In this document: piece by piece, positions 1 to 64,000 of the stretch
How positions within the stretch are numbered: the stretch's first letter is position 1
How the letters are laid out: each line of letters begins with the position of its first letter
Source: Agromyces seonyuensis
Lineage (GTDB): Bacteria; Actinomycetota; Actinomycetes; Actinomycetales; Microbacteriaceae
DNA length: 64,000 bases
NCBI RefSeq assembly: GCF_009789225.1
Contig: NZ_WSTA01000006.1
Location: 1 to 64,000, forward strand
Direction: 5' to 3'
The notes under the pieces: model-generated
The model's database searches: none
Seen by the model: only the letters and a program-made list of their open reading frames with translations
Told to the model about the DNA's origin: nothing
Translations under genes and position numbers: made by a program

Positions 1-1217
1 CCGTCGCCGGCCTCGGCGTTTCCTAGCCGGCTGGAGTTCGGGCGTGTGCTCCTCCGCCCCGCCGCGGCCGCGGGGGCCGCGGCGGGCACCGCGGAGACCT
101 GCACGGGCGGCGGCGGCCAGGTGACCTCGCCGTCGCGCGCGACGGTGACGGCCCGCTGCACGACGTCGTCGAAGTCGAGGGCGACCTCGCCGTCCTTGCC
201 GGGAGTGAGGAGCTTCAGCAGGTTGACGAGGTTGGTGCCGTAGAGCTGCGAAGCCTGGGCGGGCAGGCGGGCGGCGAGGTCGGTGTAGCCGAGGATGACG
301 ACGCCGTTCGGCGTCACGACGCGTTCGCCCGCGACCGTGCCCTCGACGTTGCCGCCCTGGATGGCGGCCATGTCGACGATGACGCTGCCGGGCCTCATGC
401 TCGCGACGTCGGCCGCGGTGAGCAGCTTCGGCGCCGGGCGGCCGGGGATCAGCGCCGTCGTGATGACGATGTCGACGTCGGCGGCCTGCTCGGAGTAGAT
501 CTCCGCCGCGCGGCGGTCGTACGCCTCGCTCGTCGCCTTCGCGTAGCCGTCGGTCGAGGCTTCGACCTCGACCTCGACCTTGAGGTACGTGCCGCCGATC
601 GACTTGACCTGGTCGGCGACCTCGGGGCGCGGGTCGGTCGCGCGCACGATGGCGCCGAGGCTCGAGGCCGCGCCGATCGCCGCGAGGCCCGCGACGCCGG
701 CTCCGGCGACGAGCACCTTCGCGGGCGGCACCTTGCCGGCGGCCGTGACCTGCCCGGTGAAGAACCAGCCGAACTCGTTGGCGGCCTCGACGACCGCGCG
801 GTAGCCGGCGATGTTCGACATCGAGCTCAGCACGTCCATCGACTGCGCCCGCGAGATGCGCGGCACGGCGTCCATCGCGAGTGCGGTGACGCCGCGCGCG
901 GCGAGCGCCGCGACGAGTTCGGGCTTGAACGCCGGGCTCAAGAGGCCGATGAGGATGCTGCCGGGCTCGAGCAGGGCGATCTCGGTGTCGGTCGGCGGGT
1001 TCACCTTCAGCACCACGTCGCTGCCGAACGCCTCGACCGTGGAACCGATCGTCGCGCCCGCCGCGGCGTAGGCGTCGTCGGCGAAGGATGCCTGCGCACC
1101 CGCTCCCGTCTCCACCAGCACCTCGTAGCCGAGGCCGAGCAACTGCTTCACCGTGGTCGGTGTCGCCGCGACCCTCGCCTCGCCGGCGTATTCGGCCACC
1201 ACGCCGATCCGCGCCAT
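1..1217 (-). CDS. pntA: NAD(P) transhydrogenase subunit alpha (partial, runs off the window)
   Basis: Membrane-linked transhydrogenase part that binds NAD(H) and exchanges hydride with NADP(H) at the expense of the proton gradient. The frame opens at an ATG (1215-1217) with MARIGVVAEYAGEARVAATP and continues without a stop to the window edge. It shows the family segment RISRAQSMDVLSSMSNIAGY and the dinucleotide fold VLVAGAGVAGLAAIGAASSL near residues 165-185, then VIVDMAAIQGGN and GYTDLAARLPAQASQLYGTN. After about residue 375 it becomes an Ala/Arg-rich linker, as expected before a membrane part or the subunit end. The remaining subunits should lie to the left. Identity is firm; the total length is unknown. 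Confidence 0.92.
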   Translation of the reverse strand, partial: MARIGVVAEYAGEARVAATPTTVKQLLGLGYEVLVETGAGAQASFADDAYAAAGATIGSTVEAFGSDVVLKVNPPTDTEIALLEPGSILIGLLSPAFKPELVAALAARGVTALAMDAVPRISRAQSMDVLSSMSNIAGYRAVVEAANEFGWFFTGQVTAAGKVPPAKVLVAGAGVAGLAAIGAASSLGAIVRATDPRPEVADQVKSIGGTYLKVEVEVEASTDGYAKATSEAYDRRAAEIYSEQAADVDIVITTALIPGRPAPKLLTAADVASMRPGSVIVDMAAIQGGNVEGTVAGERVVTPNGVVILGYTDLAARLPAQASQLYGTNLVNLLKLLTPGKDGEVALDFDDVVQRAVTVARDGEVTWPPPPVQVSAVPAAAPAAAAGRRSTRPNSSRLGNAEAGD

Positions 1218-1585
1218 GTCGTTCTCCTTCTCGTCGTCGAGTGCAGCACTGCATGTCCGCGCTGCTCCAAGCATGCGCCCGCGAGGGCGCCGGGGAACAG
1301 GGCCGTGCCGGGGATGCCGCGCTCGGGTTCGCCGCAGGGGGCGGCGGTCGGACGAGGGTCAGCGTAGGGACCGGCCTTGCCTGCATGGGAGATGTTTCAC
1401 GGGCATCCGCCTGGAAGATCGTGCGTTCTTTCGATCTGCGGCAATTCAGCGCGCGACGAGGGGCACGCTCCGCCCGGTCGCGACGACGCGGACCGCCCCC
1501 GAAACCCCCGCCCGCGGCCCGAATTCATCGAGGTTTCCTCGAACTGGGGCTTATCTTCGCGCCGCGACGCGCGTAGCGTCGAGCC
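1218..1585. promoter_or_regulatory. divergent spacer between pntA and gerW-like gene
   Basis: 368 bp without a convincing gene. On the + strand a TAGCGT at 1574-1579 ends six bases before the ATG at 1586 and no Shine-Dalgarno is visible, so the downstream gene may be transcribed as a leaderless mRNA. Long frames crossing the spacer are arginine/proline-rich shadows. No strong dyad was found. Confidence 0.45.
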
Positions 1586-1957
1586 ATGGGGAAGCTGAGC
1601 GAGACGCTGGCGGAGGCGGCGCCCGGTTGGGGCGCGAAGGTCGCGTACGGCGAGAAGACCACGTTGAACGGCCAGGACTTCGTGCCCGTGGCCTGGGTCG
1701 CCTTCGGGTTCGGGGGCGGTGAAGGGTCCGGCGACACCCAGGAGGGCACGTCCGTCCCGGCCGGTCACGGCGAAGGCAGCGGCGGAGGCGGAGGCGGTTT
1801 CTCGGTGCCGCTCGGCGCGTACGTCGGCAGCCCGGAGGGCACGAAGTTCCTCGTGAACCCGATCCCGCTGCTCATCGTCGCGGCGCCCGTCGTCACGGCG
1901 ATCGCGTTCGGGCTCGCGGCGATCGTCGGCGCCGGGCGCTTCCGCATCCAGCTCTGA
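1586..1957 (+). CDS. GerW/YtfJ-family protein
   Basis: Small protein (123 aa) of the family named after the Bacillus sporulation protein YtfJ/GerW, which also occurs in non-sporulating actinobacteria where its role is not settled. Visible features are the N-terminal LSETLAEAAPGWGAKVAYGE, a central Gly/Ser-rich loop with a GGGGGG run typical of the family (residues about 43-72), the motif FSVPLGAYVGSPEGTKFLVNP and a hydrophobic segment, LLIVAAPVVTAIAFGLAAIV, near the C terminus. The last segment could be one membrane helix. No Shine-Dalgarno is present; see the upstream spacer. Confidence 0.75.
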   Translation: MGKLSETLAEAAPGWGAKVAYGEKTTLNGQDFVPVAWVAFGFGGGEGSGDTQEGTSVPAGHGEGSGGGGGGFSVPLGAYVGSPEGTKFLVNPIPLLIVAAPVVTAIAFGLAAIVGAGRFRIQL

Positions 1958-2201
1958 TCGGCGGCGCTCCGAACAGGATGCGGCGCGCGCCGCTCCGCAA
2001 GCGCGCGCCGCTTTGCAGACGCGCACCGCTCCGCAGGTGAACGACCCGTCACCGGGGCGCTGTCGCGCTCGGTACGGGCTTGCCCCGCCGCCGCCGTCGA
2101 GGCGCGTCCGTCATCGCCTGCGGTCCCCCTGAGCAGCATGCCCACCGACGTCGGTCCGATCGCTACGGTGTGGGCAGGTATCGGAGCGCGGAGGGAAGCA
2201 G

Positions 2202-3683
2202 ATGGACGAGGACGACCGTGAATTCATGCGTGCCGTCGGGCAGTACCTGAAGCGGGTGAACGAGGTCGTCGAAGGCGAGATCGTGCCGAAACTGACCCCG
2301 CTCGGGGAAGTCATCGGTCAGCACCTCGGCATCGACGCGACGACGGTCTCCGTGGTGACCGAGCCGATCGCAGACCACCGGCTCGTCGACCTCGACCTCG
2401 CGCTCGATGCCCTCGACGCGGGTGCCGACGGCCGCCTGCTCGGGGTCGGCGGCGGCGAGCAGCGCCACCACATGGGCTTCGCGGAGTGGGTCAGCAACCC
2501 GCACGTCCGATACGCGCCGGGTCCGGTCGACTACGCCGAACGCGCGACGGGTCCGGATACCGGCCGGCGGGTGGTGTCCCTGGGCATCCGGTTGCTCTCC
2601 TTCAAGGGCAGACCGCTCGCGTTGGCGCAACGAGCGTCCGCGCCGCAGTACGGGCGATCCAGCGCGATGGTCGAGATCATGACCGAGGATCCGTCGACGG
2701 CGGCGGAGTTCCTCGAAGCGCTCAGATCTGCGATGGTCGCGCACAGCGTGCTGCGCGGCAAGGTGCTCTCCTTCGAGGCGACCGAGTACGGCCGTGACGC
2801 GGGCGCGACCTTCCTGCGTCGACCAGCCGTCGCCCGCGGCGACATCGTGCTGCCCGAGGGAGTGCTCGAGGAGACGGTCGAACACGTCGTCGAGATCGGC
2901 GCGTACCGCGAGGAACTCCGCGCTGCCGGCCAGCACCTCAAGCGCGGCGTGCTCCTCTACGGTCCGCCCGGCACCGGGAAGACGCTGACCGTGCGGCATC
3001 TGCTCAGCGCGACGCCCGACACCACTGCGATCGTGCTCACCGGCTCCAGCATCCGCTTCATCTCGGCTGCGGCGGAGATCGCGCGCACGTTCCAGCCGGC
3101 CATCGTCGTCCTCGAGGACATCGACCTCGTCGCCATGGAACGGCACGCCACACCGCAGCCGCTGCTGTTCGAAGTGCTCGACGCCCTCGACGGGCTGGAC
3201 GGCGACGCGGACGTGGCGTTCGTCATGACGACCAACCGGGTCGATGTGCTGGAACGGGCGCTCGCGGAGCGGCCCGGGCGGGTCGATCTCGCCGTGGAGA
3301 TCCCCCTTCCCTCGCTCGGCGAGCGGGAACGCTTGTTCCGTCTGTACGCCCGCGACCTGCCGTTCACGGATGCGGCGCTCGACGAGGCAGCCCGGAGGGC
3401 CGAAGACGTCACCGGCTCGTTCGCGAAGGAACTCATGCGTCGGAGCGTGCTTCGAGCCGGTCGTCGGAAGGAGGCACCGACCGACGCCGACCTCGGTGCG
3501 GAGCTCGAGCGGTTGCTCAGCGCACGGCAGCAGCTCACCCGGTCGATGCTGGGCGCGCCATCCTCCTCCGGCGAAGGGAGCTCCACCGGCGAAGGGGGCT
3601 CCACCGGCGAAGCGAGATCCTCCGGCGAAGCGCGCCACAGCGCAACCCACGCAGCGTCGTACTTCGGGTATTCACCCCTGTAG
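2202..3683 (+). CDS. AAA+ ATPase, FtsH/CDC48-like core
   Basis: 493-residue ATPase. The N-terminal 240 residues match no domain I know. The C-terminal half has Walker A GPPGTGKT (about residues 257-264), Walker B IVVLEDIDLV, sensor 1 VMTTNRVDVLERAL and an arginine-finger region ERPGRVDLAVEIPLPS, the arrangement of FtsH/Cdc48-type AAA proteins. No zinc-protease HExxH motif and no membrane helix are present, so it is not FtsH. A likely role is protein remodelling or unfolding; the substrate is unknown. The ATG has a good Shine-Dalgarno (GGAGGGAAG) 5-10 bases upstream. The tail carries a Ser/Gly/Glu hexapeptide repeat (see the repeat entry). Confidence 0.85.
   Translation: MDEDDREFMRAVGQYLKRVNEVVEGEIVPKLTPLGEVIGQHLGIDATTVSVVTEPIADHRLVDLDLALDALDAGADGRLLGVGGGEQRHHMGFAEWVSNPHVRYAPGPVDYAERATGPDTGRRVVSLGIRLLSFKGRPLALAQRASAPQYGRSSAMVEIMTEDPSTAAEFLEALRSAMVAHSVLRGKVLSFEATEYGRDAGATFLRRPAVARGDIVLPEGVLEETVEHVVEIGAYREELRAAGQHLKRGVLLYGPPGTGKTLTVRHLLSATPDTTAIVLTGSSIRFISAAAEIARTFQPAIVVLEDIDLVAMERHATPQPLLFEVLDALDGLDGDADVAFVMTTNRVDVLERALAERPGRVDLAVEIPLPSLGERERLFRLYARDLPFTDAALDEAARRAEDVTGSFAKELMRRSVLRAGRRKEAPTDADLGAELERLLSARQQLTRSMLGAPSSSGEGSSTGEGGSTGEARSSGEARHSATHAASYFGYSPL
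3564..3635 (+). repeat. 18-bp tandem repeat, four copies, in the ATPase tail
   Basis: Four units of the type TCCWCCGGCGAAG start at 3564, 3582, 3600 and 3618 (period 18 bp). They encode a six-residue repeat of the form S-S/T-G-E-x-x at the C terminus of the AAA+ ATPase. Copy number may vary between strains. Confidence 0.85.
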
Positions 3684-3709
3684 GGCGGGCCGCACCGGCA
3701 GGCGACCGT

Positions 3710-4021
3710 TCAGTCGACGGGTTCGCTTCGCCCCCGGGCGATCTCCTGCAGGGCCGCGAAGTGGCGTCGGAAGGCGTCGATGCCCCTCGACGTGGCGACG
3801 ACCCACGTGCGAGGACGGTTGCCCGCATAGCCCTTGGTGACCTTCACGTAACGGAGGTTCTCGAGGTACGAGATCGCCTTGCTGAGCGCCGGGTCGTCGG
3901 TCTCGATGAGGTCGCGGAGCGTGCGGAAGTCCAGCTCGGCCCGTGTGTCGAGGGCCGCCATGAGGGAGAAGCGGACGGGCGTCTGGAACGCGTCGTCCAA
4001 TCGGTGACGAGGATGCGGCAT
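3710..4021 (-). CDS. winged-helix transcriptional regulator
   Basis: 103-residue protein made of one winged-helix domain: FQTPVRFSLMAALDT, FRTLRDLIETDDPALSKAISYLENLRYV (recognition region) and a wing KVTKGYAGNRPRTWVVATSRG. This is the compact MarR/ArsR-like fold of single-domain regulators (HTH_34 type). It begins three bases after the stop of the membrane-protein gene 4025-4879 on the same strand, so the pair is almost certainly one transcript and the regulator may control it. The effector is unknown. No metal-binding cysteines are present. Confidence 0.85.
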   Translation of the reverse strand: MPHPRHRLDDAFQTPVRFSLMAALDTRAELDFRTLRDLIETDDPALSKAISYLENLRYVKVTKGYAGNRPRTWVVATSRGIDAFRRHFAALQEIARGRSEPVD

Positions 4022-4024
4022 CGA

Positions 4025-4879
4025 TCACCGACCGGTCCGGAGCGGGATGACGGAACTGAGCACGAGGAGCGCGAACGCGAGGGAAGCCGCGCCGAACGGG
4101 ACCGCGATCGACGCCGTGTCGACGGTGCTCAGCACGGCGGCGAGCGCGAACAGGACGACCGTCGCCGCGCCGTAGAGCATCCAATGCGCCGGCCCCCAGA
4201 GGAAGCCGGTGCGGGGGAGCCCCCAGGGCATCCGCCACCCGACGATCGCCGCGATCAGCAGCGCGATCCACATCGCCATCCAGACGAGCGGGGCCCACGT
4301 CCAGGTGCTGACGGCGGAGCCGATGCCGAAGGCGGCGCCGATCGCGACGGTCGTCCAGCGCGTCACCGGCGGAAGCGGCTGCGTCGACCACCGGTCGTCC
4401 GCAGCGGACGGTTGCGGGTCGCGCAGTCGGCGCAGGGCGGGCGAGGCGGTGGCCGCGAACAGGACGAGCGGGATGAGGGCGTTCAGCCACCACGGATACG
4501 CGACCCCGGCGATGCTCAGCGCAGTGAGGACCATGAACGCGGCGAGGGGAGCGGCGCCGATGATCACCTGACCGACCCCGGGCCGGGTTCGCACACGGAA
4601 CCGGTCGCGTGCGCCCTGCACGAGGCCGCAGAAGAGGAGGACCGGCAGGAGGAGCAGGTGCACGTACTGCGAGGGTCCGCCGCCGGACTCGTGCGGGTCG
4701 AAGCCGGTGAACATGACGAGGAGGATGCCGACGTAGACGCTCAGGAGGACGCTGCCCACGACCTGCAGCCACGCGGACCCGCGGGATTCGCGCTGCCGCG
4801 CCGCTCGTGACCGTATCTCGTTGTGCCGCCCCAGCAGTTCCGCGGCTTCCGCGACGGTGGGCTCACGCTCACTTTCCAT
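4025..4879 (-). CDS. multi-pass membrane protein of unknown function
   Basis: 284-residue protein starting MESEREPTVAEAAELLGRHN. The N terminus is a soluble, charged helix followed by about seven to eight hydrophobic segments, for example LQVVGSVLLSVYVGILLVMF, VIIGAAPLAAFMVLTALSIA and ALAAVLSTVDTASIAVPFGA. I do not recognise a named family; the general plan (short cytosolic helix, then helices in pairs) resembles membrane partners co-transcribed with small PadR- or MarR-like regulators. I chose the ATG at 4879; the same frame is open further upstream but that part reads as arginine-rich non-coding sequence. Tightly linked to the downstream regulator (3-bp gap). Confidence 0.72.
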   Translation of the reverse strand: MESEREPTVAEAAELLGRHNEIRSRAARQRESRGSAWLQVVGSVLLSVYVGILLVMFTGFDPHESGGGPSQYVHLLLLPVLLFCGLVQGARDRFRVRTRPGVGQVIIGAAPLAAFMVLTALSIAGVAYPWWLNALIPLVLFAATASPALRRLRDPQPSAADDRWSTQPLPPVTRWTTVAIGAAFGIGSAVSTWTWAPLVWMAMWIALLIAAIVGWRMPWGLPRTGFLWGPAHWMLYGAATVVLFALAAVLSTVDTASIAVPFGAASLAFALLVLSSVIPLRTGR

Positions 4880-4959
4880 GTGGCAAGTATGTGCGGAACG
4901 ACAAGCGACCGCAACGCGGCGCACCTCGCGAAGTCGTCGAGGTGCGCCGCGAGAATGGG

Positions 4960-5796
4960 CTACTGCCGGATGAACGCGAGGATGTCGGGGTTGATGACGT
5001 CCGCGTGGGTCGTCAGCATCCCGTGGGGGTACCCCTCGTAGATCTTGAGGGTGGAGTTGCTCAACAGTTCCGCCTGCTTGAGCGACGCGTCCTGATAGGG
5101 CACGACCTGGTCGTCGTCGCCCTGGAGGACCAGGACGGGGACGGTGATCGCCTGCAGGTCGGCGGTCTGATCGGTCTCGGAGAACGCTTTGATCCCCTCG
5201 TAGTGGGCGAGCGCGCTGCCCATCATCCCCTGGCGCCACCAGTTCGCCACGACCGGCTCGGAGACCTCCACGCCCGGCCGGTTGAAGCCGTAGAACGGGC
5301 CGGCCGCGACCGCCTGGAAGAACTCGGCGCGGTTGGCGGCCAGCGCACTGCGGAAGCCGTCGAACACCGAGATGTCGGTCCCCTCGGGGTTGGCGTCGGT
5401 CTTGACCATCAACGGCGGCACGGCGGCGACGAGCACGGCCTTCGCCACACGCCCCTGCGGTTCGCCGAAGCGGGCGACGTAGCGGGCGACCTGGCCGCCG
5501 CCGGTGGAGTGGCCGATGTGGATCGCGTCGCGCAGGTCGAGGTGCTCGACCACGGCAGAGACGTCGCTCGCGTAGTGGTCCATGTCGTGACCGGTGCCGA
5601 TCTGCGACGAGCGCCCGTGGCCGCGCCGGTCGCTGGCGACGACCCGGTACCCCTGGCCCAGGAAGTAGAGCATCTGCGCGTCCCAGTCGTCCGCCGACAG
5701 CGGCCAGCCGTGGTGGAACACGATCGGTTGGGCGTCGGTGGGGCCCCAGTCCTTGAAGAAGATCTCCGCGCCGTCATCCGTCGTCACGTATGTCAT
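4960..5796 (-). CDS. alpha/beta hydrolase, cofactor-free haloperoxidase type
   Basis: 278-residue enzyme of the non-heme chloroperoxidase group of alpha/beta hydrolases. The oxyanion motif HHGWPLSADDW is at residues 28-38, the nucleophile elbow GHSTGG has Ser97, the acid is in LQGDDDQVVP (about Asp227-229) and the histidine in YPHGM is His258. Enzymes of this family act as esterases and can make peracids that halogenate substrates; the natural substrate here is unknown. A Shine-Dalgarno GGAAGG lies six bases before the ATG. It follows another hydrolase gene (5836-6546) on the same strand with a 39-bp gap, so the two may be co-transcribed. Confidence 0.92.
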   Translation of the reverse strand: MTYVTTDDGAEIFFKDWGPTDAQPIVFHHGWPLSADDWDAQMLYFLGQGYRVVASDRRGHGRSSQIGTGHDMDHYASDVSAVVEHLDLRDAIHIGHSTGGGQVARYVARFGEPQGRVAKAVLVAAVPPLMVKTDANPEGTDISVFDGFRSALAANRAEFFQAVAAGPFYGFNRPGVEVSEPVVANWWRQGMMGSALAHYEGIKAFSETDQTADLQAITVPVLVLQGDDDQVVPYQDASLKQAELLSNSTLKIYEGYPHGMLTTHADVINPDILAFIRQ

Positions 5797-5835
5797 GTTC
5801 TTGCCTTCCGTTGTTCTGCGTGCGTCTGTCGTCGT

Positions 5836-6546
5836 TCAGCCGAGTTCGGCGATCGCGTCGGTGATGACTTTGGCGACCTCGGCGGGGTGGGTCTGCATGA
5901 CGAGGTGGGGTGCGTCGAGTTCGACGACCGTGCGCAGGCCGGCGCGCTGGTAGCCGAACCGCTCCACGTCGGGGTTGATGGTGTGGTCGGCGACGGAGAC
6001 GATGCCCCAAGCAGGCTTCGTCTTCCATGCGGCGACGGATGCGGTCTCGCCGAACGCGATCGCCGACAGCGGGCGCTGCGAGACGGCGAGCACCTCGGCG
6101 GTCTTGGGGTCGACGCCCGCGGCGAACACCGCAGGGAAGGCATCGATCTGCACGGAGACGTCGGTGCCGTCGGTGCCGTCCGGAAGCGTGTACGGCGTGT
6201 ATACGAGGTTCGCGGCGAGGTCCGAGTCGGGGAAGCCGCCCTGCAACTGCCCGAGGCTCTCGCCTTCGTCGAGGGCATAGCCGGAGACGTAGACCAGACC
6301 GACCACGTTCTCGGCGACGCCGGCGACGGTGATGACGGCACCGCCGTACGAGTGGCCGGCGAGGATGACGGGGCGGTCCAACTGCTCCACGAACCGACGG
6401 AGGTACTCCGCATCGCCCGACAGCGACCGGTTGAACACCGGAGGGACGAGCACGTCGTAGCCCTCGTCGAGGAGGACTCGGGTCACGGGGCCCCAGCTCG
6501 CAGCGTCGGCGAACGCGCCGTGGACGAGGACGATGGTGGGCTTCAT
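5836..6546 (-). CDS. alpha/beta hydrolase (EstC/pyrethroid-hydrolase-like)
   Basis: 236-residue alpha/beta hydrolase that starts directly with MKPTIVLVHGAFADAASWGP, has GHSYGG (Ser66) and ends with LDAPHLVMQTHP, which supplies the histidine. This plan is that of small salicylate/pyrethroid-type esterases. I chose the ATG at 6546 because AAGGAG lies nine bases upstream; the frame is open far beyond it but that sequence is not protein-like. It is a paralogue of the 252-residue hydrolase at 13466-14224, sharing LVHGAFA..ASW, the GHSYGG elbow and VVGLVYV. Confidence 0.9.
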   Translation of the reverse strand: MKPTIVLVHGAFADAASWGPVTRVLLDEGYDVLVPPVFNRSLSGDAEYLRRFVEQLDRPVILAGHSYGGAVITVAGVAENVVGLVYVSGYALDEGESLGQLQGGFPDSDLAANLVYTPYTLPDGTDGTDVSVQIDAFPAVFAAGVDPKTAEVLAVSQRPLSAIAFGETASVAAWKTKPAWGIVSVADHTINPDVERFGYQRAGLRTVVELDAPHLVMQTHPAEVAKVITDAIAELG

Positions 6547-6713
6547 GCGGGACGCTCCTTGCGGTTCGAGCCGTCTCTCGCGGCTCTCCGAAGATCCGGA
6601 TCGGATCGGAAACAACCTTCCTCCGGAGCGACGTCGAGCAGAAGATCGAACCGGGACGCGCATCCGACACTTTCGGACCGCCCCCGGATCTCGCATCCGG
6701 CGTCCCGGCGCCC

Positions 6714-7646
6714 TCAGCCCTTGACCGCGCCGCCCAGCCCGGCGCCGTTCAGGAACAGGCGCTGGAAGACGAGGAACAGCACCACCGGGATGACCGTCGA
6801 GATCGCGAGCGCCGCGAGGAACACGTCGAGTTCGATGAACTGCTGCAACTGCGGCAGGCGCACCGACAGGGGCTGCACGGCCGGGTCCTTCAGCACGAGC
6901 ATCGGCCAGAGGAAGTCCTTCCAGGCTCCGATGATCGCGAACACCGACACGACGCCGATCACGGGCCGCGACATCGGCACGACGATCGACCAGAACAGGC
7001 GGTACGGGCCGGCGCCGTCCATACGGGCGGCCTCGAAGACCTCGCGCGGCAGCCCGTCGAAGAAGCGCATGACGAGCAGCACGTTGAACGCGTTCGCACC
7101 CGCCGGCAACCACACCGCCCAGAACGAGTTGATGAGCGACTGGCCGACGAGCGGCGGGTCGACGATCGTCAGGTAGAGCGGCACGAGCAGCACGATCGAC
7201 GGCACGAAGAGCGTCGCGAGCACGAGGCCCACGATCGCCTTGCCGTACTTCGGCCGCAGCACCGAGAGCGCGTAGCCCGCCGTCGTCGCGACGAGCACCT
7301 GCACCGCCCACACGCCGAGGGCGAGCAGCACCGTGTTGGCGAAGTAGCGGTCGATCTCGACGCGGGTCCAGGCCGTCACGAGGTTCTCGAGGTCGATGCC
7401 GTTCGGCCAGAGCGCGAGGGGTTGCCGCAGCGTGTCCTGCGTCGGGGTGACCGCCGACTTCGCGAGCCAGAGGATCGGCCCGAGCCCGACGACGATGAGG
7501 GAGACGAGCAGCACGGTGTGCGAGGCCCGGGTCGTGATGCGCACGCCGCGTCGGCGGCGGTCGGCTACCGAGAGGATGCCGCGGTCGGGGGCATCCGCCG
7601 CGGGCTTGGGCCGGCGAACGCGCCGGCGCAGCAGTTCGACGCTCAC
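6714..7646 (-). CDS. carbohydrate ABC transporter permease (MalG type)
   Basis: 310-residue inner-membrane permease, the second of the pair in this sugar importer. About six hydrophobic segments are visible (HTVLLVSLIVVGLGPILWLA through VIPVVLFLVFQRLFL). The EAA loop, EAARMDGAGPYRLFWSIVVP, contacts the ATPase. It starts at GTG 7646, whose last two bases overlap the stop of the upstream permease (GTGA), which implies translational coupling. No ATPase gene lies in this cluster; in actinobacteria such importers commonly share one ATPase (MsiK type) encoded elsewhere. Confidence 0.93.
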   Translation of the reverse strand: MSVELLRRRVRRPKPAADAPDRGILSVADRRRRGVRITTRASHTVLLVSLIVVGLGPILWLAKSAVTPTQDTLRQPLALWPNGIDLENLVTAWTRVEIDRYFANTVLLALGVWAVQVLVATTAGYALSVLRPKYGKAIVGLVLATLFVPSIVLLVPLYLTIVDPPLVGQSLINSFWAVWLPAGANAFNVLLVMRFFDGLPREVFEAARMDGAGPYRLFWSIVVPMSRPVIGVVSVFAIIGAWKDFLWPMLVLKDPAVQPLSVRLPQLQQFIELDVFLAALAISTVIPVVLFLVFQRLFLNGAGLGGAVKG

Positions 7647-8635
7647 GAGTCGCTCCAGCTTCGGGTGATTCGGAAGTACACCGCCGAGAAGACCGCGAGC
7701 ACGACCGCGAGCATGAGGCTGAGCGCCGTCGCCGCCCCGTAGTCGCCGCCGAGGGAGTTCTGGAAGGCGTACTTGTAGATGAGCAGCAGGATCGTCGTCG
7801 TCGAGTTCGCCGGTCCGCCCGCGGTGAAGAGGAAGGGCTCGAGGAACACCTGCGCCGTGCCGATGATCTGCAGGATGAAGGTGATGAGCAGCACGCCGCG
7901 CAACTGCGGCATCGTGACGTGCCAGACCTTGCGCCAGACGCCCGCGCCGTCGACCTCCGCGGCGTCGTAGAGCTCCGGCGGCACGGCGATGAGGGCCGCG
8001 AGGTAGATGATGACGGTGCCGCCCGCGGCGGACCACGTCGCGAAGAGCACGAGCGAGGGCATCGCCGTCGCCTGGTCCTGCAACCACGGCTGCGGCGGGA
8101 TGCCGACCCAGCCGATGATCGTGTTGAAGACGCCCGTCGGGGAGGCGTCGTAGAAGAACTTCCAGAGCAGCGCGGCGACGACCGGCGGCACGACGACCGG
8201 CAGGTAGGCGAGCGCGCTGAAGAGGCCCTTGCCGCGGCGCACCTCGCTCATGAGCACGGCGACCACGAGCGGCACGGGGTAGCCGAGCACGATCGCGAGC
8301 GCCGCGAACCACAGGGTGTTCAGCACGGCGGTGCCGAGCAGCGGGTCGGCGAGCACCCGTTCGAAGTTGTCCCAGCCGACCCACGTCGGCACGGTGACGA
8401 GGTTCGTCTGCTGGAACGCCATGACCGCCGAGTCGAGGATCGGCCGCCACGAGAACAGGCCGAAGCAGAGCAGCAACGGCAGCAGGAAGACGAGGGTGTG
8501 CGGTCCGTCGCCGCGGAACCAGGCGCGGGGTCCGCGGCGTCGGGTCATCCGATCGCCGGATGCCCGTGCGCCGGCCGGGCGGGCCGTCTCGGCCGGCGGC
8601 GACGACGTCCTGGTCGTCGGTGGGGTGTCGATCAT
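7643..8635 (-). CDS. carbohydrate ABC transporter permease (MalF type)
   Basis: First permease of the importer, 330 residues from the ATG at 8635. A charged 45-residue cytosolic N terminus precedes TLVFLLPLLLCFGLFSW and five further hydrophobic segments. The EAA loop reads DAAEVDGAGVWRKVWHVTMP. The same frame is open to 8707, but the added residues are low-complexity and include the intergenic region after the binding-protein gene. It follows the binding-protein gene by 82 bp and overlaps the next permease by four bases. Confidence 0.92.
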   Translation of the reverse strand: MIDTPPTTRTSSPPAETARPAGARASGDRMTRRRGPRAWFRGDGPHTLVFLLPLLLCFGLFSWRPILDSAVMAFQQTNLVTVPTWVGWDNFERVLADPLLGTAVLNTLWFAALAIVLGYPVPLVVAVLMSEVRRGKGLFSALAYLPVVVPPVVAALLWKFFYDASPTGVFNTIIGWVGIPPQPWLQDQATAMPSLVLFATWSAAGGTVIIYLAALIAVPPELYDAAEVDGAGVWRKVWHVTMPQLRGVLLITFILQIIGTAQVFLEPFLFTAGGPANSTTTILLLIYKYAFQNSLGGDYGAATALSLMLAVVLAVFSAVYFRITRSWSDS

Positions 8636-8717
8636 GTCCGTGCCAGTCTGCTCGTTCTCGGAACGCGGGGTGTTCGGAGCCCCGCCTCCTCGCGGGAGGC
8701 GGGGCACCGGCGCGGGA

Positions 8718-10079
8718 TCAGCGCGCGTAGAGCGCTTCGGCCTGGGCCTGGACGCCGGCCAGGAGCGCCGGGATGTCGGCGTTCTGATCGGTGAGCACGG
8801 CCTGCACGACGCTGTCGAGGAGGGCGTAGACCTCCTGGGTCGCGACGCGCGGCTCGGCGACGAGCGGCTGGTCGAAGATCGCGTCGGTGTACGGCGCCAT
8901 CTGGTCGACGGGCACGTTCACGTACGGGGAGATCCAGCCCTGGTACTCGGCGTACTGGTCGGCACCGAAGACGGGCAGCTCGGGAGCGCCGACCGGCTGG
9001 TCGAGCGAGGCGGCGAGCTTCGCGGTCGCGACGGCCTCGTCCTCGTCGGCGATCTTGGCCATGTAGTAGTAGTCGATCCACTTCACGGCCGCGGCCTGCT
9101 CGGCCTCGCTCGCCTTGGGGCTCACCGCGGCGAGCGTGCCGCCGCCGAGGAGGCCGGGGTCGTCGCCCGTGAGGGGCAGCGTCGTCAGGCCGTAGTCGTC
9201 GGGGTTCAGCGCGTTCTGGGTGATGAGGTTGCCGTAGTTGCCGCCGCCCGAGACGTACATGCCGATGCGGCCGGCCGCGAAGTCCTGGTTGATGGTCGAC
9301 CAGTCGTAGAGGAAGTTCGAGCCCATCGAGTCGTCGTCCCAGCGCATCGCGTGGAGGTACTCGAGCACCTCGGCCACCTCGGCGGAGTCGACCTCGGGGG
9401 CGCTCGCGTCGTCGGACTCGGTACGGCCGCCGAAGGCGTCGACGAGGGTCGTGAGGATCCAGCCGCCCGTGTTGGAGGAGGTCATCGTCGCGTACCCGGC
9501 CTCGCCGGTGGCCTCGCTGATTGCATCGGCGGCCTCGCGCACCTCCTCCCACGTGGTCGGCGGGTTGTCGGGGTCGAGCCCCGCCGCCTCGAAGAGCGTG
9601 CGGTTGTAGTGCAGGCCCTGGCCGTACGCGGCGATCGGGATGGCCCACTGCGAGCCGTCCGCGGCCTGGCCGGCCTGGGCGACGTTCGGGTTGAACTCGT
9701 CGGCGTAGGGCAGCTCGGCGACGAGCGCGCTGATGTCGGCGAGCTGCCCGCCCGCGATGAGGCCGCGGCCGTCGGTGAAGGGGATCGTGAAGACGTCGGG
9801 CAGGGTGCCGCCCGCGAGGTCGGCGGCGAACGTCGTGCCGGTCCAGGTGTACTCCTGGGCCTCGATCGTGATGCCCTCGTTGGCCTGCTCGAAGGCCTCG
9901 ACGCGGGCGTCGAAGTTCTCGCGCGCCTCCGGCTCGAGGCCGGCGTCGATCGCGACCGTGACGGTGGCGGTGCCGTCCGACGCGTCGTCGGCGCCCGTGG
10001 CGGAGCAGCCCGCGAGGAGCGCTCCCGCGGAGACGAGGGCGACGCCGGCGGCGGCGGCCCGGGTGATCTTGAACGTCAT
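8718..10079 (-). CDS. sugar ABC transporter substrate-binding lipoprotein
   Basis: 453-residue extracytoplasmic binding protein (SBP_bac_1 family). A signal sequence ends in the lipobox LLAGC (cysteine near residue 25), so it is lipid-anchored outside the membrane. The body has the family pattern FEQANEGITIEAQEYTW, LADISALVAELPYADEFNP, GLDPDNPPTTWEEVREAADA and many tryptophan/tyrosine residues suited to carbohydrate binding. The Shine-Dalgarno AAGGAAC precedes the ATG by 7-8 bases. It sits between the GH13 gene and the permeases, so the ligand is probably a glucoside or oligosaccharide. Confidence 0.93.
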   Translation of the reverse strand: MTFKITRAAAAGVALVSAGALLAGCSATGADDASDGTATVTVAIDAGLEPEARENFDARVEAFEQANEGITIEAQEYTWTGTTFAADLAGGTLPDVFTIPFTDGRGLIAGGQLADISALVAELPYADEFNPNVAQAGQAADGSQWAIPIAAYGQGLHYNRTLFEAAGLDPDNPPTTWEEVREAADAISEATGEAGYATMTSSNTGGWILTTLVDAFGGRTESDDASAPEVDSAEVAEVLEYLHAMRWDDDSMGSNFLYDWSTINQDFAAGRIGMYVSGGGNYGNLITQNALNPDDYGLTTLPLTGDDPGLLGGGTLAAVSPKASEAEQAAAVKWIDYYYMAKIADEDEAVATAKLAASLDQPVGAPELPVFGADQYAEYQGWISPYVNVPVDQMAPYTDAIFDQPLVAEPRVATQEVYALLDSVVQAVLTDQNADIPALLAGVQAQAEALYAR

Positions 10080-10158
10080 TGTCCGAGTTCCTTTCGAATG
10101 CTGTGCAGCGTTGGAGTGGTGGTGCGGTGCGGAGGTGCGGTGGAGCGGGGCGCCGGGC

Positions 10159-11835
10159 TCAGACGTCGAGCCAGACGGCGGCATCGGCGGGCAGCGCCGA
10201 GCCGTCGAGCGGGATGCTGGCGAGCAGCACCTCGCGGAAGGGCGGCAGCGGCAGCGCCGTCGCCCCGAAGTTGACGATGCAGACCGTGTGCTCGCCGCGA
10301 CGGAACGCGAGCACGTCGTCGCCGAGGTCGAGCCACTCGAGCTCGGCGCCGCGGAGGTCGTGCCGTTCGCGACGCAGCGCGATGGCCGCCCGGTAGAGGG
10401 CGAGCATCGAGTCGGGATCGGCGGACTGCGCCTCGACCGTGAGCGCGGCCCAGTCGCCCGGCTGAGGCAGCCAGGTCCGGGCGCCGTCGGCGGTGCCGAA
10501 GCCGTAGGGCGCCGCCGTGCCCGACCAGGGCAGCGGCACGCGGCAGCCGTCGCGCCCGGGGTCGACGCCCTCGGAGCGGAAGTGCATCGGGTCCTGCAGC
10601 ACGTCGACGGGCAGGTCGACCTCGGGCAGTCCGAGCTCGTCGCCCTGGTAGACGTAGAGCGCACCGGGCATCGCCGCGGTGAGCAGGGCGGCCGCGCGGG
10701 CGCGGCGGGTGCCGAGCTCCACGTCGGTCGGCGTGCCGAAGCGCTTGCGGTCGAACGCGAAGCCGGAGTCGGCGCGGCCGTAACGGCTGACGGGCCGGGT
10801 GACGTCGTGGTTGGAGAGCACCCAGGTCGCGGGTGCCCCCACGGGCTCGTGCTCGCGCAGCGTGCGCTCGGCGGATTCGCGGAGCTCGCGCGCATCCCAT
10901 TGCCGCGTCATGAAGTCGAAGTTGAAGGCGCTGTGCATCTCGTCCGGACGGAGGTAGTCGGCGAAGCGCTTCGCATCCTCGAGCCAGACCTCGCCGACGA
11001 GCACGCGCGGTTCGTCGTAGGAGTCGGCGATCGCGCGCCAGGCGCGGTAGACGTCGTGGAGCTCGTCGCGGTCCTGGTGGGGGTGCGCGCCCGGGGCGAT
11101 GACGCCCGTCGGGAGTTGCGGGAGCGAGGCATCCTTCACGAGGAAGGAGGCCGAGTCGATGCGGATGCCCGCGACGCCGCGGTCGAACCAGAAGCGCAGG
11201 ATGTCCTCGTGCTCGCGGCGCACGTCGGGGTGGTCCCAGTTGAGGTCGGGCTGGGCGGCCGCGAAGAGGTGCAGGTACCACTGCCCGGGGGTGCCGTCGG
11301 GATCCTCGGTGCGGGTCCAGGTGCCGCCGGCGAAGCTCGACACCCAGTCGGTCGGCGGCAGTTCGCCGTTCGCGCCGCGGCCGTCGCGGAACCAGAAGCG
11401 CTCGCGCTCGGGGGAGCCGGGGCGGGCGGCGAGGGCGGCCTGGAACCACGGGTGCGCGTCGCTGACGTGGTTGGGGACGACGTCGACGATCGTGCGGATG
11501 CCGTGCTCGCGCGCCTCGGCGATGAGCGCCTCGGCCTCGGCGAGCGAACCGAAGACCGGGTCGATCGCGCGGTAGTCGGCGACGTCGTAGCCCCCGTCGG
11601 CGAGGGGGGAGACGTACCAGGGGGTGAACCAGACGGCGTCGACGCCGAGCTCCGCGAGGTAGGGCAGCTTGGCCCGCACCCCGGCGAGGTCGCCGGTGCC
11701 GTCGCCGTCGCCGTCGGCGAAGCTGCGGGGGTAGATCTGGTAGATCACGGCGTCGCGCCACCAGTCGTCGGCCGGGGCGGCCGGGGCGGCCGGGGCGTCG
11801 GGGCGCCCCGCGGTCTGCAGATCCTCGTCGATCAT
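10159..11835 (-). CDS. GH13 alpha-glucosidase (alpha-amylase superfamily)
   Basis: 558-residue intracellular glycosidase; there is no signal peptide. The four conserved GH13 regions are all present: DVVPNH (118-123), GIRIDSASF with nucleophile Asp227, GEVW with acid/base Glu282, and SNHDVTRP with Asp344. The start WWRDAVIYQIYPRSFADGDG and the overall length fit alpha-glucosidase/oligo-glucosidase subfamilies such as GH13_23 or GH13_30. It is the first gene of the importer operon and most likely hydrolyses the imported disaccharide or oligosaccharide. It is divergent from the LacI-type repressor gene, with an operator-like dyad just upstream of its start. Confidence 0.93.
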   Translation of the reverse strand: MIDEDLQTAGRPDAPAAPAAPADDWWRDAVIYQIYPRSFADGDGDGTGDLAGVRAKLPYLAELGVDAVWFTPWYVSPLADGGYDVADYRAIDPVFGSLAEAEALIAEAREHGIRTIVDVVPNHVSDAHPWFQAALAARPGSPERERFWFRDGRGANGELPPTDWVSSFAGGTWTRTEDPDGTPGQWYLHLFAAAQPDLNWDHPDVRREHEDILRFWFDRGVAGIRIDSASFLVKDASLPQLPTGVIAPGAHPHQDRDELHDVYRAWRAIADSYDEPRVLVGEVWLEDAKRFADYLRPDEMHSAFNFDFMTRQWDARELRESAERTLREHEPVGAPATWVLSNHDVTRPVSRYGRADSGFAFDRKRFGTPTDVELGTRRARAAALLTAAMPGALYVYQGDELGLPEVDLPVDVLQDPMHFRSEGVDPGRDGCRVPLPWSGTAAPYGFGTADGARTWLPQPGDWAALTVEAQSADPDSMLALYRAAIALRRERHDLRGAELEWLDLGDDVLAFRRGEHTVCIVNFGATALPLPPFREVLLASIPLDGSALPADAAVWLDV

Positions 11836-11858
11836 CCGTTCGGGCCTCCTTCGCCCCG

Positions 11859-11882
11859 GGTTGGTTTAGCGATACACCAACC
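11859..11882. promoter_or_regulatory. LacI-type operator O1
   Basis: A 24-bp dyad centred at 11870/11871. The arms GGTTGGT and ACCAACC are perfect inverse repeats and the core TTTAGCGATACA carries the central CG typical of LacI-family sites. Ten of twelve base pairs of the dyad match. It lies just upstream of the GH13 start. Confidence 0.75.
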
Positions 11883-11935
11883 GCGCCGAAGATATGCGAG
11901 GTCCAATGCCGTTGTCAAGCAGCACTGCCAGGGGA

Positions 11936-11947
11936 TTTATCGGTACA
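11936..11947. promoter_or_regulatory. LacI-type operator O2
   Basis: TTTATCGGTACA, which shares ten of twelve bases with the core of O1 (TTTAGCGATACA) and has the same central CG. It lies 71 bp (centre to centre) from O1 on the side of the repressor gene. Flanking symmetry is weak. Confidence 0.6.
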
Positions 11948-12013
11948 CTCGCCGAAGCGCCGGAACGGCCCGAATCGCGCGATCCCGGGCTCGCCGTGCC
12001 AGGAGGGGAGCCC

Positions 12014-13033
12014 ATGACCGTCACGCTGCGGGACATCGCCGACGAAGCCGGCGTGAGCGTCATGACCGTCTCCAACGTCATGAACGGCAAGTCGGCGCGG
12101 GTCTCGGCGAAGACCATCGAGCGCGTGCGCGGCATCGCCGACCGGCTCGGCTACGTGCCGAACATCGCCGCCCGCAGCCTCGCCGCGACCCGCTCCCACG
12201 TCATCGCCGCGCTCGTGCCCGTCGGCCCCGACGACGACCTGCTCGTGAGCCCCCACACCGTCGCCGTCATCGGCGGCATCGAACGGCACCTGCGCAAGCA
12301 CGGCTACCACGTGCTGCTGCGCGGCATCGAGCACGAGGACGAGATCGCCCAGGCCGTGCGCGGCTGGTCGCTCGACGGCGCGATCCTCGTCGAGTTCGAC
12401 GACGCGAAGATCGACCGGATCCGCATCGACGAGGTGCCGCTCGTCGCCATCGACTCCTACTCCGCCAACCCGCGCACCGTCGGCGTGCGCACCGACGACC
12501 ACCGCGGCGGCTGGCTCGCCGGGGCGCGGCTCGCCGAGGCCGGGCATCGCCGCCTGCTCTTCGCCGGCCCCGCGCGACGGGCGAGCGGCGTCGTCGCGCA
12601 GCGCTGGGACGGCTTCCGGTCGGCGTGCGTCGCCGCCGGCATCCCGGCCGAGCACCTCGTCGTCGAGGAGGCCCTCACGACGTTCCAGGACGGGCGCGAG
12701 CTCGGACAGCGCCTCCGAGACGACCACCCCGACGTCACGGCGGTCTTCGCGACCGCCGACATCCTCGCCGTCGGGCTCATGGCGGGCATCGCCGACGCGG
12801 GCGGTTCCGTGCCCGGCGACCTCTCCGTGATCGGCTTCGACGACCTGGACGTCTCGGGTTACACGACCCCGGCTCTCACGACCATCGCGCAGGACATGCC
12901 GGCCAAGGTCGCCGAGGCGAGTCGCATCATCCTCGACGAGATCGAGCGCGGCGAGGGCCCCCGCGTGCCCGTCACCCTCGGGGTGCGGCTCGTCGAACGC
13001 GGCTCGGTCGCGCCGCCCGCTTCCCGCCGCTGA
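12014..13033 (+). CDS. LacI-family transcriptional repressor of the sugar operon
   Basis: 339-residue regulator. The N-terminal helix-turn-helix and hinge read TLRDIADEAGVSVMTVSNVM (residues 4-23) followed by RLGYVPNIAARSLAATRSHV. The rest is a periplasmic-binding-protein-like ligand domain (ALVPVG..., VPLVAIDS, GHRRLLFAGP, AVFATADILAVGLM, VIGFDDLDVSGYTTPALTTI). The start at 12014 has an ideal Shine-Dalgarno; a longer frame from 11894 is not needed. It probably represses the divergent GH13-ABC operon and itself until a sugar inducer binds. Confidence 0.93.
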   Translation: MTVTLRDIADEAGVSVMTVSNVMNGKSARVSAKTIERVRGIADRLGYVPNIAARSLAATRSHVIAALVPVGPDDDLLVSPHTVAVIGGIERHLRKHGYHVLLRGIEHEDEIAQAVRGWSLDGAILVEFDDAKIDRIRIDEVPLVAIDSYSANPRTVGVRTDDHRGGWLAGARLAEAGHRRLLFAGPARRASGVVAQRWDGFRSACVAAGIPAEHLVVEEALTTFQDGRELGQRLRDDHPDVTAVFATADILAVGLMAGIADAGGSVPGDLSVIGFDDLDVSGYTTPALTTIAQDMPAKVAEASRIILDEIERGEGPRVPVTLGVRLVERGSVAPPASRR

Positions 13034-13053
13034 CCACCGTCGGCGGGGACGCG

Positions 13054-13088
13054 AACGGCGGGTGCGCACCCCCGTCGCACCCGCCGTT
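13054..13088. terminator. bidirectional hairpin between convergent genes
   Basis: Perfect 13-bp stem, AACGGCGGGTGCG and its inverse repeat, with a nine-base loop. It lies between the stop of the LacI-type gene and the stop of the gene at 13101-13469. No U-tract follows on either strand. Confidence 0.65.
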
Positions 13089-13100
13089 TCCGTCCGCGTC

Positions 13101-13469
13101 TCAGTCGCGCGGGTCGTGCCACTGCCCGTACCCCCACATGAACGGGTACATCGGGCCGAGCGGCGCCCCCGCCGCGAGGGCGAGCGAGGCACTGCCCGGC
13201 AGCAGCATCCCCGTCGCCAGGCGCTCGAGCGCGGCGAGGAGCCGGTCGCCGAACGACCGCGTCTCCAACCGTCCGACCGGCCCGGGCGCGAACGCGCGGG
13301 CGACCATCAGATCGAACTGCGCCGTCGTGAGGTGCTCGATCGCCTCGATCTCGGTGATCGAGATCGACCCGGCGTTCTCGGCGCCCTGCGCCTCCCGCTC
13401 GACCTCGGCCACCGCACGGCGATCCCGGAGCGGAGCGCGCGGCACGTGCGCGGTACGCGTCCCGTTCAT
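13101..13469 (-). CDS. unknown 122-residue protein, translationally coupled to a hydrolase
   Basis: Starts at an ATG that overlaps the stop of the hydrolase gene 13466-14224 (ATGA), the fourth gene in a chain of such overlaps. I do not recognise the family. The sequence has a charged N terminus with EVEREAQGAENAGSISITEI, a helical middle EHLTTAQFDLMVARAFAPG, an amphipathic segment RLLAALERLATGMLLPGSAS and a hydrophobic, aromatic end, YPFMWGYGQWHDPRD. No signal peptide or catalytic motif is clear. The overlap and the protein-like composition support a real gene. Confidence 0.6.
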   Translation of the reverse strand: MNGTRTAHVPRAPLRDRRAVAEVEREAQGAENAGSISITEIEAIEHLTTAQFDLMVARAFAPGPVGRLETRSFGDRLLAALERLATGMLLPGSASLALAAGAPLGPMYPFMWGYGQWHDPRD

Positions 13470-14224
13470 ATCGCCCTCACCCCCGGAACCGCCGGTCGAG
13501 CCGTCGTCGAGACCTCCGCGACCGCCTGCGCGATGGCCGCGGCGACGGCGGCCGGCTGCGAGACCCCGAGCGCATGCGAGGCACCGGAGAGCTCCCAAGT
13601 GCCCCGAGACGAGGCCCGCTCCGCGCCGGCGCGGTGCACCGCCACGGGGATGTTGCGATCGGCATCGCCGAAGACGAACCACGACGGCGCACGGCGCCAT
13701 GCCGGTTCCTCGGCCTGCAGGCCCGCCGTGAGCGCGGCCTCCGTGACCGGGCGCTGCGTGAGCGCCATCGAGCGGGCGGTCGCCGCCGGGACGTCCGCCG
13801 CGAACTGGCCGTGGAACGCCTCGAGCCGGATCGCGAACTCGTTCCCGCCGGAGGCGACGGGGTACGACACGAGGGCGTCGCCCAACGTGCTGCCCGGCTC
13901 GCTGTTCGAGAGTTCGAGGGCGCTCTGACCGTGCTCCGGCACGAAGGCGGCGACGTAGACGAGCCCGACGACGCGATCGTCGCCGGCGCCCGCCTCCGAG
14001 ATGACCATCCCGCCGTACGAGTGGCCGACGAGCACGACCTTCCTGCTGGAGGCCGCCACCACGTCGCGCACGTACGCGGCGTCGCCCGCGAGGCTGCGGA
14101 GCGGATTGGCGACGGCGACCGCGTCGATGCCGAGCCCGTCGAGATGCTCGAGCACGCCGTTCCAGGATGCCGATTCGGCGAAGGCGCCGTGCACGAGCAC
14201 GACGAGCGGTTGCGCGGCGCTCAT
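13466..14224 (-). CDS. alpha/beta hydrolase (EstC-like paralogue)
   Basis: 252-residue hydrolase beginning MSAAQPLVVLVHGAFAESAS; GHSYGG contains Ser69, WFVFGDADRNIP supplies an acid and GASHALG the histidine. It belongs to the same subgroup as the gene at 5836-6546. The start at 14224 overlaps the stop of the small gene 14221-14460 (ATGA) and its own stop overlaps the start of the next gene. Probably an esterase; the substrate is unknown. Confidence 0.88.
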   Translation of the reverse strand: MSAAQPLVVLVHGAFAESASWNGVLEHLDGLGIDAVAVANPLRSLAGDAAYVRDVVAASSRKVVLVGHSYGGMVISEAGAGDDRVVGLVYVAAFVPEHGQSALELSNSEPGSTLGDALVSYPVASGGNEFAIRLEAFHGQFAADVPAATARSMALTQRPVTEAALTAGLQAEEPAWRRAPSWFVFGDADRNIPVAVHRAGAERASSRGTWELSGASHALGVSQPAAVAAAIAQAVAEVSTTARPAVPGVRAI

Positions 14225-14460
14225 GAGCGGACTCCCGCTGCTTCGGCGTCGCCGGCGTCCGCCGACGTCGTGATGAACGTGCTCCGTGGCCGCGTCGGAT
14301 CGAGGAGGCGCGGCGAGCGCCCGGTAGCGCCGAGTCCCGAGCCGGTGGCGGGCACGGTGCGCAACCGGGTGATCGTCCAGCCGAGGAGGACCGAAGCGGG
14401 ATCTCCCAGCCGGAACGCCGCACGGTGGGCCGTGGCGGCGAGCGGCGCCGGGGCGTTCAT
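14221..14460 (-). CDS. unknown 79-residue protein between two hydrolase genes
   Basis: Small gene whose ATG overlaps the stop of the epoxide-hydrolase-like gene and whose TGA overlaps the start of the next hydrolase (ATGA at both ends). Sequence: MNAPAPLAATAHRAAFRLGD, then a moderately hydrophobic stretch and a basic/threonine-rich end. I do not recognise a family and see no signal peptide or motif. The two perfect overlaps are the main support; composition alone would not be convincing. Confidence 0.5.
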   Translation of the reverse strand: MNAPAPLAATAHRAAFRLGDPASVLLGWTITRLRTVPATGSGLGATGRSPRLLDPTRPRSTFITTSADAGDAEAAGVRS

Positions 14461-15404
14461 CGCCCCATCCCGTCGACGTCGATGATCGCCTGCGCGAAGG
14501 CGCCCGGCGCCTCCTGCGGCAGATTGTGCCCGACCCCGCCGGCGATGAGCCGGTGCTCGTAGCGGCCCGAGAACTTCGCCGCGTACGCGGAGGCATCCGG
14601 ATGCGGTGCACCGTTCGCGTCGCCCTCGAGCGTGATCGCCGGGACGGAGACAACGGGACCCGCCGCCAGGCGCGCCTCGACCTCGTCGAAGCGCGGGTCG
14701 CCGTCGGCGAGACCGAGCCGCCAGCGGTAGTTGTGGATGACGACCGCGACGTGGTCGGGGTTGTCGAACGCCGCCGTGCTCGCCTCGAACGTCGCATCGT
14801 CGAAGGCCCACCGGGGCGACGCGAGACGCCAGATGAGCTTGGCGAAGTCGTTGCGATACCGGTCGTAGCCGACCCGGCCCCGCTCGGTCGCGAAATAGAA
14901 CTGGTACCACCACTGGTACTCGGCGGCGGGCGGCAGCGGTGCGGCGCCGGCCGCCTGGCTGCCGATGAGGTAGCCGCTGACGGAGACCAGCCCGATGGTC
15001 CGTTCAGGATGCAGCACCGCGACGATGTCGGCGGTGCGCGCGCCCCAGTCGAAGCCCGCGACGATCGCACGGTCGACTCCGATGGCGTCGAGGAAGGCGA
15101 CCGCGTCGGCGGCGACCACGGCCTGCTGGCCGTTGCGCAGCGCGTCCTCCTCGCGGAAGACGGTGCCGCCGTGGCCGCGGAGGTACGGGACGAGCACCCG
15201 GTAGCCCGCGTCGACGAGCCGGGGAACGACCTCGCCGAAGCTGCGGATGTCGTAGGGCCAGCCGTGCAGCAGCAGCACGGCCGTGCCGTCGGCCGGACCG
15301 GCGTCGACGTAGGCGACGTTCAGTTCGCCGGCGTCGACGTGAAGGAGGTCGGCGAACGGATCGCCGGTGCGGCCCGCGGCGGGGCCCGTGATGATCTGGG
15401 ACAT
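14457..15404 (-). CDS. epoxide-hydrolase-like alpha/beta hydrolase
   Basis: 315-residue hydrolase. HGWP at 47-50 gives the oxyanion hole, GFDWGA places an aspartate (Asp119) at the nucleophile position instead of serine, and GGVGHNLPQE supplies His293. An Asp nucleophile is the mark of epoxide hydrolases and haloalkane dehalogenases; the tryptophan after the nucleophile is also usual in both. Cap-region aromatics (EYQWWYQFYF) could line the pocket. First gene of the four-gene overlapping chain; a Shine-Dalgarno AGGAAC precedes the ATG. Confidence 0.9.
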   Translation of the reverse strand: MSQIITGPAAGRTGDPFADLLHVDAGELNVAYVDAGPADGTAVLLLHGWPYDIRSFGEVVPRLVDAGYRVLVPYLRGHGGTVFREEDALRNGQQAVVAADAVAFLDAIGVDRAIVAGFDWGARTADIVAVLHPERTIGLVSVSGYLIGSQAAGAAPLPPAAEYQWWYQFYFATERGRVGYDRYRNDFAKLIWRLASPRWAFDDATFEASTAAFDNPDHVAVVIHNYRWRLGLADGDPRFDEVEARLAAGPVVSVPAITLEGDANGAPHPDASAYAAKFSGRYEHRLIAGGVGHNLPQEAPGAFAQAIIDVDGMGR

Positions 15405-15443
15405 GTCGTTCCTGCTTTCTTCGTGTCGAGATGCGATGGAGCG

Positions 15444-16310
15444 TCAGAGTGCGGCGAGCGCGCGGCGGAGGGTCGCGAGCCAGGCGTCGGCCGTGGCGGG
15501 GTCGGTGTGCGAGCCGTGGTGGCCGGGGAAGGTCACGAACGGCCGGCCGAGGATTTCGGCGATCCGCAGCGACGTACGGCCGAACGGCAGGTCGAGGCTC
15601 TGTTCGCCGGCACCGAGCACGACCGGCACGCCCTGGTCGCCGATCGCGGCGAGGTCGGGCGCGTAGCTCGTGAGCGGCAGCATCTGGTACTTCACGTAGA
15701 AGTCGGCGAAATCGAAGCCCGGCAGACCCGCGGCGTTCGGCCGGATGGCGTCGACCTCGGCCTGCGTGAACGGCTTGCCGGCGTTGAAGGGCAGCTGCGT
15801 CAGCAGCAGGAAGTCGAGCATCGCCGGCTTCGGTCCCTCGACCCACGCGGTGCGGTAGATCTCCGCGATGCGCGCCTCGAAGTCGTGGGCGTCGCCCAGC
15901 ACCCGGATCACGGGCGGCTCGTGCGCGACGAGTCCCGCGACGACCTCGGGGTGGTTTTTCGCGAGCTCGAGTCCGACCTCGGCGCCCGCGCTGTTGCCGA
16001 ACACGAGCGCGCGGTCGATCCCGGCGTCCTGCAGCACGGCGACGACGTCGCGCGCCTGCTGGCCGATCTCGTATCGGCGGGGCTCGCGTCCCGTGCTGCG
16101 GCCGAAGCCGCGCGGGTCGTAGGTGATGACGGTGCGGTCCGCGGCGAGCGGGTCCGCGATGAGCGCGTACGCGCTCGCATCGCCGGGCGTGCCGGGCAGC
16201 AGGATGATCGGCTCCCCGGTGCCGCGGACGTCGTAGACGATGGCGTCGCCCTCGACGGCGACTCGGCCGGTGCGCACTGCGGGTCCGGCGGCGGTGTCCT
16301 GGATGGTCAT
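15444..16310 (-). CDS. alpha/beta hydrolase
   Basis: 288-residue hydrolase with ILLPGTPGDASAY near the N terminus, TYDPRGFGRSTG, a GNSAGA elbow (Ser107) and FPGHHGSHTDP, where the histidine lies. The frame fits esterase/lactonase-type hydrolases acting on small molecules; the substrate is unknown. It lies 39 bp upstream of the epoxide-hydrolase-like gene on the same strand and probably belongs to the same transcript. Confidence 0.88.
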   Translation of the reverse strand: MTIQDTAAGPAVRTGRVAVEGDAIVYDVRGTGEPIILLPGTPGDASAYALIADPLAADRTVITYDPRGFGRSTGREPRRYEIGQQARDVVAVLQDAGIDRALVFGNSAGAEVGLELAKNHPEVVAGLVAHEPPVIRVLGDAHDFEARIAEIYRTAWVEGPKPAMLDFLLLTQLPFNAGKPFTQAEVDAIRPNAAGLPGFDFADFYVKYQMLPLTSYAPDLAAIGDQGVPVVLGAGEQSLDLPFGRTSLRIAEILGRPFVTFPGHHGSHTDPATADAWLATLRRALAAL

Positions 16311-16512
16311 GAGGTGATTCCTTCGTTCTCGTCAGCTGTGACCGGACGGCCGGCTGACCCGTGACCCGTCCGCGGTTGCGGCGGGGTGATTCGACGATCT
16401 CGCCGACGCGCGTTCCGATGCGCCGGTGCAATCCCCGGGGACCGGCCCCGGGAGGGGCGGCCCGGGGCCCCGGGGACGCCCCGGGACCACGGGCCGCGAC
16501 GCGGCCGCCGGC

Positions 16513-18201
16513 TCAGCGGGAGCCGAGCAGGGCGACTCCGGCCCAGAAGCCGCAGCGGTGGTCCTGGGCGAAGCCGGTCTCGACCGCAGGGGTCGGATCG
16601 TCGAGCGAGAGCACCCGGCGATGGAGGAGGTCGAACTTCGGCCAGGGCGTCGCGTCGGTCGACGGCGATCCGGAGGCCGCGAAGGCGACCCAGGCCGTCT
16701 GCATCGCGTTCGCGAGCTGCTCCTGCGACGGCGAGAGCGAGCCCGGGATGGGCGCGTTCGGCTGGTCGAACAGGTAGGCGAGCTCCGACTGGTGCGTCGC
16801 GGCGAGCGGCGGGCCCAGCACGTCGGGGATGTACAGCTGCGGCGCTTCGGCGTCGTTGAACTCGTAGGCGAACGTCGGCACCCATGTCGCGGCGGCGGCG
16901 TTGAGGGCGATCGCCGGGCACGAGAAGTTCGCGTCCGAGTTGAGCGTCGTGAACGCGTGGGCGGGCGATGCGAAAGAACGCAGCGGGTAGGTCGCCGCGA
17001 TGAGCTTCGCCGTGCGCTGGCTCACGCCGAAGTTGGAGGCGATCGTGTCGACGTAGTTCCCGGCGTCGATGGTGGCCGGCAGGCCGGCTGTGGCGCCCTT
17101 CGTGACGCTCGCGTGCAGCGCCACGAACAGGCGCTCCTCCTGGGTGTTCACCCCGTTGAGGATGGGGACGCGGGCGAAGCGGCCTGTGGCGATCGCCGTG
17201 CCGATCGATCGGGGCAGCACGGCGCCGTCGACCACTCCCGGCGTGATCGAGACGGGCTGTTCGGCCACGAGCACGTCGACCGGGACCCCGCGCAGGCATT
17301 CGGCCGTCTGATCGGCGCAGCCCACCGCCGTCGCGGACGCGATGCCCTCGGCCTCGGCCTGGGCGAGCGACTTCTGCTCGGGCGCGAAGGCGCCGCTTTC
17401 GATGATGGCCCGATGGAAGAGCCCCGTCGCGCCGGGCGAAGCGAGCTGCATCGCGACCGAGAGTCCGCCCGCCGACTGGCCCGCGATGGTCACGTTGCCG
17501 GGATCCCCGCCGAACGCGGCGATGTTGCGCTGCACCCACTGGAGCGCCGCCTGCTGGTCCATCAGCCCGAAGTTGCCGGTCGGTGCGCCGGGCGAGGCGG
17601 CCAGCGCCGGGTGCGCGAGGAAGCCCAGCAAACCCAGGCGGTAGTTGATCGTGACGACGATCGCGCCCTTGCCGGCCAGGTCGGACGCCTCGTAGTCGGC
17701 CCCCTCGCCGAGTTCGAAGCCGCCGCCGTGGATCCAGACGATCACGGGAAGCCGGCCGGCGGAGGCCGCCGCCGGCACCGTGAGGTTCAGGTACAGGCAG
17801 TCCTCGCTCGAGCCGTTCGGGCTGGGCGGCGCCTGCGGGCAGACCGGCGAGTAGGCGCTCGCATCACGGATGCCGGACCAGGCGGCGACCGGCTGCGGCG
17901 GCGCCCAGCGGAGGTCGCCGACGGGGGCGGCCGCGTACGGGACTCCGCGGAACTCGACCCCCGTCGACGTCGCGACGCCCTGCAGGCGGCCGGAGTCGAT
18001 GTCGACCGCGGTCGGCGGCGGACCGGCGTGGGCCGGTGCGGTCCGCACCTCCTGGGCGTGCGCCGGCACGGCGAACTCCGACAGGCAGGCGACCAGGACG
18101 ATGAGCGCGGCGATGATGCCGGCGGCCTTGAGCGCGAGGTGCGCGAGGCGGGAGAAGCGCGGACGCGTCTCCGGGGCGAATGAATCGGCTTGGGTATCCA
18201 T
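16513..18201 (-). CDS. secreted or membrane-anchored carboxylesterase type B
   Basis: 562-residue esterase (para-nitrobenzyl-esterase/cholinesterase family). A hydrophobic segment KAAGIIAALIVLVACLSEFA ending AHAQEV (about residue 50) looks like a signal or anchor. Family motifs: GVPYAAAPVGDLRW, SEDCLYLN (132-139), oxyanion HGGGF, VVTINYRLGLLGF, nucleophile GQSAGG with Ser243, and ATHQSELAYLF with the catalytic histidine. I chose the ATG at 18201; the frame is open upstream but overlaps the divergent SDR gene. The SDR gene lies head to head about 190 bp away. Confidence 0.9.
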   Translation of the reverse strand: MDTQADSFAPETRPRFSRLAHLALKAAGIIAALIVLVACLSEFAVPAHAQEVRTAPAHAGPPPTAVDIDSGRLQGVATSTGVEFRGVPYAAAPVGDLRWAPPQPVAAWSGIRDASAYSPVCPQAPPSPNGSSEDCLYLNLTVPAAASAGRLPVIVWIHGGGFELGEGADYEASDLAGKGAIVVTINYRLGLLGFLAHPALAASPGAPTGNFGLMDQQAALQWVQRNIAAFGGDPGNVTIAGQSAGGLSVAMQLASPGATGLFHRAIIESGAFAPEQKSLAQAEAEGIASATAVGCADQTAECLRGVPVDVLVAEQPVSITPGVVDGAVLPRSIGTAIATGRFARVPILNGVNTQEERLFVALHASVTKGATAGLPATIDAGNYVDTIASNFGVSQRTAKLIAATYPLRSFASPAHAFTTLNSDANFSCPAIALNAAAATWVPTFAYEFNDAEAPQLYIPDVLGPPLAATHQSELAYLFDQPNAPIPGSLSPSQEQLANAMQTAWVAFAASGSPSTDATPWPKFDLLHRRVLSLDDPTPAVETGFAQDHRCGFWAGVALLGSR

Positions 18202-18391
18202 TCCCCCAACGTCCCGGGAACCGCTCGCTCCCTGCGCCGGTGCACCCGACTGGCCGGGCCCCCGGCAACCCCCGGGGCACTGGCCAGGGTGCGACCCGGG
18301 CGCGCCTTCCGCTCCCGGCGAGGAGCATCGTCCACGAGATCGACTCCGACGCGGCGCTGCAGTGCCGCGACATCGAAGGGAAGGCACCGAC

Positions 18392-19282
18392 ATGTCCGAA
18401 CAGTCCACCTCGCAGCCCCGGATCTGGCTCGTCACCGGCAGCTCACGCGGCTTCGGCCGTGCCATCGTCGACGCCGTGCTCGAGCGCGGCGACGTCGTCG
18501 TCGCGACCGCTCGCTCGACGAGCGAGCTCGCCCCGCTCGTGACGCGGTTCGGCCCGGATCGCCTCCTGCTCGCCGAACTCGACGTCACGGACGCCGAGGC
18601 GGCGGACCGGACCGTCGCCCGGGCGCTCGACCGGTTCGGCCGGCTCGACGTCGTGGTCAACAACGCCGGGTACGCCGACACGGCGGCCATCGAGGAGATG
18701 CCGGCCGACGTGTTCCGCCGGCAGATCGAGACGAACTTCTACGGCGTGGTCAACGTCACCCGAGCCGCCCTGCCGATCATGCGGGCGCAGCGCTCCGGGC
18801 TGTTCCTGCAGTTCTCCTCCGTCGGCGGCCGCATCGGGGGCACGCCGGGCCTCGGCGCGTACCAGGCCGCGAAGTTCGCCGTCGAGGGGTTCTCCGAGGT
18901 GCTGGCGGCCGAGGCCGCGCCGTTCGGCGTGCGTGTCGTCATCGTCGAACCGGGCGGGTTCCGCACCGACTGGCAGGGCGGTTCGATGCGCATCTTCGAC
19001 GCCGGCGCCGACTACGCCTCGACCGTTGGGGCCCTCAACGATTACCGCCGGGCCAACGACGGCACCCAGCCCGGCGATCCGGCGCGCGCGGCGGCAGTGC
19101 TCGCCGGTCTCGTCGACCGCGCCGAGCTGCCGCTGCGACTGCCGCTCGGCTCCGATGCGGTCGACCGTGCGATCGCGGGCGATCGCGCCCGCGCCGACGA
19201 AGCGGCCGCCTGGGCGGACGTCAGCCGGAGCACGGACTTCGCCGCGGCTCCCCGGAGCACGGACGGAGGATCCGCGTCGTGA
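18392..19282 (+). CDS. short-chain dehydrogenase/reductase
   Basis: 296-residue NAD(P)-dependent oxidoreductase. The cofactor motif TGSSRGFG is at residues 15-22, NNAGY at 90-94, the catalytic serine at 142/143 (FSSVGGRIGG) and Tyr157-x3-Lys161 (YQAAK). The C-terminal extension with VEPGGFRTDWQGGSM is that of classical SDRs annotated as oxidoreductases of unknown substrate. A GAAGGGAAGG ribosome site lies upstream. Divergent from the carboxylesterase gene. Confidence 0.9.
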   Translation: MSEQSTSQPRIWLVTGSSRGFGRAIVDAVLERGDVVVATARSTSELAPLVTRFGPDRLLLAELDVTDAEAADRTVARALDRFGRLDVVVNNAGYADTAAIEEMPADVFRRQIETNFYGVVNVTRAALPIMRAQRSGLFLQFSSVGGRIGGTPGLGAYQAAKFAVEGFSEVLAAEAAPFGVRVVIVEPGGFRTDWQGGSMRIFDAGADYASTVGALNDYRRANDGTQPGDPARAAAVLAGLVDRAELPLRLPLGSDAVDRAIAGDRARADEAAAWADVSRSTDFAAAPRSTDGGSAS

Positions 19283-19366
19283 AGCCGGTCCGTGGCGAAC
19301 CGTCGCCCCACGGTCGCACGGGTACCCGCAGTCCGATCCGGTGACGGTGGCGCCCGGTTCGCGGAC

Positions 19367-20161
19367 TCACCCGATCGAGACGAGCTCCGTCACGTCGTCG
19401 TCGGGCAGCCCGTCGGCGATCGCGTTCACCTCGACCGAGACGAGGTCGGCACGCCCCGAGACCACGTTGAGGAACGCCGTGTCGGCGGCGTCCCGGCCCG
19501 TCGCGATGCGCACGAGCGAACTGCGGGGGGCGAGCGTCGTGGCGTCGACCACCCGCCAGGCGCCGTCGACCCAGGCCTCGGCGACGGCGTGGAAATCCAT
19601 GGGATCGAGGCCCGGCGCGTACACGGCGACGAGGCGGGCGGGCACGCCCGAGGCGCGCAGGAGCGCGACGCAGAGGTGCGCGAAGTCGCGGCAGACGCCG
19701 GCCCGGGCGAGCAGGGTGCGCTCGGCGCCGTCGGTCGGCTGCGAGGAACCGGACACGTAGGCCAGGCGGGTGCCGACCCAGGACGACACCGCCGCGAGCA
19801 GCTCGGCCGACCCCGCGAGACCGCGGAACTCGGCCGCCGCGGTCGGCGCGAGCGCGTCGGATTCGGCGTACCGGCTCGGCCGCAGATACTGCAGCAATTC
19901 GACTTCCGGGCCGTCGGCGGCGCGCCCGCCACCGACCGCAGCCGAGTATGCCGCTTCGAGCCGGCCGGCCCCGACCGCGACGCGGTGCAGGCGGCCGCCG
20001 TGGACGTCATCCACCTCGTGCATCTCGACGGCCTCGCCATCGAGCGTGATCTCCAGAAGCTCGCGATCCGGATCGTAGGCACGGGAGACGGCGATCGCGA
20101 ACACGAGGTCCGCGGGCTCGGTGACGTCGAGGACGATTCGGGAGCCCACCTGTCGCTGCAT
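19367..20161 (-). CDS. transglutaminase-like cysteine protease-fold protein
   Basis: 264 residues. The N-terminal half is a beta-rich domain; the C-terminal half is a transglutaminase core with the triad visible as AGVCRDFAHLCVALLRASG (Cys), DFHAVAEAWV (His) and WRVVDATTLAPRSS (Asp). Bacterial proteins of this type are thought to act as proteases or amidases; the substrate is unknown. It is convergent with the SDR gene. No signal peptide is seen, so it is probably cytosolic. Confidence 0.88.
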   Translation of the reverse strand: MQRQVGSRIVLDVTEPADLVFAIAVSRAYDPDRELLEITLDGEAVEMHEVDDVHGGRLHRVAVGAGRLEAAYSAAVGGGRAADGPEVELLQYLRPSRYAESDALAPTAAAEFRGLAGSAELLAAVSSWVGTRLAYVSGSSQPTDGAERTLLARAGVCRDFAHLCVALLRASGVPARLVAVYAPGLDPMDFHAVAEAWVDGAWRVVDATTLAPRSSLVRIATGRDAADTAFLNVVSGRADLVSVEVNAIADGLPDDDVTELVSIG

Positions 20162-20225
20162 CCGTCAAGGATGCCCCGGGCGAACGCGAAAGCACAGGCT
20201 TCCCGCCGGGTCGGAGGGCGAACTC

Positions 20226-21188
20226 TCAGTGCACCCCGCGGAGCGCGTCGACGACGCGGAGGGTCGCGAGCGTGCGCGCGTGATCGGCCGCGGCATCCGC
20301 GTCGCCCCGCACGAGGTCGACGAACCGCCAGGTCTCGTACCCGAGGTTGTTCGTCTCGCCGTCAACCTCGACCGTGCGCGTCGACCCGTCGTGGAGTTGG
20401 AGCGTCAACCGGCGGGGCAGGTCGATGCGGTCGACGAGCAGCGTGCCCGTTTCGCCCTGGATCTCGTTCGGACGCTCGGACGCCGTGATCTTCGAGTAGG
20501 CGACCGTGCCGACGAAGCCGTCGTAGCCGAGCACGGCCGATCCGGCGCCATCGGCACCGCTCGCGACCTGGATGCCCGAACCGGACACGGCCGACGGCTC
20601 GCCGAAGAGCTCGATCATCGCCGCGATCGGGTATACCCCGAGGTCGAGCAGCGCGCCGCCCGCGAGCTCGGGGTCGAAGATGTTGACACGCTCGCCCGCG
20701 AGCACGAGGTCGTAGCGCGCGGAGCGCTGGCACACGGCGAACGACGCGAGCCGGAGGGTGCCGAGTTCCGGCAGCAGGCCGCGGATCGCGGCCATCCCGG
20801 GATCGTGCACGTTGCGCATCGCCTCGAGCACGACGACGCCGTGCGCGGCGGCCTCGGCGACGAGGAACTCCCACTCGACGACGGTCGGCACGGCGGGCTT
20901 CTCGACGAGCACGTGCGTGCCGGCGCGCACGGCAGCGAGCGCCGTCTCGAGGTGGAGGCCGTTCGGGGTCGCGAGGTAGACCGCGTCGATCTCGTCGGAG
21001 CCGAGCAGCCCGTCGAGGTCGGCGCTCCAGCGCGGCACGCCGTTCGCCGCGGCGAAGGCCTCGGCCCGTGCCCGGTCGCGCGAGTACGCCGTGGTGACGG
21101 CGAGCCCGTCGACGCCGTGCGCCGCGGCGATCCAGCGCTCGGTGATGCTGCTCGTGCCGATCGTGGCGAGGCGGAGGGGGTTCGTCAT
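20226..21188 (-). CDS. Gfo/Idh/MocA-family oxidoreductase
   Basis: 320-residue NAD(P)-dependent enzyme. RLATIGTSSITERWIAAAHG is the nucleotide-binding start, DAVYLATPNGLHLETALAAV and GTHVLVEKPA give the EKP motif, and GGALLDLGVYPIAAMIELFG the substrate-side histidine-less variant of the GG..D.G.Y motif. Such enzymes act on sugars or inositols and related compounds. Two starts are possible: ATG 21188 (chosen, five bases after the SDR stop) or GTG 21197, which overlaps that stop as GTGA. Co-transcribed with the SDR gene. Confidence 0.88.
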   Translation of the reverse strand: MTNPLRLATIGTSSITERWIAAAHGVDGLAVTTAYSRDRARAEAFAAANGVPRWSADLDGLLGSDEIDAVYLATPNGLHLETALAAVRAGTHVLVEKPAVPTVVEWEFLVAEAAAHGVVVLEAMRNVHDPGMAAIRGLLPELGTLRLASFAVCQRSARYDLVLAGERVNIFDPELAGGALLDLGVYPIAAMIELFGEPSAVSGSGIQVASGADGAGSAVLGYDGFVGTVAYSKITASERPNEIQGETGTLLVDRIDLPRRLTLQLHDGSTRTVEVDGETNNLGYETWRFVDLVRGDADAAADHARTLATLRVVDALRGVH

Positions 21189-21193
21189 GTCCG

Positions 21194-21889
21194 TCACCGG
21201 GGTCCGGGCTTGATCGAGAGGTCGGTGATGACCGCGTCGCGCGGCAGATCGAGCGCGGTGAGGATGCCGGTGACGACGGATTCCGCGTCGATCCAGGCAT
21301 CCGGTTCGTAGTCGCGCCCCTCCTGCTCGTGCACGCGCGCCTGCATCGGGGTCGCCGTGCGGCCCGGGTAGACGGTCGTGACTCGCACGCCGTGGCGGGC
21401 CTCCTCGCCGCGCAGCGCGTCGGCGAGCGCCTTGAGCCCGTGCTTCGAGGCGCCGTAGGCGGCCCAGTCGGGGTGCGCGGCGACGCCGGCGCCCGAGTTG
21501 ACGAAGAGCACCTGGCCGCGCGCGGCCCGCACGGCGGGCAGGAGGTGCCGGGTGAGCTCGGCGGGGGAGATCAGGTTGACGTTGAGCTGCGAGGTCCAGG
21601 CCGCCAGGGGCAGGGCGGCGACTGGACCGAGGTCGACGACGCCGGCGGCGTGCACGATCGCGTCGACGGTCGCGGGCAGCTCGGCGGCCGCCAGCGCGGC
21701 TTCGATCGTCTCCGGCCGGGCGAGGTCGGCGACGAGGGTCGTCGCGCCGGGGAACTCCTGGGCGGCGTCCGCGGCCCGGCCGGCGTCGCGGGCGACGAGC
21801 ACGAGCCGGTCGCCGCGATCGGCCAGCCGCCGAGCGAGCGCCCGCCCGATCCCCGAGCCGGCACCGGTGAGCACGATGGTCTGCGTCAT
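21194..21889 (-). CDS. short-chain dehydrogenase/reductase
   Basis: 231-residue SDR with TGAGSGIGRALA at the cofactor site, a DLARPE position for the adenine ribose, HAAGVVDLGP, a serine in FVNSGAG and YGASKHGLKAL holding Tyr-x3-Lys. The end VYPGRTATPMQ is typical. It immediately precedes the Gfo/Idh gene; the pair may carry out linked redox steps on one compound (inference). Confidence 0.9.
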   Translation of the reverse strand: MTQTIVLTGAGSGIGRALARRLADRGDRLVLVARDAGRAADAAQEFPGATTLVADLARPETIEAALAAAELPATVDAIVHAAGVVDLGPVAALPLAAWTSQLNVNLISPAELTRHLLPAVRAARGQVLFVNSGAGVAAHPDWAAYGASKHGLKALADALRGEEARHGVRVTTVYPGRTATPMQARVHEQEGRDYEPDAWIDAESVVTGILTALDLPRDAVITDLSIKPGPR

Positions 21890-21939
21890 CCGTTCATCGT
21901 CTCACCCCGGTACGGAACTCCCGGCTGCCGACGACCGGT

Positions 21940-23670
21940 TCACCAGCCCGGCGGTCGACGGACGAGTCCGGCGAAGAGCGCATGCAGCAGCGGCAGCGCC
22001 GACACCCACAGCAGCACCGTGCCGAACACGGCGTCGGACGCGTGCAGCACCGCCCCGCCGACGAAGAGCCCGACGAACAGGAGTGCCGAGATCACGCGGG
22101 CGAGCATCCGTTCGACCCGGCGCAGGTGCCGGTCGGCGCCGGGCGTCTGCACCGGGACGCGGCCCCGCTCGAGGTCGGCGAGGAGCCCGTCGATGCGGCG
22201 GGGGAGCCGTGCCGCGATGCCGAGCGTCGCGAGGGCCTCCCGGCCGAACGCGCGCACCGCGCCGCCCTGCTCGTCGCGCAGCAGCGAGTCGGCGTAGGGC
22301 TCGACGGCGTTCCAGATGTTGAACTCCGGGTCGAGCGAGCTGCACACGCCCGAGGTCACCGAGATCGCCCGGATGATGAGGAGGAACTTCTCCGGCAGCT
22401 GGAACGGCAGGGTGCGCATGACCTCGCCGAACTCGTCGGCGAAGTCGACGAACTCGCGCTGGTCGACGCGCTGCAGTTCGGCGAAGCCCATGCCGCCGAA
22501 GCGCGCGAACAGCTCCGTCATCGCGCGTTCGAGCTCGGCGGTGTCGGCCGAGGGCAGCAGCAGACCGATGTCCTGGATGCCCGCGACGAGCCCCTTGCCG
22601 TCGCGCGCCGCGATGGCGATGACGAGACGGCGCAATCCCGCGCGGAGATCCTCGGGGACCTCGCCCATCATGCCGAAGTCGACGAAGGTGATCTTCCAGG
22701 CCGGCGTACCCTCGACCGGCTCGGAGGGGGACGCCGGCCCGGACGCGGCGACGGCTGTCGGCACCGGGGTCACGAAGATGTTGCCGGGGTGCGGGTCGGC
22801 GTGGAAGAAGCCGTGGTCGAAGAGCTGGTCGAACATGATGCGCGCGAGCTCGGTCGCGACGGCGGGCGGCGCGATGCCCGCCGATTCGAGGGCCGTGCGG
22901 TCGTCGATCTTGATCGCCGTGACGTCCGAGAGCGTCAGCACGCGCTGGGTCGTGCGCTCCCACGCGACCTCCGGCGCCGATACCCGGGCATCCTCGGCGA
23001 AGTCCTCCGCGAAGCGCACGGCGTTGCCCGCCTCGTGCAGGTAGTCGATCTCGAGCAGGCTCGTGTGGGCGAACTCCTCGACGAGCGCCGGCGCATCCGT
23101 GTGCTCGCGGACGATGCGCACCCGCTGCAACCAGCCGGCGATGCGCCGGAGCGCCGCGAGGTCGACCTCGACGATCTCCTCGATGCCGGGTCGCTGCACC
23201 TTCACGACGATCTCGGCGAACCCGGCATCCTCGGCCACCTCCGGCGCGAGCCGGGCGCGGTGCACCTGCCCGAGCGAGGCGGCCGCGAGCGGCGCCGGCT
23301 CGAAGGCGGCGTACGCGCGCTCGAGCGGCATCCCGAGCTCGGCCTCGGCGAGGCGGCGGATCGCGGCGAAGTCGGCCGCGGGCACCTCGTCCTGGAGGCC
23401 TGCGAGCTCGTCGGTGATCTCCGGCGGCAGCACGTCGAGCCGTGAGGAGAGGAACTGACCGACCTTGATCATGAGGCCGCCGAGCTCGACGGCCAGGCCG
23501 TGGAACTTGCGGGCGATGCCCACGAACCGCTTCGTGCGGTTCCGCGCCGAGAGCCGCTCCAGGCCGAAGCGCGGCAGCACGAGCTCGAACCACCACTCCT
23601 GCACGAGGTAGCGCACCGCGAAGCGCATGATCCGCCGGTAGCGGGCGCGCGGGTTCGCGGCGTCGGTCAT
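21940..23670 (-). CDS. ABC1/UbiB (AarF) family protein kinase-like ATPase
   Basis: 576-residue atypical kinase-like protein. It shows the family signature KVGQFLSSRLDVLPPEI, the lysine strand IVVKVQRPGIEEI, the ExD-like LHEAGNAVRFAEDF, catalytic HADPHPGN and metal-binding FVDFGMMGEVPED. Two hydrophobic C-terminal helices (ISALLFVGLFVGGAVLHASD and LLWVSALPLLHALFAG) anchor it to the membrane. In ubiquinone makers the family supports quinone biosynthesis; in actinobacteria the role is less clear. A GGGGGAG ribosome site precedes the ATG. Confidence 0.92.
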   Translation of the reverse strand: MTDAANPRARYRRIMRFAVRYLVQEWWFELVLPRFGLERLSARNRTKRFVGIARKFHGLAVELGGLMIKVGQFLSSRLDVLPPEITDELAGLQDEVPAADFAAIRRLAEAELGMPLERAYAAFEPAPLAAASLGQVHRARLAPEVAEDAGFAEIVVKVQRPGIEEIVEVDLAALRRIAGWLQRVRIVREHTDAPALVEEFAHTSLLEIDYLHEAGNAVRFAEDFAEDARVSAPEVAWERTTQRVLTLSDVTAIKIDDRTALESAGIAPPAVATELARIMFDQLFDHGFFHADPHPGNIFVTPVPTAVAASGPASPSEPVEGTPAWKITFVDFGMMGEVPEDLRAGLRRLVIAIAARDGKGLVAGIQDIGLLLPSADTAELERAMTELFARFGGMGFAELQRVDQREFVDFADEFGEVMRTLPFQLPEKFLLIIRAISVTSGVCSSLDPEFNIWNAVEPYADSLLRDEQGGAVRAFGREALATLGIAARLPRRIDGLLADLERGRVPVQTPGADRHLRRVERMLARVISALLFVGLFVGGAVLHASDAVFGTVLLWVSALPLLHALFAGLVRRPPGW

Positions 23671-23718
23671 CGGCTCCCCCTGCCGGACTCCGCCTCGCCG
23701 CCGGCCGACGGCATCCGG

Positions 23719-24294
23719 TCAGTCCTGGGCGAGGATCGAATAGAGCTTACGCCGGGCCTCGTCGAGCACGGCGACCGCCTGCTCGGCCTGTTCCGGGGTG
23801 CCGCCCCGCGCGACCTGGGCGACCGCCTGCGCGAGTTTCATGCCCGCCTTCGGCAGCTCGCCGGAGCGACGGGCATCCGCCATGGCCGGGCTCGCCCAGG
23901 GAGCGGAGTCCGCCGCGGCATCCGCGGCCTCGCGCCCTGAGTCGGTGAGCGAGTAGACCTTCTTGCCGTTCGCCTCCTCGGCCGTCACGAGCCCCTCGTC
24001 GGCGAGGAGCTGCAGCGTCGGATAGACGGAGCCGGGGCTCGGCTTCCAGAGCCCGCCGGTGCGCTCCTCGATCGCGTGGATGAGCTGGTACCCGTGCATC
24101 GGCTCCACCGCGAGCAGCGCCAGGATCGCCGTGCGCACGTCGCCGCGGCCCATGCGCGGCCCGACCTTCTGCTCGAACGTGTCGCGGAGCCCCTGCAGCG
24201 CATCCCAGAGATTCGCCCCGCCCAAGCCGCCGTCGCCGCCGAAGCCGCGCGGCCCACCGAATGCCCCGCCGGTGTCGTTCCCTTGCGTGTTCAT
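23719..24294 (-). CDS. PadR-family transcriptional regulator
   Basis: 191 residues. A Gly-rich N terminus (GGAFGGPRGFGGDGGLGG) precedes the PadR winged helix: VRTAILALLAVEPMHGYQLI, ERTGGLWKPSPGSVYPTLQL and LADEGLVTAEEANGKKVYSL. The C-terminal helix LKAQAV-like region is the usual dimerisation part. A strong GAGGAGG lies upstream of ATG 24294. It follows the AarF gene divergently in order but on the same strand, with a 48-bp gap; regulators of this type often control membrane or exporter genes nearby. Confidence 0.9.
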   Translation of the reverse strand: MNTQGNDTGGAFGGPRGFGGDGGLGGANLWDALQGLRDTFEQKVGPRMGRGDVRTAILALLAVEPMHGYQLIHAIEERTGGLWKPSPGSVYPTLQLLADEGLVTAEEANGKKVYSLTDSGREAADAAADSAPWASPAMADARRSGELPKAGMKLAQAVAQVARGGTPEQAEQAVAVLDEARRKLYSILAQD

Positions 24295-24309
24295 TGCAAC
24301 CTCCTCGAT

Positions 24310-24478
24310 GGTCGAGTAGCGACGAAGGAGCGTATCGAGACCCGCCCCACCGCCGGTCGAGTAGCGACGAAGGAGCGTATCGAGACCCGCCCCCACCGCC
24401 GGTCGAGTAGCGACGCAGGAGCGTATCGAGACCCTGGAAGTCGATCCGCCGGGTCTCGATACGCTGCGCTACTCGACC
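24310..24478. repeat. cluster of four interspersed repeats (three direct, one inverted)
   Basis: Three 33-bp copies lie at 24310-24342, 24355-24387 and 24401-24433; each begins GGTCGAGTAGCGACG and ends GCGTATCGAGACC. A fourth, inverted 27-bp copy (24452-24478) lacks six central bases. Copies 3 and 4 can pair as a long hairpin. Unit ends are imperfect inverse repeats (GGTCGAGTA against CGTATCGAGACC). The layout fits a REP-like intergenic repeat known to be common in Microbacteriaceae genomes. It lies upstream of the padR start. Confidence 0.85.
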
Positions 24479-24578
24479 GACGGGTCGGGTGACCTGCTTC
24501 CCGCCCCTCCGCCGATACCGGACGATACATCGCTACCGGCGCGGCGGAACCCCTCAGGACCGATCGTCTCCGCCGCGC

Positions 24579-24794
24579 TCAGCCGCGTGGTCGCGGCGCC
24601 GGAGCGGGCGGAACCTCCTTGGCGGCGATCACCGCGCCGCGGGGGATCGTCTCGAGACCGCGCTTGCCGTCGACCACGAGTTCGCGCTCGTCGATCGTGA
24701 CCAACGGGCCGAGCGCGTCGGTCGCCTGGCCGGTGGGCAGGATGTACCGCACGACGACCCGCATGCCGGGCTCGAGTCGCTGCAGTGCAGTCAC
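24579..24794 (-). CDS. small protein resembling the N-terminal domain of actinobacterial GNAT proteins
   Basis: 71 residues from GTG 24794, with AAGGGAG eight bases upstream. The sequence MTALQRLEPGMRVVVRYILP followed by TGQATDALGPLVTIDERELVV and IPRGAVIAAKEVPP resembles the short beta-rich N-terminal domain that precedes the acetyltransferase domain in some actinobacterial proteins. Here it stands alone, with no acetyltransferase part in any nearby frame. It may be a free-standing version or the remnant of a larger gene; function unknown. Confidence 0.65.
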   Translation of the reverse strand: MTALQRLEPGMRVVVRYILPTGQATDALGPLVTIDERELVVDGKRGLETIPRGAVIAAKEVPPAPAPRPRG

Positions 24795-24881
24795 CGACCG
24801 ACTCCCTTCTCTTCCAATCGTCCGTCGTGCGCAGTACGCGTTCCCGCTCGGCGAGCCCGATCGGTTCCGGACGATGCATCG

Positions 24882-25229
24882 CTACCGGCGCCGCGCACCC
24901 GGCCGGGACCGTTCGTCTACGCCGCCGAACCACGACGCGAGTACGAACGCCATCGCGACCGCCCCGACGCCGACGGCGACCCGCTCGCGCCGGGTACGCG
25001 CTCCGCCGCGGAGCATCCACAGGCCGCCGACGGCGTTGACGGCGCTCCAGGCGACGTTCGCTGCGGGACTCGACGGCGAGACTCCCGGTTCCTCGGAGAA
25101 CGGGCTCGGGAACGGGCGGCCCTGCACCCCGGCGACTCCGTGGGGCACCGCGTTCACGAGCAGGACGGCGCCGAGGGCGCGGCGGATCGGGCGAGGAGAG
25201 GGAACCGGGCTCGGAGTGGCATCCGTCAT
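24882..25229 (-). CDS. small membrane protein of unknown function
   Basis: 115 residues with three hydrophobic segments: PIRRALGAVLLVNAVPHGVA, ANVAWSAVNAVGGLWMLRGG and VAVGVGAVAMAFVLASWFGG. The central VPHGVAGVQGRPFPSPFS is conserved-looking and reminiscent of hypothetical proteins of high-GC actinobacteria. The ends are Pro/Arg-rich and cytosolic. No clear ribosome site is seen before ATG 25229. I do not assign a function. Confidence 0.6.
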   Translation of the reverse strand: MTDATPSPVPSPRPIRRALGAVLLVNAVPHGVAGVQGRPFPSPFSEEPGVSPSSPAANVAWSAVNAVGGLWMLRGGARTRRERVAVGVGAVAMAFVLASWFGGVDERSRPGARRR

Positions 25230-25408
25230 GCCGTGGAGTCAACACCCGCGCACGGCCGGGTGTCGAGCGCCGGGTCTTCCGAGGTGATCGCGGGTCAGCG
25301 GCCGGCGGGCGGTCGGGCCGGACTCTCGGCGTCCGAGGTGCTCGCTAGGTTCGCTCTGTCCCGCAACGATCACGGGCGCCCCGCGCCGAGACAGGAGACC
25401 GCCGACCG

Positions 25409-25960
25409 ATGCCCGAGAAGCTCTTCCCGGAACGCCAGCGCTGCAAGGCCTGCGCGAAGAAGCTCGGCGGCCCGGGCGCGCCGGTCTACCTCGGCCTGCA
25501 CTGCTCGCCGCGGTGCGCCGGGCTCGCCGAACCGCATGCCGACGCGGCCGCGGCGCCGCGCGAGTGCAAGACCGACCGCGGCGGTCGCTGGGAGTTCAAG
25601 CGGCGCTACCGCAGCGAGAGCGAGATCCCCGGCAACCTCCGCGACGACCCGACGACGAACTGGTACTGGTGCACCCACTGCGGGCACCTGCACATCGGGC
25701 ACAGCCGCATCGACCTCGCGCGGGAGACGCACCGGGTGCTCGGCGACCGCGCCGCACTGGCGGATCTGCTCGTCAAGACCCGCGGCCGGGCCACCCACAA
25801 GCAGGTCGCCGAGGTCGCGAAGATCCGGCCGATCCGGCTGAAGGAACTGGAGGACCCGACGGGCGAGAAGTTCGACGTGAACGCCCTGTTCGCCGTGCTC
25901 GCGGTCTACCGCATCAAGCTCGCGGCGGTGCTCCGGCAGGAGGGCGCCGGTCGGGCCTGA
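25409..25960 (+). CDS. unknown protein with paired-cysteine (zinc-finger-like) N terminus and helical C terminus
   Basis: 183 residues. The N-terminal part has CKACAKKLGGPGAPVYLGLH followed by CSPRCAG, then WYWCTHCGHLHIGHSRID; the CxxC, CxxxC and CxxC pairs could bind two zinc ions. The C-terminal part, THKQVAEVAKIRPIRLKELE and FDVNALFAVLAVYRIKLAAV, looks like a helix-turn-helix of XRE type. This points to a nucleic-acid-binding protein, but I do not recognise a named family. AGGAGA about ten bases before the ATG supports the start. Confidence 0.7.
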   Translation: MPEKLFPERQRCKACAKKLGGPGAPVYLGLHCSPRCAGLAEPHADAAAAPRECKTDRGGRWEFKRRYRSESEIPGNLRDDPTTNWYWCTHCGHLHIGHSRIDLARETHRVLGDRAALADLLVKTRGRATHKQVAEVAKIRPIRLKELEDPTGEKFDVNALFAVLAVYRIKLAAVLRQEGAGRA

Positions 25961-25984
25961 TCCGCGCGGTGCCGGACGGCGCCG

Positions 25985-27514
25985 TCAGCGCCGCGCCCGG
26001 GTTCTCGGTCGGGCGTCCCGGCGCAGCATCCCGCGCCGCGCCCGCCCCGCGAGGTCGAGCGAGGCGAGCCTCGGCTCCTGGACGGGGATCGCACCGGTGA
26101 CCACCGCATCCACGGTCATGGAGCCGTCGACGGGCCCGATGACGGGGATCGGGGTCGTCGGGGTCGCGGTGCGCGGTTCGACGCGCATCCGCGCGAGCCG
26201 ACGGTGCTCGATCGCGTACGCGGGGATGAGCAGTGCGACGGCGCCGAGCCACGCGAGCGGGTTGCTCCACACGACGCCGACGAAGCCGAACACCGCGCCG
26301 AGCGCGACGGCCGCGCCGACCCGCATCACGAGCTCGACGACCCCGGTGACGGTGGGCACGACGGTGCGGCCGAGGCCCTGCAGGGCGCCGCGCAGCACGA
26401 AGAGCACGCCGAGCGCCGAGTAGGTGAAGCCGTTGACGGCGAGCATCGTCGCCGCCTGGTCGACCACCGCGTCAGCGCCGTCGCCGACGAAGAGACGCAC
26501 GAGCTGCGCGCCGAACGCGATGAGGATCGCGCCGAGCAGCACCGATGCGGCGATCGACATCCAGACGGACTGCACGACGCCGCGGCGGATGCGGTCGGGG
26601 CGGCGGGCACCGTAGTTCTGGGCGGCGAACATCGACACGGCGAGGCCGATCGACTGCAGCAGGGCGACGGCGATCGAGTCGACGCGCGAAGCGGTCGTGT
26701 ACGCGGCCACCGCGTCCGCGCCGAGGGTGTTCAAGGCGACCTGCACCGAGATCGTGCCGATCGCGATGATCGAGGCCTGGAACCCCATCGGCAGGCCGAC
26801 CCGCAGGTGCTCGAGGAGCTCCGCCTTCGGGAAGCGCCAGGACGCCCGCGTCAGGTGCAGCACGGGCAGCCGACGGCGCGCGTACTCGAGGCAGAGCAGC
26901 ACCGAGACGGCCTGCGCGACGACCGTGGAGAGCGCGGCCCCGGCGACGCCCCAGTCGAGCGGGCCGACCATCAGGACGACGAGCCCGACGTTGAGCGCGC
27001 ACGCGATCGCGAGGAACACGAGCGGCGTGCGCGAGTCGCCGATCGAGCGGATGATCGCCGACAGGTAGTTGAAGAACATGATCGCGGCGGCGCCGAGGAA
27101 GCTCACCTGGGTGAACACGACGGCCTCGGGCAGCAGTTCTTCCGGCGTCTGCATGAGCCGCAGCGCCGGCTCGGCGAGCAGCGGGGCGCCGACCGTCAGC
27201 AGAACGCTCATCGCCCCGGTGAGCGCCGTGCCGATCGCGACCGACCTGCGGACGGCGTCGTGATCGCGCGCGCCGTACGCCTGCGCCGTCGGGATCGCGA
27301 AGCCCGACGTGACGCCCCACGCGAATCCGAGCAGCAGGAACAGGAGGCTGCCGGTCGCGCCGACGGCGGCGAGCGAGTCGACGCCGAGATGGCGGCCGAC
27401 GACGATCGCGTCGGCGACCTGGTAGAGCTGCTGCACGACGTTGCCGACGAGCAGCGGCACGGCGAAGACGAGGATGACGCGCCAGGGCGCGCCGCTGGTG
27501 AGGGTTCTGGCCAT
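25985..27514 (-). CDS. MATE-family multidrug/sodium efflux transporter
   Basis: 509-residue inner-membrane exporter with about twelve hydrophobic segments, beginning VILVFAVPLLVGNVVQQLYQ and VADAIVVGRHLGVDSLAAVG, the family start. LRGALQGLGRT in the second half is the matching MATE motif. The last 75 residues are cytosolic and rich in proline and arginine. An operator-like 14-bp palindrome (27579-27592) overlaps a possible -10 upstream. The start at 27514 is the first ATG that gives the usual N terminus; longer frames extend into non-coding sequence. Confidence 0.92.
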   Translation of the reverse strand: MARTLTSGAPWRVILVFAVPLLVGNVVQQLYQVADAIVVGRHLGVDSLAAVGATGSLLFLLLGFAWGVTSGFAIPTAQAYGARDHDAVRRSVAIGTALTGAMSVLLTVGAPLLAEPALRLMQTPEELLPEAVVFTQVSFLGAAAIMFFNYLSAIIRSIGDSRTPLVFLAIACALNVGLVVLMVGPLDWGVAGAALSTVVAQAVSVLLCLEYARRRLPVLHLTRASWRFPKAELLEHLRVGLPMGFQASIIAIGTISVQVALNTLGADAVAAYTTASRVDSIAVALLQSIGLAVSMFAAQNYGARRPDRIRRGVVQSVWMSIAASVLLGAILIAFGAQLVRLFVGDGADAVVDQAATMLAVNGFTYSALGVLFVLRGALQGLGRTVVPTVTGVVELVMRVGAAVALGAVFGFVGVVWSNPLAWLGAVALLIPAYAIEHRRLARMRVEPRTATPTTPIPVIGPVDGSMTVDAVVTGAIPVQEPRLASLDLAGRARRGMLRRDARPRTRARR

Positions 27515-27578
27515 CGGGTTCTCGAACGGGAAGTCGGCGGGAGCGGCACGCGGCGGTCGCCGGGCCCTCCCGAGTTTA

Positions 27579-27592
27579 TCGAATCGATTCGA
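27579..27592. promoter_or_regulatory. perfect 14-bp palindrome upstream of the MATE gene
   Basis: TCGAATCGATTCGA, an exact inverse repeat, lies 65 bp upstream of the MATE start. On the minus strand it is followed by GATAAACT, a possible -10, so a dimeric repressor bound here would block the promoter. No adjacent regulator gene is an obvious partner. Confidence 0.55.
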
Positions 27593-27620
27593 GAATCGAG
27601 CGCCGAATCGGCCTTCGCGC

Positions 27621-28658
27621 CTACCGGATGCCGGCAGGGCGCCGCCCGACGAGGCTCTCCGCGGCGGCGCGGACGGCCTCGCGCGGGTCGCGGGGCGCCC
27701 AGCCCAGCACCCGGCGGGCCCGCTCGTTCGAGGTGCGCTTCGACCAGCCGAGGTCGGGCACGACCGAGCGCGCCTGCGCAGAGAACAGCGCGGCGATGCG
27801 GATGACGAAGTTCGGCACCGCGCGCGTCGACACGTTCGGCGCGGCATCGCCGAGGTCGTCGCGAATCGTCGTCGCGATGTCGCGCATGGAGAGCGCGGGC
27901 CCGTTGGAGAGCAGGAAGCGCTGCCCGGCCGCATCAGGGTTCGTCATGGCGAGCACATGCGCGCGGGCCACGTCGCGGACGTCGACGATGGGGATGTAGA
28001 GGTCGGGGAGGGTCTTCAGGTCGCCCTCGATCAGGTTCTGCACGATGTGGTTCGCGCCCGACACGGCGCCGCCGAGCAGCGGCCCCATGACGGCGACCGG
28101 CAGCATCGTCGTGAGCGCGGGCGCGTCCGGTTCGCGCTCGACGAACTCCCATGCGGCCCGCTCGGCGAGGGTCTTGCTCTTCCCGTACGCGTCCACGCCC
28201 GGGCCGTCGAGCACCGTCCAGTCGTCCTCGGTGAAGACGTGCGCGTCGTGCGGGTGCCCCCAGCTCACGGCGTGGAACGCACTCGTCAGCACGACGCGCG
28301 GCACGCCGGCGTCCCGCGCCGCGCGCAGCACCCGGAGCGTGCCCTCGCGAGCGGGCACGATGACGTCGTCCTCGTGCTCGACATGCCCCGGCATGACCGG
28401 GGACGCGACGTGCAGCACCACGTCGATGCCGTCGGTCGCGGCCGCCCAACCGTCGTCGGCGAGCAGGTCGGCGACGACGAACGTCAGGGGCGCGTCGGCC
28501 GGCATCCCGGCGCGCTCGAGCTCGGTGCGGACGCGGTCCGCCGTGTCGAGCGAGCGCAGCGTCGCGCGCACCTGGGCACCGCTGTCGAGGGCGGCGAGGA
28601 TGACGTGGCCGGCGATGAAACCGGATCCACCGGTGACGAGGACTCGAGGGGCAGGCAT
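27621..28658 (-). CDS. NAD-dependent epimerase/dihydroflavonol-reductase-like protein
   Basis: 345-residue extended SDR. VLVTGGSGFIAGHVILAALD binds the cofactor, VVLHVASPVMPGH and VVLTSAFHAV follow, and AYGKSKTLAERAAWEF holds the Tyr-x3-Lys pair. The order and the HVASP motif match dihydroflavonol-4-reductase-like and aldehyde-reductase members. The end ERARRVLGWAPRDPREAVRA is usual. Divergent from an XRE-type regulator gene, which likely controls it. Confidence 0.9.
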   Translation of the reverse strand: MPAPRVLVTGGSGFIAGHVILAALDSGAQVRATLRSLDTADRVRTELERAGMPADAPLTFVVADLLADDGWAAATDGIDVVLHVASPVMPGHVEHEDDVIVPAREGTLRVLRAARDAGVPRVVLTSAFHAVSWGHPHDAHVFTEDDWTVLDGPGVDAYGKSKTLAERAAWEFVEREPDAPALTTMLPVAVMGPLLGGAVSGANHIVQNLIEGDLKTLPDLYIPIVDVRDVARAHVLAMTNPDAAGQRFLLSNGPALSMRDIATTIRDDLGDAAPNVSTRAVPNFVIRIAALFSAQARSVVPDLGWSKRTSNERARRVLGWAPRDPREAVRAAAESLVGRRPAGIR

Positions 28659-28782
28659 GCGATTCTCCGTATCTCTGGGGTGCCTCCAGCCTCCGCCGCG
28701 CGCCGGGCGCCAACCAGTGCCGCCGCGTTCCTGGTAGCGGCACGCCCATGCGGCCGGCCGCACCCCGTGCCTAGGGTGAGGT

Positions 28783-29613
28783 GTGGACGACGCGACGAAC
28801 TCCCTCGGCGAGTTCCTGCGCGCCCGCCGCGATCTCGTGACCCCGGAGCAGGCGGGCATCCCCGTCTCCGGCGTGCGCCGGGTGCCCGGACTGCGCCGTG
28901 AGGAGGTCGCGATGCTCGCGGGCATCAGCAACGAGTACTACCTCCGGCTCGAGCAGGGCCGCTACCGCAACCCGTCCGCCCAGGTGCTCGAAGCCGTCGC
29001 CCGGGTGCTCCGATTGGATGACGAGAGCACCGCGTATCTGCTCCGGCTCGGCACCGCGCCGACGCGTCCCCGCCGTCGCCGTCCGCCCGCGGTGACCGTG
29101 CCGATCGGCGTCCAACGGCTCGTCGCCGACCTGCCGCTGCCCGCCTTCGTCGAGGGCCGCTACCTCGACGTGCTCGCCGCGAACGCGCCCGCCGCGGCGC
29201 TCTCGCCCCGGCTCGTCGTCGGCCGCAACCGGCTCCTCGACGTGTTCCTCGACCCCGACGAGCGCGACCTCTTCGTGGACTGGGACCAGGCGACCGAGGG
29301 GATCGTCGCCTCCTTCCGCCAGTCCGTCGGCACCGACCTCGAAGACCCGCGGCTCATCGAACTCGTCGGACAGCTCTCCCTCTCGAGCCCGCGGTTCCGG
29401 CGGCTGTGGGACCGCCACGACATCGGCGGCCGGCGCGGGGCGCTGCTGCGCTTGGAGCATCCGGTCGTCGGACTCGTGCACCTGCATCGCGAGAAGCTCA
29501 TCGTCGCCGAGGCGCAGCAGCTGACCGTCGCGATCTACCACCCGGCGCCCGAGCCCGCCGATGCCGACAAGCTCCGCCTCATCACGGCGGCCGCGCTCGA
29601 CGCCGCCCGCTAG
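28783..29613 (+). CDS. XRE-family regulator with MmyB-like ligand domain
   Basis: 276 residues from GTG 28783. The helix-turn-helix is PGLRREEVAMLAGISNEYYL followed by RLEQGRYRNPSAQVLEAVAR, the hallmark of this actinobacterial group. The C-terminal domain (LPLPAFVEGRYLDVLAANAP, LEHPVVGLVHLHREKL, VAIYHPAPEP) is the MmyB-like sensor region that can bind fatty acids or other ligands. Such genes are usually divergent from an oxidoreductase, as here with the reductase at 27621-28658. The ribosome site AGGGTGAG lies very close to the start. Confidence 0.9.
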   Translation: MDDATNSLGEFLRARRDLVTPEQAGIPVSGVRRVPGLRREEVAMLAGISNEYYLRLEQGRYRNPSAQVLEAVARVLRLDDESTAYLLRLGTAPTRPRRRRPPAVTVPIGVQRLVADLPLPAFVEGRYLDVLAANAPAAALSPRLVVGRNRLLDVFLDPDERDLFVDWDQATEGIVASFRQSVGTDLEDPRLIELVGQLSLSSPRFRRLWDRHDIGGRRGALLRLEHPVVGLVHLHREKLIVAEAQQLTVAIYHPAPEPADADKLRLITAAALDAAR

Positions 29614-29633
29614 TCGCGTCAGCCGTCAGCCGG

Positions 29634-30395
29634 TCAGCCGGTCCGGCCGGTCTCCGGGAGCCGCTTGCGCCGGCGCCACGCGTCGTGGTGCACCGTGCCG
29701 CTGATCGTGTGGATGCCGACGATCACTACCCACAGCAGGAACGGGAACACCGCGAGCACGGCGTTCGCCCACCCGCCGACCGAGAAGAGGTCGGCCTCGT
29801 CGGTCCCGCCGAACATCGTCGGCACCGCGGCGAGGTTCAGGGCGGCGGCGACGTACGCGAAGACGGCCGTCCAGAGCGGCAGCACCGCGGTCATGCGCAC
29901 GAGGTAGCCCGCCGACGCCATGACGAGCGCGGTCAGGATGCATCCGATCGAGCCGAACAGGAGCATGTGCCCCTCGATGAGCGCGCGGATGACGACCCCG
30001 TCGGCCTGCCCTTCGGCGGCGTCGAGCCCGGCTCCGCCGGACATGGCGTCGCCGACGAGGGTGACAGCCACGTAGACGAGTCCCGCGCCGAAGCCGATGT
30101 CGGCGACCCACGACAGCTCGGGGTTGCGGGAGGTGACCAGCTGCCGGAACCCGCCGAAGAACACGATGAGGCTCGTCATGAGGATCGAGTCGGCGAGCAC
30201 GACGGCGAGCGTCCCGTTCGCCGTGCGTTCGAAGTACGCCTCGAGCCCGGCAGCGTCGGTGAGCCCCGGCCGGGCGCCCTCGAAGAACTGCCGCGCCCCC
30301 TCGAAGGCGAGCGCGACCGCGACCACGATCGACGCGACGCCGGTGACGCGCCGCACATCGGGCGCACGTCTCGTGCGCGGTACCGCCTCCGTCAT
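29634..30395 (-). CDS. multi-pass membrane protein of unknown function
   Basis: 253 residues with about six hydrophobic segments (VTGVASIVVAVALAFEGARQ, NGTLAVVLADSILMTSLIVF, IGFGAGLVYVAVTLVGDAMS, MLLFGSIGCILTALVMASAG, PLWTAVFAYVAAALNLAAVP, NAVLAVFPFLLWVVIVGIHT). The plan resembles DUF4386-type membrane proteins but I cannot confirm the family. Convergent with the XRE regulator gene. Confidence 0.72.
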   Translation of the reverse strand: MTEAVPRTRRAPDVRRVTGVASIVVAVALAFEGARQFFEGARPGLTDAAGLEAYFERTANGTLAVVLADSILMTSLIVFFGGFRQLVTSRNPELSWVADIGFGAGLVYVAVTLVGDAMSGGAGLDAAEGQADGVVIRALIEGHMLLFGSIGCILTALVMASAGYLVRMTAVLPLWTAVFAYVAAALNLAAVPTMFGGTDEADLFSVGGWANAVLAVFPFLLWVVIVGIHTISGTVHHDAWRRRKRLPETGRTG

Positions 30396-30825
30396 CGACC
30401 GTCCTCCCACCCCAGGAACCTGCGGCCGAGCGGCGGCCCGTCCGGCGGGTGCCAACCTACAAGGACCCCGGGGATTCCGTCGCCCGCCCGAGGACGGCGT
30501 CGACAACGCAGTCCGTCCCGTCCGAGAACGGACCCGGCTTCTCGGCGCTTCCGCACCGAGCCGGGCGGTTCAGTCCACGGGCTTCGCCTGCTCCAGACGT
30601 CGCCGGCACGATGCGGAAGCGTCCCGTCATGTCCCCGCGCGAGAACCCGAGGGAGTCGTACAGCGGGCGCCGGCCGGTCGCGAAGCGGGCGACGAAGGCC
30701 GAGCAGTCCGGCATCGCGCGTTCCTCAATGGATCGGGCCCCGCCTCGCGGCGGGGCCCGATGTGTTCCGGGTTGTCTCGGGTTCTTCGGGGGCCGCCGAC
30801 GCGGCTCGCCGTCATCCGGTGGGAA
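30396..30825. other. 430-bp stretch without a convincing gene
   Basis: Between the membrane-protein start and the dnaB stop. One minus-strand frame (30457-30714) begins with a plausible MPDCSAFVARFATGRRPLYD but turns into low-complexity sequence and has no good ribosome site. The only clear element is the terminator-like hairpin at 30732-30761. Confidence 0.5.
30732..30761 (-). terminator. probable dnaB terminator hairpin
   Basis: Perfect 13-bp stem, ATCGGGCCCCGCC with its inverse repeat, and a TCGC tetraloop, 65 bp downstream of the dnaB stop. The following T-rich stretch is weak. Confidence 0.75.
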
Positions 30826-32193
30826 TCAGGTGAGCTGCTGCATGTCGGCGAAGCGGGAGAAGTGGCCGTGGAACGCCACGGTCACGGTGCGGGTCGGGCC
30901 GTTGCGGTGCTTGGCGACGATGAGGTCGGCCTCGCCGGCTCGGGGGCTGTCGCGCTCGTAGGCCGCTTCGCGGTGCAGCAGGATCACCATGTCGGCGTCC
31001 TGCTCGATCGAGCCCGATTCGCGGAGGTCGCTGATCGCGGGCATCTTGTCGGCGCGCTGCTCGGGGCCACGGTTCAGCTGCGAGAGCGCGATGACCGGCA
31101 CCTGCAGCTCCTTCGCGAGCAGCTTCAGCGCACGCGAGAACTCCGAGACCTCCTGCTGGCGGCTCTCGACGCGCTTGCCGCTCGTCATGAGCTGGAGGTA
31201 GTCGATGATGATCATCTTGAGCCCGACGCGCTGCTTGAGCTTGCGGCACTTCGCCCGGATCTCGACGAGGGTCATGTTGGGGGAGTCGTCGATGTAGAGC
31301 GGCGCACCCGCGATGCGGCCCTGCACCTGGGCGATCGTCGACCAATCGCGGGAGTCGACGGTGCCCTTGCGCATCGACTGGAGCGGAATGGACGCCTCGG
31401 CCGAGAGCAGTCGCATCGCGATCTCGGACTTGCCCATCTCGAGGCTGAAGACGATGGTGGGCGCGTCGTGGTGGATGGCCGCAGCCCGCGCGAAGTCGAG
31501 CGCGAGCGTCGACTTTCCCATGGCGGGTCGGGCGGCGACGATGATCATCTGGCCGGGGTGGAGGCCGTTCGTGAGGTCGTCGAGCTCCGCGAACCCCGTC
31601 GGCACGCCGGTCATCTTGCCGTCGGTGTGCTTGGCCGCCTCGATCTCCTCGATGGCCTGGGTGACGGCCTCGCCGAGCGGGACGTAGTCCTCGGTCTCGA
31701 CGGACCCCGTGACGGAGTAGATCTCGGCCTGCGCGTTGTTCACGAGGTCGACGACCTCGCCCTCGCCGGAGTACCCCATTTGGACGATGCGGGTGCCGGC
31801 GTCGACGAGCCGGCGCAGCAGCGCGCGCTCGGCGACGATCTCGGCGTAGTAGCCGGCGTTCGCCGCGGTCGGCACGATCGCGGTGAGGGTGTGCAAGTAC
31901 TCCACGCCGCCCGCGCGGCCCAGTTCGCCCGACTTCGTCAGCTCGTCGGTCGCGGCGATGACGTCGGTCGGCTCGCCGTGCGAGTAGAGGTTCAGGAGGG
32001 CGTTGAAGATGACCTCGTGCTTGGGGATGTAGAAGTCCACCCCGCGCAGGGTCTCGACGACGTTCGCGACGGCGTCGGTGGAGAGCATCATCGCGCCGAG
32101 CGTGGACTGCTCGGCGAGGAGGTCGTGCGGAGGGGTGCGCTCGGCGCCGTGACGGACGTCTCCGGATTCGGGTACCAGGTGCGCGATCGACAA
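30826..32193 (-). CDS. dnaB: replicative DNA helicase DnaB
   Basis: Hexameric helicase that unwinds DNA at the fork. 455 residues from TTG 32193. ERTPPHDLLAEQSTLGAMML opens the N-terminal domain; the RecA-like core has Walker A ARPAMGKST, Walker B MIIIDYLQLM, SQLNRGPEQR and DLRESGSIEQDADMVILLHR. No intein interrupts the core. The TTG start is chosen because the family begins with SIAHLV and because GAGGAAG lies eight bases upstream; the ATG-started longer frame would add an unrelated cysteine-rich leader. dnaB is separated from rplI by the peptidase gene on the other strand. Confidence 0.95.
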   Translation of the reverse strand: MSIAHLVPESGDVRHGAERTPPHDLLAEQSTLGAMMLSTDAVANVVETLRGVDFYIPKHEVIFNALLNLYSHGEPTDVIAATDELTKSGELGRAGGVEYLHTLTAIVPTAANAGYYAEIVAERALLRRLVDAGTRIVQMGYSGEGEVVDLVNNAQAEIYSVTGSVETEDYVPLGEAVTQAIEEIEAAKHTDGKMTGVPTGFAELDDLTNGLHPGQMIIVAARPAMGKSTLALDFARAAAIHHDAPTIVFSLEMGKSEIAMRLLSAEASIPLQSMRKGTVDSRDWSTIAQVQGRIAGAPLYIDDSPNMTLVEIRAKCRKLKQRVGLKMIIIDYLQLMTSGKRVESRQQEVSEFSRALKLLAKELQVPVIALSQLNRGPEQRADKMPAISDLRESGSIEQDADMVILLHREAAYERDSPRAGEADLIVAKHRNGPTRTVTVAFHGHFSRFADMQQLT

Positions 32194-32451
32194 CTCGGGC
32201 TTCCTCAGCTTTCTCCTCGTGCATGGATGACGCAGGCACGACGAACAGCGCCCGGCCTGCACTCTTCGCTTCGACGTGAACAGTCCAGCACCGACCGCCG
32301 ACATCCATCGGTGACACGCACGGACGCCCCCGGGTTCGTGCGCGGACTCACGCTATGTAGCGCCGATCCACAGCGCAACCCGGCCTGTGGATAACTCTGG
32401 GGACAATTGCGCGGAGGTGGGGGAGAAGATGTGGACAGGGGTTGTGGAGAA

Positions 32452-32517
32452 CTGTGGAATCAGGCCGAACTACACCGCTGTGATTCCAGCTTGACCGGGT
32501 GTTTTCTGATTCCACAG
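32452..32517. repeat. 12-bp inverse repeat with internal partial copy
   Basis: CTGTGGAATCAG at 32452-32463 and its exact inverse CTGATTCCACAG at 32506-32517, with a partial copy GTGATTCCAG around 32480-32489. The arms carry the TGTGGA core of the surrounding DnaA-box-like cluster. Confidence 0.7.
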
Positions 32518-32688
32518 GTGTGTGTGGAAATCAATTCCGAACCCGTGCACACCTTCGGCGTGTCCTGTGCACAACTCTCACGAACATTCCTCAGGTACCG
32601 CTTGCCGCCGAGGGCGGATCGGGTGTAGACGCAGCGTGATCACGACCCGGCGCTCGCTGCGCTCCGACACACGCCCGTAACCGGGGGG

Positions 32689-32718
32689 TTGTCAGACGTA
32701 ATACGCAATCCATAGATT
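32689..32718 (+). promoter_or_regulatory. promoter of the M14 peptidase gene
   Basis: TTGTCA at 32689-32694 and TAGATT at 32713-32718 with an 18-bp spacer, in good agreement with a housekeeping sigma-factor promoter. It leaves a leader of about 95 bases before GTG 32821. Confidence 0.6.
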
Positions 32719-32820
32719 CGCCACAACTGAAACACAGGCATCCGCCGGTCTCCAGTCGGCGGACGCCGACCTCGCGCGCCGGGCCCCGTCCGCGAGCCAG
32801 CAGAACCGAATGGAGTACCC

Positions 32821-35800
32821 GTGCTCAGACGTACCCTCGCGGGTGTGTGCACGACGGCCGTCGTCCTGACGTCGGCCGTCATCGCAACGCCCGCGTTCGC
32901 CGCGGTCGAGCCCCCGGTCCTGGACATCGTCCGACCGGTCTCGCCGCAGATCCAGATGCCCGCGCAGTACCCCACGCAGCCGGTGCTCGAGGTCGTCCCC
33001 GACCTGCCGACCGACGCCTCGATCGCGCGCGGCGTCATGCCGTACGACGAGATCGCGCCCTTCCTCAACGGCGTCATGGCGTCGAGCAATCGCGTCTCGG
33101 CGCAGGTCGTCGGCAAGTCGGCCCTCGGCCGCGACATCTACATGGTCACCGTCACGGCGCCGGAGACGGCGGCCGAGGTCGCGCAGCAGGCGGTGTGGCG
33201 CGACACGATCAAGCACGACCCGGCGGCCGCATCCGCCGACAGCGCCCTCCAGGCCGGCTACAAGGTGCCCATCTGGTACAACGGCAACATCCACGGCAAC
33301 GAGTGGGAGGGCACGGACGCGACCCTCAACTACATCGAGGACCTCGCGACGAGCGACGACCCCGCGGTGCTCGACCTGATCTCGAAGAACCGCCTGTACT
33401 TCACGGTCACGAACAACCCCGACGGCCGCGCGCTCGGACAGCGCGCCACCGCCAACGGGTACGACCCCAACCGCGACTTCATCACGGGCGCGACGGCCGA
33501 GGCATCCGTCGTCCGCGACCTCGCGAGCATCCTGCAGCCGACCTACTTCATCGACCTGCACGGCTACACCAACGTGCTCCAGGTCGAGCCGTGCGGGCCG
33601 CCCCACGGCGAGAACTACGAGTACGACCTCTTCGTCCCGCACGCCTACGCCACGGCGCTCGAGATCGAGGAGCGCGTGACCGCGGCGAACATCCCGGGCA
33701 ACACGTACTACAACCCCTCCACCGGCGCCACGACCACCACGAACACGGGCTTCATCAACATCCCGTTCCGCGACCAGCGCGCCGGGTGGGATGACTGGCC
33801 CCCGATCTTCGCCCCGCAGTACGTCGCGTACCAGGGCGCGATCACGAACACGGTCGAGCTCCCGCTCGGCCGCAGCGGCGACCAGCCCGCGCGCGCCAAG
33901 ATCAACATCGAGGTCGCCGAGATCGTCGTCGACACCGTGTCGGACTACGTCCAGGAGCACCGCGACTCGCTGCTCGACAACCAGATCGAGATCTTCCGCC
34001 GCGGCCTCGCGGGCGAGGAGAGCCGTGTGATCCCGGCCGATGTCGCGCCCGAGGACCTCGCCCCCGGCGTGCCCGCGGAGTGGACCTCGATCTGGGACGA
34101 GACGGACGTCTACAACGCCGACTACCCGCGCGCCTACGTCATCCCGGTCGACGACACGCAGCGCTCCGCCTCCGACGCCGAGACGCTCGTGCAGCAGCTC
34201 CTCGTGCACGGCATCGAGGTCTCGAGGACGACGGCGCCGTTCACCGCGGACGGCACGACGTACGCGGCGGGCTCCTACTACGTCGACATGCATCAGCCCG
34301 TCCGCGGGCTCGCGAACGTGCTGCTCGACGACGGCAGCGACATCTCCGAGCGCGTTCCCGACATGTACGACATCTCGGCGTGGAGCCTCTCCCTCCTCTG
34401 GGGCGCCGACGTCGCGTCGGTCGGCTCGACGACGGATGCCGCTCCGACGACCGCGCTCGTGCCGGTCGAGGATGCCCCGCTCTCGGGGTCGATCCCGGCC
34501 GCGGGCACCTACCTCTCGTTCGAGCCGCGCGGCGTCGCCGACTACCAGGCGGTCAACGAGCTCTTGGCGGACGGCATCGCGCTCTCGCAGCTGGCTGACG
34601 GCACGATCATCCTCGGTTCCGACGCGGCGAGCTACGCCGCCGCCGAGGCCGCCGCCGAGATCTACGGCGTCGACTTCACGGCGATCGACGGCTTCGCCCT
34701 CGCCGACGAGGAGAGCACTGCGCTGAGCTCCGTCACCGTCGGCTACGCCGGCACGTTCGAGGACCGCGATGCGCTCGCGAAGCTCGGGTTCGCCGGTGCG
34801 ATCCCCGTGAGCGCCGCGACGATCACGTCGGGCGCCGTCGACCTGACGTCGATCGACGTGCTCTACGTGGGCTCGAACCTCACCTTCAGCGGCGCCCAGG
34901 CCGCGGGACGCGCCGCGCTCGACGCCTACCTGGCGGCGGGCAAGCCCGTCGTCGGTCGCGGAACCGCCGGCTCGACCTTCGTGAACACCTACGGCATCAC
35001 GAGCGCGTCGGGGACGACAGGAACCAGCGGCTCGAACGGCATCATGCGCGTCGACACCCCCGCCGAAGGCGTGCTCGGCGACTACCCGCAGGACACCGCG
35101 TTCGGCTACCCCTTCACGTGGTTCACGGGTCTCGGCGCGAACGCCGTCGTCGAGCAGACATACGCGAGCGGCGACCCCTTCGTCTCCGGCCACTGGGCGT
35201 CGTCGACGGGTCGTTCGCAGGCGGATGCCGCCGGCAAGGCGTCGGCGTTCTCCGCGGTGAGCCCTGCCGGTTCGAAGGCGTTCGTCTTCGGCACGAGCCC
35301 GACGTTCCGCAACCACCCGGTCGGCGCGTTCAGCGACCTCGCCCGCGCCATCCACTGGGCCGCTCCCGAGGGGGCCGCTGTGCCGGTGCCGAACGACGTG
35401 ACCAAGCCGGTCGCGACGCTCGTCACGCCGACCACGGCCGGTCCGTTCCCCTCGCTCCAGGTGCGGGTGGATGCCACGGACGAGCGCGGTCTCGCCCGGG
35501 TCGTCGCGAACATCTACCAGGACGGGAAGCTCGTCAAGAGCACGCAGACCGCCGCCTCCGGCGCGAAGTCCGCGACGCACACGGCGACCGTGTCGCTCCC
35601 CGACGGCGCCTACACGGTCAAGTACAACGCGTCCGACCTCGCCGGCAACATCGCCAAGACGGGCACGTTCGCGTTCTCGATCGATGCGACCAAGCCCACG
35701 GCCACGGTGAAGGACGGCGCATCCTTCACGAAGGCGGCGTCGAACGGGGCCTACGACCTGGTCTCGTACAAGCTCTACGACGCGCAGAAGATCGACCGCG

Positions 35801-35958
35801 TCGAGCTCAACGGCGTCGTCAAGAACCTGACCGACAACGTCTGGTCCGACGTCAACTTCATCAAGCCCGGCGTCTTCGGCGCCGTGCAGGGTGAGAACAC
35901 CCTCGTGGTGTTCGACGTCGCCGGCAACGCGAAGACGTACACGTTCATCCTGAACTGA
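32821..35958 (+). CDS. secreted M14-family zinc carboxypeptidase with C-terminal Ig-like region
   Basis: 1045-residue exoenzyme. The signal peptide MLRRTLAGVCTTAVVLTSAV ends at about ATPAFA (residue 27). The peptidase domain has the zinc site IHGNEWEG (His158, Glu161) and IDLHGYTN (His247), the substrate arginine in DPNRDF and the general base in ITNTVELPLG (Glu346). A middle region of about 400 residues binds no motif I know, and residues about 860-955 (VRVDATDERGLARVVANIY, AYTVKYNASDLAGNIAKTGT) are Ig-like. There is no membrane or sortase anchor, so it is released. GTG start with GGAG upstream. Confidence 0.92.
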   Translation: MLRRTLAGVCTTAVVLTSAVIATPAFAAVEPPVLDIVRPVSPQIQMPAQYPTQPVLEVVPDLPTDASIARGVMPYDEIAPFLNGVMASSNRVSAQVVGKSALGRDIYMVTVTAPETAAEVAQQAVWRDTIKHDPAAASADSALQAGYKVPIWYNGNIHGNEWEGTDATLNYIEDLATSDDPAVLDLISKNRLYFTVTNNPDGRALGQRATANGYDPNRDFITGATAEASVVRDLASILQPTYFIDLHGYTNVLQVEPCGPPHGENYEYDLFVPHAYATALEIEERVTAANIPGNTYYNPSTGATTTTNTGFINIPFRDQRAGWDDWPPIFAPQYVAYQGAITNTVELPLGRSGDQPARAKINIEVAEIVVDTVSDYVQEHRDSLLDNQIEIFRRGLAGEESRVIPADVAPEDLAPGVPAEWTSIWDETDVYNADYPRAYVIPVDDTQRSASDAETLVQQLLVHGIEVSRTTAPFTADGTTYAAGSYYVDMHQPVRGLANVLLDDGSDISERVPDMYDISAWSLSLLWGADVASVGSTTDAAPTTALVPVEDAPLSGSIPAAGTYLSFEPRGVADYQAVNELLADGIALSQLADGTIILGSDAASYAAAEAAAEIYGVDFTAIDGFALADEESTALSSVTVGYAGTFEDRDALAKLGFAGAIPVSAATITSGAVDLTSIDVLYVGSNLTFSGAQAAGRAALDAYLAAGKPVVGRGTAGSTFVNTYGITSASGTTGTSGSNGIMRVDTPAEGVLGDYPQDTAFGYPFTWFTGLGANAVVEQTYASGDPFVSGHWASSTGRSQADAAGKASAFSAVSPAGSKAFVFGTSPTFRNHPVGAFSDLARAIHWAAPEGAAVPVPNDVTKPVATLVTPTTAGPFPSLQVRVDATDERGLARVVANIYQDGKLVKSTQTAASGAKSATHTATVSLPDGAYTVKYNASDLAGNIAKTGTFAFSIDATKPTATVKDGASFTKAASNGAYDLVSYKLYDAQKIDRVELNGVVKNLTDNVWSDVNFIKPGVFGAVQGENTLVVFDVAGNAKTYTFILN

Positions 35959-35971
35959 CGCGTCGACGACG

Positions 35972-35999
35972 AGAGGCCCTGGGGGAACCCAGGGCCTCT
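35972..35999 (+). terminator. terminator of the M14 peptidase gene
   Basis: 12-bp stem AGAGGCCCTGGG with its inverse repeat and a four-base loop, followed by TTTCGTT. It lies 14 bp after the stop. Confidence 0.9.
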
Positions 36000-36035
36000 T
36001 TCGTTCCGATCCCGGGCGCGACCCGGAATGCGGAA

Positions 36036-36071
36036 GGAGGCGGCGCTGGGCATGAGCCCGGCGCCGCCTCC
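36036..36071 (-). terminator. terminator of the rpsF-ssb-rpsR-rplI operon
   Basis: 16-bp GC-rich stem (one G-T pair) with the loop ATGA, 17 bp after the rplI stop. It stands tail to tail with the peptidase terminator. Confidence 0.8.
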
Positions 36072-36087
36072 TCCGTGCGGGTGCGAC

Positions 36088-36540
36088 TTACTTGGCCGCG
36101 ATCACCTGGAGGGTGATCGTCGCGGACACGTCGTCGCGCAGCTTCGCGATGACCTGGTGGTCACCGGTCGACTTGACGGCCGAGGGGATCTCGACCTTGC
36201 GCTTGTCGATCTCGCCGAGACCGGCGGCCTTGACCGCAGCGGCGATGTCGGCGGGCTTGACCGAGCCGAAGAGACGGCCGCCAAGGCCGGCCTTCACCGT
36301 GAGCTTGACCTTCGTCGACTCGAGCGAGGCCTTGAGGGCCTGGGCGTCCTCGAGCGAGTGGAGCTCGCGGGCCGCACGGGCGGCCTTGATCTGCTCGACC
36401 TGCTTCTCGCCGCCGCGGGTCCACGGCGTGGCGAAGCCCTGGGGGACGAGGTAGTTGCGGGCGTAGCCGTTCTTGACCTCGACGACGTCACCGGGAGCAC
36501 CGAGGCCGTTGACCTCGTGCGTGAGGATGATCTTTGCCAT
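36088..36540 (-). CDS. rplI: 50S ribosomal protein L9
   Basis: 150-residue ribosomal protein, of normal length. The N-terminal domain [20 protein letters not shown] and [15 protein letters not shown] binds 23S rRNA; the long helix and C-terminal domain follow, ending ITLQVIAAK. Last gene of the rpsF-ssb-rpsR-rplI operon, 11 bp after rpsR. Confidence 0.97.
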
Positions 36541-36551
36541 TTTCGTGCTCC

Positions 36552-36809
36552 TTAGCGGCCGGAGCCCGAGTAGGGCAGAAGGGCCATCTCGCGGGCGTTC
36601 TTGACGGCCTTGGCGATGAGACGCTGCTCCTGCACGGAGACACCGGTGATGCGGCGGGCGCGGATCTTTCCACGCTCGGAGATGAACTTCCGAAGGGTCG
36701 CGACGTCCTTGTAGTCGATGACGCCGACCTTGACGGACTTCGCGGGGGCGGCGTTCTTCGCGCCCTTTCCGCGGGGCTTGCGGCGGTCGCCGCTGCTCTT
36801 TCCAGCCAT
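36552..36809 (-). CDS. rpsR: 30S ribosomal protein S18
   Basis: 85 residues. A basic N terminus with [20 protein letters not shown] precedes the conserved [20 protein letters not shown] and [20 protein letters not shown]. There is no zinc-binding CxxC set, so this is the zinc-independent form. It pairs with S6 on the small-subunit platform; S6 is encoded in the same operon. Confidence 0.97.
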
Positions 36810-36887
36810 AGTCTTTCCTGTTCTGAAATACGTGAGGTTTCGCGCCGCCGGTGCCGATTCGGCACGCTGTGCGCGCGGCCCGAAGGC

Positions 36888-37430
36888 CTAGAAGGGGGTC
36901 TCGTCCGAGTAGTCGGTACCCGGAGCGTTCCACACGTCGCCGCCGGCGTTGCCACCGGGAGTGCGAGGTGCCCACGGCTCGTCGGAGCCGCCGCCGTAGG
37001 ACTGGCCGCCGGCGTTGCCGCCATACGAGCCGCCGCCGCCGACCGCACCGCGACCGCCGCCTCCTCCGGAGGCACGGGTCACACTGGCGGTCGCGTACCG
37101 CAGGCTCGGGCCGACTTCGTCGACCTCGAGCTCGATGACGGTACGGCGCTGGCCGTCCTTGTCGTCGTAGGAACGCTGCTTGAGACGCCCGGAGGCGATG
37201 ACACGGGTTCCCTTGGTGAGCGAACCTGCGACGTGCTCGGCGAATTCACGCCAGCAGCTCGCACGCAGGAACAGCGCTTCGCCGTCCTTCCACTCGTTCG
37301 ACGCGCGGTCGAACGTACGAGGAGTGGAAGCGATGGTGAAGTTGGCAACCGCCAGCCCGTTCTGCGTGTAGCGCAGCTCGGGGTCGGCGGTGAGGTTGCC
37401 CACCACGGTGATGACGGTCTCGCCGGCCAT
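36888..37430 (-). CDS. ssb: single-stranded DNA-binding protein
   Basis: 180 residues. The OB fold begins [20 protein letters not shown] and contains [20 protein letters not shown] and [21 protein letters not shown] Gly-rich linker with [17 protein letters not shown] leads to the acidic protein-docking tip DYSDETPF. It protects single strands during replication and recombination. It lies five bases after rpsF and 78 bp before rpsR. Confidence 0.97.
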
Positions 37431-37435
37431 CGGGA

Positions 37436-37819
37436 CTAGGCGTCCTTCTTGGCAGTCGCCTTGGCCGCGGAAGCGGCCTTCTTGGCGGCCTTGGCCTCGG
37501 CGGCCTTGGCCACGGCGGCCTTCTGGGCGATGCCGGCCTCGGCGCGCAGGACCTTGGTGCGCATGACGGCCTCGCTGAGGTTCAGCTGGCGGTCGAGCTC
37601 ATCCGTGGTCGCGGACTCGGCGTGGAAGTCGACGACGGCGTAGATGCCTTCGGCCTTCTTGTTGATCTCGTACGCCAGACGACGACGTCCCCAGATGTCG
37701 ACGTTGTCGACAGTGCCGCCATCGTTGCGGATGACGTTGAGGAACTTGTCCAGGCTGGGAGCAACCGTGCGCTCGTCGATCTCGGGATCGAGGATCACCA
37801 TCAACTCGTACTGGTGCAT
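37436..37819 (-). CDS. rpsF: 30S ribosomal protein S6
   Basis: 127 residues: [40 protein letters not shown] and [14 protein letters not shown] are all typical. The C-terminal 30 residues form an Ala/Lys-rich tail ([20 protein letters not shown]), longer than in E. coli but common in actinobacteria. First gene of the operon; AGGAGGTGGGTGAGTC leads into the ATG. The leader contains a candidate S6:S18-binding structure. Confidence 0.97.
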
Positions 37820-37829
37820 GACTCACCCA

Positions 37830-37873
37830 CCTCCTTCGGACTCAAACGGTCGCAGTATTTCTGCGACAGGAGG
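37830..37873 (-). ncRNA. candidate S6:S18 autoregulatory leader of rpsF
   Basis: In the mRNA sense the sequence CCTCCT (37873-37868) is followed at once by a perfect hairpin, GTCGCAG-AAATA-CTGCGAC (37867-37849), then a 13-base single-stranded stretch containing CCG, then AGGAGG (37835-37830), the Shine-Dalgarno of rpsF. CCTCCT and AGGAGG can pair as an outer stem and hide the ribosome site. The CCG in a bulge between a stem and a hairpin matches the published description of the rpsF leader motif bound by the S6:S18 complex. Confidence 0.65.
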
Positions 37874-38001
37874 GTTCAATGCATGCGTCGCACCGCGGAG
37901 GCCCCGAATAGGGCGCACGGGCAACCTGAACAGCCTACCCGACGATCCCTCGAGTCTCCAGTCGGGCCCAGGCAGGGCTCAGGATGCCTCGTCGAGGCCG
38001 G

Positions 38002-38670
38002 TCAGAAGATCTCGTTGCGGTCGCGTGCGATGGCGAACCCGTGCGACGAGTCATCCTCGATGCACGTCACGCCGGCCTCTTCCGACGTGCACGTCACGCC
38101 CTCGAAGGAGATCTCGCTGCCGTAGGGGAGCACGAGACCGGTGTCGACGACCTCGTTCGGCGTCCAGACGCCGCTGTTCATGAGCGGCCAGACTCCCTGG
38201 CCCGCAGTGGCTTCGATGCCGCGCCCGCACGCGATCTGCGCGCCATAGCACGGGTCGCCCTCGGATTCGGATGCGAACTCCCAGTCCCGCTCGTCGATGC
38301 TGCAGCCGTAGAGCAGCGCCGCACCGCCGCCGTCGGTGCGCTCGGAGGGGTCGATCTTGCAGTGCAGGTTGCCCGAGGGGGAGTCGAACACCACACCGTC
38401 CTCGAGGTCGACGTTCGAGCCCAACTGACCCGCGAACTGCTCCTCGAGCGCGGCGGTCCACCGGTAATCGGCCGGATCCACCGCGGTCGTCGTCTCCGTC
38501 GGCGTCGGTTCCGGCGTGGTCGCCCCCGTCTCGACGGGTGCTTCAGTGATGACCGTGCTCGGGGCGGCATCGGCGACGGCCGCCGGGTCGGCGCACCCGA
38601 CGAGCACGAGCGGCACGGCGGCGGCGAGCAGGGTCGCGGCGACCGTGGTGCGGAGGGTTCGCTTGGTCAT
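38002..38670 (-). CDS. secreted lipoprotein of unknown function
   Basis: 222 residues from ATG 38670 (spacing to GGAC favours it over ATG 38676). The signal sequence TLRTTVAATLLAAAVPLVLV ends in the lipobox VGC. A Thr/Pro/Glu-rich linker follows, then a domain with seven or more cysteines in its 130 residues: SGNLHCKID, LLYGCSIDE, DPCYGAQIACGRG, EGVTCTSEEAGVTCIED. Probably disulphide-bonded outside the cell. I do not recognise the family. Confidence 0.78.
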   Translation of the reverse strand: MTKRTLRTTVAATLLAAAVPLVLVGCADPAAVADAAPSTVITEAPVETGATTPEPTPTETTTAVDPADYRWTAALEEQFAGQLGSNVDLEDGVVFDSPSGNLHCKIDPSERTDGGGAALLYGCSIDERDWEFASESEGDPCYGAQIACGRGIEATAGQGVWPLMNSGVWTPNEVVDTGLVLPYGSEISFEGVTCTSEEAGVTCIEDDSSHGFAIARDRNEIF

Positions 38671-38783
38671 GAACATTCGTCCTTTGTGCGCGGGTTCGGG
38701 GCGCGCAGCGTGATCTTATGGGCGGCCGCGGTGGACGTACCCCAGTGCTCGCCCGGACGAGACGCAATCGAGACCGACACCGA

Positions 38784-40214
38784 TCAGGCGTCGCGTACGG
38801 CCCACCAGGCGAGGAGGCGTTCGCGCGCGGCGTCCTCGCCGATCGGCCCGTCGTCGAGTCGCACGTCGAGCAGGAACTTGTACGCCTCGCCGACGAGGGG
38901 ACCGGGGCGGATGCCGAGGATCTCCATGATCTGCTGGCCGTCGAGCTCGGGGCGCACCGCGTCGAGCTCTTCCTGGGCGGCGAGCTCCGCGATGCGGCGC
39001 TCGAGGTCGTCGTAGGCGAACTCCAGCCGTTCGGCCTTTCGGCGGTTGCGGGTGGTCACGTCGGAGCGCGTGAGGATGTGCAGTCGCTCGAGCTGGTCGC
39101 CGGCGTCGCGCACGTAGCGTCGCACTGCGGAGTCGGTCCACCCCGCGTCGCCGTACCCGAAGAACCGCAGGTGCAGCTCGACGAGCCGGCTCACCGCGTC
39201 GACGGTGTCGTTGTCGAATCGCAGTTCGCGCAGGCGCTTGCGGGCGAGCTTCGCGCCGACGACGTCGTGGTGGTGGAACGACACCGCACCACCCGGTTCC
39301 AGCCGACGGGTGCGGGGCTTTCCGATGTCGTGGAGCAGGGCGGCGAGCCGCAGGACGAGGTCGGGGGAGTCGAGCGTTCCACGTGAAACCTCGTGTCCGA
39401 TCGCCTGCCGCAGAACCGTGAGCGAGTGCTCGTAGACGTCTTTATGGTGATGGTGCTCGTCGACCTCGAGCTTCAACGCCGGCAGCTCGGGGAGCACGAA
39501 ACCGGCCAGACCGGTGTCGACCAAGAGCCGCAGACCCGCGATCGGGTCGTCCGTCGAGAGGAGCTTGGCGAGTTCGTCGCGCACCCGCTCCGCAGAGATG
39601 CGCTCGATCGCCGGCGCGAGTTCCGTCATCGCGGCGAGCGTGCCGGCTTCGACCTCGAAGCCGAGTTGCGACGCGAACCGCGCCGCGCGGAGCATCCGGA
39701 GCGGATCGTCGCCGAAGGAGACCTCGGGCGCCGACGGCGTGCGCAGGACTTGCGCGACGAGGTCCCCGACCCCGTCGGCGACGTCCACGAGCTCGAGCTT
39801 CGGCAGCCGGAGGGCGAGGGCGTTGACCGTGAAATCGCGCCGCACCAGGTCGTCCTCGATGGAGTCGCCGAAGACCACGTCGGGTTTGCGCGACGCTCCG
39901 TCGTAGGCATCCGCACGGTACGTCGTGATCTCCACGGTCTCGCCGGCGATCTTCGCCCCGATCGTGCCGAACGCGCGACCGATGTCCCAGTGGGCCTCGG
40001 CGATGGGCTTCACGATGCCGAGGATCTGCTCCGGCGTCGCATCCGTCGTGAAGTCGAGATCGTGCACCGGGCGACCGAGGAACGCATCCCGCACCGGGCC
40101 GCCGACCAGGGCGAGTTCGTGGCCCCCCGCCTCGAAGGCGTCGGCGAGGGTGGAGACGGCGGGGGAGGCGGCCAGTTCGCCCAGCCGATCGAGGGCTGCC
40201 GCGACACTCTGCAT
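38784..40214 (-). CDS. cca: CCA tRNA nucleotidyltransferase
   Basis: 476-residue enzyme that adds or repairs the tRNA 3' CCA end. Family motifs: LVGGPVRDAFLGRPVHDLDF with the catalytic DxD, RRDFTVNALALRL, DDPLRMLRAARFASQLGF and the HD-domain segment LRLAALLHDIGKPRTR. The HD domain is usual in actinobacterial versions. The ATG at 40214 is chosen; a second in-frame ATG is at 40223. A TACGAT -10 (40225-40230) puts the RNA start near the first codon, so the message has almost no leader. Divergent from the DUF6049 gene. Confidence 0.93.
   Translation of the reverse strand: MQSVAAALDRLGELAASPAVSTLADAFEAGGHELALVGGPVRDAFLGRPVHDLDFTTDATPEQILGIVKPIAEAHWDIGRAFGTIGAKIAGETVEITTYRADAYDGASRKPDVVFGDSIEDDLVRRDFTVNALALRLPKLELVDVADGVGDLVAQVLRTPSAPEVSFGDDPLRMLRAARFASQLGFEVEAGTLAAMTELAPAIERISAERVRDELAKLLSTDDPIAGLRLLVDTGLAGFVLPELPALKLEVDEHHHHKDVYEHSLTVLRQAIGHEVSRGTLDSPDLVLRLAALLHDIGKPRTRRLEPGGAVSFHHHDVVGAKLARKRLRELRFDNDTVDAVSRLVELHLRFFGYGDAGWTDSAVRRYVRDAGDQLERLHILTRSDVTTRNRRKAERLEFAYDDLERRIAELAAQEELDAVRPELDGQQIMEILGIRPGPLVGEAYKFLLDVRLDDGPIGEDAARERLLAWWAVRDA
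39375..39390. other. degenerate parS-like site in cca
   Basis: CGTTCCACGTGAAACC matches the parS consensus TGTTTCACGTGAAACA at 13 of 16 positions and keeps the central CACGTG. Low confidence as a working ParB site; the others in the window are much closer. Confidence 0.35.
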
Positions 40215-40287
40215 GCCCTCCATCGTAGGCGGGAGGGCGCGAACGCCCCACCGTGAGCACAGGCCGCCCCACCGTAGAATCGCCAGC
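40215..40287. promoter_or_regulatory. divergent leaderless promoters of cca and the DUF6049 gene
   Basis: TAGAAT at 40275-40280 ends seven bases before ATG 40288, which places the RNA start at the first codon; no ribosome site is present. The minus-strand TACGAT serves cca in the same way. Two back-to-back leaderless promoters fit in about 70 bp. Confidence 0.65.
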
Positions 40288-42705
40288 ATGCTGCCCGAGT
40301 CGAACCGTGTGCGTCGACTCCGCCGACCCGACGGCGCCGTTCCGGTGCGCCTGCGTTCGCGGAGCCCGTTCGCCGTGCCCATGCGCCGGTTCGGCTCCGC
40401 CGCGCTCGTCGCAGCGCTCGGGGCCGGGATGCTCGGCGGCGCCATGCTCGCGGACGCCGCACTCCCGGCGCTCGCGGCCACGCCGTCCGCGGTCGCCGAG
40501 GACGGCACCGTCACCCTCACCGTCGCACTGGCCTCGACGTCCACGATCGACGCGACGCGGGCCGCCGACCCCGCCGCCCAGGCCCAACTGCTCGTCGAGA
40601 TCGACAACTCGACCGACCGCACGATCGGCGTCGGCAGCGTCCGGCTGTTCACCGCCGCCGGCGCCCTCGACGACGACGACGAGCTCGACGCCTGGCTCAC
40701 GGCAGATGACTCGGCCCCTGTCGGAGCCGAACTCGGCAGGGTTGAGACGCGAGTCATCCTCCCCGGCGACTCCGCCACCGTCGCCCTCGGCGTGCCGATC
40801 TCCGCCTTGGATCCCGGCGTCGACGAAGTGACGCCGATCGGGCTCGGCGCGACCTTCAGCACGGCCGGCAGTTCGGTCGCGGACGGGCGCGGAACCGCGG
40901 TGTGGTCCGAGGGGGCAACGGGGACCGTCGGGCTCGCGTCGGTAGCCGCTCTCGTCGCACCCGCTACCGCCGACGGCCTCATCTCCGCCGAGGACCTCGA
41001 GGAATTGACGGCGTCGACCGGCGAGCTCTCCCGGCAGCTCGATGCGCTGGCCGATCGGTCGGTCGCCGTGGGCGTCGATCCCCGACTCATCGCGTCGATC
41101 CTCGTGCTCGGCGACGGCGCTCCCGAGTCGGCGACCGCATGGCTCGAGCGTCTCAGCGGGGTGTCGAACGAGACGTTCCCGCTGCAGTACGCCGACGCCG
41201 ACCTCGGACTCCAGGCGCGGCTCGAGCTCGAGTCCCCGCTCCAGCCCCTCGGGTTCCGTGAGGCCACCGCGGCGAGCCTCCTCGTCGATGTGCCCGAAAC
41301 GGAGTCGCCGACCGCGACGCCGACGCCCGGCGCCTCCGACTCCGACGCCGCTCCCGAGCCGACGTCGACGGCCACCGCCGAGCCCACGACGGACGGCGAC
41401 GAGAACGGCGAGGACGCTGCCGCCTTCGATCCGGTCGCCGAGGCCCTCGCCGGCTGGCCGTTCTCCCGCGTCGACGTCGCCTGGCCCGCAGACGGAACGG
41501 CGATCGCGGGCGACGCCGCGTTCTACTCCACCGCCGGGCTCACCACCGTCATCCGATCCGGCGATCTCGGTGTCGAAGCGGGCGCCTCCGCCGCCGCGAC
41601 CGTCGAAGGCGGCCTCAGCCTGCTGGCTGACGCGGAACTGTCCGCCGACTACCAGGAGGCTGCGGAGGCGACGTCCGACGCGACGTACCGGGCGGCCGCC
41701 GCACGAGCAGCAGCCCGACTCGCCGTCCTTGCACGCTCTGAATCGACCGGCGGCACGGTCCTCGCCGCCGTGAACCGCGAAGCCGCCGGGAGCCCGAGCC
41801 GCTTGAGCATGGTCCTCGCCGAGACGGACGCCTTGCCTTGGGTGCGCGCCTCGACGCTCGCCCAGGCGGGAGCGGGTGACGCTCCCGCCCGCGCATTGCC
41901 GGAAGGCTCCGCGGACGACGCACACCTTGCCACGGCGGCGACAATGCTCTCCGCCGAGGATGCGGTGACCGAGTTCGCGACGGTCCTCGAGGACCCCGCG
42001 CCACTGACCGATCAGCAGCGACGCTCGCTCCTCGGCTCGTTCTCCAACGGCGTCGCGGCGATGCCCGCACTCTGGATCACCGCCACGGACGATTACCTCG
42101 ACTCGTCGCGCGCGACGGTCGACGCCGTCTCGGTCGTCCCGGCCGCCGACGTCCTCGTCATCTCCTCCGAGGTCGGCGTCACGGTCGAAGTCGCCAACGA
42201 GTTGGAGTATCCGGCCACGGTCGAGGTCTCCGCGACGCCGAACAACGGCCGGCTCATCGTGGAGGACGTCGTCGAACTCACCGTCGAGGCGAACTCGCGC
42301 GCCACGGCGCGCATTCCGGTCGCGGCCGGCATCGGCAACGGCGAGACTCGGCTGACCGTGCGCCTCGAATCGCCGACCGGCGTGGCGGTGGGATCACCGG
42401 TCGTCATCCAGGCCAACGTGCACGCTGATTGGGAGGGCATCGGCGCCGTCGTGCTCGCCATCGGCGCCTTCGGGTTCCTGGCCTTCGGCGTGTTCCGGTC
42501 GATCCGCCGACGCCGGGCCGAGCGAGGCGCGGAACACGACGACCATGGCGACGGTGGCGACATGCCTGCCATGGCATCGAGCGAACAGGGCGGTGCGGCA
42601 TCCATGCCCGACAAGGAATCTTCCGAATTGCACGGGGACCGCGACGACGACGCGCACGAGCGCCCGGACACCGCGGGCGAGCCGAACGAGGCACCGCGTG
42701 GCTGA
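40288..42705 (+). CDS. DUF6049-family membrane-anchored protein
   Basis: 805-residue protein found upstream of murJ in actinobacteria; the M. tuberculosis counterpart by position is Rv3909. A signal/anchor segment (AALVAALGAGMLGGAMLADA, about residues 38-58) is followed by a large extracellular part with an inserted Thr/Pro/Glu linker (SPTATPTPGASDSDAAPEPT), then a transmembrane helix, IGAVVLAIGAFGFLAFGVFR, and an acidic, His/Asp-rich cytosolic tail. Its position and topology suggest a role in cell-wall synthesis with MurJ, but the function is not established. Leaderless start, see promoter entry. Confidence 0.85.
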   Translation: MLPESNRVRRLRRPDGAVPVRLRSRSPFAVPMRRFGSAALVAALGAGMLGGAMLADAALPALAATPSAVAEDGTVTLTVALASTSTIDATRAADPAAQAQLLVEIDNSTDRTIGVGSVRLFTAAGALDDDDELDAWLTADDSAPVGAELGRVETRVILPGDSATVALGVPISALDPGVDEVTPIGLGATFSTAGSSVADGRGTAVWSEGATGTVGLASVAALVAPATADGLISAEDLEELTASTGELSRQLDALADRSVAVGVDPRLIASILVLGDGAPESATAWLERLSGVSNETFPLQYADADLGLQARLELESPLQPLGFREATAASLLVDVPETESPTATPTPGASDSDAAPEPTSTATAEPTTDGDENGEDAAAFDPVAEALAGWPFSRVDVAWPADGTAIAGDAAFYSTAGLTTVIRSGDLGVEAGASAAATVEGGLSLLADAELSADYQEAAEATSDATYRAAAARAAARLAVLARSESTGGTVLAAVNREAAGSPSRLSMVLAETDALPWVRASTLAQAGAGDAPARALPEGSADDAHLATAATMLSAEDAVTEFATVLEDPAPLTDQQRRSLLGSFSNGVAAMPALWITATDDYLDSSRATVDAVSVVPAADVLVISSEVGVTVEVANELEYPATVEVSATPNNGRLIVEDVVELTVEANSRATARIPVAAGIGNGETRLTVRLESPTGVAVGSPVVIQANVHADWEGIGAVVLAIGAFGFLAFGVFRSIRRRRAERGAEHDDHGDGGDMPAMASSEQGGAASMPDKESSELHGDRDDDAHERPDTAGEPNEAPRG

Positions 42706-44317
42706 TCGCAGCATCGGACGGGCCAGCGCGTTCATCGCGTCGGGGACGATCGTCTCCCGACTCCTCGGGTTCGTCCGGTCGATGGTGCTGGCCGCGTCCT
42801 TGGGCGTCGTCGGAGCGAGCGCCGATGCGTTCTCGGTCGGCAACGGCCTGTCGACCATCATCTTCACCATCGTCGCCGGCGGCGTGCTTTCGGCCGTGGT
42901 CGTGCCGCTCATCGTGCGGTCCGCTTCGCACGCCGACGGCGGCGGTGCGTACATCAACAAGCTCGTCACGCTCAGCATCGTCCTGCTCGCCGCGGCCGCG
43001 CTGATCGCCACGCTCCTCGCTCCGGCACTCACCTTCGTCTGGGGTCGCACCCTCGCGCCCGAGACGTTCGACCTCGCGGTCGCCTTCGCCTACTGGTGCC
43101 TCCCGCAGATCTTCTTCTACGGCCTCTACGCGATCCTCGGCGAAGTGCTGAATGCGCGTTCGAGCTTCGGACCGTACACCTGGGCACCGGTCGTCAACAA
43201 CGTCGTGTCGATCGTCGGCTTCGCCGTCTTCGGCCTCGTCTTCGGCTTCGCCGACGAGGTGAACCGCACGGCCGGCGACTGGACCATCGGCATGATCGCC
43301 CTCGTCGGCGGCACGGCCACGCTCGGCATCGCGGTGCAGGCACTCGTCCTCTTCGTCTTCTGGAGGCGCGTCGGACTGCACTTCCGATTCGACTTCCGCT
43401 GGCGGGGCGTGGGGCTGCGCAGTGCGGGCCGAATGGCGGGCTGGACGTTCGGGATGCTGCTGCTCTCGACCGTGGCGGGGATCGTCCAGGCGAACGTGGC
43501 CGGAACCGCCTCGTCTGCCGGTGCCGCGGCGAATGCAGCACTCGAGTACGCCTGGCTCATCTTCATGCTCCCGCACTCGATCATCACGATGTCGATCGCG
43601 ACCGCCTACTTCACCCGGATGAGCGCGCATGCGGCGGCCGACCGCATCGCAGATGTGCGTGCCGACCTCTCCAGTGCGATCCGCGGGATCGGCACGATCA
43701 TCGTGCTGGCCGAAGCGGTGCTGATCACCGTCGCCTTCCCGTTCGCCGCGGTGTTCGAGCCGCGATTCGCCGAGTCGCGTGCCCTCGGTTGGCTCGTCAT
43801 GGCCTACGGCATCGGCCTGCTCGGCTTCGGCGTCCTCTTCGTCGTCCAGCGCACGTTCTATGCACTCGGCGACACCCGGACGCCCTTCTTCATCACCATC
43901 GTGCAAGTGAGCGTCTTCAGCCTGGGTTCGCTCGCCGCCCTCGCGTTGCCGGCGGAGTATCGCGCCGTCGGGATCGCACTCGCGACGACCCTCGGTTCGA
44001 CCGTCCAGGTCATCGTGTCGCTCGTCGTCCTGCGGCGCCGGCTCGGCCTGCTCGACGGACGCCGGATCGCCACTGCCGTCGTTCGCTCCGTCGCCGCGCT
44101 GATCCTGCCGGCCGCCGCCGGCATCGGGATCGTGCTCGCCCTCGGGGTGAATGTGCCGGGCGGCTTCGCGATCGATTCGCGTTGGAGCGCGATCGTGACG
44201 ATGGTCCTCGTCGGCACGGTCATGTCGGTCCTCTACTTCGGCGGTCTCTGGCTGCTCCGTTCCCCGGAGTTCCGCGGCTTCGCCGAGCCGGTGCTCGCCC
44301 GGCTGCGCCGGCGTTGA
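42698..44317 (+). CDS. murJ: lipid II flippase MurJ
   Basis: 539-residue member of the MurJ/MviN group that flips lipid II across the membrane. About fourteen hydrophobic segments are present, starting ASAFIASGTIVSRLLGFVRS; LGEVLNARSSFGPYTWAPVV and RTFYALGDTRTPFF are family signatures. GTG 42698 overlaps the end of the DUF6049 gene by eight bases, so translation is coupled. Unlike the mycobacterial MviN it has no C-terminal pseudokinase domain. Confidence 0.94.
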   Translation: MADRSIGRASAFIASGTIVSRLLGFVRSMVLAASLGVVGASADAFSVGNGLSTIIFTIVAGGVLSAVVVPLIVRSASHADGGGAYINKLVTLSIVLLAAAALIATLLAPALTFVWGRTLAPETFDLAVAFAYWCLPQIFFYGLYAILGEVLNARSSFGPYTWAPVVNNVVSIVGFAVFGLVFGFADEVNRTAGDWTIGMIALVGGTATLGIAVQALVLFVFWRRVGLHFRFDFRWRGVGLRSAGRMAGWTFGMLLLSTVAGIVQANVAGTASSAGAAANAALEYAWLIFMLPHSIITMSIATAYFTRMSAHAAADRIADVRADLSSAIRGIGTIIVLAEAVLITVAFPFAAVFEPRFAESRALGWLVMAYGIGLLGFGVLFVVQRTFYALGDTRTPFFITIVQVSVFSLGSLAALALPAEYRAVGIALATTLGSTVQVIVSLVVLRRRLGLLDGRRIATAVVRSVAALILPAAAGIGIVLALGVNVPGGFAIDSRWSAIVTMVLVGTVMSVLYFGGLWLLRSPEFRGFAEPVLARLRRR

Positions 44318-44458
44318 CGACCTCCTGACCGACATCCGGCTCTCGAGGCGGGCACCCGCCGTCACGCTCGGGCGGCTCGGAATATCGCACGCCTACACTG
44401 TGTTGACCACTTCGTGCGCCTGAACCACAGGTGCTCGACGAATTTCGAGGAGCCTCGG

Positions 44459-45433
44459 TTGCGCGACATCATCATCATCGGTTCCGGACCTGCCGGTTTC
44501 ACCGCCGCGATCTACGCCGCACGCGCACAACTGACCCCGCTGCTCATCGCCTCGTCCGTCGAGGTGGGCGGCGAGCTCGTCAACACGACCGAGGTCGAGA
44601 ACTTCCCGGGCTTCCCTGAGGGCATCATGGGCCCCGACCTCATGACGAAGATCCAGGCGCAGGCCGAGCGCTTCGGTACCGAGGTCGTCTACGACGACGT
44701 CGTCGAGCTCGACGTCGCCGGCCCGGTCAAGCGCGTGAAGCTCGGCAACGGCGAGACCCACGAGGCGAAGACGCTCGTCTTCGCCACGGGCTCGGCCTAC
44801 CGCAAGCTCGGCCTGCCGGAGGAGGAGCTCCTCTCGGGCCACGGACTGTCCTGGTGCGCCACGTGCGACGGCTTCTTCTTCCGTCAGAAGACGATCGCCG
44901 TCGTCGGCGGCGGGGACTCGGCCATGGAGGAGGCGAACTTCCTCACGAAGTTCGCCGACAAGGTCTACGTCCTCCACCGCCGCGACAGCCTCAAGGCGTC
45001 GAAGATCATGCAGCAGCGCGCGTTCGACAACCCCAAGATCGAGTTCGTGTGGAACGTCGAGGTCTCGGCGATCCGCGGCGCGTCCGCCGTCACCGGCGTC
45101 CAGCTGCGCGACACGGTCACGGGTGAGGAGCGCGAGCTCGAGCTCGACGGCCTGTTCGTCGCCATCGGCAATGACCCCCGCACGCACCTCGTGCACGGCA
45201 AGCTCGACCTGACCGTCGAGGGCACCATCGCCGTCCAGGGTCGCACGTCGAAGACGTCCGTCGAGGGCGTGTTCGCCGCCGGCGACGTCATCGACCCGCA
45301 CTACCGTCAGGCGATCACCGCCGCCGGTTCGGGCGCGGCCGCTGCGCTCGACGCGGAGGTCTTCCTCGCGGGCCTCGAGGACGCCGAGTCCGTCGACGCG
45401 GAGCCCGTTCCAGTCGCCGTGGCGGCCAACTGA
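44459..45433 (+). CDS. trxB: thioredoxin-disulphide reductase
   Basis: 324-residue flavoenzyme that reduces thioredoxin with NADPH. FAD site IIIIGSGPAGFTAAIYAARA, redox pair WCATCDG (Cys133, Cys136), NADPH site VVGGGDSAMEEANFL and FAAGDVIDPHYRQAITAAGS. I chose TTG 44459 because GAGGAG lies six bases upstream and the product then starts at the flavin strand; a GTG at 44414 would add 15 unrelated residues. TACACT (44394-44399) is a possible -10. Followed by trxA. Confidence 0.95.
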   Translation: MRDIIIIGSGPAGFTAAIYAARAQLTPLLIASSVEVGGELVNTTEVENFPGFPEGIMGPDLMTKIQAQAERFGTEVVYDDVVELDVAGPVKRVKLGNGETHEAKTLVFATGSAYRKLGLPEEELLSGHGLSWCATCDGFFFRQKTIAVVGGGDSAMEEANFLTKFADKVYVLHRRDSLKASKIMQQRAFDNPKIEFVWNVEVSAIRGASAVTGVQLRDTVTGEERELELDGLFVAIGNDPRTHLVHGKLDLTVEGTIAVQGRTSKTSVEGVFAAGDVIDPHYRQAITAAGSGAAAALDAEVFLAGLEDAESVDAEPVPVAVAAN

Positions 45434-45515
45434 CCTGACGGCCGGACGCCCTGTGGCATCCGACCGCCGAACACCGGCGCCGGCCCGCGGCCGACGCACT
45501 GACAAAGGAGAATCC

Positions 45516-45839
45516 ATGAGTGCACGTGCAGTGACCGAGTCCACGTTCGAGGCCGAGGTCCTCCAGAACGACAAGGCCGTGCTCGTCGACTTCTGGGCCG
45601 AGTGGTGCGGTCCGTGCCGCGCGGTGAGCCCGATCCTCGACCAGATCGCCTCGGAGCACGCCGACAAGCTCGACATCGTCAAGCTCAACGTCGACGAGAA
45701 CCCCGGCCTCGCCATGAAGTACCAGATCACCGCGATCCCCGCGATGAAGGTCTTCAAGGGCGGCGAGGTCGTGCAGACCGTCATCGGCGCCAAGCCGAAG
45801 CCCGCCCTCGAGGCCGACCTCGCCGCCTACATCGCGTAG
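45516..45839 (+). CDS. trxA: thioredoxin
   Basis: 107-residue thioredoxin with the active site WCGPC (Cys31, Cys34) and the cis-proline in ITAIPAMKVF. A perfect AAAGGAG lies five bases upstream of the ATG. It follows trxB by 82 bp; the two form one redox operon ending at the terminator 45858-45891. Confidence 0.97.
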   Translation: MSARAVTESTFEAEVLQNDKAVLVDFWAEWCGPCRAVSPILDQIASEHADKLDIVKLNVDENPGLAMKYQITAIPAMKVFKGGEVVQTVIGAKPKPALEADLAAYIA

Positions 45840-45857
45840 TCGGCGGTCGATTCGTAC

Positions 45858-45891
45858 GAAGACCCGTCCGGCGAAAGCCGGGCGGGTCTTC
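45858..45891 (+). terminator. trxB-trxA terminator
   Basis: 15-bp stem (one G-T pair) starting GAAGACCCGTCCGGC, closed by a GAAA tetraloop. It ends 52 bp after the trxA stop. Confidence 0.9.
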
Positions 45892-46026
45892 TGCATCCCG
45901 GCGGCAACTGCGCGCCGGCGAGGATGCCACGGACCGGAGAGCGGCCCGGTCGCGGGATGACCCGCGGATCGGACCCTCGGGAACACGGGCATACCATGAA
46001 GATCCCAGCAGAAACGGAAATCGCAA

Positions 46027-47349
46027 GTGAGCACTGACGGCGTCCCGCAGCGGACCGGTGACAATCTCGACCCTTGGTACGCGAATTACGCGGAGCGAGC
46101 TTCCGGGCTCTCCGCCAGCGAGGTCCGAGCTCTGTTCGCCGTCGCGTCGCGACCCGAAGTGGTCTCGCTCGCCGGCGGCATGCCGTTCGTCTCCGCACTG
46201 CCGCAGGAACTCATCCAGGACGCCATGCAGCGCGTCATGGTGGAGAACGGCCCGACCGCTCTGCAGTACGGCGGGGGACAGGGGATTCCCGAGCTTCGCG
46301 CGCAGATCCTCGAGGTCATGGCGCTCGAAGGCATCAAGGCATCCGTCGACGACATCGTCACGACCACCGGCTCTCAGCAGGCGCTCGACCTGGTGACCAA
46401 GCTCTTCATCGATCCCGGCGACGTCATCCTCGCCGAGGCGCCCTCCTACGTCGGTGCCATCGGCGTCTTCCGCTCGTACCAGGCGAACGTCGTGCACGTC
46501 GCGATGGACGACGACGGTCTGATCCCGGATGCCCTTCGCGCGACGATCGCGCGCCTCCGAGGTGAGGGCCGTCGGATCAAGTTCCTGTACACGATCCCCA
46601 ACTTCCACAACCCGGCCGGCGTGACCCTGTCCGCCGAGCGACGCCCGGAGATCATCGAGATCTGCCGCGAGAACGAGATCCTCATCCTCGAGGACAACCC
46701 GTACGGCCTGCTGCACTTCGACGAGCCGGTCCCGAACGCGCTCCGCTCCCTCGATCCCGAAGGCGTCATCTACCTCGGTTCGTTCTCGAAGACACTCGCC
46801 CCGGGGTTCCGTGTCGGGTGGGCACTCGCGCCGCACGCCATTCGCGAGAAACTCATCCTCGCGGCCGAGTCGGCGATCCTGTCGCCCTCGTCCTTCTCGC
46901 AGATGGTCGTCTCCGAGTACCTTGCGACGGCCGATTGGCGCGCGCAGATCGACCGCTTCCGCGGCGTCTACCGTGAGCGCAAGGATGCGATGATCGAGGC
47001 GCTCTCAGAGCATTTGCCGCAACTCAGCTGGACCAATCCCAACGGCGGCTTCTACGTCTGGGTGACCCTGCCCGACATGCTCGACTCCAAGCAGATGCTG
47101 CCGCGCGCGGTCCGCGAACTGGTCGCGTACACCCCCGGCACTGCCTTCTTCGCCGACGGACGCGGGCGCCATGCGATGCGACTGTCGTTCTGCTATCCGA
47201 CGCCCGAGGCGATCCGCACAGGGGTCCGCCGCCTCGCGACGGTGGTGAATGGCGAGCTCGATCTGCTCGACACCTTCGCCGGCACGGGTCGACTGCAACT
47301 TCCGGCTGCACCCGACTACGGTTCGACGCCGCCGTCGGACCTCCGTTGA
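46027..47349 (+). CDS. PLP-dependent aminotransferase (class I/II, 2-aminoadipate-transaminase-like)
   Basis: 440-residue enzyme. The N terminus SGLSASEVRALFAVASRPEV is followed by VSLAGGMPFVSALP; LQYGGGQGIPELRAQI, YTIPNFHNPAGVTLS and the PLP-lysine motif GSFSKTLAPGFRVGW are typical of the 2-aminoadipate/valine transaminase group and of the catalytic half of MocR regulators. There is no helix-turn-helix domain. GTG start at 46027. It precedes the D-Ala-D-Ala ligase-like gene with a 38-bp gap. Confidence 0.9.
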   Translation: MSTDGVPQRTGDNLDPWYANYAERASGLSASEVRALFAVASRPEVVSLAGGMPFVSALPQELIQDAMQRVMVENGPTALQYGGGQGIPELRAQILEVMALEGIKASVDDIVTTTGSQQALDLVTKLFIDPGDVILAEAPSYVGAIGVFRSYQANVVHVAMDDDGLIPDALRATIARLRGEGRRIKFLYTIPNFHNPAGVTLSAERRPEIIEICRENEILILEDNPYGLLHFDEPVPNALRSLDPEGVIYLGSFSKTLAPGFRVGWALAPHAIREKLILAAESAILSPSSFSQMVVSEYLATADWRAQIDRFRGVYRERKDAMIEALSEHLPQLSWTNPNGGFYVWVTLPDMLDSKQMLPRAVRELVAYTPGTAFFADGRGRHAMRLSFCYPTPEAIRTGVRRLATVVNGELDLLDTFAGTGRLQLPAAPDYGSTPPSDLR

Positions 47350-47387
47350 GCCGCACTCCCTTCGAGAACCAGGAGAAAACCCTGATC

Positions 47388-48383
47388 ATGAGCGAAATCG
47401 ACGCAGCCGCCGACGAGTCGACCGCCGTCGTGAAACGGCCGCTGGACATCGTCGTCCTCGCCGGCGGAATCTCGCACGAGCGCGACATCTCGATCCGTTC
47501 GGGACGTCGTGTCGCCGATGCACTCCAGGAAGCGGGCCACCGCGTGATCGTCCGCGATCCGGATGCCTCACTGCTGCCGTACCTCGCGGCGAACCGCCCC
47601 GATGTGGTGTTCCCCGCACTGCACGGTTCCTCCGGCGAGGACGGCTCGCTGTTCGAGTTGCTCCACGGTCTCGGTCTCGCGGTCGTCGGGTCTCGCGGAG
47701 AGGCGGCGCGTCTCGCGTGGCGCAAGCCCGCAGCATCCGAGGTCGTCGCCCGCGCCGGCGTCGCGGTACCCGACAACATCGTGCTCTCCCACGAGACGTT
47801 CCGGGAGCTCGGCGCCCCCAGCGTGCTTGAGGTCCTCCGGAGCGCGATGCCCGGCGAGGTCGTCGTGAAACCGGGATCCGGCGGCTCGGCGCAAGGCGTC
47901 TCGATCGTTTCCTCGACCGATGAACTGCCCCGCGCGATGGTCGAGGCGTTCGTCTACGACGATGTCGCCATCGTCGAGCGCCGCATCCTCGGCACCGAGA
48001 TCGCCGTGACGGTCGTCGATGAAGGCGACGGTCCGGTCGCCCTGCCGGCAGTCGAGATCGTGCCGACCGGTGGGGTCTACACGTTCCAGGCGCGCTACAC
48101 CGCGGGGGAGACGACCTTCTACGCACCGTCCCGCCTCCCTGACGACCATGCCGAAGCCGCTGCTCGAGCCGCGATCACGGCGCACGGCGCGCTCGGGCTC
48201 GGCGACCTGTCCCGGATCGACTTCATCGTCGACGAGGACGGCACGCCCTGGTTCCTCGAGGCCAACGTCGTTCCGGGCCTGACGGAGACGTCGATCGCCC
48301 CCCTCGCGATACGTGCTGCGGGCCGCACGCAGGCGGACGTCTACGACGTGCTGGTCGCCCACGCGGCATCACGCTCGGCCTGA
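47388..48383 (+). CDS. D-alanine-D-alanine ligase-like ATP-grasp protein
   Basis: 331 residues. LDIVVLAGGISHERDISIRS begins the N-terminal lobe and PDVVFPALHGSSGEDGSLFE is the Ddl motif; ATP-grasp core VVKPGSGGSAQGVSIV and FLEANVVPGLTETSIAP follow. Several residues differ from standard Ddl (for example the position of the YxxKY-type loop), so the enzyme may join other D-amino acids or peptides. The ATG has AGGAGA 11 bases upstream. Convergent with parB. Confidence 0.85.
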   Translation: MSEIDAAADESTAVVKRPLDIVVLAGGISHERDISIRSGRRVADALQEAGHRVIVRDPDASLLPYLAANRPDVVFPALHGSSGEDGSLFELLHGLGLAVVGSRGEAARLAWRKPAASEVVARAGVAVPDNIVLSHETFRELGAPSVLEVLRSAMPGEVVVKPGSGGSAQGVSIVSSTDELPRAMVEAFVYDDVAIVERRILGTEIAVTVVDEGDGPVALPAVEIVPTGGVYTFQARYTAGETTFYAPSRLPDDHAEAAARAAITAHGALGLGDLSRIDFIVDEDGTPWFLEANVVPGLTETSIAPLAIRAAGRTQADVYDVLVAHAASRSA

Positions 48384-48418
48384 GCGGCGCGTTCGGCGTC
48401 CGTCCATTCACACGGAAC

Positions 48419-48450
48419 GGGCCCGGTGTTTCACGTGAAACACCGGGCCC
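48419..48450. terminator. 32-bp perfect palindrome between convergent genes, with a parS core
   Basis: A 32-bp exact inverse repeat; each arm is 16 bases and begins GGGCCCGGTGTTTCAC. As RNA it would form a GC-capped hairpin between the ligase-like gene and parB, and the centre is a perfect parS (48427-48442). Confidence 0.85.
48427..48442. other. parS site (perfect) between ddl-like gene and parB
   Basis: TGTTTCACGTGAAACA, identical to the bacterial parS consensus; ParB loads here. Confidence 0.95.
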
Positions 48451-48475
48451 ATTCCGCTGTACTTCGAACCGAAGA

Positions 48476-49513
48476 TCAGACGCCGGACAGATCGTCGCCG
48501 AGCTCTCCGAGGATCCGTCGGAGGTCCTGAACGCTGGCGAAATCAATGCTGATCTGGCCTTTTCGCGCACCCAACGAGATCTTGACCCGAGTGTCGAGGC
48601 GGTCCCCGAGCCGAGTAGCGGCTTCGTCCAAGAACTCTTGGCGACGCCCCGCTGCCGGCTTCGCGCGCTTGGAGGTCGGCGCAGCAGTCGCCACTGCCTC
48701 AGCTGCACGCACGGAGAGCTCTTCGTTGATGATCTTGTCCGCCAGGTGCTGCATGGCCTCCGGCTCGTTCACCGAGAGGATCGCGCGAGCGTGTCCCGCG
48801 GACAGCACGCCGGCGGCAACCTTGAGCTGCACCTTCTCAGGGAGCTTCAGCAGCCGGATCGTGTTGGAGATCTGGGGTCGAGATCGCCCGATGCGATCCG
48901 CCAGCTGCTCCTGCGTGATGCCGAAGTCCTCGAGCAGCTGCTGATAGGCGGACGCCTCTTCCAGGGGATTGAGCTGCGATCGGTGCAGGTTCTCGAGCAG
49001 GGCGTCGCGGAGCATGTCCTCGTTCGCGGTGTCCTTGACCACCGCAGGGATGCTCGTCCGGCCTGCAGCCTTCGTCGCCCGAAGTCGACGCTCGCCCATG
49101 ACGAGCTCGTACTTGCCGTCCAGGTCCGGGTGGGGACGCACCACGATCGGCTGGAGGACGCCGAACTCCCGGACGCTGTGGACGAGCTCCGCGAGGTCCT
49201 GCTCGTCGAAGACGCTCCGCGGCTGCGCTGCGTTGGGCACGATCGACTCGGGGTCCAGCTGCAGCAGTCGAGCACCCGGGACCGTGAGCAGTGCCTCGTC
49301 CTCGCTCGCAGGCTGAGCCGGGACGATCGGCTCTTCGGTCGCGACATCGGCATCGACGGCGGAGCTCTCCGCCGGTTCCGCCGGGGGAGAGGGCGTTGCG
49401 GTCGAGTCCGGGAAGAAGACGTCGATCGGACGCTCAGCGGTGCGCTGCTCCTCCGAGATCGTCGGGATCAGTGCGCCGATGCCGCGTCCGAGTCCCGTTC
49501 GCTTCGCTGCCAT
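48476..49513 (-). CDS. parB: chromosome-partitioning protein ParB
   Basis: 345-residue CTP-dependent clamp that loads at parS and guides origin segregation. It starts MAAKRTGLGRGIGALIPTIS, has the CTP-site segment GERRLRATKAAGRTSIPAVV, LLENLHRSQLNPLEEASAYQ, the helix-turn-helix ITQEQLADRIGRSRPQISNT and a C-terminal dimer domain. A 60-residue Asp/Glu/Pro-rich linker follows the N-terminal ParA-binding end. The start overlaps the parA stop by one base (TGATG), so the two are translationally coupled. Confidence 0.96.
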   Translation of the reverse strand: MAAKRTGLGRGIGALIPTISEEQRTAERPIDVFFPDSTATPSPPAEPAESSAVDADVATEEPIVPAQPASEDEALLTVPGARLLQLDPESIVPNAAQPRSVFDEQDLAELVHSVREFGVLQPIVVRPHPDLDGKYELVMGERRLRATKAAGRTSIPAVVKDTANEDMLRDALLENLHRSQLNPLEEASAYQQLLEDFGITQEQLADRIGRSRPQISNTIRLLKLPEKVQLKVAAGVLSAGHARAILSVNEPEAMQHLADKIINEELSVRAAEAVATAAPTSKRAKPAAGRRQEFLDEAATRLGDRLDTRVKISLGARKGQISIDFASVQDLRRILGELGDDLSGV

Positions 49514-52134
49514 CAGTCGCCTCTCGTCTCTTCACCGCGACGCGCAAGCTCGGCCGCTGCCTCACGATACGACAGCGATCCCGTCGAGCTGTAGTCGTAG
49601 CTGATCACGCTCTGCCCGTAACTCGGCGCCTCGGAGACACGAACCGATCGGGGAATGATCGTCTCGAGCGTCTGCTCCGGGAAGTGCTCGCGGACCTCCT
49701 GCGCGACCTGCTGCGCAAGATTCGTGCGGGAGTCGTACATCGTGAGCAGGATCGTCGAGAGCCGAAGGTCGTTGTTCAGATGCTTCTGGATCAGATCGAT
49801 GTTGCTGAGGAGCTGCGAGAGGCCTTCGAGTGCGTAGTACTCGCACTGGATGGGGATGAGCACTTCGCGTGCTGCCACGAATGCGTTGATCGTGAGGAGG
49901 CCGAGCGACGGCGGGCAGTCGATGAACACGTACTGGAACGGCTCGTCCACGTTCGCCAGATAGGCATCGAGTGCGCGGCGGAGGCGCTGCTCGCGTGCTA
50001 CGAGCGAGACGAGCTCGATCTCGGCGCCGGCGAGATGGATCGTCGCGGGAACGCAGAAGAGTCGCTCGTGCTCGGTCGAGGGGTGCACGACTTCAGCGAG
50101 GGGGAGATCGTTGACGAGCACTTCGTAGACGCTCTGCATGTCCGAGCGATGCTCGACGCCGAGTGCGGTCGATGCGTTGCCCTGCGGGTCGAGATCGATG
50201 ACCAGCACCCTCGCACCGGCACGCGCGAGGGCTGCAGCCAGGTTGACCGCAGTCGTGGTCTTCCCGACGCCGCCCTTCTGGTTCGAGATGGTGAAGATTC
50301 GAGCCTGTTGCGGCAGCGGCAGCTGCTCACGTTCGAGCGCCATCCGGCGTCGAGTCTCGTCGGCGAGTGCGTCGGCCAGGGGAGTGCCTCCATATCGGGG
50401 CGATGTTTCACGTGAAACATCGGCGGGGGGTGGAACCTCGGGAGCGAGCCGTCGGGTGCCGGGGGGTGCAGTGTGCGCGCGAAGATCCGCATCCAGCATG
50501 CGGCCACCGGTCGCTTCCGACGTCGGCACCGCCGCGGCTTGGTCAGCGGCCGCGGTCTCGGATGTCATCGGAGGCGGCGGGGTGACGAGGAACTGATCGA
50601 CTGCCGACGCTGACGCAGACGCCGACTCGGACGAAGCAGGGCCATCCGCCACCGCAAGAGCCGCCTCGCTCTCAGCATCGACCTCGCCGGCCGGTTCTTC
50701 GCCGTCGCCTTCGCCCCCAGTGCCGTCGGACTCAACGCCGTCAGGCTCACGGTCTCCGACCTCGAGGCCGTCGGACTCAGCAGTGTCGGATTCAGCGGCG
50801 TCAGCCGCACGGTCGTCGCCGTCTCCGACGCCGCCAGGCCCAAGGCCACCAGACTCAGCACCGTCGGCCCCATCGTCTCCGTACTCGTTGTCGCCAGACT
50901 CAGCGGTCGCCCAGTCCTGACCCGTCTGCTCCGAGTGCGTGGCCGTCGCGGCATGCGGAGTCGCCGCTTCCTCGAGCGTCTGACTCGCATTGCCGTCGGT
51001 CGCGTCCATGGGACGGGGGGCCCACAGGTCCCGATCGCTCGCCTGGATCGCCGTCCATTCCGCGCCCGACGTCTCGACCCCCTCGTCGACGCCGGCTTCC
51101 TCACCGGTGTCGTCGCCCGCGGAACTCCACGCGTTCGCTTGGTCGGCATGCTCGGTCTCGTCGGTCGCGGAGGCGTCCACATGGGGTTCGACTTCGGGAG
51201 TCGCATCCAATACACCACTCACGTCAGCCTCGCTTGCCGCAAACGGTGCATCGGAGACAGTGTCGTCGTCTTCGCTGTCGGCAATGTCGACACCGACCGC
51301 GAGAATTCCATCCGTGACGGTCGACGAGGGAGCAGTGAGCTTCAGTCGCTCTTCGCGTTCGAACATGAACTCGGATCCGACCTCGGACTCAGGCCGAGCA
51401 CCGTCCTCGGCGTCCACGTCGACGACCGCGTCCAGTTCAGGCTCGTTCCGCTGCTCGACCGTCTGTTCGGTAGTCGCGACGCGGACGTCTCCAGCAGGAG
51501 CAGGGTCGACTCCGGCCTCCGAGACAGCTTCGATCTCGGACTCCGCCGGGTCCTGAGTCGGCGCGGCTTCCTGCGCGTCGCCTTCTCGAGGCGGGGCATC
51601 TCGCCATTGCGCCAGCGGGTCGAATCCAGAAGCGAAGTCGTCACCCGCGTCGTCGAGAGCAGCCGCAGTCGCTGCATCCCAGTCGATGCGAGCAGCTGGG
51701 CTGCGCTGTCCGTCAGCTCGAACCGAGTATCCGTTCAGTACCTGCGGCTCATGACGGTAGGTACCGTCGATCAACTCGGCATAGTGCTCTGTGGGGTCTG
51801 CACCGGCCCACACCTCAGCTCGACGCACCGGGTCGTTCGTCTCCCCGTACGGAGTGGGGGAGTGGTGTGACGACCGCTGAGGTGCATCGTCAACCTCCGT
51901 CTCGCTTCCCGTCACAGCGATGACGACCGGTGCCGAGGCACTCGCCGGTTCACTTGCCGACTGGACCGGGGGCCTCGAAGCGATCACCGGCGGCGCGGGT
52001 GCGGACGAATCCGGCTGCATCGCCCCTTCGGTGGCCGACTTCGACGAGGCAGTTTGTGCGAGGGTCGTCGGCGACTCATCCGCCGGCCGACGGCTCCGCC
52101 TGCGGAACCATCCGCGACCGCCGTCACCCGCCAT
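49513..52134 (-). CDS. parA: ParA chromosome-partitioning ATPase with a very long acidic N-terminal extension
   Basis: 873-residue protein. The C-terminal 263 residues (49516-50304) are a complete ParA: ISNQKGGVGKTTTAVNLAAA with the deviant Walker A, IDLDPQGN, YVFIDCPPSLGLLTINAFVA and TILLTMYDSRTNLAQQVAQE. The first 610 residues are low-complexity, acidic and rich in Ala, Asp, Glu, Ser and Gly, with a basic start WFRRRSRRPADES and few aromatic residues. GGAAGGGG lies seven bases before ATG 52134, and no internal start near the ATPase domain has a ribosome site, so the fusion is probably real. A parS site is in the coding DNA. A TTG at 52173 in frame is less likely. Confidence 0.88.
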   Translation of the reverse strand: MAGDGGRGWFRRRSRRPADESPTTLAQTASSKSATEGAMQPDSSAPAPPVIASRPPVQSASEPASASAPVVIAVTGSETEVDDAPQRSSHHSPTPYGETNDPVRRAEVWAGADPTEHYAELIDGTYRHEPQVLNGYSVRADGQRSPAARIDWDAATAAALDDAGDDFASGFDPLAQWRDAPPREGDAQEAAPTQDPAESEIEAVSEAGVDPAPAGDVRVATTEQTVEQRNEPELDAVVDVDAEDGARPESEVGSEFMFEREERLKLTAPSSTVTDGILAVGVDIADSEDDDTVSDAPFAASEADVSGVLDATPEVEPHVDASATDETEHADQANAWSSAGDDTGEEAGVDEGVETSGAEWTAIQASDRDLWAPRPMDATDGNASQTLEEAATPHAATATHSEQTGQDWATAESGDNEYGDDGADGAESGGLGPGGVGDGDDRAADAAESDTAESDGLEVGDREPDGVESDGTGGEGDGEEPAGEVDAESEAALAVADGPASSESASASASAVDQFLVTPPPPMTSETAAADQAAAVPTSEATGGRMLDADLRAHTAPPGTRRLAPEVPPPADVSRETSPRYGGTPLADALADETRRRMALEREQLPLPQQARIFTISNQKGGVGKTTTAVNLAAALARAGARVLVIDLDPQGNASTALGVEHRSDMQSVYEVLVNDLPLAEVVHPSTEHERLFCVPATIHLAGAEIELVSLVAREQRLRRALDAYLANVDEPFQYVFIDCPPSLGLLTINAFVAAREVLIPIQCEYYALEGLSQLLSNIDLIQKHLNNDLRLSTILLTMYDSRTNLAQQVAQEVREHFPEQTLETIIPRSVRVSEAPSYGQSVISYDYSSTGSLSYREAAAELARRGEETRGD
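50404..50419. other. parS site (perfect) inside parA
   Basis: TGTTTCACGTGAAACA in coding sequence, where it encodes part of DVSRETS just before the ATPase domain. Confidence 0.95.
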
Positions 52135-52389
52135 CTCGCTGCCCCTTCCGACCGCTTCGTCGGACCTGCTCAACGAGCATCCGACACGCTACCCAAGACT
52201 ATCCGTCGACCGACGACACACCGATGACCGACGTCGGCGCGGATGGCCTCGACCCGTTCTCAACTGTGGAGGACGGATGTGGAGAACGTCTTCGCCCTCC
52301 GTGGACACGTTCGGACTTCACCATGGGCCGTCACCCCCAGAACGCTGGAAACCTGCGGAACAGCCGCGTTGGGAGCCGATCCGCCCGAC

Positions 52390-52472
52390 TTATGCACAGA
52401 TCGAGCCTCGAGTTATGCACAGACCTGTGGAGAACTCCCGTGGATAATCCTGTGGAGAACTGCTGTGTATAA
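52390..52472. promoter_or_regulatory. DnaA-box cluster upstream of parA
   Basis: Four sites in 83 bp. TTATGCACA at 52390-52398 and at 52413-52421 and, on the other strand, TGTGTATAA at 52464-52472 match TTATNCACA exactly; CGTGGATAA at 52439-52447 has one mismatch. They lie 260-340 bp upstream of the parA start. Confidence 0.8.
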
Positions 52473-52888
52473 GTGCGTGGCTCGCGTCATCAGCTGGACC
52501 GTTTCGCACCTTCGCCGCCTCGACCGACTCCATTGAACACCCTGATCTCACAGGTCCACTGCAGCGCACGGGGGCAAAGCGAACCCGCTCCACCGTGCCG
52601 ACCGACTGATCGACCGCGCGCCACATCGAGGCCTCTAGTAGTCCGTCGACGTCCGGCGCGACTGAGCGTCAAGAGCACGCGCGAGAGCAACGCGTATCGC
52701 GGGTCTGTTCGCGTGCCGATGGGACGGCTTGGCTGGGAGCAGCGCAGTCAGGGGAGAACCCTCCAGCACGACAGCCTGCTCGCGAAGTGGGGAATCGTCC
52801 GAGGGAAGCCCTGGCAACTCGATGCTGCGGAACCCGAGGCTTCGGAAGCGATCTCGAGTCGAGTGGGAGGACGTCAGGACGCGCCGGG

Positions 52889-52904
52889 TGTTTCACGTGA
52901 AACA
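52889..52904. other. parS site (perfect) in the rsmG-parA spacer
   Basis: TGTTTCACGTGAAACA in non-coding sequence. Confidence 0.95.
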
Positions 52905-53041
52905 TCGCCGAATCCGTTCGACGGGCCCGTCCTCGCACCACCGCGTCGAAGGCTGCCCTGACCGTGACGGACCGATGCGCGAACTCCGCAACTCCGGCGC
53001 GAAACTACGAGACCAGGGCAGCGACGAAGAGGCTCGGAAGA

Positions 53042-53083
53042 GGAAGCAGAGGTGGAAGAGGATCGGAAGTGGAAGCAGAGGTG
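53042..53083 (+). repeat. 13-bp direct repeat in a purine-rich tract
   Basis: GGAAGCAGAGGTG occurs at 53042-53054 and at 53071-53083 (period 29 bp). The surrounding 60 bases are almost all A and G on the + strand. This asymmetric tract stands out from the local sequence. Confidence 0.7.
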
Positions 53084-54205
53084 CGCGGGGGACGCGAGGC
53101 TTCGAGAAGGTGCCGGCGACAACATCCCCAGGACACCGCCGCCGAGAATGCAATCGCCACAGACCCGGGGGGCATCAGCGGCAGGCAGACTCAGGAACGT
53201 GCGTCGGGAAGTCGTAACAATGTCCGGCCGACACCGTCAACCAGCCCCGAACCTCCTACCGCCTCGGTCGCCAGGACCCCGTCAGACGGCTTCCCTCGGC
53301 GGGCCCCGGCGGCTTCCCTCGGATGACTCCCGCGTCCGGCTCGCCCTCACGTCTCCCGACGAAGCCACCGCCCGACGACGACAAGCAGTAGTGAGCCGCT
53401 CGGCGACCAGTGACGAACTGGACCACTGCGACGACCCATCCGGCCTCAGCGCACTCAGGGAGATCCCGCATGGGCGGAGACGGGTGTTCAGGAGCCGCAA
53501 GCGCACGTCTCACCTGAACTGCCGGACTCTCGCTCCAAGCACCTCGACCCGCGAGGGGCTCCCTGCAGGAGCAGCGAGCAGAGCTGGTTTCAGGTCAGTC
53601 CCCCCACGTGACGACCGAGGATGCAGGATTCGTACCCTCCCCAGTAGGGCCTTGCCGACGCCGCCGAGCCAGGTCGATTCCGAAACTCATCCCGGCTGAC
53701 AACCGTGAACCGAGAGTTCGCTCCGGCCCTCCGCCTACGGCGCCCCATCGGGATCCCTCCGAGCATCACCGCCGAGGAAGCGCGAAGCAGCGCCTCGGCA
53801 GGCTCGCGGAGACGGCTCGGCAGTACCGCGAACCGTCGCACGGGCGATGCGATTCACGCCCTCCGACGGACCCCGCCGGCAACGGGATGAGCCGGTCGTG
53901 CTGCGCGGCAGCGTGCGGTGATCAGACTGAGCTTCACCGCATCGACGAGACACCAAACGCACGCAGCGCAGGCATCCGAAGCGCGAGAGAGCTAGACCGC
54001 CGGCTGCCGCCCTTGCCCAGCAACCGCACTCCATGCCGGCGACGACCGTCCGGAGCCAACGCGCGGTGAGGACGCCGCCCACCGACGGACGTGACGGCGA
54101 AGCTACGAACGGCACCCGCGTGACTCCCGACCACAGCGAGCCGACCTCGGCGCGAGCCAACAGAGCCGCCCTGCGTCACCCAGACGAACCTGCCCGAACG
54201 AACGA

Positions 54206-54239
54206 CGAAGGCCGCATCCCTCGCGGGACACGGCCTTCG
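54206..54239 (-). terminator. rsmG terminator
   Basis: Nine-base outer stem (CGAAGGCCG with its inverse), CA bulges and an inner TCCC/GGGA hairpin with a TCGC loop, 12 bp after the rsmG stop; GTCGTTCGTT follows on the minus strand. Confidence 0.8.
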
Positions 54240-54251
54240 AAAAGCCGGTGC

Positions 54252-54926
54252 TCAGTGCACGATCGCGCGGAACACTCGCGTGAGTTCGGCCTCCGGGACG
54301 ATGCCTTCACCGAGGACCAGAACCTCGGGCTCAGTCACCCGGTACTTGCGGAACACCTTGGCGGCGGCGTCGATCTCGCGCTCCACGCTCGAGCCCTTCA
54401 TCAGCACGAGCTCGCCGCCATCCTTCAGCAGGGGAGCGGTGATCGGGATCAACGTGCGAAGCGCGCTGACCGCGCGCGCCGTGACCTGCGTGAAGGAGTC
54501 ATCCATTCGCGCTTCCTCGGAGCGAGCACGGACGACGGTCACGTTCTGCAGTCCGAGTTCCGCGACCTGCCGCTCGAGCCACGCCACGCGCCGCTCCATG
54601 GGCTCGATCAGCACGAAGTCGACATCAGGACGCTGGATCGCCAGCACCAGGCCGGGCAGGCCGGCGCCGCTGCCGACGTCGGCAACACGGCCCGGCCGGA
54701 GCAGCGGAGCGACGAGCCCGCTGTTCAGAAGGTGTCGCGTCCACAGGCGGGGGAGTTCGAGCGGGCCGATCAGCCCGAGCTCCTCGCCGTGCTTCGTCAA
54801 CGCCGCGGCGAACGCACGAACGCCGTCGATGTGTTCGCCGAAGAACTCAGCAGCCGCGGCAGGCTCGGCTTCGACGACCGCCGGAGCGGCGACCTGGGCC
54901 GCCTCCGGCTGCTCGACGTCACTCAT
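54252..54926 (-). CDS. rsmG: 16S rRNA (guanine-527-N7)-methyltransferase RsmG
   Basis: 224 residues. After an Ala/Glu/Pro-rich 28-residue leader come RLWTRHLLNSGLVAPLL, the SAM site VADVGSGAGLPGLVLAI, FVLIEPMERRVAWLERQVAE and ARAVSALRTLIPITAPLL. It methylates G527 of 16S rRNA, a position linked to streptomycin sensitivity. It is separated from the jag gene by 30 bp holding a parS site. Confidence 0.95.
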   Translation of the reverse strand: MSDVEQPEAAQVAAPAVVEAEPAAAAEFFGEHIDGVRAFAAALTKHGEELGLIGPLELPRLWTRHLLNSGLVAPLLRPGRVADVGSGAGLPGLVLAIQRPDVDFVLIEPMERRVAWLERQVAELGLQNVTVVRARSEEARMDDSFTQVTARAVSALRTLIPITAPLLKDGGELVLMKGSSVEREIDAAAKVFRKYRVTEPEVLVLGEGIVPEAELTRVFRAIVH

Positions 54927-54940
54927 GCGCGCATCCAGTC

Positions 54941-54956
54941 CGTTTCACGTGAAACA
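54941..54956. other. parS site (15 of 16) between jag and rsmG
   Basis: CGTTTCACGTGAAACA; only the first base differs from the consensus. It fills most of the 30-bp intergenic gap. Confidence 0.85.
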
Positions 54957-55460
54957 TCACGCGGTGCGCGAGATGACCGTGTGGCGGTCTGCGCCTTCGC
55001 CGCGGGACTCCGAGTGGAACCCGTGCTCGGCGACCAGGTCGTGCACGAGCTTGCGCTCGTACGAAGACATCGGGGGGAGTGCCGCCTCAGTCGCGCCCGC
55101 TTCGAGCTTCTCGACCGCGCGATCGACGATGCGTCCGAGCTCCGACTTGCGCGCGTCGCGCGAGCCGCCGATGTCGAGGATGAGGCGCGAGAACGAACCG
55201 GTCTTCGCCTGGACGGCGAGACGCGTGAGCTCCTGCAACGCACCGACGGTCTCGGGCTTCGAGAGCACTGCGAGGTTGGCGCCGGACGTGGCATTGACCG
55301 ACAGGTAGGCGCGTCCGTTCCGAGCGTCGATGTCGATGTCACCGTCGAGATCGGCGATGTCCAACAGCTCCTCGATGTAGTCGGCGGCGATGTCGCCTTC
55401 CGCTTCGAGCTGCGAGAGGTCCGTGGTCTCCGGCTGGGCTTCGGCCTGGATGTCCGTCAT
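54957..55460 (-). CDS. jag: Jag/KhpB-type RNA-binding protein (KH and R3H domains)
   Basis: 167 residues. AADYIEELLDIADLDGDIDI leads into the KH-like domain with GSFSRLILDIGGSRDARKSE; the R3H part is LPPMSSYERKLVHDLVAEHG followed by SRGEGADRHTVISRTA. It binds RNA and in other bacteria works with KhpA. The ATG at 55460 is chosen; a GTG at 55469 overlaps the yidC stop (GTGA) and would add three residues. Same operon as yidC. Confidence 0.92.
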   Translation of the reverse strand: MTDIQAEAQPETTDLSQLEAEGDIAADYIEELLDIADLDGDIDIDARNGRAYLSVNATSGANLAVLSKPETVGALQELTRLAVQAKTGSFSRLILDIGGSRDARKSELGRIVDRAVEKLEAGATEAALPPMSSYERKLVHDLVAEHGFHSESRGEGADRHTVISRTA

Positions 55461-55465
55461 GTCGT

Positions 55466-56470
55466 TCACTTCCCGGTGTCGTTCGTGCCGTCGGCCGCGG
55501 CCGGCCGGCCGGTCGTGCCCTGCTGCTTCTTCGCGCGTGCCTTGCTCATCGGCTGCTGACGCTGCGTCGGCTTCTTCTCTTCGAGGACGATCGTCGGGCC
55601 CCCGGCGCCCTCGTCGACGACGAGCTTGCCCTTGCGGGCGAGACGCTCCTCGCGCTCCTTCGCCGCCTGGCTACCGGGCGTGGGCATGTTGCGGATCACG
55701 AGGAACTGCTGACCCATGGTCCAGAAGTTCGTGGTGAGCCAGTAGAACATCACGCCGAGCGGGAAGGCGACGCCGGAGAAGAGGAACACGAAGGGGAGCA
55801 GGTAGAGGAGGATGCGCTGCTGCCGGAACATCGGGCTCGCCTTGGTCTCCTCGGACATGTTCTTGGAGACGATCTGGAGCTGCGTGATGAACTGCGACGC
55901 GGTCATCAGCACGATCATCGTGACGGCGATCGCGATGACCTGCCACGGGCCGCCCTCATTGACGGCCTTGACGAGCGTCGAACTGAGGGGCGCACCCAGG
56001 AACTCGGCGTGCGCGAAGGACTGCGCGAGATCCTGCGAGAGGAGGCCGACGCCGGCAGTGCCCTTGTTGTACGCGTCGTTCAGCACCGAGAAGAGGCCGA
56101 AGAAGATCGGCATCTGGATGAGGAGCGGCAAGCACGAGGAGAGCGGGTTGGTCCCGGTCTGCTGGTAGAGCGCCATCGTCTCCTTGGACATCGCCTCGCG
56201 GGAGAACTGGTCGTTCTTCCCGCGGTACTTGTCCTGGATCTTCTTCAGCTGCGGCGCGACCTCGAGCATGCGGCGCTGGTTCTTGATCTGCTTCACGAAG
56301 AGCGGGATCAGGGCGGCGCGCACGACGACCACGAGGCCGACGATCGAGAGCACCCACGTCACACCGCTGTCCGGGTCCATCCCGAAGAACGTCCACATGG
56401 AGTGGAAGGAGACGAGGAGCAACTCGATGGCCCATTTGATGGGCCAGAGAATGATGCCGATGAAGTCCAT
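55466..56470 (-). CDS. yidC: membrane protein insertase YidC
   Basis: 334-residue Gram-positive-type YidC (Oxa1 family) that inserts proteins into the membrane with or without Sec. It starts MDFIGIILWPIKWAIELLLV and has the pore region IVGLVVVVRAALIPLFVKQI, VMFYWLTTNFWTMGQQFLVI near the end, and a basic tail with TQRQQPMSKARAKKQQG. Five membrane segments are expected. No lipobox is present. It lies nine bases after yidD. Confidence 0.96.
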   Translation of the reverse strand: MDFIGIILWPIKWAIELLLVSFHSMWTFFGMDPDSGVTWVLSIVGLVVVVRAALIPLFVKQIKNQRRMLEVAPQLKKIQDKYRGKNDQFSREAMSKETMALYQQTGTNPLSSCLPLLIQMPIFFGLFSVLNDAYNKGTAGVGLLSQDLAQSFAHAEFLGAPLSSTLVKAVNEGGPWQVIAIAVTMIVLMTASQFITQLQIVSKNMSEETKASPMFRQQRILLYLLPFVFLFSGVAFPLGVMFYWLTTNFWTMGQQFLVIRNMPTPGSQAAKEREERLARKGKLVVDEGAGGPTIVLEEKKPTQRQQPMSKARAKKQQGTTGRPAAADGTNDTGK

Positions 56471-56479
56471 GGGCGGGGA

Positions 56480-56893
56480 TCAGTCCTTTCGGGACAGTGC
56501 GGGGGAGTCGGTGAGCCGAGCGGAGGTCGGGTGCTCGTGCAGGTCTGTACCCGTGTGGTGGTGGTGCCCGGTCGCATGATGATCGGCGGGGACGCCCTCG
56601 CCGGGCACCACGAAACCGAACGGGGTGATGCGCAACGGGCCGCGCCGACCGGTGCGCACCTCGTCGATGCCGCCGCGCGCGAAGGGGTTGCAGCGAAGGA
56701 TGCGCCAGAGCGTCAGACCGCTGCCGACGAGGACGCCGCGTTGCTGCACCGATCCGAGCCCGTAGGCCGAGCACGACGGGTAGTAGCGGCAGACGTCGCC
56801 GTAGAGCGGCGAGATGAGCTTCCGGTAGCCGACGAGCAGCACGACCGCGAGATTCCGCGGGAGATACGCGACCGTCGACAGCATGCTGCGCAT
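56480..56893 (-). CDS. yidD: membrane protein insertion efficiency factor YidD with His-rich tail
   Basis: 137 residues. The family core is LVGYRKLISPLYGDVCRYYP followed by SCSAYGLGSVQQRG and WRILRCNPFARGGIDEV, with its cysteines in place. The family is usually 70-90 residues; here a further ~55 residues follow, including DHHATGHHHHTGTDLHEHP. The His-rich end might bind metal, but this is a guess. Gap of three bases after rnpA. Confidence 0.93.
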   Translation of the reverse strand: MRSMLSTVAYLPRNLAVVLLVGYRKLISPLYGDVCRYYPSCSAYGLGSVQQRGVLVGSGLTLWRILRCNPFARGGIDEVRTGRRGPLRITPFGFVVPGEGVPADHHATGHHHHTGTDLHEHPTSARLTDSPALSRKD

Positions 56894-56896
56894 GAG

Positions 56897-57244
56897 TCAG
56901 TGCTCTTCCGTGCGGACCGTGCGTTGCCCGGTCTTCTGCACATCGCGCTCGAGGGCATCCCACCCGGCGTCAGCGGCGGAGGGCAGCGCCCGGAAGACGA
57001 CATCGACGCCGGAGAAGCCGGCGTCGACGAGACCGCGGCTGGCCGCCTTCAGGCGTCGCCGAACGGAGTTACGACAAACGGCGTTGCCGACCTTCTTCGA
57101 AACGATGAATCCGAAGCGGGCCGGAACGCCGGTGCCGGTGATGCGGTAGTAGCTCACGATGTGCGCGCCTCCGGACCGTGCGCCTCGGCGGACGAGGACG
57201 CGATAGTCCTCGGCGCTCGTGAGACGGTTGGCCCTGGCGAGCAC
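56897..57244 (-). CDS. rnpA: ribonuclease P protein component
   Basis: 115-residue protein subunit of RNase P, which trims the 5' end of tRNA precursors. The RNR signature is in GNAVCRNSVRRRLKAASRGL. GTG start at 57244, six bases after the rpmH stop. Confidence 0.95.
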   Translation of the reverse strand: MLARANRLTSAEDYRVLVRRGARSGGAHIVSYYRITGTGVPARFGFIVSKKVGNAVCRNSVRRRLKAASRGLVDAGFSGVDVVFRALPSAADAGWDALERDVQKTGQRTVRTEEH

Positions 57245-57250
57245 CGAGGC

Positions 57251-57388
57251 TCAGGCGGAGAGCTCGGTGCGGCCCTTGCTGCGGCGGGCCGAGAGAATGG
57301 CGCGGCCGGCGCGGGTGCGCATGCGCAGGCGGAAGCCGTGCTTCTTGGCGCGGCGGCGGTTGTTGGGCTGGAACGTGCGCTTGGTCAT
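57251..57388 (-). CDS. rpmH: 50S ribosomal protein L34
   Basis: 45 residues, too short for most gene finders: [20 protein letters not shown], then [20 protein letters not shown] and TELSA. First gene of the rpmH-rnpA-yidD-yidC-jag-rsmG operon, running away from dnaA as in most bacteria. Confidence 0.97.
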
Positions 57389-57799
57389 TTCGTGCTCCGA
57401 ACGGGGGTTTTGTCCTCGGATCGCACAACTGCAGCGGCGGCCCGGGAAACTTCAGCGCCCTGGTTGGGCGTGGGTCAACCTCATTACCCTACGGCATGAC
57501 GCCCTGGCGGACAAAGCCCGGCGGCGCCGAAACCATCGATTATCGCCCGATACTCAGCATCCGCTCGCCGCGACACGCATCGGTCCACAGGCTGTGCGCG
57601 AGTTATTTGGCCGGAGGGTCGCACTCCGATACGTTGTCAGTCCGAGTTATCCCCAACCTGTTCCGCGAGATTCCGCCGGTTTCCCGGCTTCGCCTGCGGT
57701 GGCGGTGGATAACAGTGTGGATGAATCGAGCTCGTGCCGCTCGCTGCATCGTCGGGGGAACGATGAGCGGCGCGACATGACGTAGGGATGCGGGGAACG
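57389..57799. promoter_or_regulatory. rpmH-dnaA spacer
   Basis: 411 bp without a gene. TTATCCCCA (57647-57655) and, on the other strand, GGTGGATAA (57704-57712) are DnaA boxes with one mismatch each, suitable for autoregulation of dnaA. A minus-strand TAGGGT near 57487-57492 may be the rpmH -10. Confidence 0.65.
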
Positions 57800-59254
57800 A
57801 TGGCCGACGAGCCGACTGCCGATGAGATCTGGGCGACCGTGCTCGGACGCCTCGACGACGACGAGGCGCTCACCGAGTACATGAAGGCGTTCCTCGGTCT
57901 CGTGCGTCCCAAGGGGATCGGCGGCGGCACGTTCTACCTCGAGGTGCCCAACGACTTCACTGCGACGATGCTCAATCAGCGGATGCGCGTCGCCCTGCTC
58001 ACCGCGATGGCCTCGCTCGACCAGGCGCCGACGAGTTTCTACGTCGTCGTGAACCCGGAGCTCGAGGAGGCGCCCCGGTTCGACACCGGTCTGCCCGACG
58101 GACCGGTGCCGTCGCCCCGCGGACCGATCGGCATCGTGGGAGCGCCGGCCGACGACGTCGCGACGCCGGCCGCACCGCAGTCGGTCTTCGAGCACACGAG
58201 CCCGGAACCGCCGCGCGACTCACGGCTCAACCCGAAGTACAGCTTCGACAACTTCGTCATCGGCCAGTCCAACCGCTTCTCGCACGCGGCCGCGGTCGCG
58301 GTCGCCGAGGCGCCGGCGAAGGCCTACAACCCGCTCTTCATCTACGGCGACTCCGGGCTCGGCAAGACCCACCTCCTCCATGCGATCGGGCACTACGCGC
58401 AGTCGATGTACCCGGGCATCCGGGTGCGCTACGTCAGCTCCGAGGAGTTCACGAACGACTTCATCAACTCGATCGCGAACAACCGCGGCGCGCTCTTCCA
58501 GCAGCGCTACCGCAACATCGACATCCTGCTGATCGACGACATCCAATTCCTGCAGGGCAAGGCCGAGACGCAGGAAGCCTTCTTCCACACGTTCAACACG
58601 CTCCACGACCACAACAAGCAGGTCGTCATCACGAGCGACGTGCCGCCCAAGCATCTCACCGGGTTCGAGGACCGGATGCGGTCGCGATTCGAGTGGGGGC
58701 TCATCACCGACGTCCAGGCACCGGACCTCGAGACGCGCATCGCGATCCTGCGCAAGAAGGCGCAGTCCGAGCGGCTCATGGTCCCGGACGACATCCTCGA
58801 GTACATGGCGACGAAGGTCTCGTCGAACATCCGCGAACTCGAGGGCACACTCATCCGCGTGACGGCTTTCGCGAGCCTCAACCGCACGCCCGTCGACATG
58901 CAGCTCACCCAGACGGTGCTGAAGGACCTCATCACGGACGACTCCGACAACGTCGTGGCGCCGGTCGACATCATCACGGCGACGGCGGACTACTTCAAGC
59001 TCACGGTCGACGACCTCTACGGGTCGAGCCGGTCGCAGGCGGTCGCGACCGCACGGCAGATCGCGATGTACCTCTGCCGGGAGATGACGAGCCTGTCGCT
59101 GCCGAAGATCGGCCAGCTCTTCGGCAACCGCGACCACACCACGGTGATGTACGCCAACAAGAAGATCTCGGAGCTCATGAAGGAGCGCCGATCGATCTAC
59201 AACCAGGTCACCGAGCTGACGGCGCGGATCAAGCAGACGAGCCGGATCCGCTGA
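57800..59254 (+). CDS. dnaA: chromosomal replication initiator DnaA
   Basis: 484-residue AAA+ initiator. Domain I opens ADEIWATVLGRLDDDEALTE, a variable linker follows, and domain III has Walker A GDSGLGKT (183-190), Walker B ILLIDDIQFL and GFEDRMRSRFEWGL; domain IV ends with LPKIGQLFGNRDHTTVMYAN, the DnaA-box reader. ATG 57800 is chosen because GGGGAA lies just upstream; an in-frame ATG at 57788 would add four residues. Confidence 0.97.
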   Translation: MADEPTADEIWATVLGRLDDDEALTEYMKAFLGLVRPKGIGGGTFYLEVPNDFTATMLNQRMRVALLTAMASLDQAPTSFYVVVNPELEEAPRFDTGLPDGPVPSPRGPIGIVGAPADDVATPAAPQSVFEHTSPEPPRDSRLNPKYSFDNFVIGQSNRFSHAAAVAVAEAPAKAYNPLFIYGDSGLGKTHLLHAIGHYAQSMYPGIRVRYVSSEEFTNDFINSIANNRGALFQQRYRNIDILLIDDIQFLQGKAETQEAFFHTFNTLHDHNKQVVITSDVPPKHLTGFEDRMRSRFEWGLITDVQAPDLETRIAILRKKAQSERLMVPDDILEYMATKVSSNIRELEGTLIRVTAFASLNRTPVDMQLTQTVLKDLITDDSDNVVAPVDIITATADYFKLTVDDLYGSSRSQAVATARQIAMYLCREMTSLSLPKIGQLFGNRDHTTVMYANKKISELMKERRSIYNQVTELTARIKQTSRIR

Positions 59255-59743
59255 ATCCGAAGCTTCGCGATGCGGCGCCTGGCCCTCGGCCGGCGCCGTT
59301 TCGCGTTGCTGCGCAGTCGGCGACGGACTGACTCGGCAGCCCGGGTTCGATCCGAACCGTCCACAACCTCAGGTTGTCGGAACTCCGTGGTGTTAACAGC
59401 AGTCTGTTAACAGCGTTAACGCGTGTGGAAACTGTGGACAGTTCGTACGACCCGCGCGAACCCGCGCATCCGAGCCGATCCCCTTTGTGGAGGTCCTGTG
59501 TTAACAGCACGGATGACTCGGGGCAGCCGTCGTCGCGACCGACATCCAATTCACAAGCCGGCCCCCGGACTGAACAATTCGAGGCGGGTTGCTCGTTAAC
59601 AATCCACAAGTTATCCACACTTGTGCAATCCGTCCCGGCACGGCGCCGCGTGTGCGCCTCGTCGGGCCCACCCCCTAGCATTGGAGGGCGCGCGCGGGTG
59701 CACCGATCCCGTGAGCGCAGCCACGAGATCGACGGGAGAACGT
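59255..59743. other. probable oriC (dnaA-dnaN spacer)
   Basis: 489 bp. A perfect DnaA box TTATCCACA lies at 59611-59619, with near matches on both strands (TGTGGAAAC, TGTGGACAG, TTGTGGAGG, AATCCACAA). Five GTTAAC sites lie at 59392, 59406, 59415, 59500 and 59595, three of them within TGTTAACAGC. The spacer is richer in A+T than the surrounding genes and the position is the usual actinobacterial origin. Confidence 0.85.
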
Positions 59744-60889
59744 GTGAAGTTCCAGGTCAACCGCGACGTGTTCAGCGAGGCCGTCTCGTTCGCCGTGAAG
59801 CTGCTGCCGCAGCGCACGACGCTGCCGATCCTCTCGGGCGTGCTGATCCAGGCGACCGACGAGGGCCTCGTGCTGTCGTCCTTCGACTACGAGGTGTCGT
59901 CGCAGACCGAGATCGCCGCCGATGTCGAGGAGCCCGGCACGGTGCTCGTCTCCGGCCGACTCCTCGCCGACATCGCGAGCAAGCTCCCGAACGCGCCCGT
60001 GCGCTTCGTCACCGAGGAGACCCGCATCTCCGTCTCGTGCGGCAGCGCCAAGTTCACGCTGCTGTCCATGCCGGTCGAGGAGTACCCCGCGATCCCGGAG
60101 ATCGATGCCCCGACGGGCCTCGTGCCGGCCGAGGACTTCGCGGACGCCGTCTCGCAGGTGGCCGTCGCCGCATCTCGCGACGACGTCACGCCCGTCATCA
60201 CCGGGGTGCAGCTCGAGATCGCCGACAACCGCCTCAGCCTCGTCGCGACCGACCGCTACCGCGTCGCGATCCGCGACATCGACTGGGACGGCGGCACCGC
60301 AGGCGAAGACGCCGCGACCGCGCTGGTCCCGGCTCGCACGCTGCAGGAGGTCGGCAAGACCTTCGGTCACTCGGGCAACATCTCCGTCTCGATCACAGCG
60401 CGCGACGACCGCCAGCTGATCGCCTTCTCGGCGGAGAAGAAGACGGTCACCTCGCTGCTCATCAAGGGCAACTTCCCGCCCGTGCGTCGGCTCTTCCCCG
60501 AGACGGTCGACAACTACGCGGTGCTCAACACCGCCGAGCTCATCGAAGCCACTCGGCGCGTCTCCCTCGTGCTCGAGCGCGAGGCCGCGCTGCGGTACTC
60601 GTTCGGCGAGGACGGCCTGAAGCTCGAGGCCATCGGCAGCGAGCAGGCCCAGGCGTCCGAGACGGTCGACGCGATCGTCACCGGCGACGAGGTGGTCGTC
60701 TCGTTGAAGCCGCAGTTCCTCCTCGACGGCCTCGGCGCCGTGCACTCGGAGTACGTGCGCATCTCATTCACGAAGACCGAGAACCCCAACAAGCCGGGCC
60801 CCGTCCTCATCACCGCGCAGACGTCGCGCGACCAGGCCGGCACCGACAGCTACCGCTACCTGCTGCAGCCGAACCTGCTGCTGCGCTGA
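59744..60889 (+). CDS. dnaN: DNA polymerase III sliding clamp
   Basis: 381-residue beta clamp. It starts at GTG 59744 (product KFQVNRDVFSEAVSFAVKLL) with GGGAGA six bases upstream. ATDRYRVAIRDIDW and SLKPQFLLDGLGAVHSEYVR are typical. Ends RYLLQPNLLLR. Lies directly downstream of oriC. Confidence 0.97.
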   Translation: MKFQVNRDVFSEAVSFAVKLLPQRTTLPILSGVLIQATDEGLVLSSFDYEVSSQTEIAADVEEPGTVLVSGRLLADIASKLPNAPVRFVTEETRISVSCGSAKFTLLSMPVEEYPAIPEIDAPTGLVPAEDFADAVSQVAVAASRDDVTPVITGVQLEIADNRLSLVATDRYRVAIRDIDWDGGTAGEDAATALVPARTLQEVGKTFGHSGNISVSITARDDRQLIAFSAEKKTVTSLLIKGNFPPVRRLFPETVDNYAVLNTAELIEATRRVSLVLEREAALRYSFGEDGLKLEAIGSEQAQASETVDAIVTGDEVVVSLKPQFLLDGLGAVHSEYVRISFTKTENPNKPGPVLITAQTSRDQAGTDSYRYLLQPNLLLR

Positions 60890-60996
60890 ACCGGAACGGA
60901 TGCGGCGACCGCCCTCCTCGGGCCGGCCGCCGCATCGGTCGTGTCGGGAGCGCCCGGTACCCTGAGGCGGTCGGTTCGAGCGGGAGGAGTGCGTCG

Positions 60997-62265
60997 ATGC
61001 ACGTCGCACGGCTCTCGCTCACCGACTGGCGCAACTACGAACGAGCGGAGCTCGAGCTCGATGCCGGCCCGACCGTCCTCGTCGGCCGCAACGGCCAGGG
61101 CAAGACCAACCTCGTCGAATCGATCGGCTATCTCGCGACGCTCGGTTCGCACCGGGTGTCCGCCGACCAGCCGTTGGTCCGGGCCGGAGCTGATGCCGCG
61201 ATCGTGCGTGCCCTGCTGTCGCACGACGGCCGCGACATCCTCGTCGAACTCCAGGTGAATCGTTCGGGAGCGAACCGCGCACAGGTGAACCGTTCGCCGG
61301 CGAAGCCGCGCGACCTGCCGCGCTACTGCCATTCCGTGCTGTTCGCCCCGGAGGATCTCGCGATCGTGCGCGGCGAGCCCGGTCAGCGCCGTCGACTGCT
61401 CGACGAGCTGCTCGTGCAGCTCAGCCCGCGCCTCGCGGGCGTCATGGCCGACTACGACCGCGTGCTCCGGCAGCGCAACTCGCTGCTCAAGTCGGCGAAG
61501 GCGCGCGGCACGGCGGCCGACAAGCTGACCACGCTCGACATCTGGGACGAACGCCTCGTGGAGTTCGGCACCGAACTCATCGACCGTCGAAGCCGGCTCG
61601 TCGCCGAACTCGCCGAGCCCGTGCGTCTCGCCTATGCGGGCATCGTGGACGCCGATCACCGTCCGACCTTGACACCGCAGCTTTCCATCGACGGCGCGGG
61701 CGAGCAGGACGACCGCGACCGCGGTGCGGCCTCGGCCGAGCTCCCCGCCGACGCGGGCACGGCCGACCGGTTCCGTACGGCGTTGGCGTCCGTGCGTCGG
61801 CGCGAGCTCGAGCGCGGCGTGACGCTCGTCGGTCCGCACCGCGATGATGTGCTCCTCGAGCTCAACGGGCTGCCTGCGAAGGGGTACGCGAGCCACGGCG
61901 AGTCCTGGTCGTTCGCACTCGCGCTGCGTCTGGCCGGCGCCGAACTCCTCCGCCGCGATTCCCCGGCGGGCGACCCCGTGCTCGTGCTCGACGACGTCTT
62001 CGCCGAACTCGATCGACGGCGACGGGAGCGGCTCGCCGCGGCGATCGCGGGATACGAGCAGGTGCTCATCACGGCCGCCGTGCTCGAGGACGTCCCGACC
62101 GAGCTCGCCGCGCGGCTCGTGCACATCGACGCGGGTCGCATCCTCGAGCAGGACGGCGAGCACGTCGTCGCGGTCGCCCCGGCTGGCGATGTCCCCGGAA
62201 CCGGCGAGGATGGGACCGGCGACGGCGAGGATGGGACCGAGGCCACGGAGGGAGCGGACGGATGA
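60997..62265 (+). CDS. recF: DNA replication and repair protein RecF
   Basis: 422-residue SMC-like ATPase that helps load RecA at gaps. Walker A VLVGRNGQGKTNLVESIGYL, signature GESWSFALALRLAGAELLRR and Walker B VLVLDDVFAELDRRRRERLA. The last 25 residues form an acidic tail GTGEDGTGDGEDGTEATEG, coded by a 21-bp near repeat (62202 and 62223). A GGGAGGAG ribosome site precedes the ATG. The stop overlaps the next start (ATGA). Confidence 0.95.
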   Translation: MHVARLSLTDWRNYERAELELDAGPTVLVGRNGQGKTNLVESIGYLATLGSHRVSADQPLVRAGADAAIVRALLSHDGRDILVELQVNRSGANRAQVNRSPAKPRDLPRYCHSVLFAPEDLAIVRGEPGQRRRLLDELLVQLSPRLAGVMADYDRVLRQRNSLLKSAKARGTAADKLTTLDIWDERLVEFGTELIDRRSRLVAELAEPVRLAYAGIVDADHRPTLTPQLSIDGAGEQDDRDRGAASAELPADAGTADRFRTALASVRRRELERGVTLVGPHRDDVLLELNGLPAKGYASHGESWSFALALRLAGAELLRRDSPAGDPVLVLDDVFAELDRRRRERLAAAIAGYEQVLITAAVLEDVPTELAARLVHIDAGRILEQDGEHVVAVAPAGDVPGTGEDGTGDGEDGTEATEGADG

Positions 62266-62780
62266 CGGCGGTCGACCCCCAGCACGACGCGCGGCCCGAC
62301 CCGCTGGCCGAGGCCGAGCGCGTCTACCGGCATTTCCGGGAGATCTTCGGCGGTGCCGAGCAGGCGCCGCGGCGGCGGCCGAAGCGTCGGCACGAGCCCA
62401 CCGAAGACCTGCCCTTCACGCCCGGCCGCGACCCGCGCCCGCTCGGCGACGCGCTCGCGAAGCTCACGAGCGAACTCGGTTGGAGCGCCCCGCTCTCCCA
62501 GCACGCGCTGCTGGCGTCGTGGGTCGAGATCGCGGGCGCCGACATCGCCGCGCACTCCGAGCCGCTCGCCGTCGAGGGCCCGGTCCTCGCGGTCAAGTGC
62601 GAGTCCACGGCCTGGGCGGTGCAGCTCCGGCTGGTGCAGGCCGGTCTCGTCACGCGCATCCTCGAGAAGTTCCCCGAATCGGGGGTGCAGTCGATCCGCT
62701 TTCAAGGGCCGGACGCGCCATCCTGGAAAAAGGGTCCCAGATCGGTTCCAGGGCGCGGTCCGCGCGATACCTACGGCTGA
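62262..62780 (+). CDS. DUF721-family protein
   Basis: 172 residues, in the usual place between recF and gyrB. An Arg-rich N terminus with RRRPKRRHEPTEDLPFTPG precedes the domain WSAPLSQHALLASWVEIAGA and VKCESTAWAVQLRLVQAGLV. The family is thought to help DnaA or replication control in actinobacteria, but the role is not settled. Four-base overlap with recF. Confidence 0.92.
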   Translation: MTAVDPQHDARPDPLAEAERVYRHFREIFGGAEQAPRRRPKRRHEPTEDLPFTPGRDPRPLGDALAKLTSELGWSAPLSQHALLASWVEIAGADIAAHSEPLAVEGPVLAVKCESTAWAVQLRLVQAGLVTRILEKFPESGVQSIRFQGPDAPSWKKGPRSVPGRGPRDTYG

Positions 62781-62857
62781 GCCGACGAAAACGGTCACCG
62801 GCGGAAAGAAATCCCCGGAGAGGGGCGTTCTCGGGCTGTTCGAGAGCCCTGCACTGT

Positions 62858-62902
62858 TAGAATCGGATGTCGCCAATCGACGGTCAGGAGCCCGATTCAG
62901 TT
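62858..62902 (+). promoter_or_regulatory. gyrB promoter and leader
   Basis: TAGAAT at 62858-62863 is a clear -10; no good -35 is visible at the right spacing. AGGAG (62886-62890) lies 12 bases before ATG 62903. Confidence 0.6.
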
Positions 62903-64000
62903 ATGACAGCGGAACCGACGAAGGCCGAGCCCGAATACGGCGCCGACGCAATCCAGGTGCTCGAGGGCCTCGAAGCGGTTCGCAAGCGTCCCGGCATGTA
63001 CATCGGGTCCACGGGCCCCCGCGGACTGCACCACCTGGTGTACGAGATCGTCGACAACTCCGTCGATGAGTCGCTCGCGGGCCAGGCGACCGCGATCGAC
63101 GTCACGATCCTGCCCGACGGCGGCATCCGCGTCGTCGACGACGGCCGAGGCATCCCCGTCGACATCCACAAGACGGAGGGTCGTTCGACGGTCGAGGTCG
63201 TCCTCACCGTCCTGCACGCCGGCGGCAAGTTCGGCGGCGGCGGCTACGCCGTCTCCGGCGGTCTGCACGGCGTCGGCTCCTCGGTCGTGAACGCGCTGTC
63301 GACGCGACTCGACGTCGAGGTGCGCCGTCAGGGCCACCTCTACACCCAGCGCTACCACGTCGGCGTCCCCGAGGCGCCGCTCGCCAAGGGCGAGGCCACC
63401 GAGGCGACCGGCACGACCATCACGTTCTGGCCGAACCCCGAGATCTTCGAGACGGTCGAGTTCGACTACGAGACGCTCCGCACGCGCTTCCAGCAGACGG
63501 CCTTCCTCAACAAGGGCCTCCGCATCGAGCTCACCGACCTCCGGCCGACCGAGCAGCTCGACGGGCTCGACGACCTTGATCTCGACGGCGACGCCGACGC
63601 GGAGACGCAGGGACCCCGCCACGACACCTTCCTCTACGAGCGCGGTCTCGTCGACTACGTGGAGTACATCAACAAGGCCAAGCGCAGCGAGGTCATCCAC
63701 GAGGAGATCATCGACTTCGAGTCGGAGGACGCCGAACGCGGGATGGCGCTCGAGGTCGCGATGCAGTGGACCACGGCCTACACCGAATCGGTCTACACGT
63801 TCGCGAACGTCATCAACACCCACGAGGGCGGCACCCACGAAGAGGGCTTCCGTGCGGCCATGACGACGCTCGTCAACAAGTACGCGCGCGAGAAGAACCT
63901 CCTCAAGGAGAAGGACGCCAACCTCACGGGCGAGGACATTCGCGAGGGCCTCACCGCCGTCATCTCGATCAAGCTCGCCGAGCCGCAGTTCGAGGGCCAG
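62903..64000 (+). CDS. gyrB: DNA gyrase subunit B (partial, runs off the window)
   Basis: ATPase subunit of the enzyme that introduces negative supercoils; 366 residues are in the window. GHKL motifs: [24 protein letters not shown] and [18 protein letters not shown]; the N-terminal [20 protein letters not shown] binds ATP of the partner. The transducer domain follows ([20 protein letters not shown]). The TOPRIM part lies beyond the end. Confidence 0.97.

Follow-up and report, generated by a model that had tools for sequence, protein, structure and literature searches.

Layout and contents of the rsmG-parA locus

The window analysed here is a stretch of 64,000 nucleotides from Agromyces seonyuensis (contig NZ_WSTA01000006.1, positions 1 to 64,000). 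In this stretch, parB, parA, a long spacer and rsmG follow one another; beyond rsmG come two more ORFs on the same strand, which we take from their gene order to be jag and yidC, and then dnaA on the opposite strand (57788 to 59254), identified from sequence. The end of rsmG is at 54252, and the gap between rsmG and parA occupies 52135 to 54251 (2117 bp); it borders parAB directly on the upstream side, with the dnaA-dnaN region some 5 kb away. The features of the locus are as follows.

48427 to 48442: perfect parS between parB and the next, convergent ORF (parS scan)
48476 to 49513, minus strand: parB, with Pfam matches to ParB_N (1.3e-30), HTH_ParB (1.5e-35) and ParB_C (1.4e-6)
49513 to 52134, minus strand: parA, 873 aa, with an AAA_31 (4.4e-59) / CbiA (4.8e-28) core (Pfam) and a 610-aa N-terminal extension
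50404 to 50419: perfect parS within the parA coding sequence (parS scan)
52135 to 54251: gene-free, putatively centromere-like spacer between rsmG and parA, without coding signal and without a Pfam, PHROG, phage or plasmid match that stands up; kilobase-long in 37 of 37 measured Agromyces loci
52278 to 52472: seven clustered DnaA-box-like 9-mers, located upstream of parA and specific to this species (9-mer scan)
52889 to 52904: perfect parS in the spacer (parS scan)
53026 to 53083, plus strand: two-copy, 29-bp purine-rich tandem duplication, copies 93% alike
54206 to 54239, minus strand: strong hairpin directly after rsmG, with no clear T run (z -3.0)
54252 to 54926, minus strand: rsmG (GidB), from a profile match
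54941 to 54956: parS with one mismatch, between jag and rsmG (parS scan)

ParA has its Walker-type ATPase domains, and the N-terminal, HTH and dimerisation domains of ParB are all present. The start of parA, the ATG at 52134, is backed by an N-terminal motif (M..GGGRGWF-like) that a loose pattern around GWF finds in 37 of 37 Agromyces loci. No Pfam match was found for the N-terminal extension (window 50305 to 52134). In Agromyces this extension is long, acidic and probably disordered, with 610 aa here and about 120 aa in L064, and a conserved GGGRGWFHRKR-like motif opens it in all 37 loci under the same loose pattern. Over its core, this ParA shares 88% identity with the proteins of A. cavernae and A. 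humatus, and A. cavernae places among the Agromyces rows on a tree of ParA core and RsmG. We also considered a conserved terminator after rsmG that would insulate the gap, and rejected it: a hairpin z below -2 occurs at this place in 4 of 37 Agromyces, including this one, versus 1 of 37 at an internal control place. Because the hairpin is not conserved, general transcriptional insulation of the spacer is unsupported.

The first-pass annotation had described a block of about 2 kb that lacks a protein-like frame and holds a perfect parS, DnaA boxes and a purine-rich repeat. All of these elements are borne out: the parS lies at 52889 to 52904, the boxes are the seven DnaA-box-like 9-mers at 52278 to 52472, and the repeat is the tandem duplication at 53026 to 53083. 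The lack of a frame is seen in three ways. The longest stop-free frame in the spacer is 243 codons, versus a mean of 210 and a maximum of 340 in 40 shuffles. The codon-position GC contrast reaches at most 0.16 over 300 bp in the gap (counted here from the farthest parA start, 2078 bp), compared with minima of 0.35 to 0.44 in rsmG, the parA core, dnaA and yidC, although the true parA extension is also weak by this measure (minimum 0.07). The best ORF under a codon model scores 2.3, and one shuffle scored 3.3.

No remnant of a gene was found in the window spacer either. When ten spacer ORFs were compared with Pfam and PHROG, no match to an ordinary or decayed gene stood up (best E 0.072 and 0.089, respectively), and a plasmid and phage nucleotide search of 52480 to 54205 (1726 of the 2117 bases) gave no match. 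Against 59 other Agromyces genomes, with five first-look candidates scored per genome, the spacer matched in six genomes, only in pieces of 26 to 46 bases, and one of these pieces is the flank of a parS. Thus, residual protein or nucleotide similarity to a decayed gene or mobile element was not found by the ORF, nucleotide and 59-genome searches. A regulatory RNA locus, which had also been suggested for this block, would suit a spacer that is non-coding and long. However, Rfam returned nothing near the gathering score, the sole match touching the spacer being a 21.9-bit hit at its edge (gathering score 40), and no conserved RNA was seen because little sequence is alignable between species. We therefore rejected this reading, which we regard as very improbable.

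Gap length and parS sites among relatives

Our comparison covers the rsmG-parA gap in Agromyces, Microbacterium, the rest of the family and a few loci of other families, and the 80 named loci in it are the best matches to this ParA and not an even sample. Gap starts were first taken at the farthest in-frame start of parA and, for Agromyces, recomputed from the N-terminal motif. The Agromyces gap measures 1151 to 5971 bp (median 2617) in all 37 measured loci (37 of 38, the contig of L055 ending before parA; L033 was replaced by the longer L230, G014 of the same genus is not included, and L071 and L072 may belong to species that other Agromyces genomes in the sample also represent). Among these close relatives no short spacer was found, so that the long gap is the rule in the genus. 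The gaps hold 102 parS in total, with at least one in 36 of 37. In Microbacterium, the gap is 660 to 6772 bp with 2 to 10 parS in each of the 12 measured loci (12 of 14; L109 and L110 have no rsmG in the stretch).

In the rest of the family, we measured 77 of 79 loci (76 genus codes; L152 and L187 were left out because their contigs end), with 78 of 83 other genera that had a match taken; one genus is represented twice, L229 being its second member, and on the tree L228 groups within Microbacterium. The gap is under 200 bp in 57 of these loci, 200 to 300 bp in two, 417 bp in one and 661 to 6786 bp in 17. A parS is present in 16 of the 17 long gaps (at least 600 bp) versus 16 of the 60 shorter ones; L052 in Agromyces and L205 among the long-gap genera are the ones without an in-gap parS at up to one mismatch. 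Of five loci from other families, four have gaps of at most 246 bp and L068 has 1170 bp with three parS, and long gaps also occur outside the family in Rothia (610 bp) and in a Flaviflexus MAG (1106 bp, five parS). The expectation that rsmG and parA normally lie almost end to end thus holds for most of the loci measured in the family. It also holds for mycobacteria, in which, according to PMC2346475, gidB overlaps parA and the two are co-transcribed, leaving no spacer between them. It fails for Agromyces and Microbacterium. On a tree of 104 rows, built from ParA core and RsmG by a quick method with no mixture model, the long or short gap state needs at least 11 changes, five of them forced by starred branches. 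The spacer has therefore arisen or been lost repeatedly.

In the 37 loci, the neighbouring junctions are tight, with medians of 27 bp (parB-parA), 38 bp (rsmG-jag) and 9 bp (jag-yidC), and the largest is 153 bp. Sampling 40 stretches of 20 kb from two relatives gave 530 non-coding runs, of which only 6 are longer than 1 kb; the longest is 1203 bp in G030 and 1956 bp in G033. With the same caller, the rsmG-parA locus gives 2375 and 4402 bp, respectively, figures that include the weakly biased start of parA, which the gene caller leaves uncalled; without the parA extension they become 1391 and 3427 bp.

The parS palindrome TGTTTCACGTGAAACA is present near the origin in this genome. With up to three mismatches, the window contains 5 sites versus 0.06 expected. 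With up to one mismatch, all 4 sites of the genome fall within 6.5 kb (48427 to 54956) and none lies elsewhere in 3.9 Mb (169 contigs); at two mismatches, one further site appears elsewhere. The spacer of this species holds only 1 of the 4. In 16 nearly closed Agromyces genomes (15 of one contig, one of two), 71 of 71 parS with up to one mismatch are within 8 kb of rsmG, a count read by eye from the site list. Genome-wide counts for 14 of the 17 long-gap genera give 62 parS, 40 of them inside the gap; 14 short-gap genomes have 42 sites in all. The fetched stretches carry a mean of 4.1 parS with a long gap versus 2.3 otherwise (p 2e-5), and the drop in parS outside the gap in long-gap loci was not significant (p 0.096). 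Longer gaps tend to carry more parS, both in Agromyces (rho 0.39, p 0.019) and in Microbacterium (rho 0.64, p 0.025), the two values being uncorrected for shared ancestry. Of additional note, the longest Agromyces spacer (5.97 kb; L230, genome G017) contains 10 of the 11 parS of its genome, and 9 of the 11 are perfect.

The gene order gidB-parA-parB of mycobacteria is the same as here, and the putative parS described there upstream of gidB and inside parA match our sites at 54941 and 50404 (PMC2346475). Two of our four positions are thus also used in mycobacteria, and the spacer with its parS seems to have been added to an arrangement that is older.

Sequence turnover and the centromere reading

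The length of the spacer is kept across species while its sequence is not, as seen from the 37 loci and from pairwise alignment compared with simulation. Apart from parS and the parA-proximal edge, the sequence is mostly unconserved; what most species have in common in the gap is parS, a few bases beside it and some 70 to 230 bp at the parA edge, and in some Agromyces groups also an inserted gene. For L034 and L036, 76% identity at 989 four-fold sites goes with only 10% of the gap alignable. The corresponding values (four-fold identity, gap aligned) are 73% and 18% for L038/L044, 84% and 47% for L062/L065, 64% and 7% for L049/L050, 76% and 46% for L042/L047, 79% and 46% for L042/L046, and 86% and 88% for the closest pair, L046/L047. 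Our control was a simulation, not matched intergenic DNA: 24% substitution with few or many small indels left 87 to 100% alignable, and 35% left 17 to 99%. By the same simulation, the pairs L054/L057, window/L230 and window/L061 are too diverged to inform. The aligned fraction, far below the simulated 87 to 100%, indicates that in most close pairs gap DNA is apparently replaced in blocks, faster than silent sites change.

A gene-like ORF (score at least 20) lies in the gap of at least 14 of 37 Agromyces (L031, L037, L042, L046, L047, L056, L058 to L060, L062, L063, L065, L071 and L230), 3 of 12 Microbacterium and 1 of 17 other long gaps, and the codon-position contrast also flags coding-like periodicity in the gaps of L039, L051 and L052. 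These ORFs differ in kind between Agromyces lineages; judged by eye, they are presumably VOC-like, DUF1254-like, tyrosine-phosphatase-like and integrase-like (a transposase in L230). Since at least 14 of the Agromyces gaps carry such ORFs, insertion and decay may be a route by which the spacer grows. The suggestion that the block is a decayed insertion therefore keeps some ground in the genus, while in the window itself no remnant was found.

The main rival to the reading that we favour below takes this route as the whole explanation: the junction would be a site at which foreign genes insert and then degenerate, the leftover DNA would be unselected, and the in-gap parS would be ordinary sites that happen to have room. 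The variety of the inserted ORFs, the fast turnover of the gap sequence and the scarcity of conserved sequence beyond parS and the parA edge all agree with it. Several observations speak against neutral insertion and decay: although the sequence turns over, none of the 37 measured Agromyces has a gap below 1.1 kb; neighbouring junctions remain tight; parS is present in 36 of 37 gaps, and its number shows a weak increase with length; and no gene remnant was found in the window spacer. We consider it unlikely. A side observation concerns base composition: on the plus strand, 35 of the 37 Agromyces spacers contain more A than T (the AT skew averages 0.09 and is about 0.2 in this species), a skew that lagging-strand mutation bias in unconstrained DNA would produce.

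Based on these findings, we propose that the block is probably the centromere region, or loading platform, that serves chromosomal ParABS, and that this platform has grown into a gene-poor spacer on several occasions. A centromere-like region was one of the possibilities raised by the first-pass annotation, and the comparison supports it, with parS in the gap, genus-wide, and recurrent in the family. From known ParABS biology, ParB would load at the parS of the spacer and nearby as a CTP-dependent clamp; the clamps would then slide over the spacer, recruit SMC and engage and activate ParA, so that the origins are moved apart. The lack of genes would free parS of coding constraint, and there may be less polymerase traffic on the spacer. 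Single-molecule work in vitro has shown that ParB can pass roadblocks by recruitment in trans, and ChIP-seq is without strong change near genes according to the authors (PMC9242446); both points count against a strong form of the polymerase-traffic idea.

The length of the spacer may itself be under selection. The weak rise of parS number with length is compatible with such selection and is no proof of it; the tight neighbouring junctions point the same way, and the genes inside at least 14 of 37 Agromyces gaps point the other way. A further, tentative extension of the centromere reading is that a length-defined bacterial "regional centromere" evolved several times in the family, selected for room and transcriptional quiet and not for sequence. 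It is equally tentative that, in such a centromere, parS would be gained and lost while the DNA between the sites is continually replaced. In the regional centromeres of eukaryotes, function is kept while the underlying sequence changes fast. The present case differs in that a short palindrome, parS, is conserved, and nothing here implies an epigenetic mark.

ParABS and clustered parS are already known; among the matches listed in the open-access literature, which covers few subscription journals, we found no description of a recurrent kilobase-long parS spacer. In Corynebacterium glutamicum, ten parS lie in 35 kb, 73 kb from oriC; as here, several parS are on one side of the origin and mostly intergenic, and ParB and SMC act there, as described in PMC7083940. 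In contrast, no Agromyces site in the genomes counted above lies more than 8 kb from rsmG, and many relatives have most of their sites together in one gene-poor spacer. Among related genera the parS-bearing spacer is long or short, with repeated switches, and the question of what it does is therefore open to comparison and to simple deletions.

DnaA-box-like sites and the parA-proximal edge

DnaA-box-like 9-mers within one mismatch of TTATCCACA number 14 in the 64 kb versus 1.34 expected. Seven of them span 195 bp of the spacer just upstream of parA, and four are spaced at 12- to 13-bp steps. We suggest that 52278 to 52472 is a species-specific candidate DnaA-binding locus that may control parAB. 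Here, parAB is presumably transcribed from its own promoter at the spacer edge, and the cluster just upstream could couple parAB expression to replication initiation.

It is possible, though we hold it with less than even confidence, that the parA-proximal part of the spacer in this species serves more broadly as a second DnaA-binding locus, acting in parAB promoter control, in DnaA titration or as an origin-like element; this idea is compatible with the other readings. Besides the density of the sites, it has a parallel in Deinococcus radiodurans, where DnaA-box-like sites lie just upstream of the parAB operon in cisII and cisMP, and where such regions are reported in PMC7671480 to act like origins on the secondary replicons. 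Those elements differ, by the same account, in being iteron arrays on secondary replicons, whereas the locus here belongs to the main chromosome, carries canonical parS and is close to the regular origin. Several observations speak against the idea: a scan of 35 other Agromyces gaps, two of them in part, never found more than one site per gap, the region matches 59 other Agromyces genomes only in five pieces of 22 to 34 bp, this species retains the conserved core of its dnaA-dnaN region, and the cluster would account for only the first 340 bp of the block. As a general reason for the gap, we rejected the cluster, since no other species was seen to have it and the spacer at large is thus left unexplained by it. 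The GC content over 500 bp stays at or above 0.63, a resolution too coarse for a short AT-rich unwinding element.

At the parA end of other gaps, the octamer AGCCTAAC (reverse GTTAGGCT), judged by eye to be -10-like, occurs in 17 of 34 gaps, always near parA, and is absent from the window. Two more DnaA-box-like sites, 57 bp apart and one of them perfect, lie in a non-coding run at window 32386 to 32451. We discarded the strands of best matches as evidence for the orientation of the origin region, since they mostly reflect the start of dnaN. The origin core between dnaA and dnaN (window 59255 to 59743), recognised by two landmarks about 163 bp apart, is inverted here and in L061 (G004). The second landmark could be located in 32 Agromyces loci, and in the other 30 of these the core has the opposite orientation.
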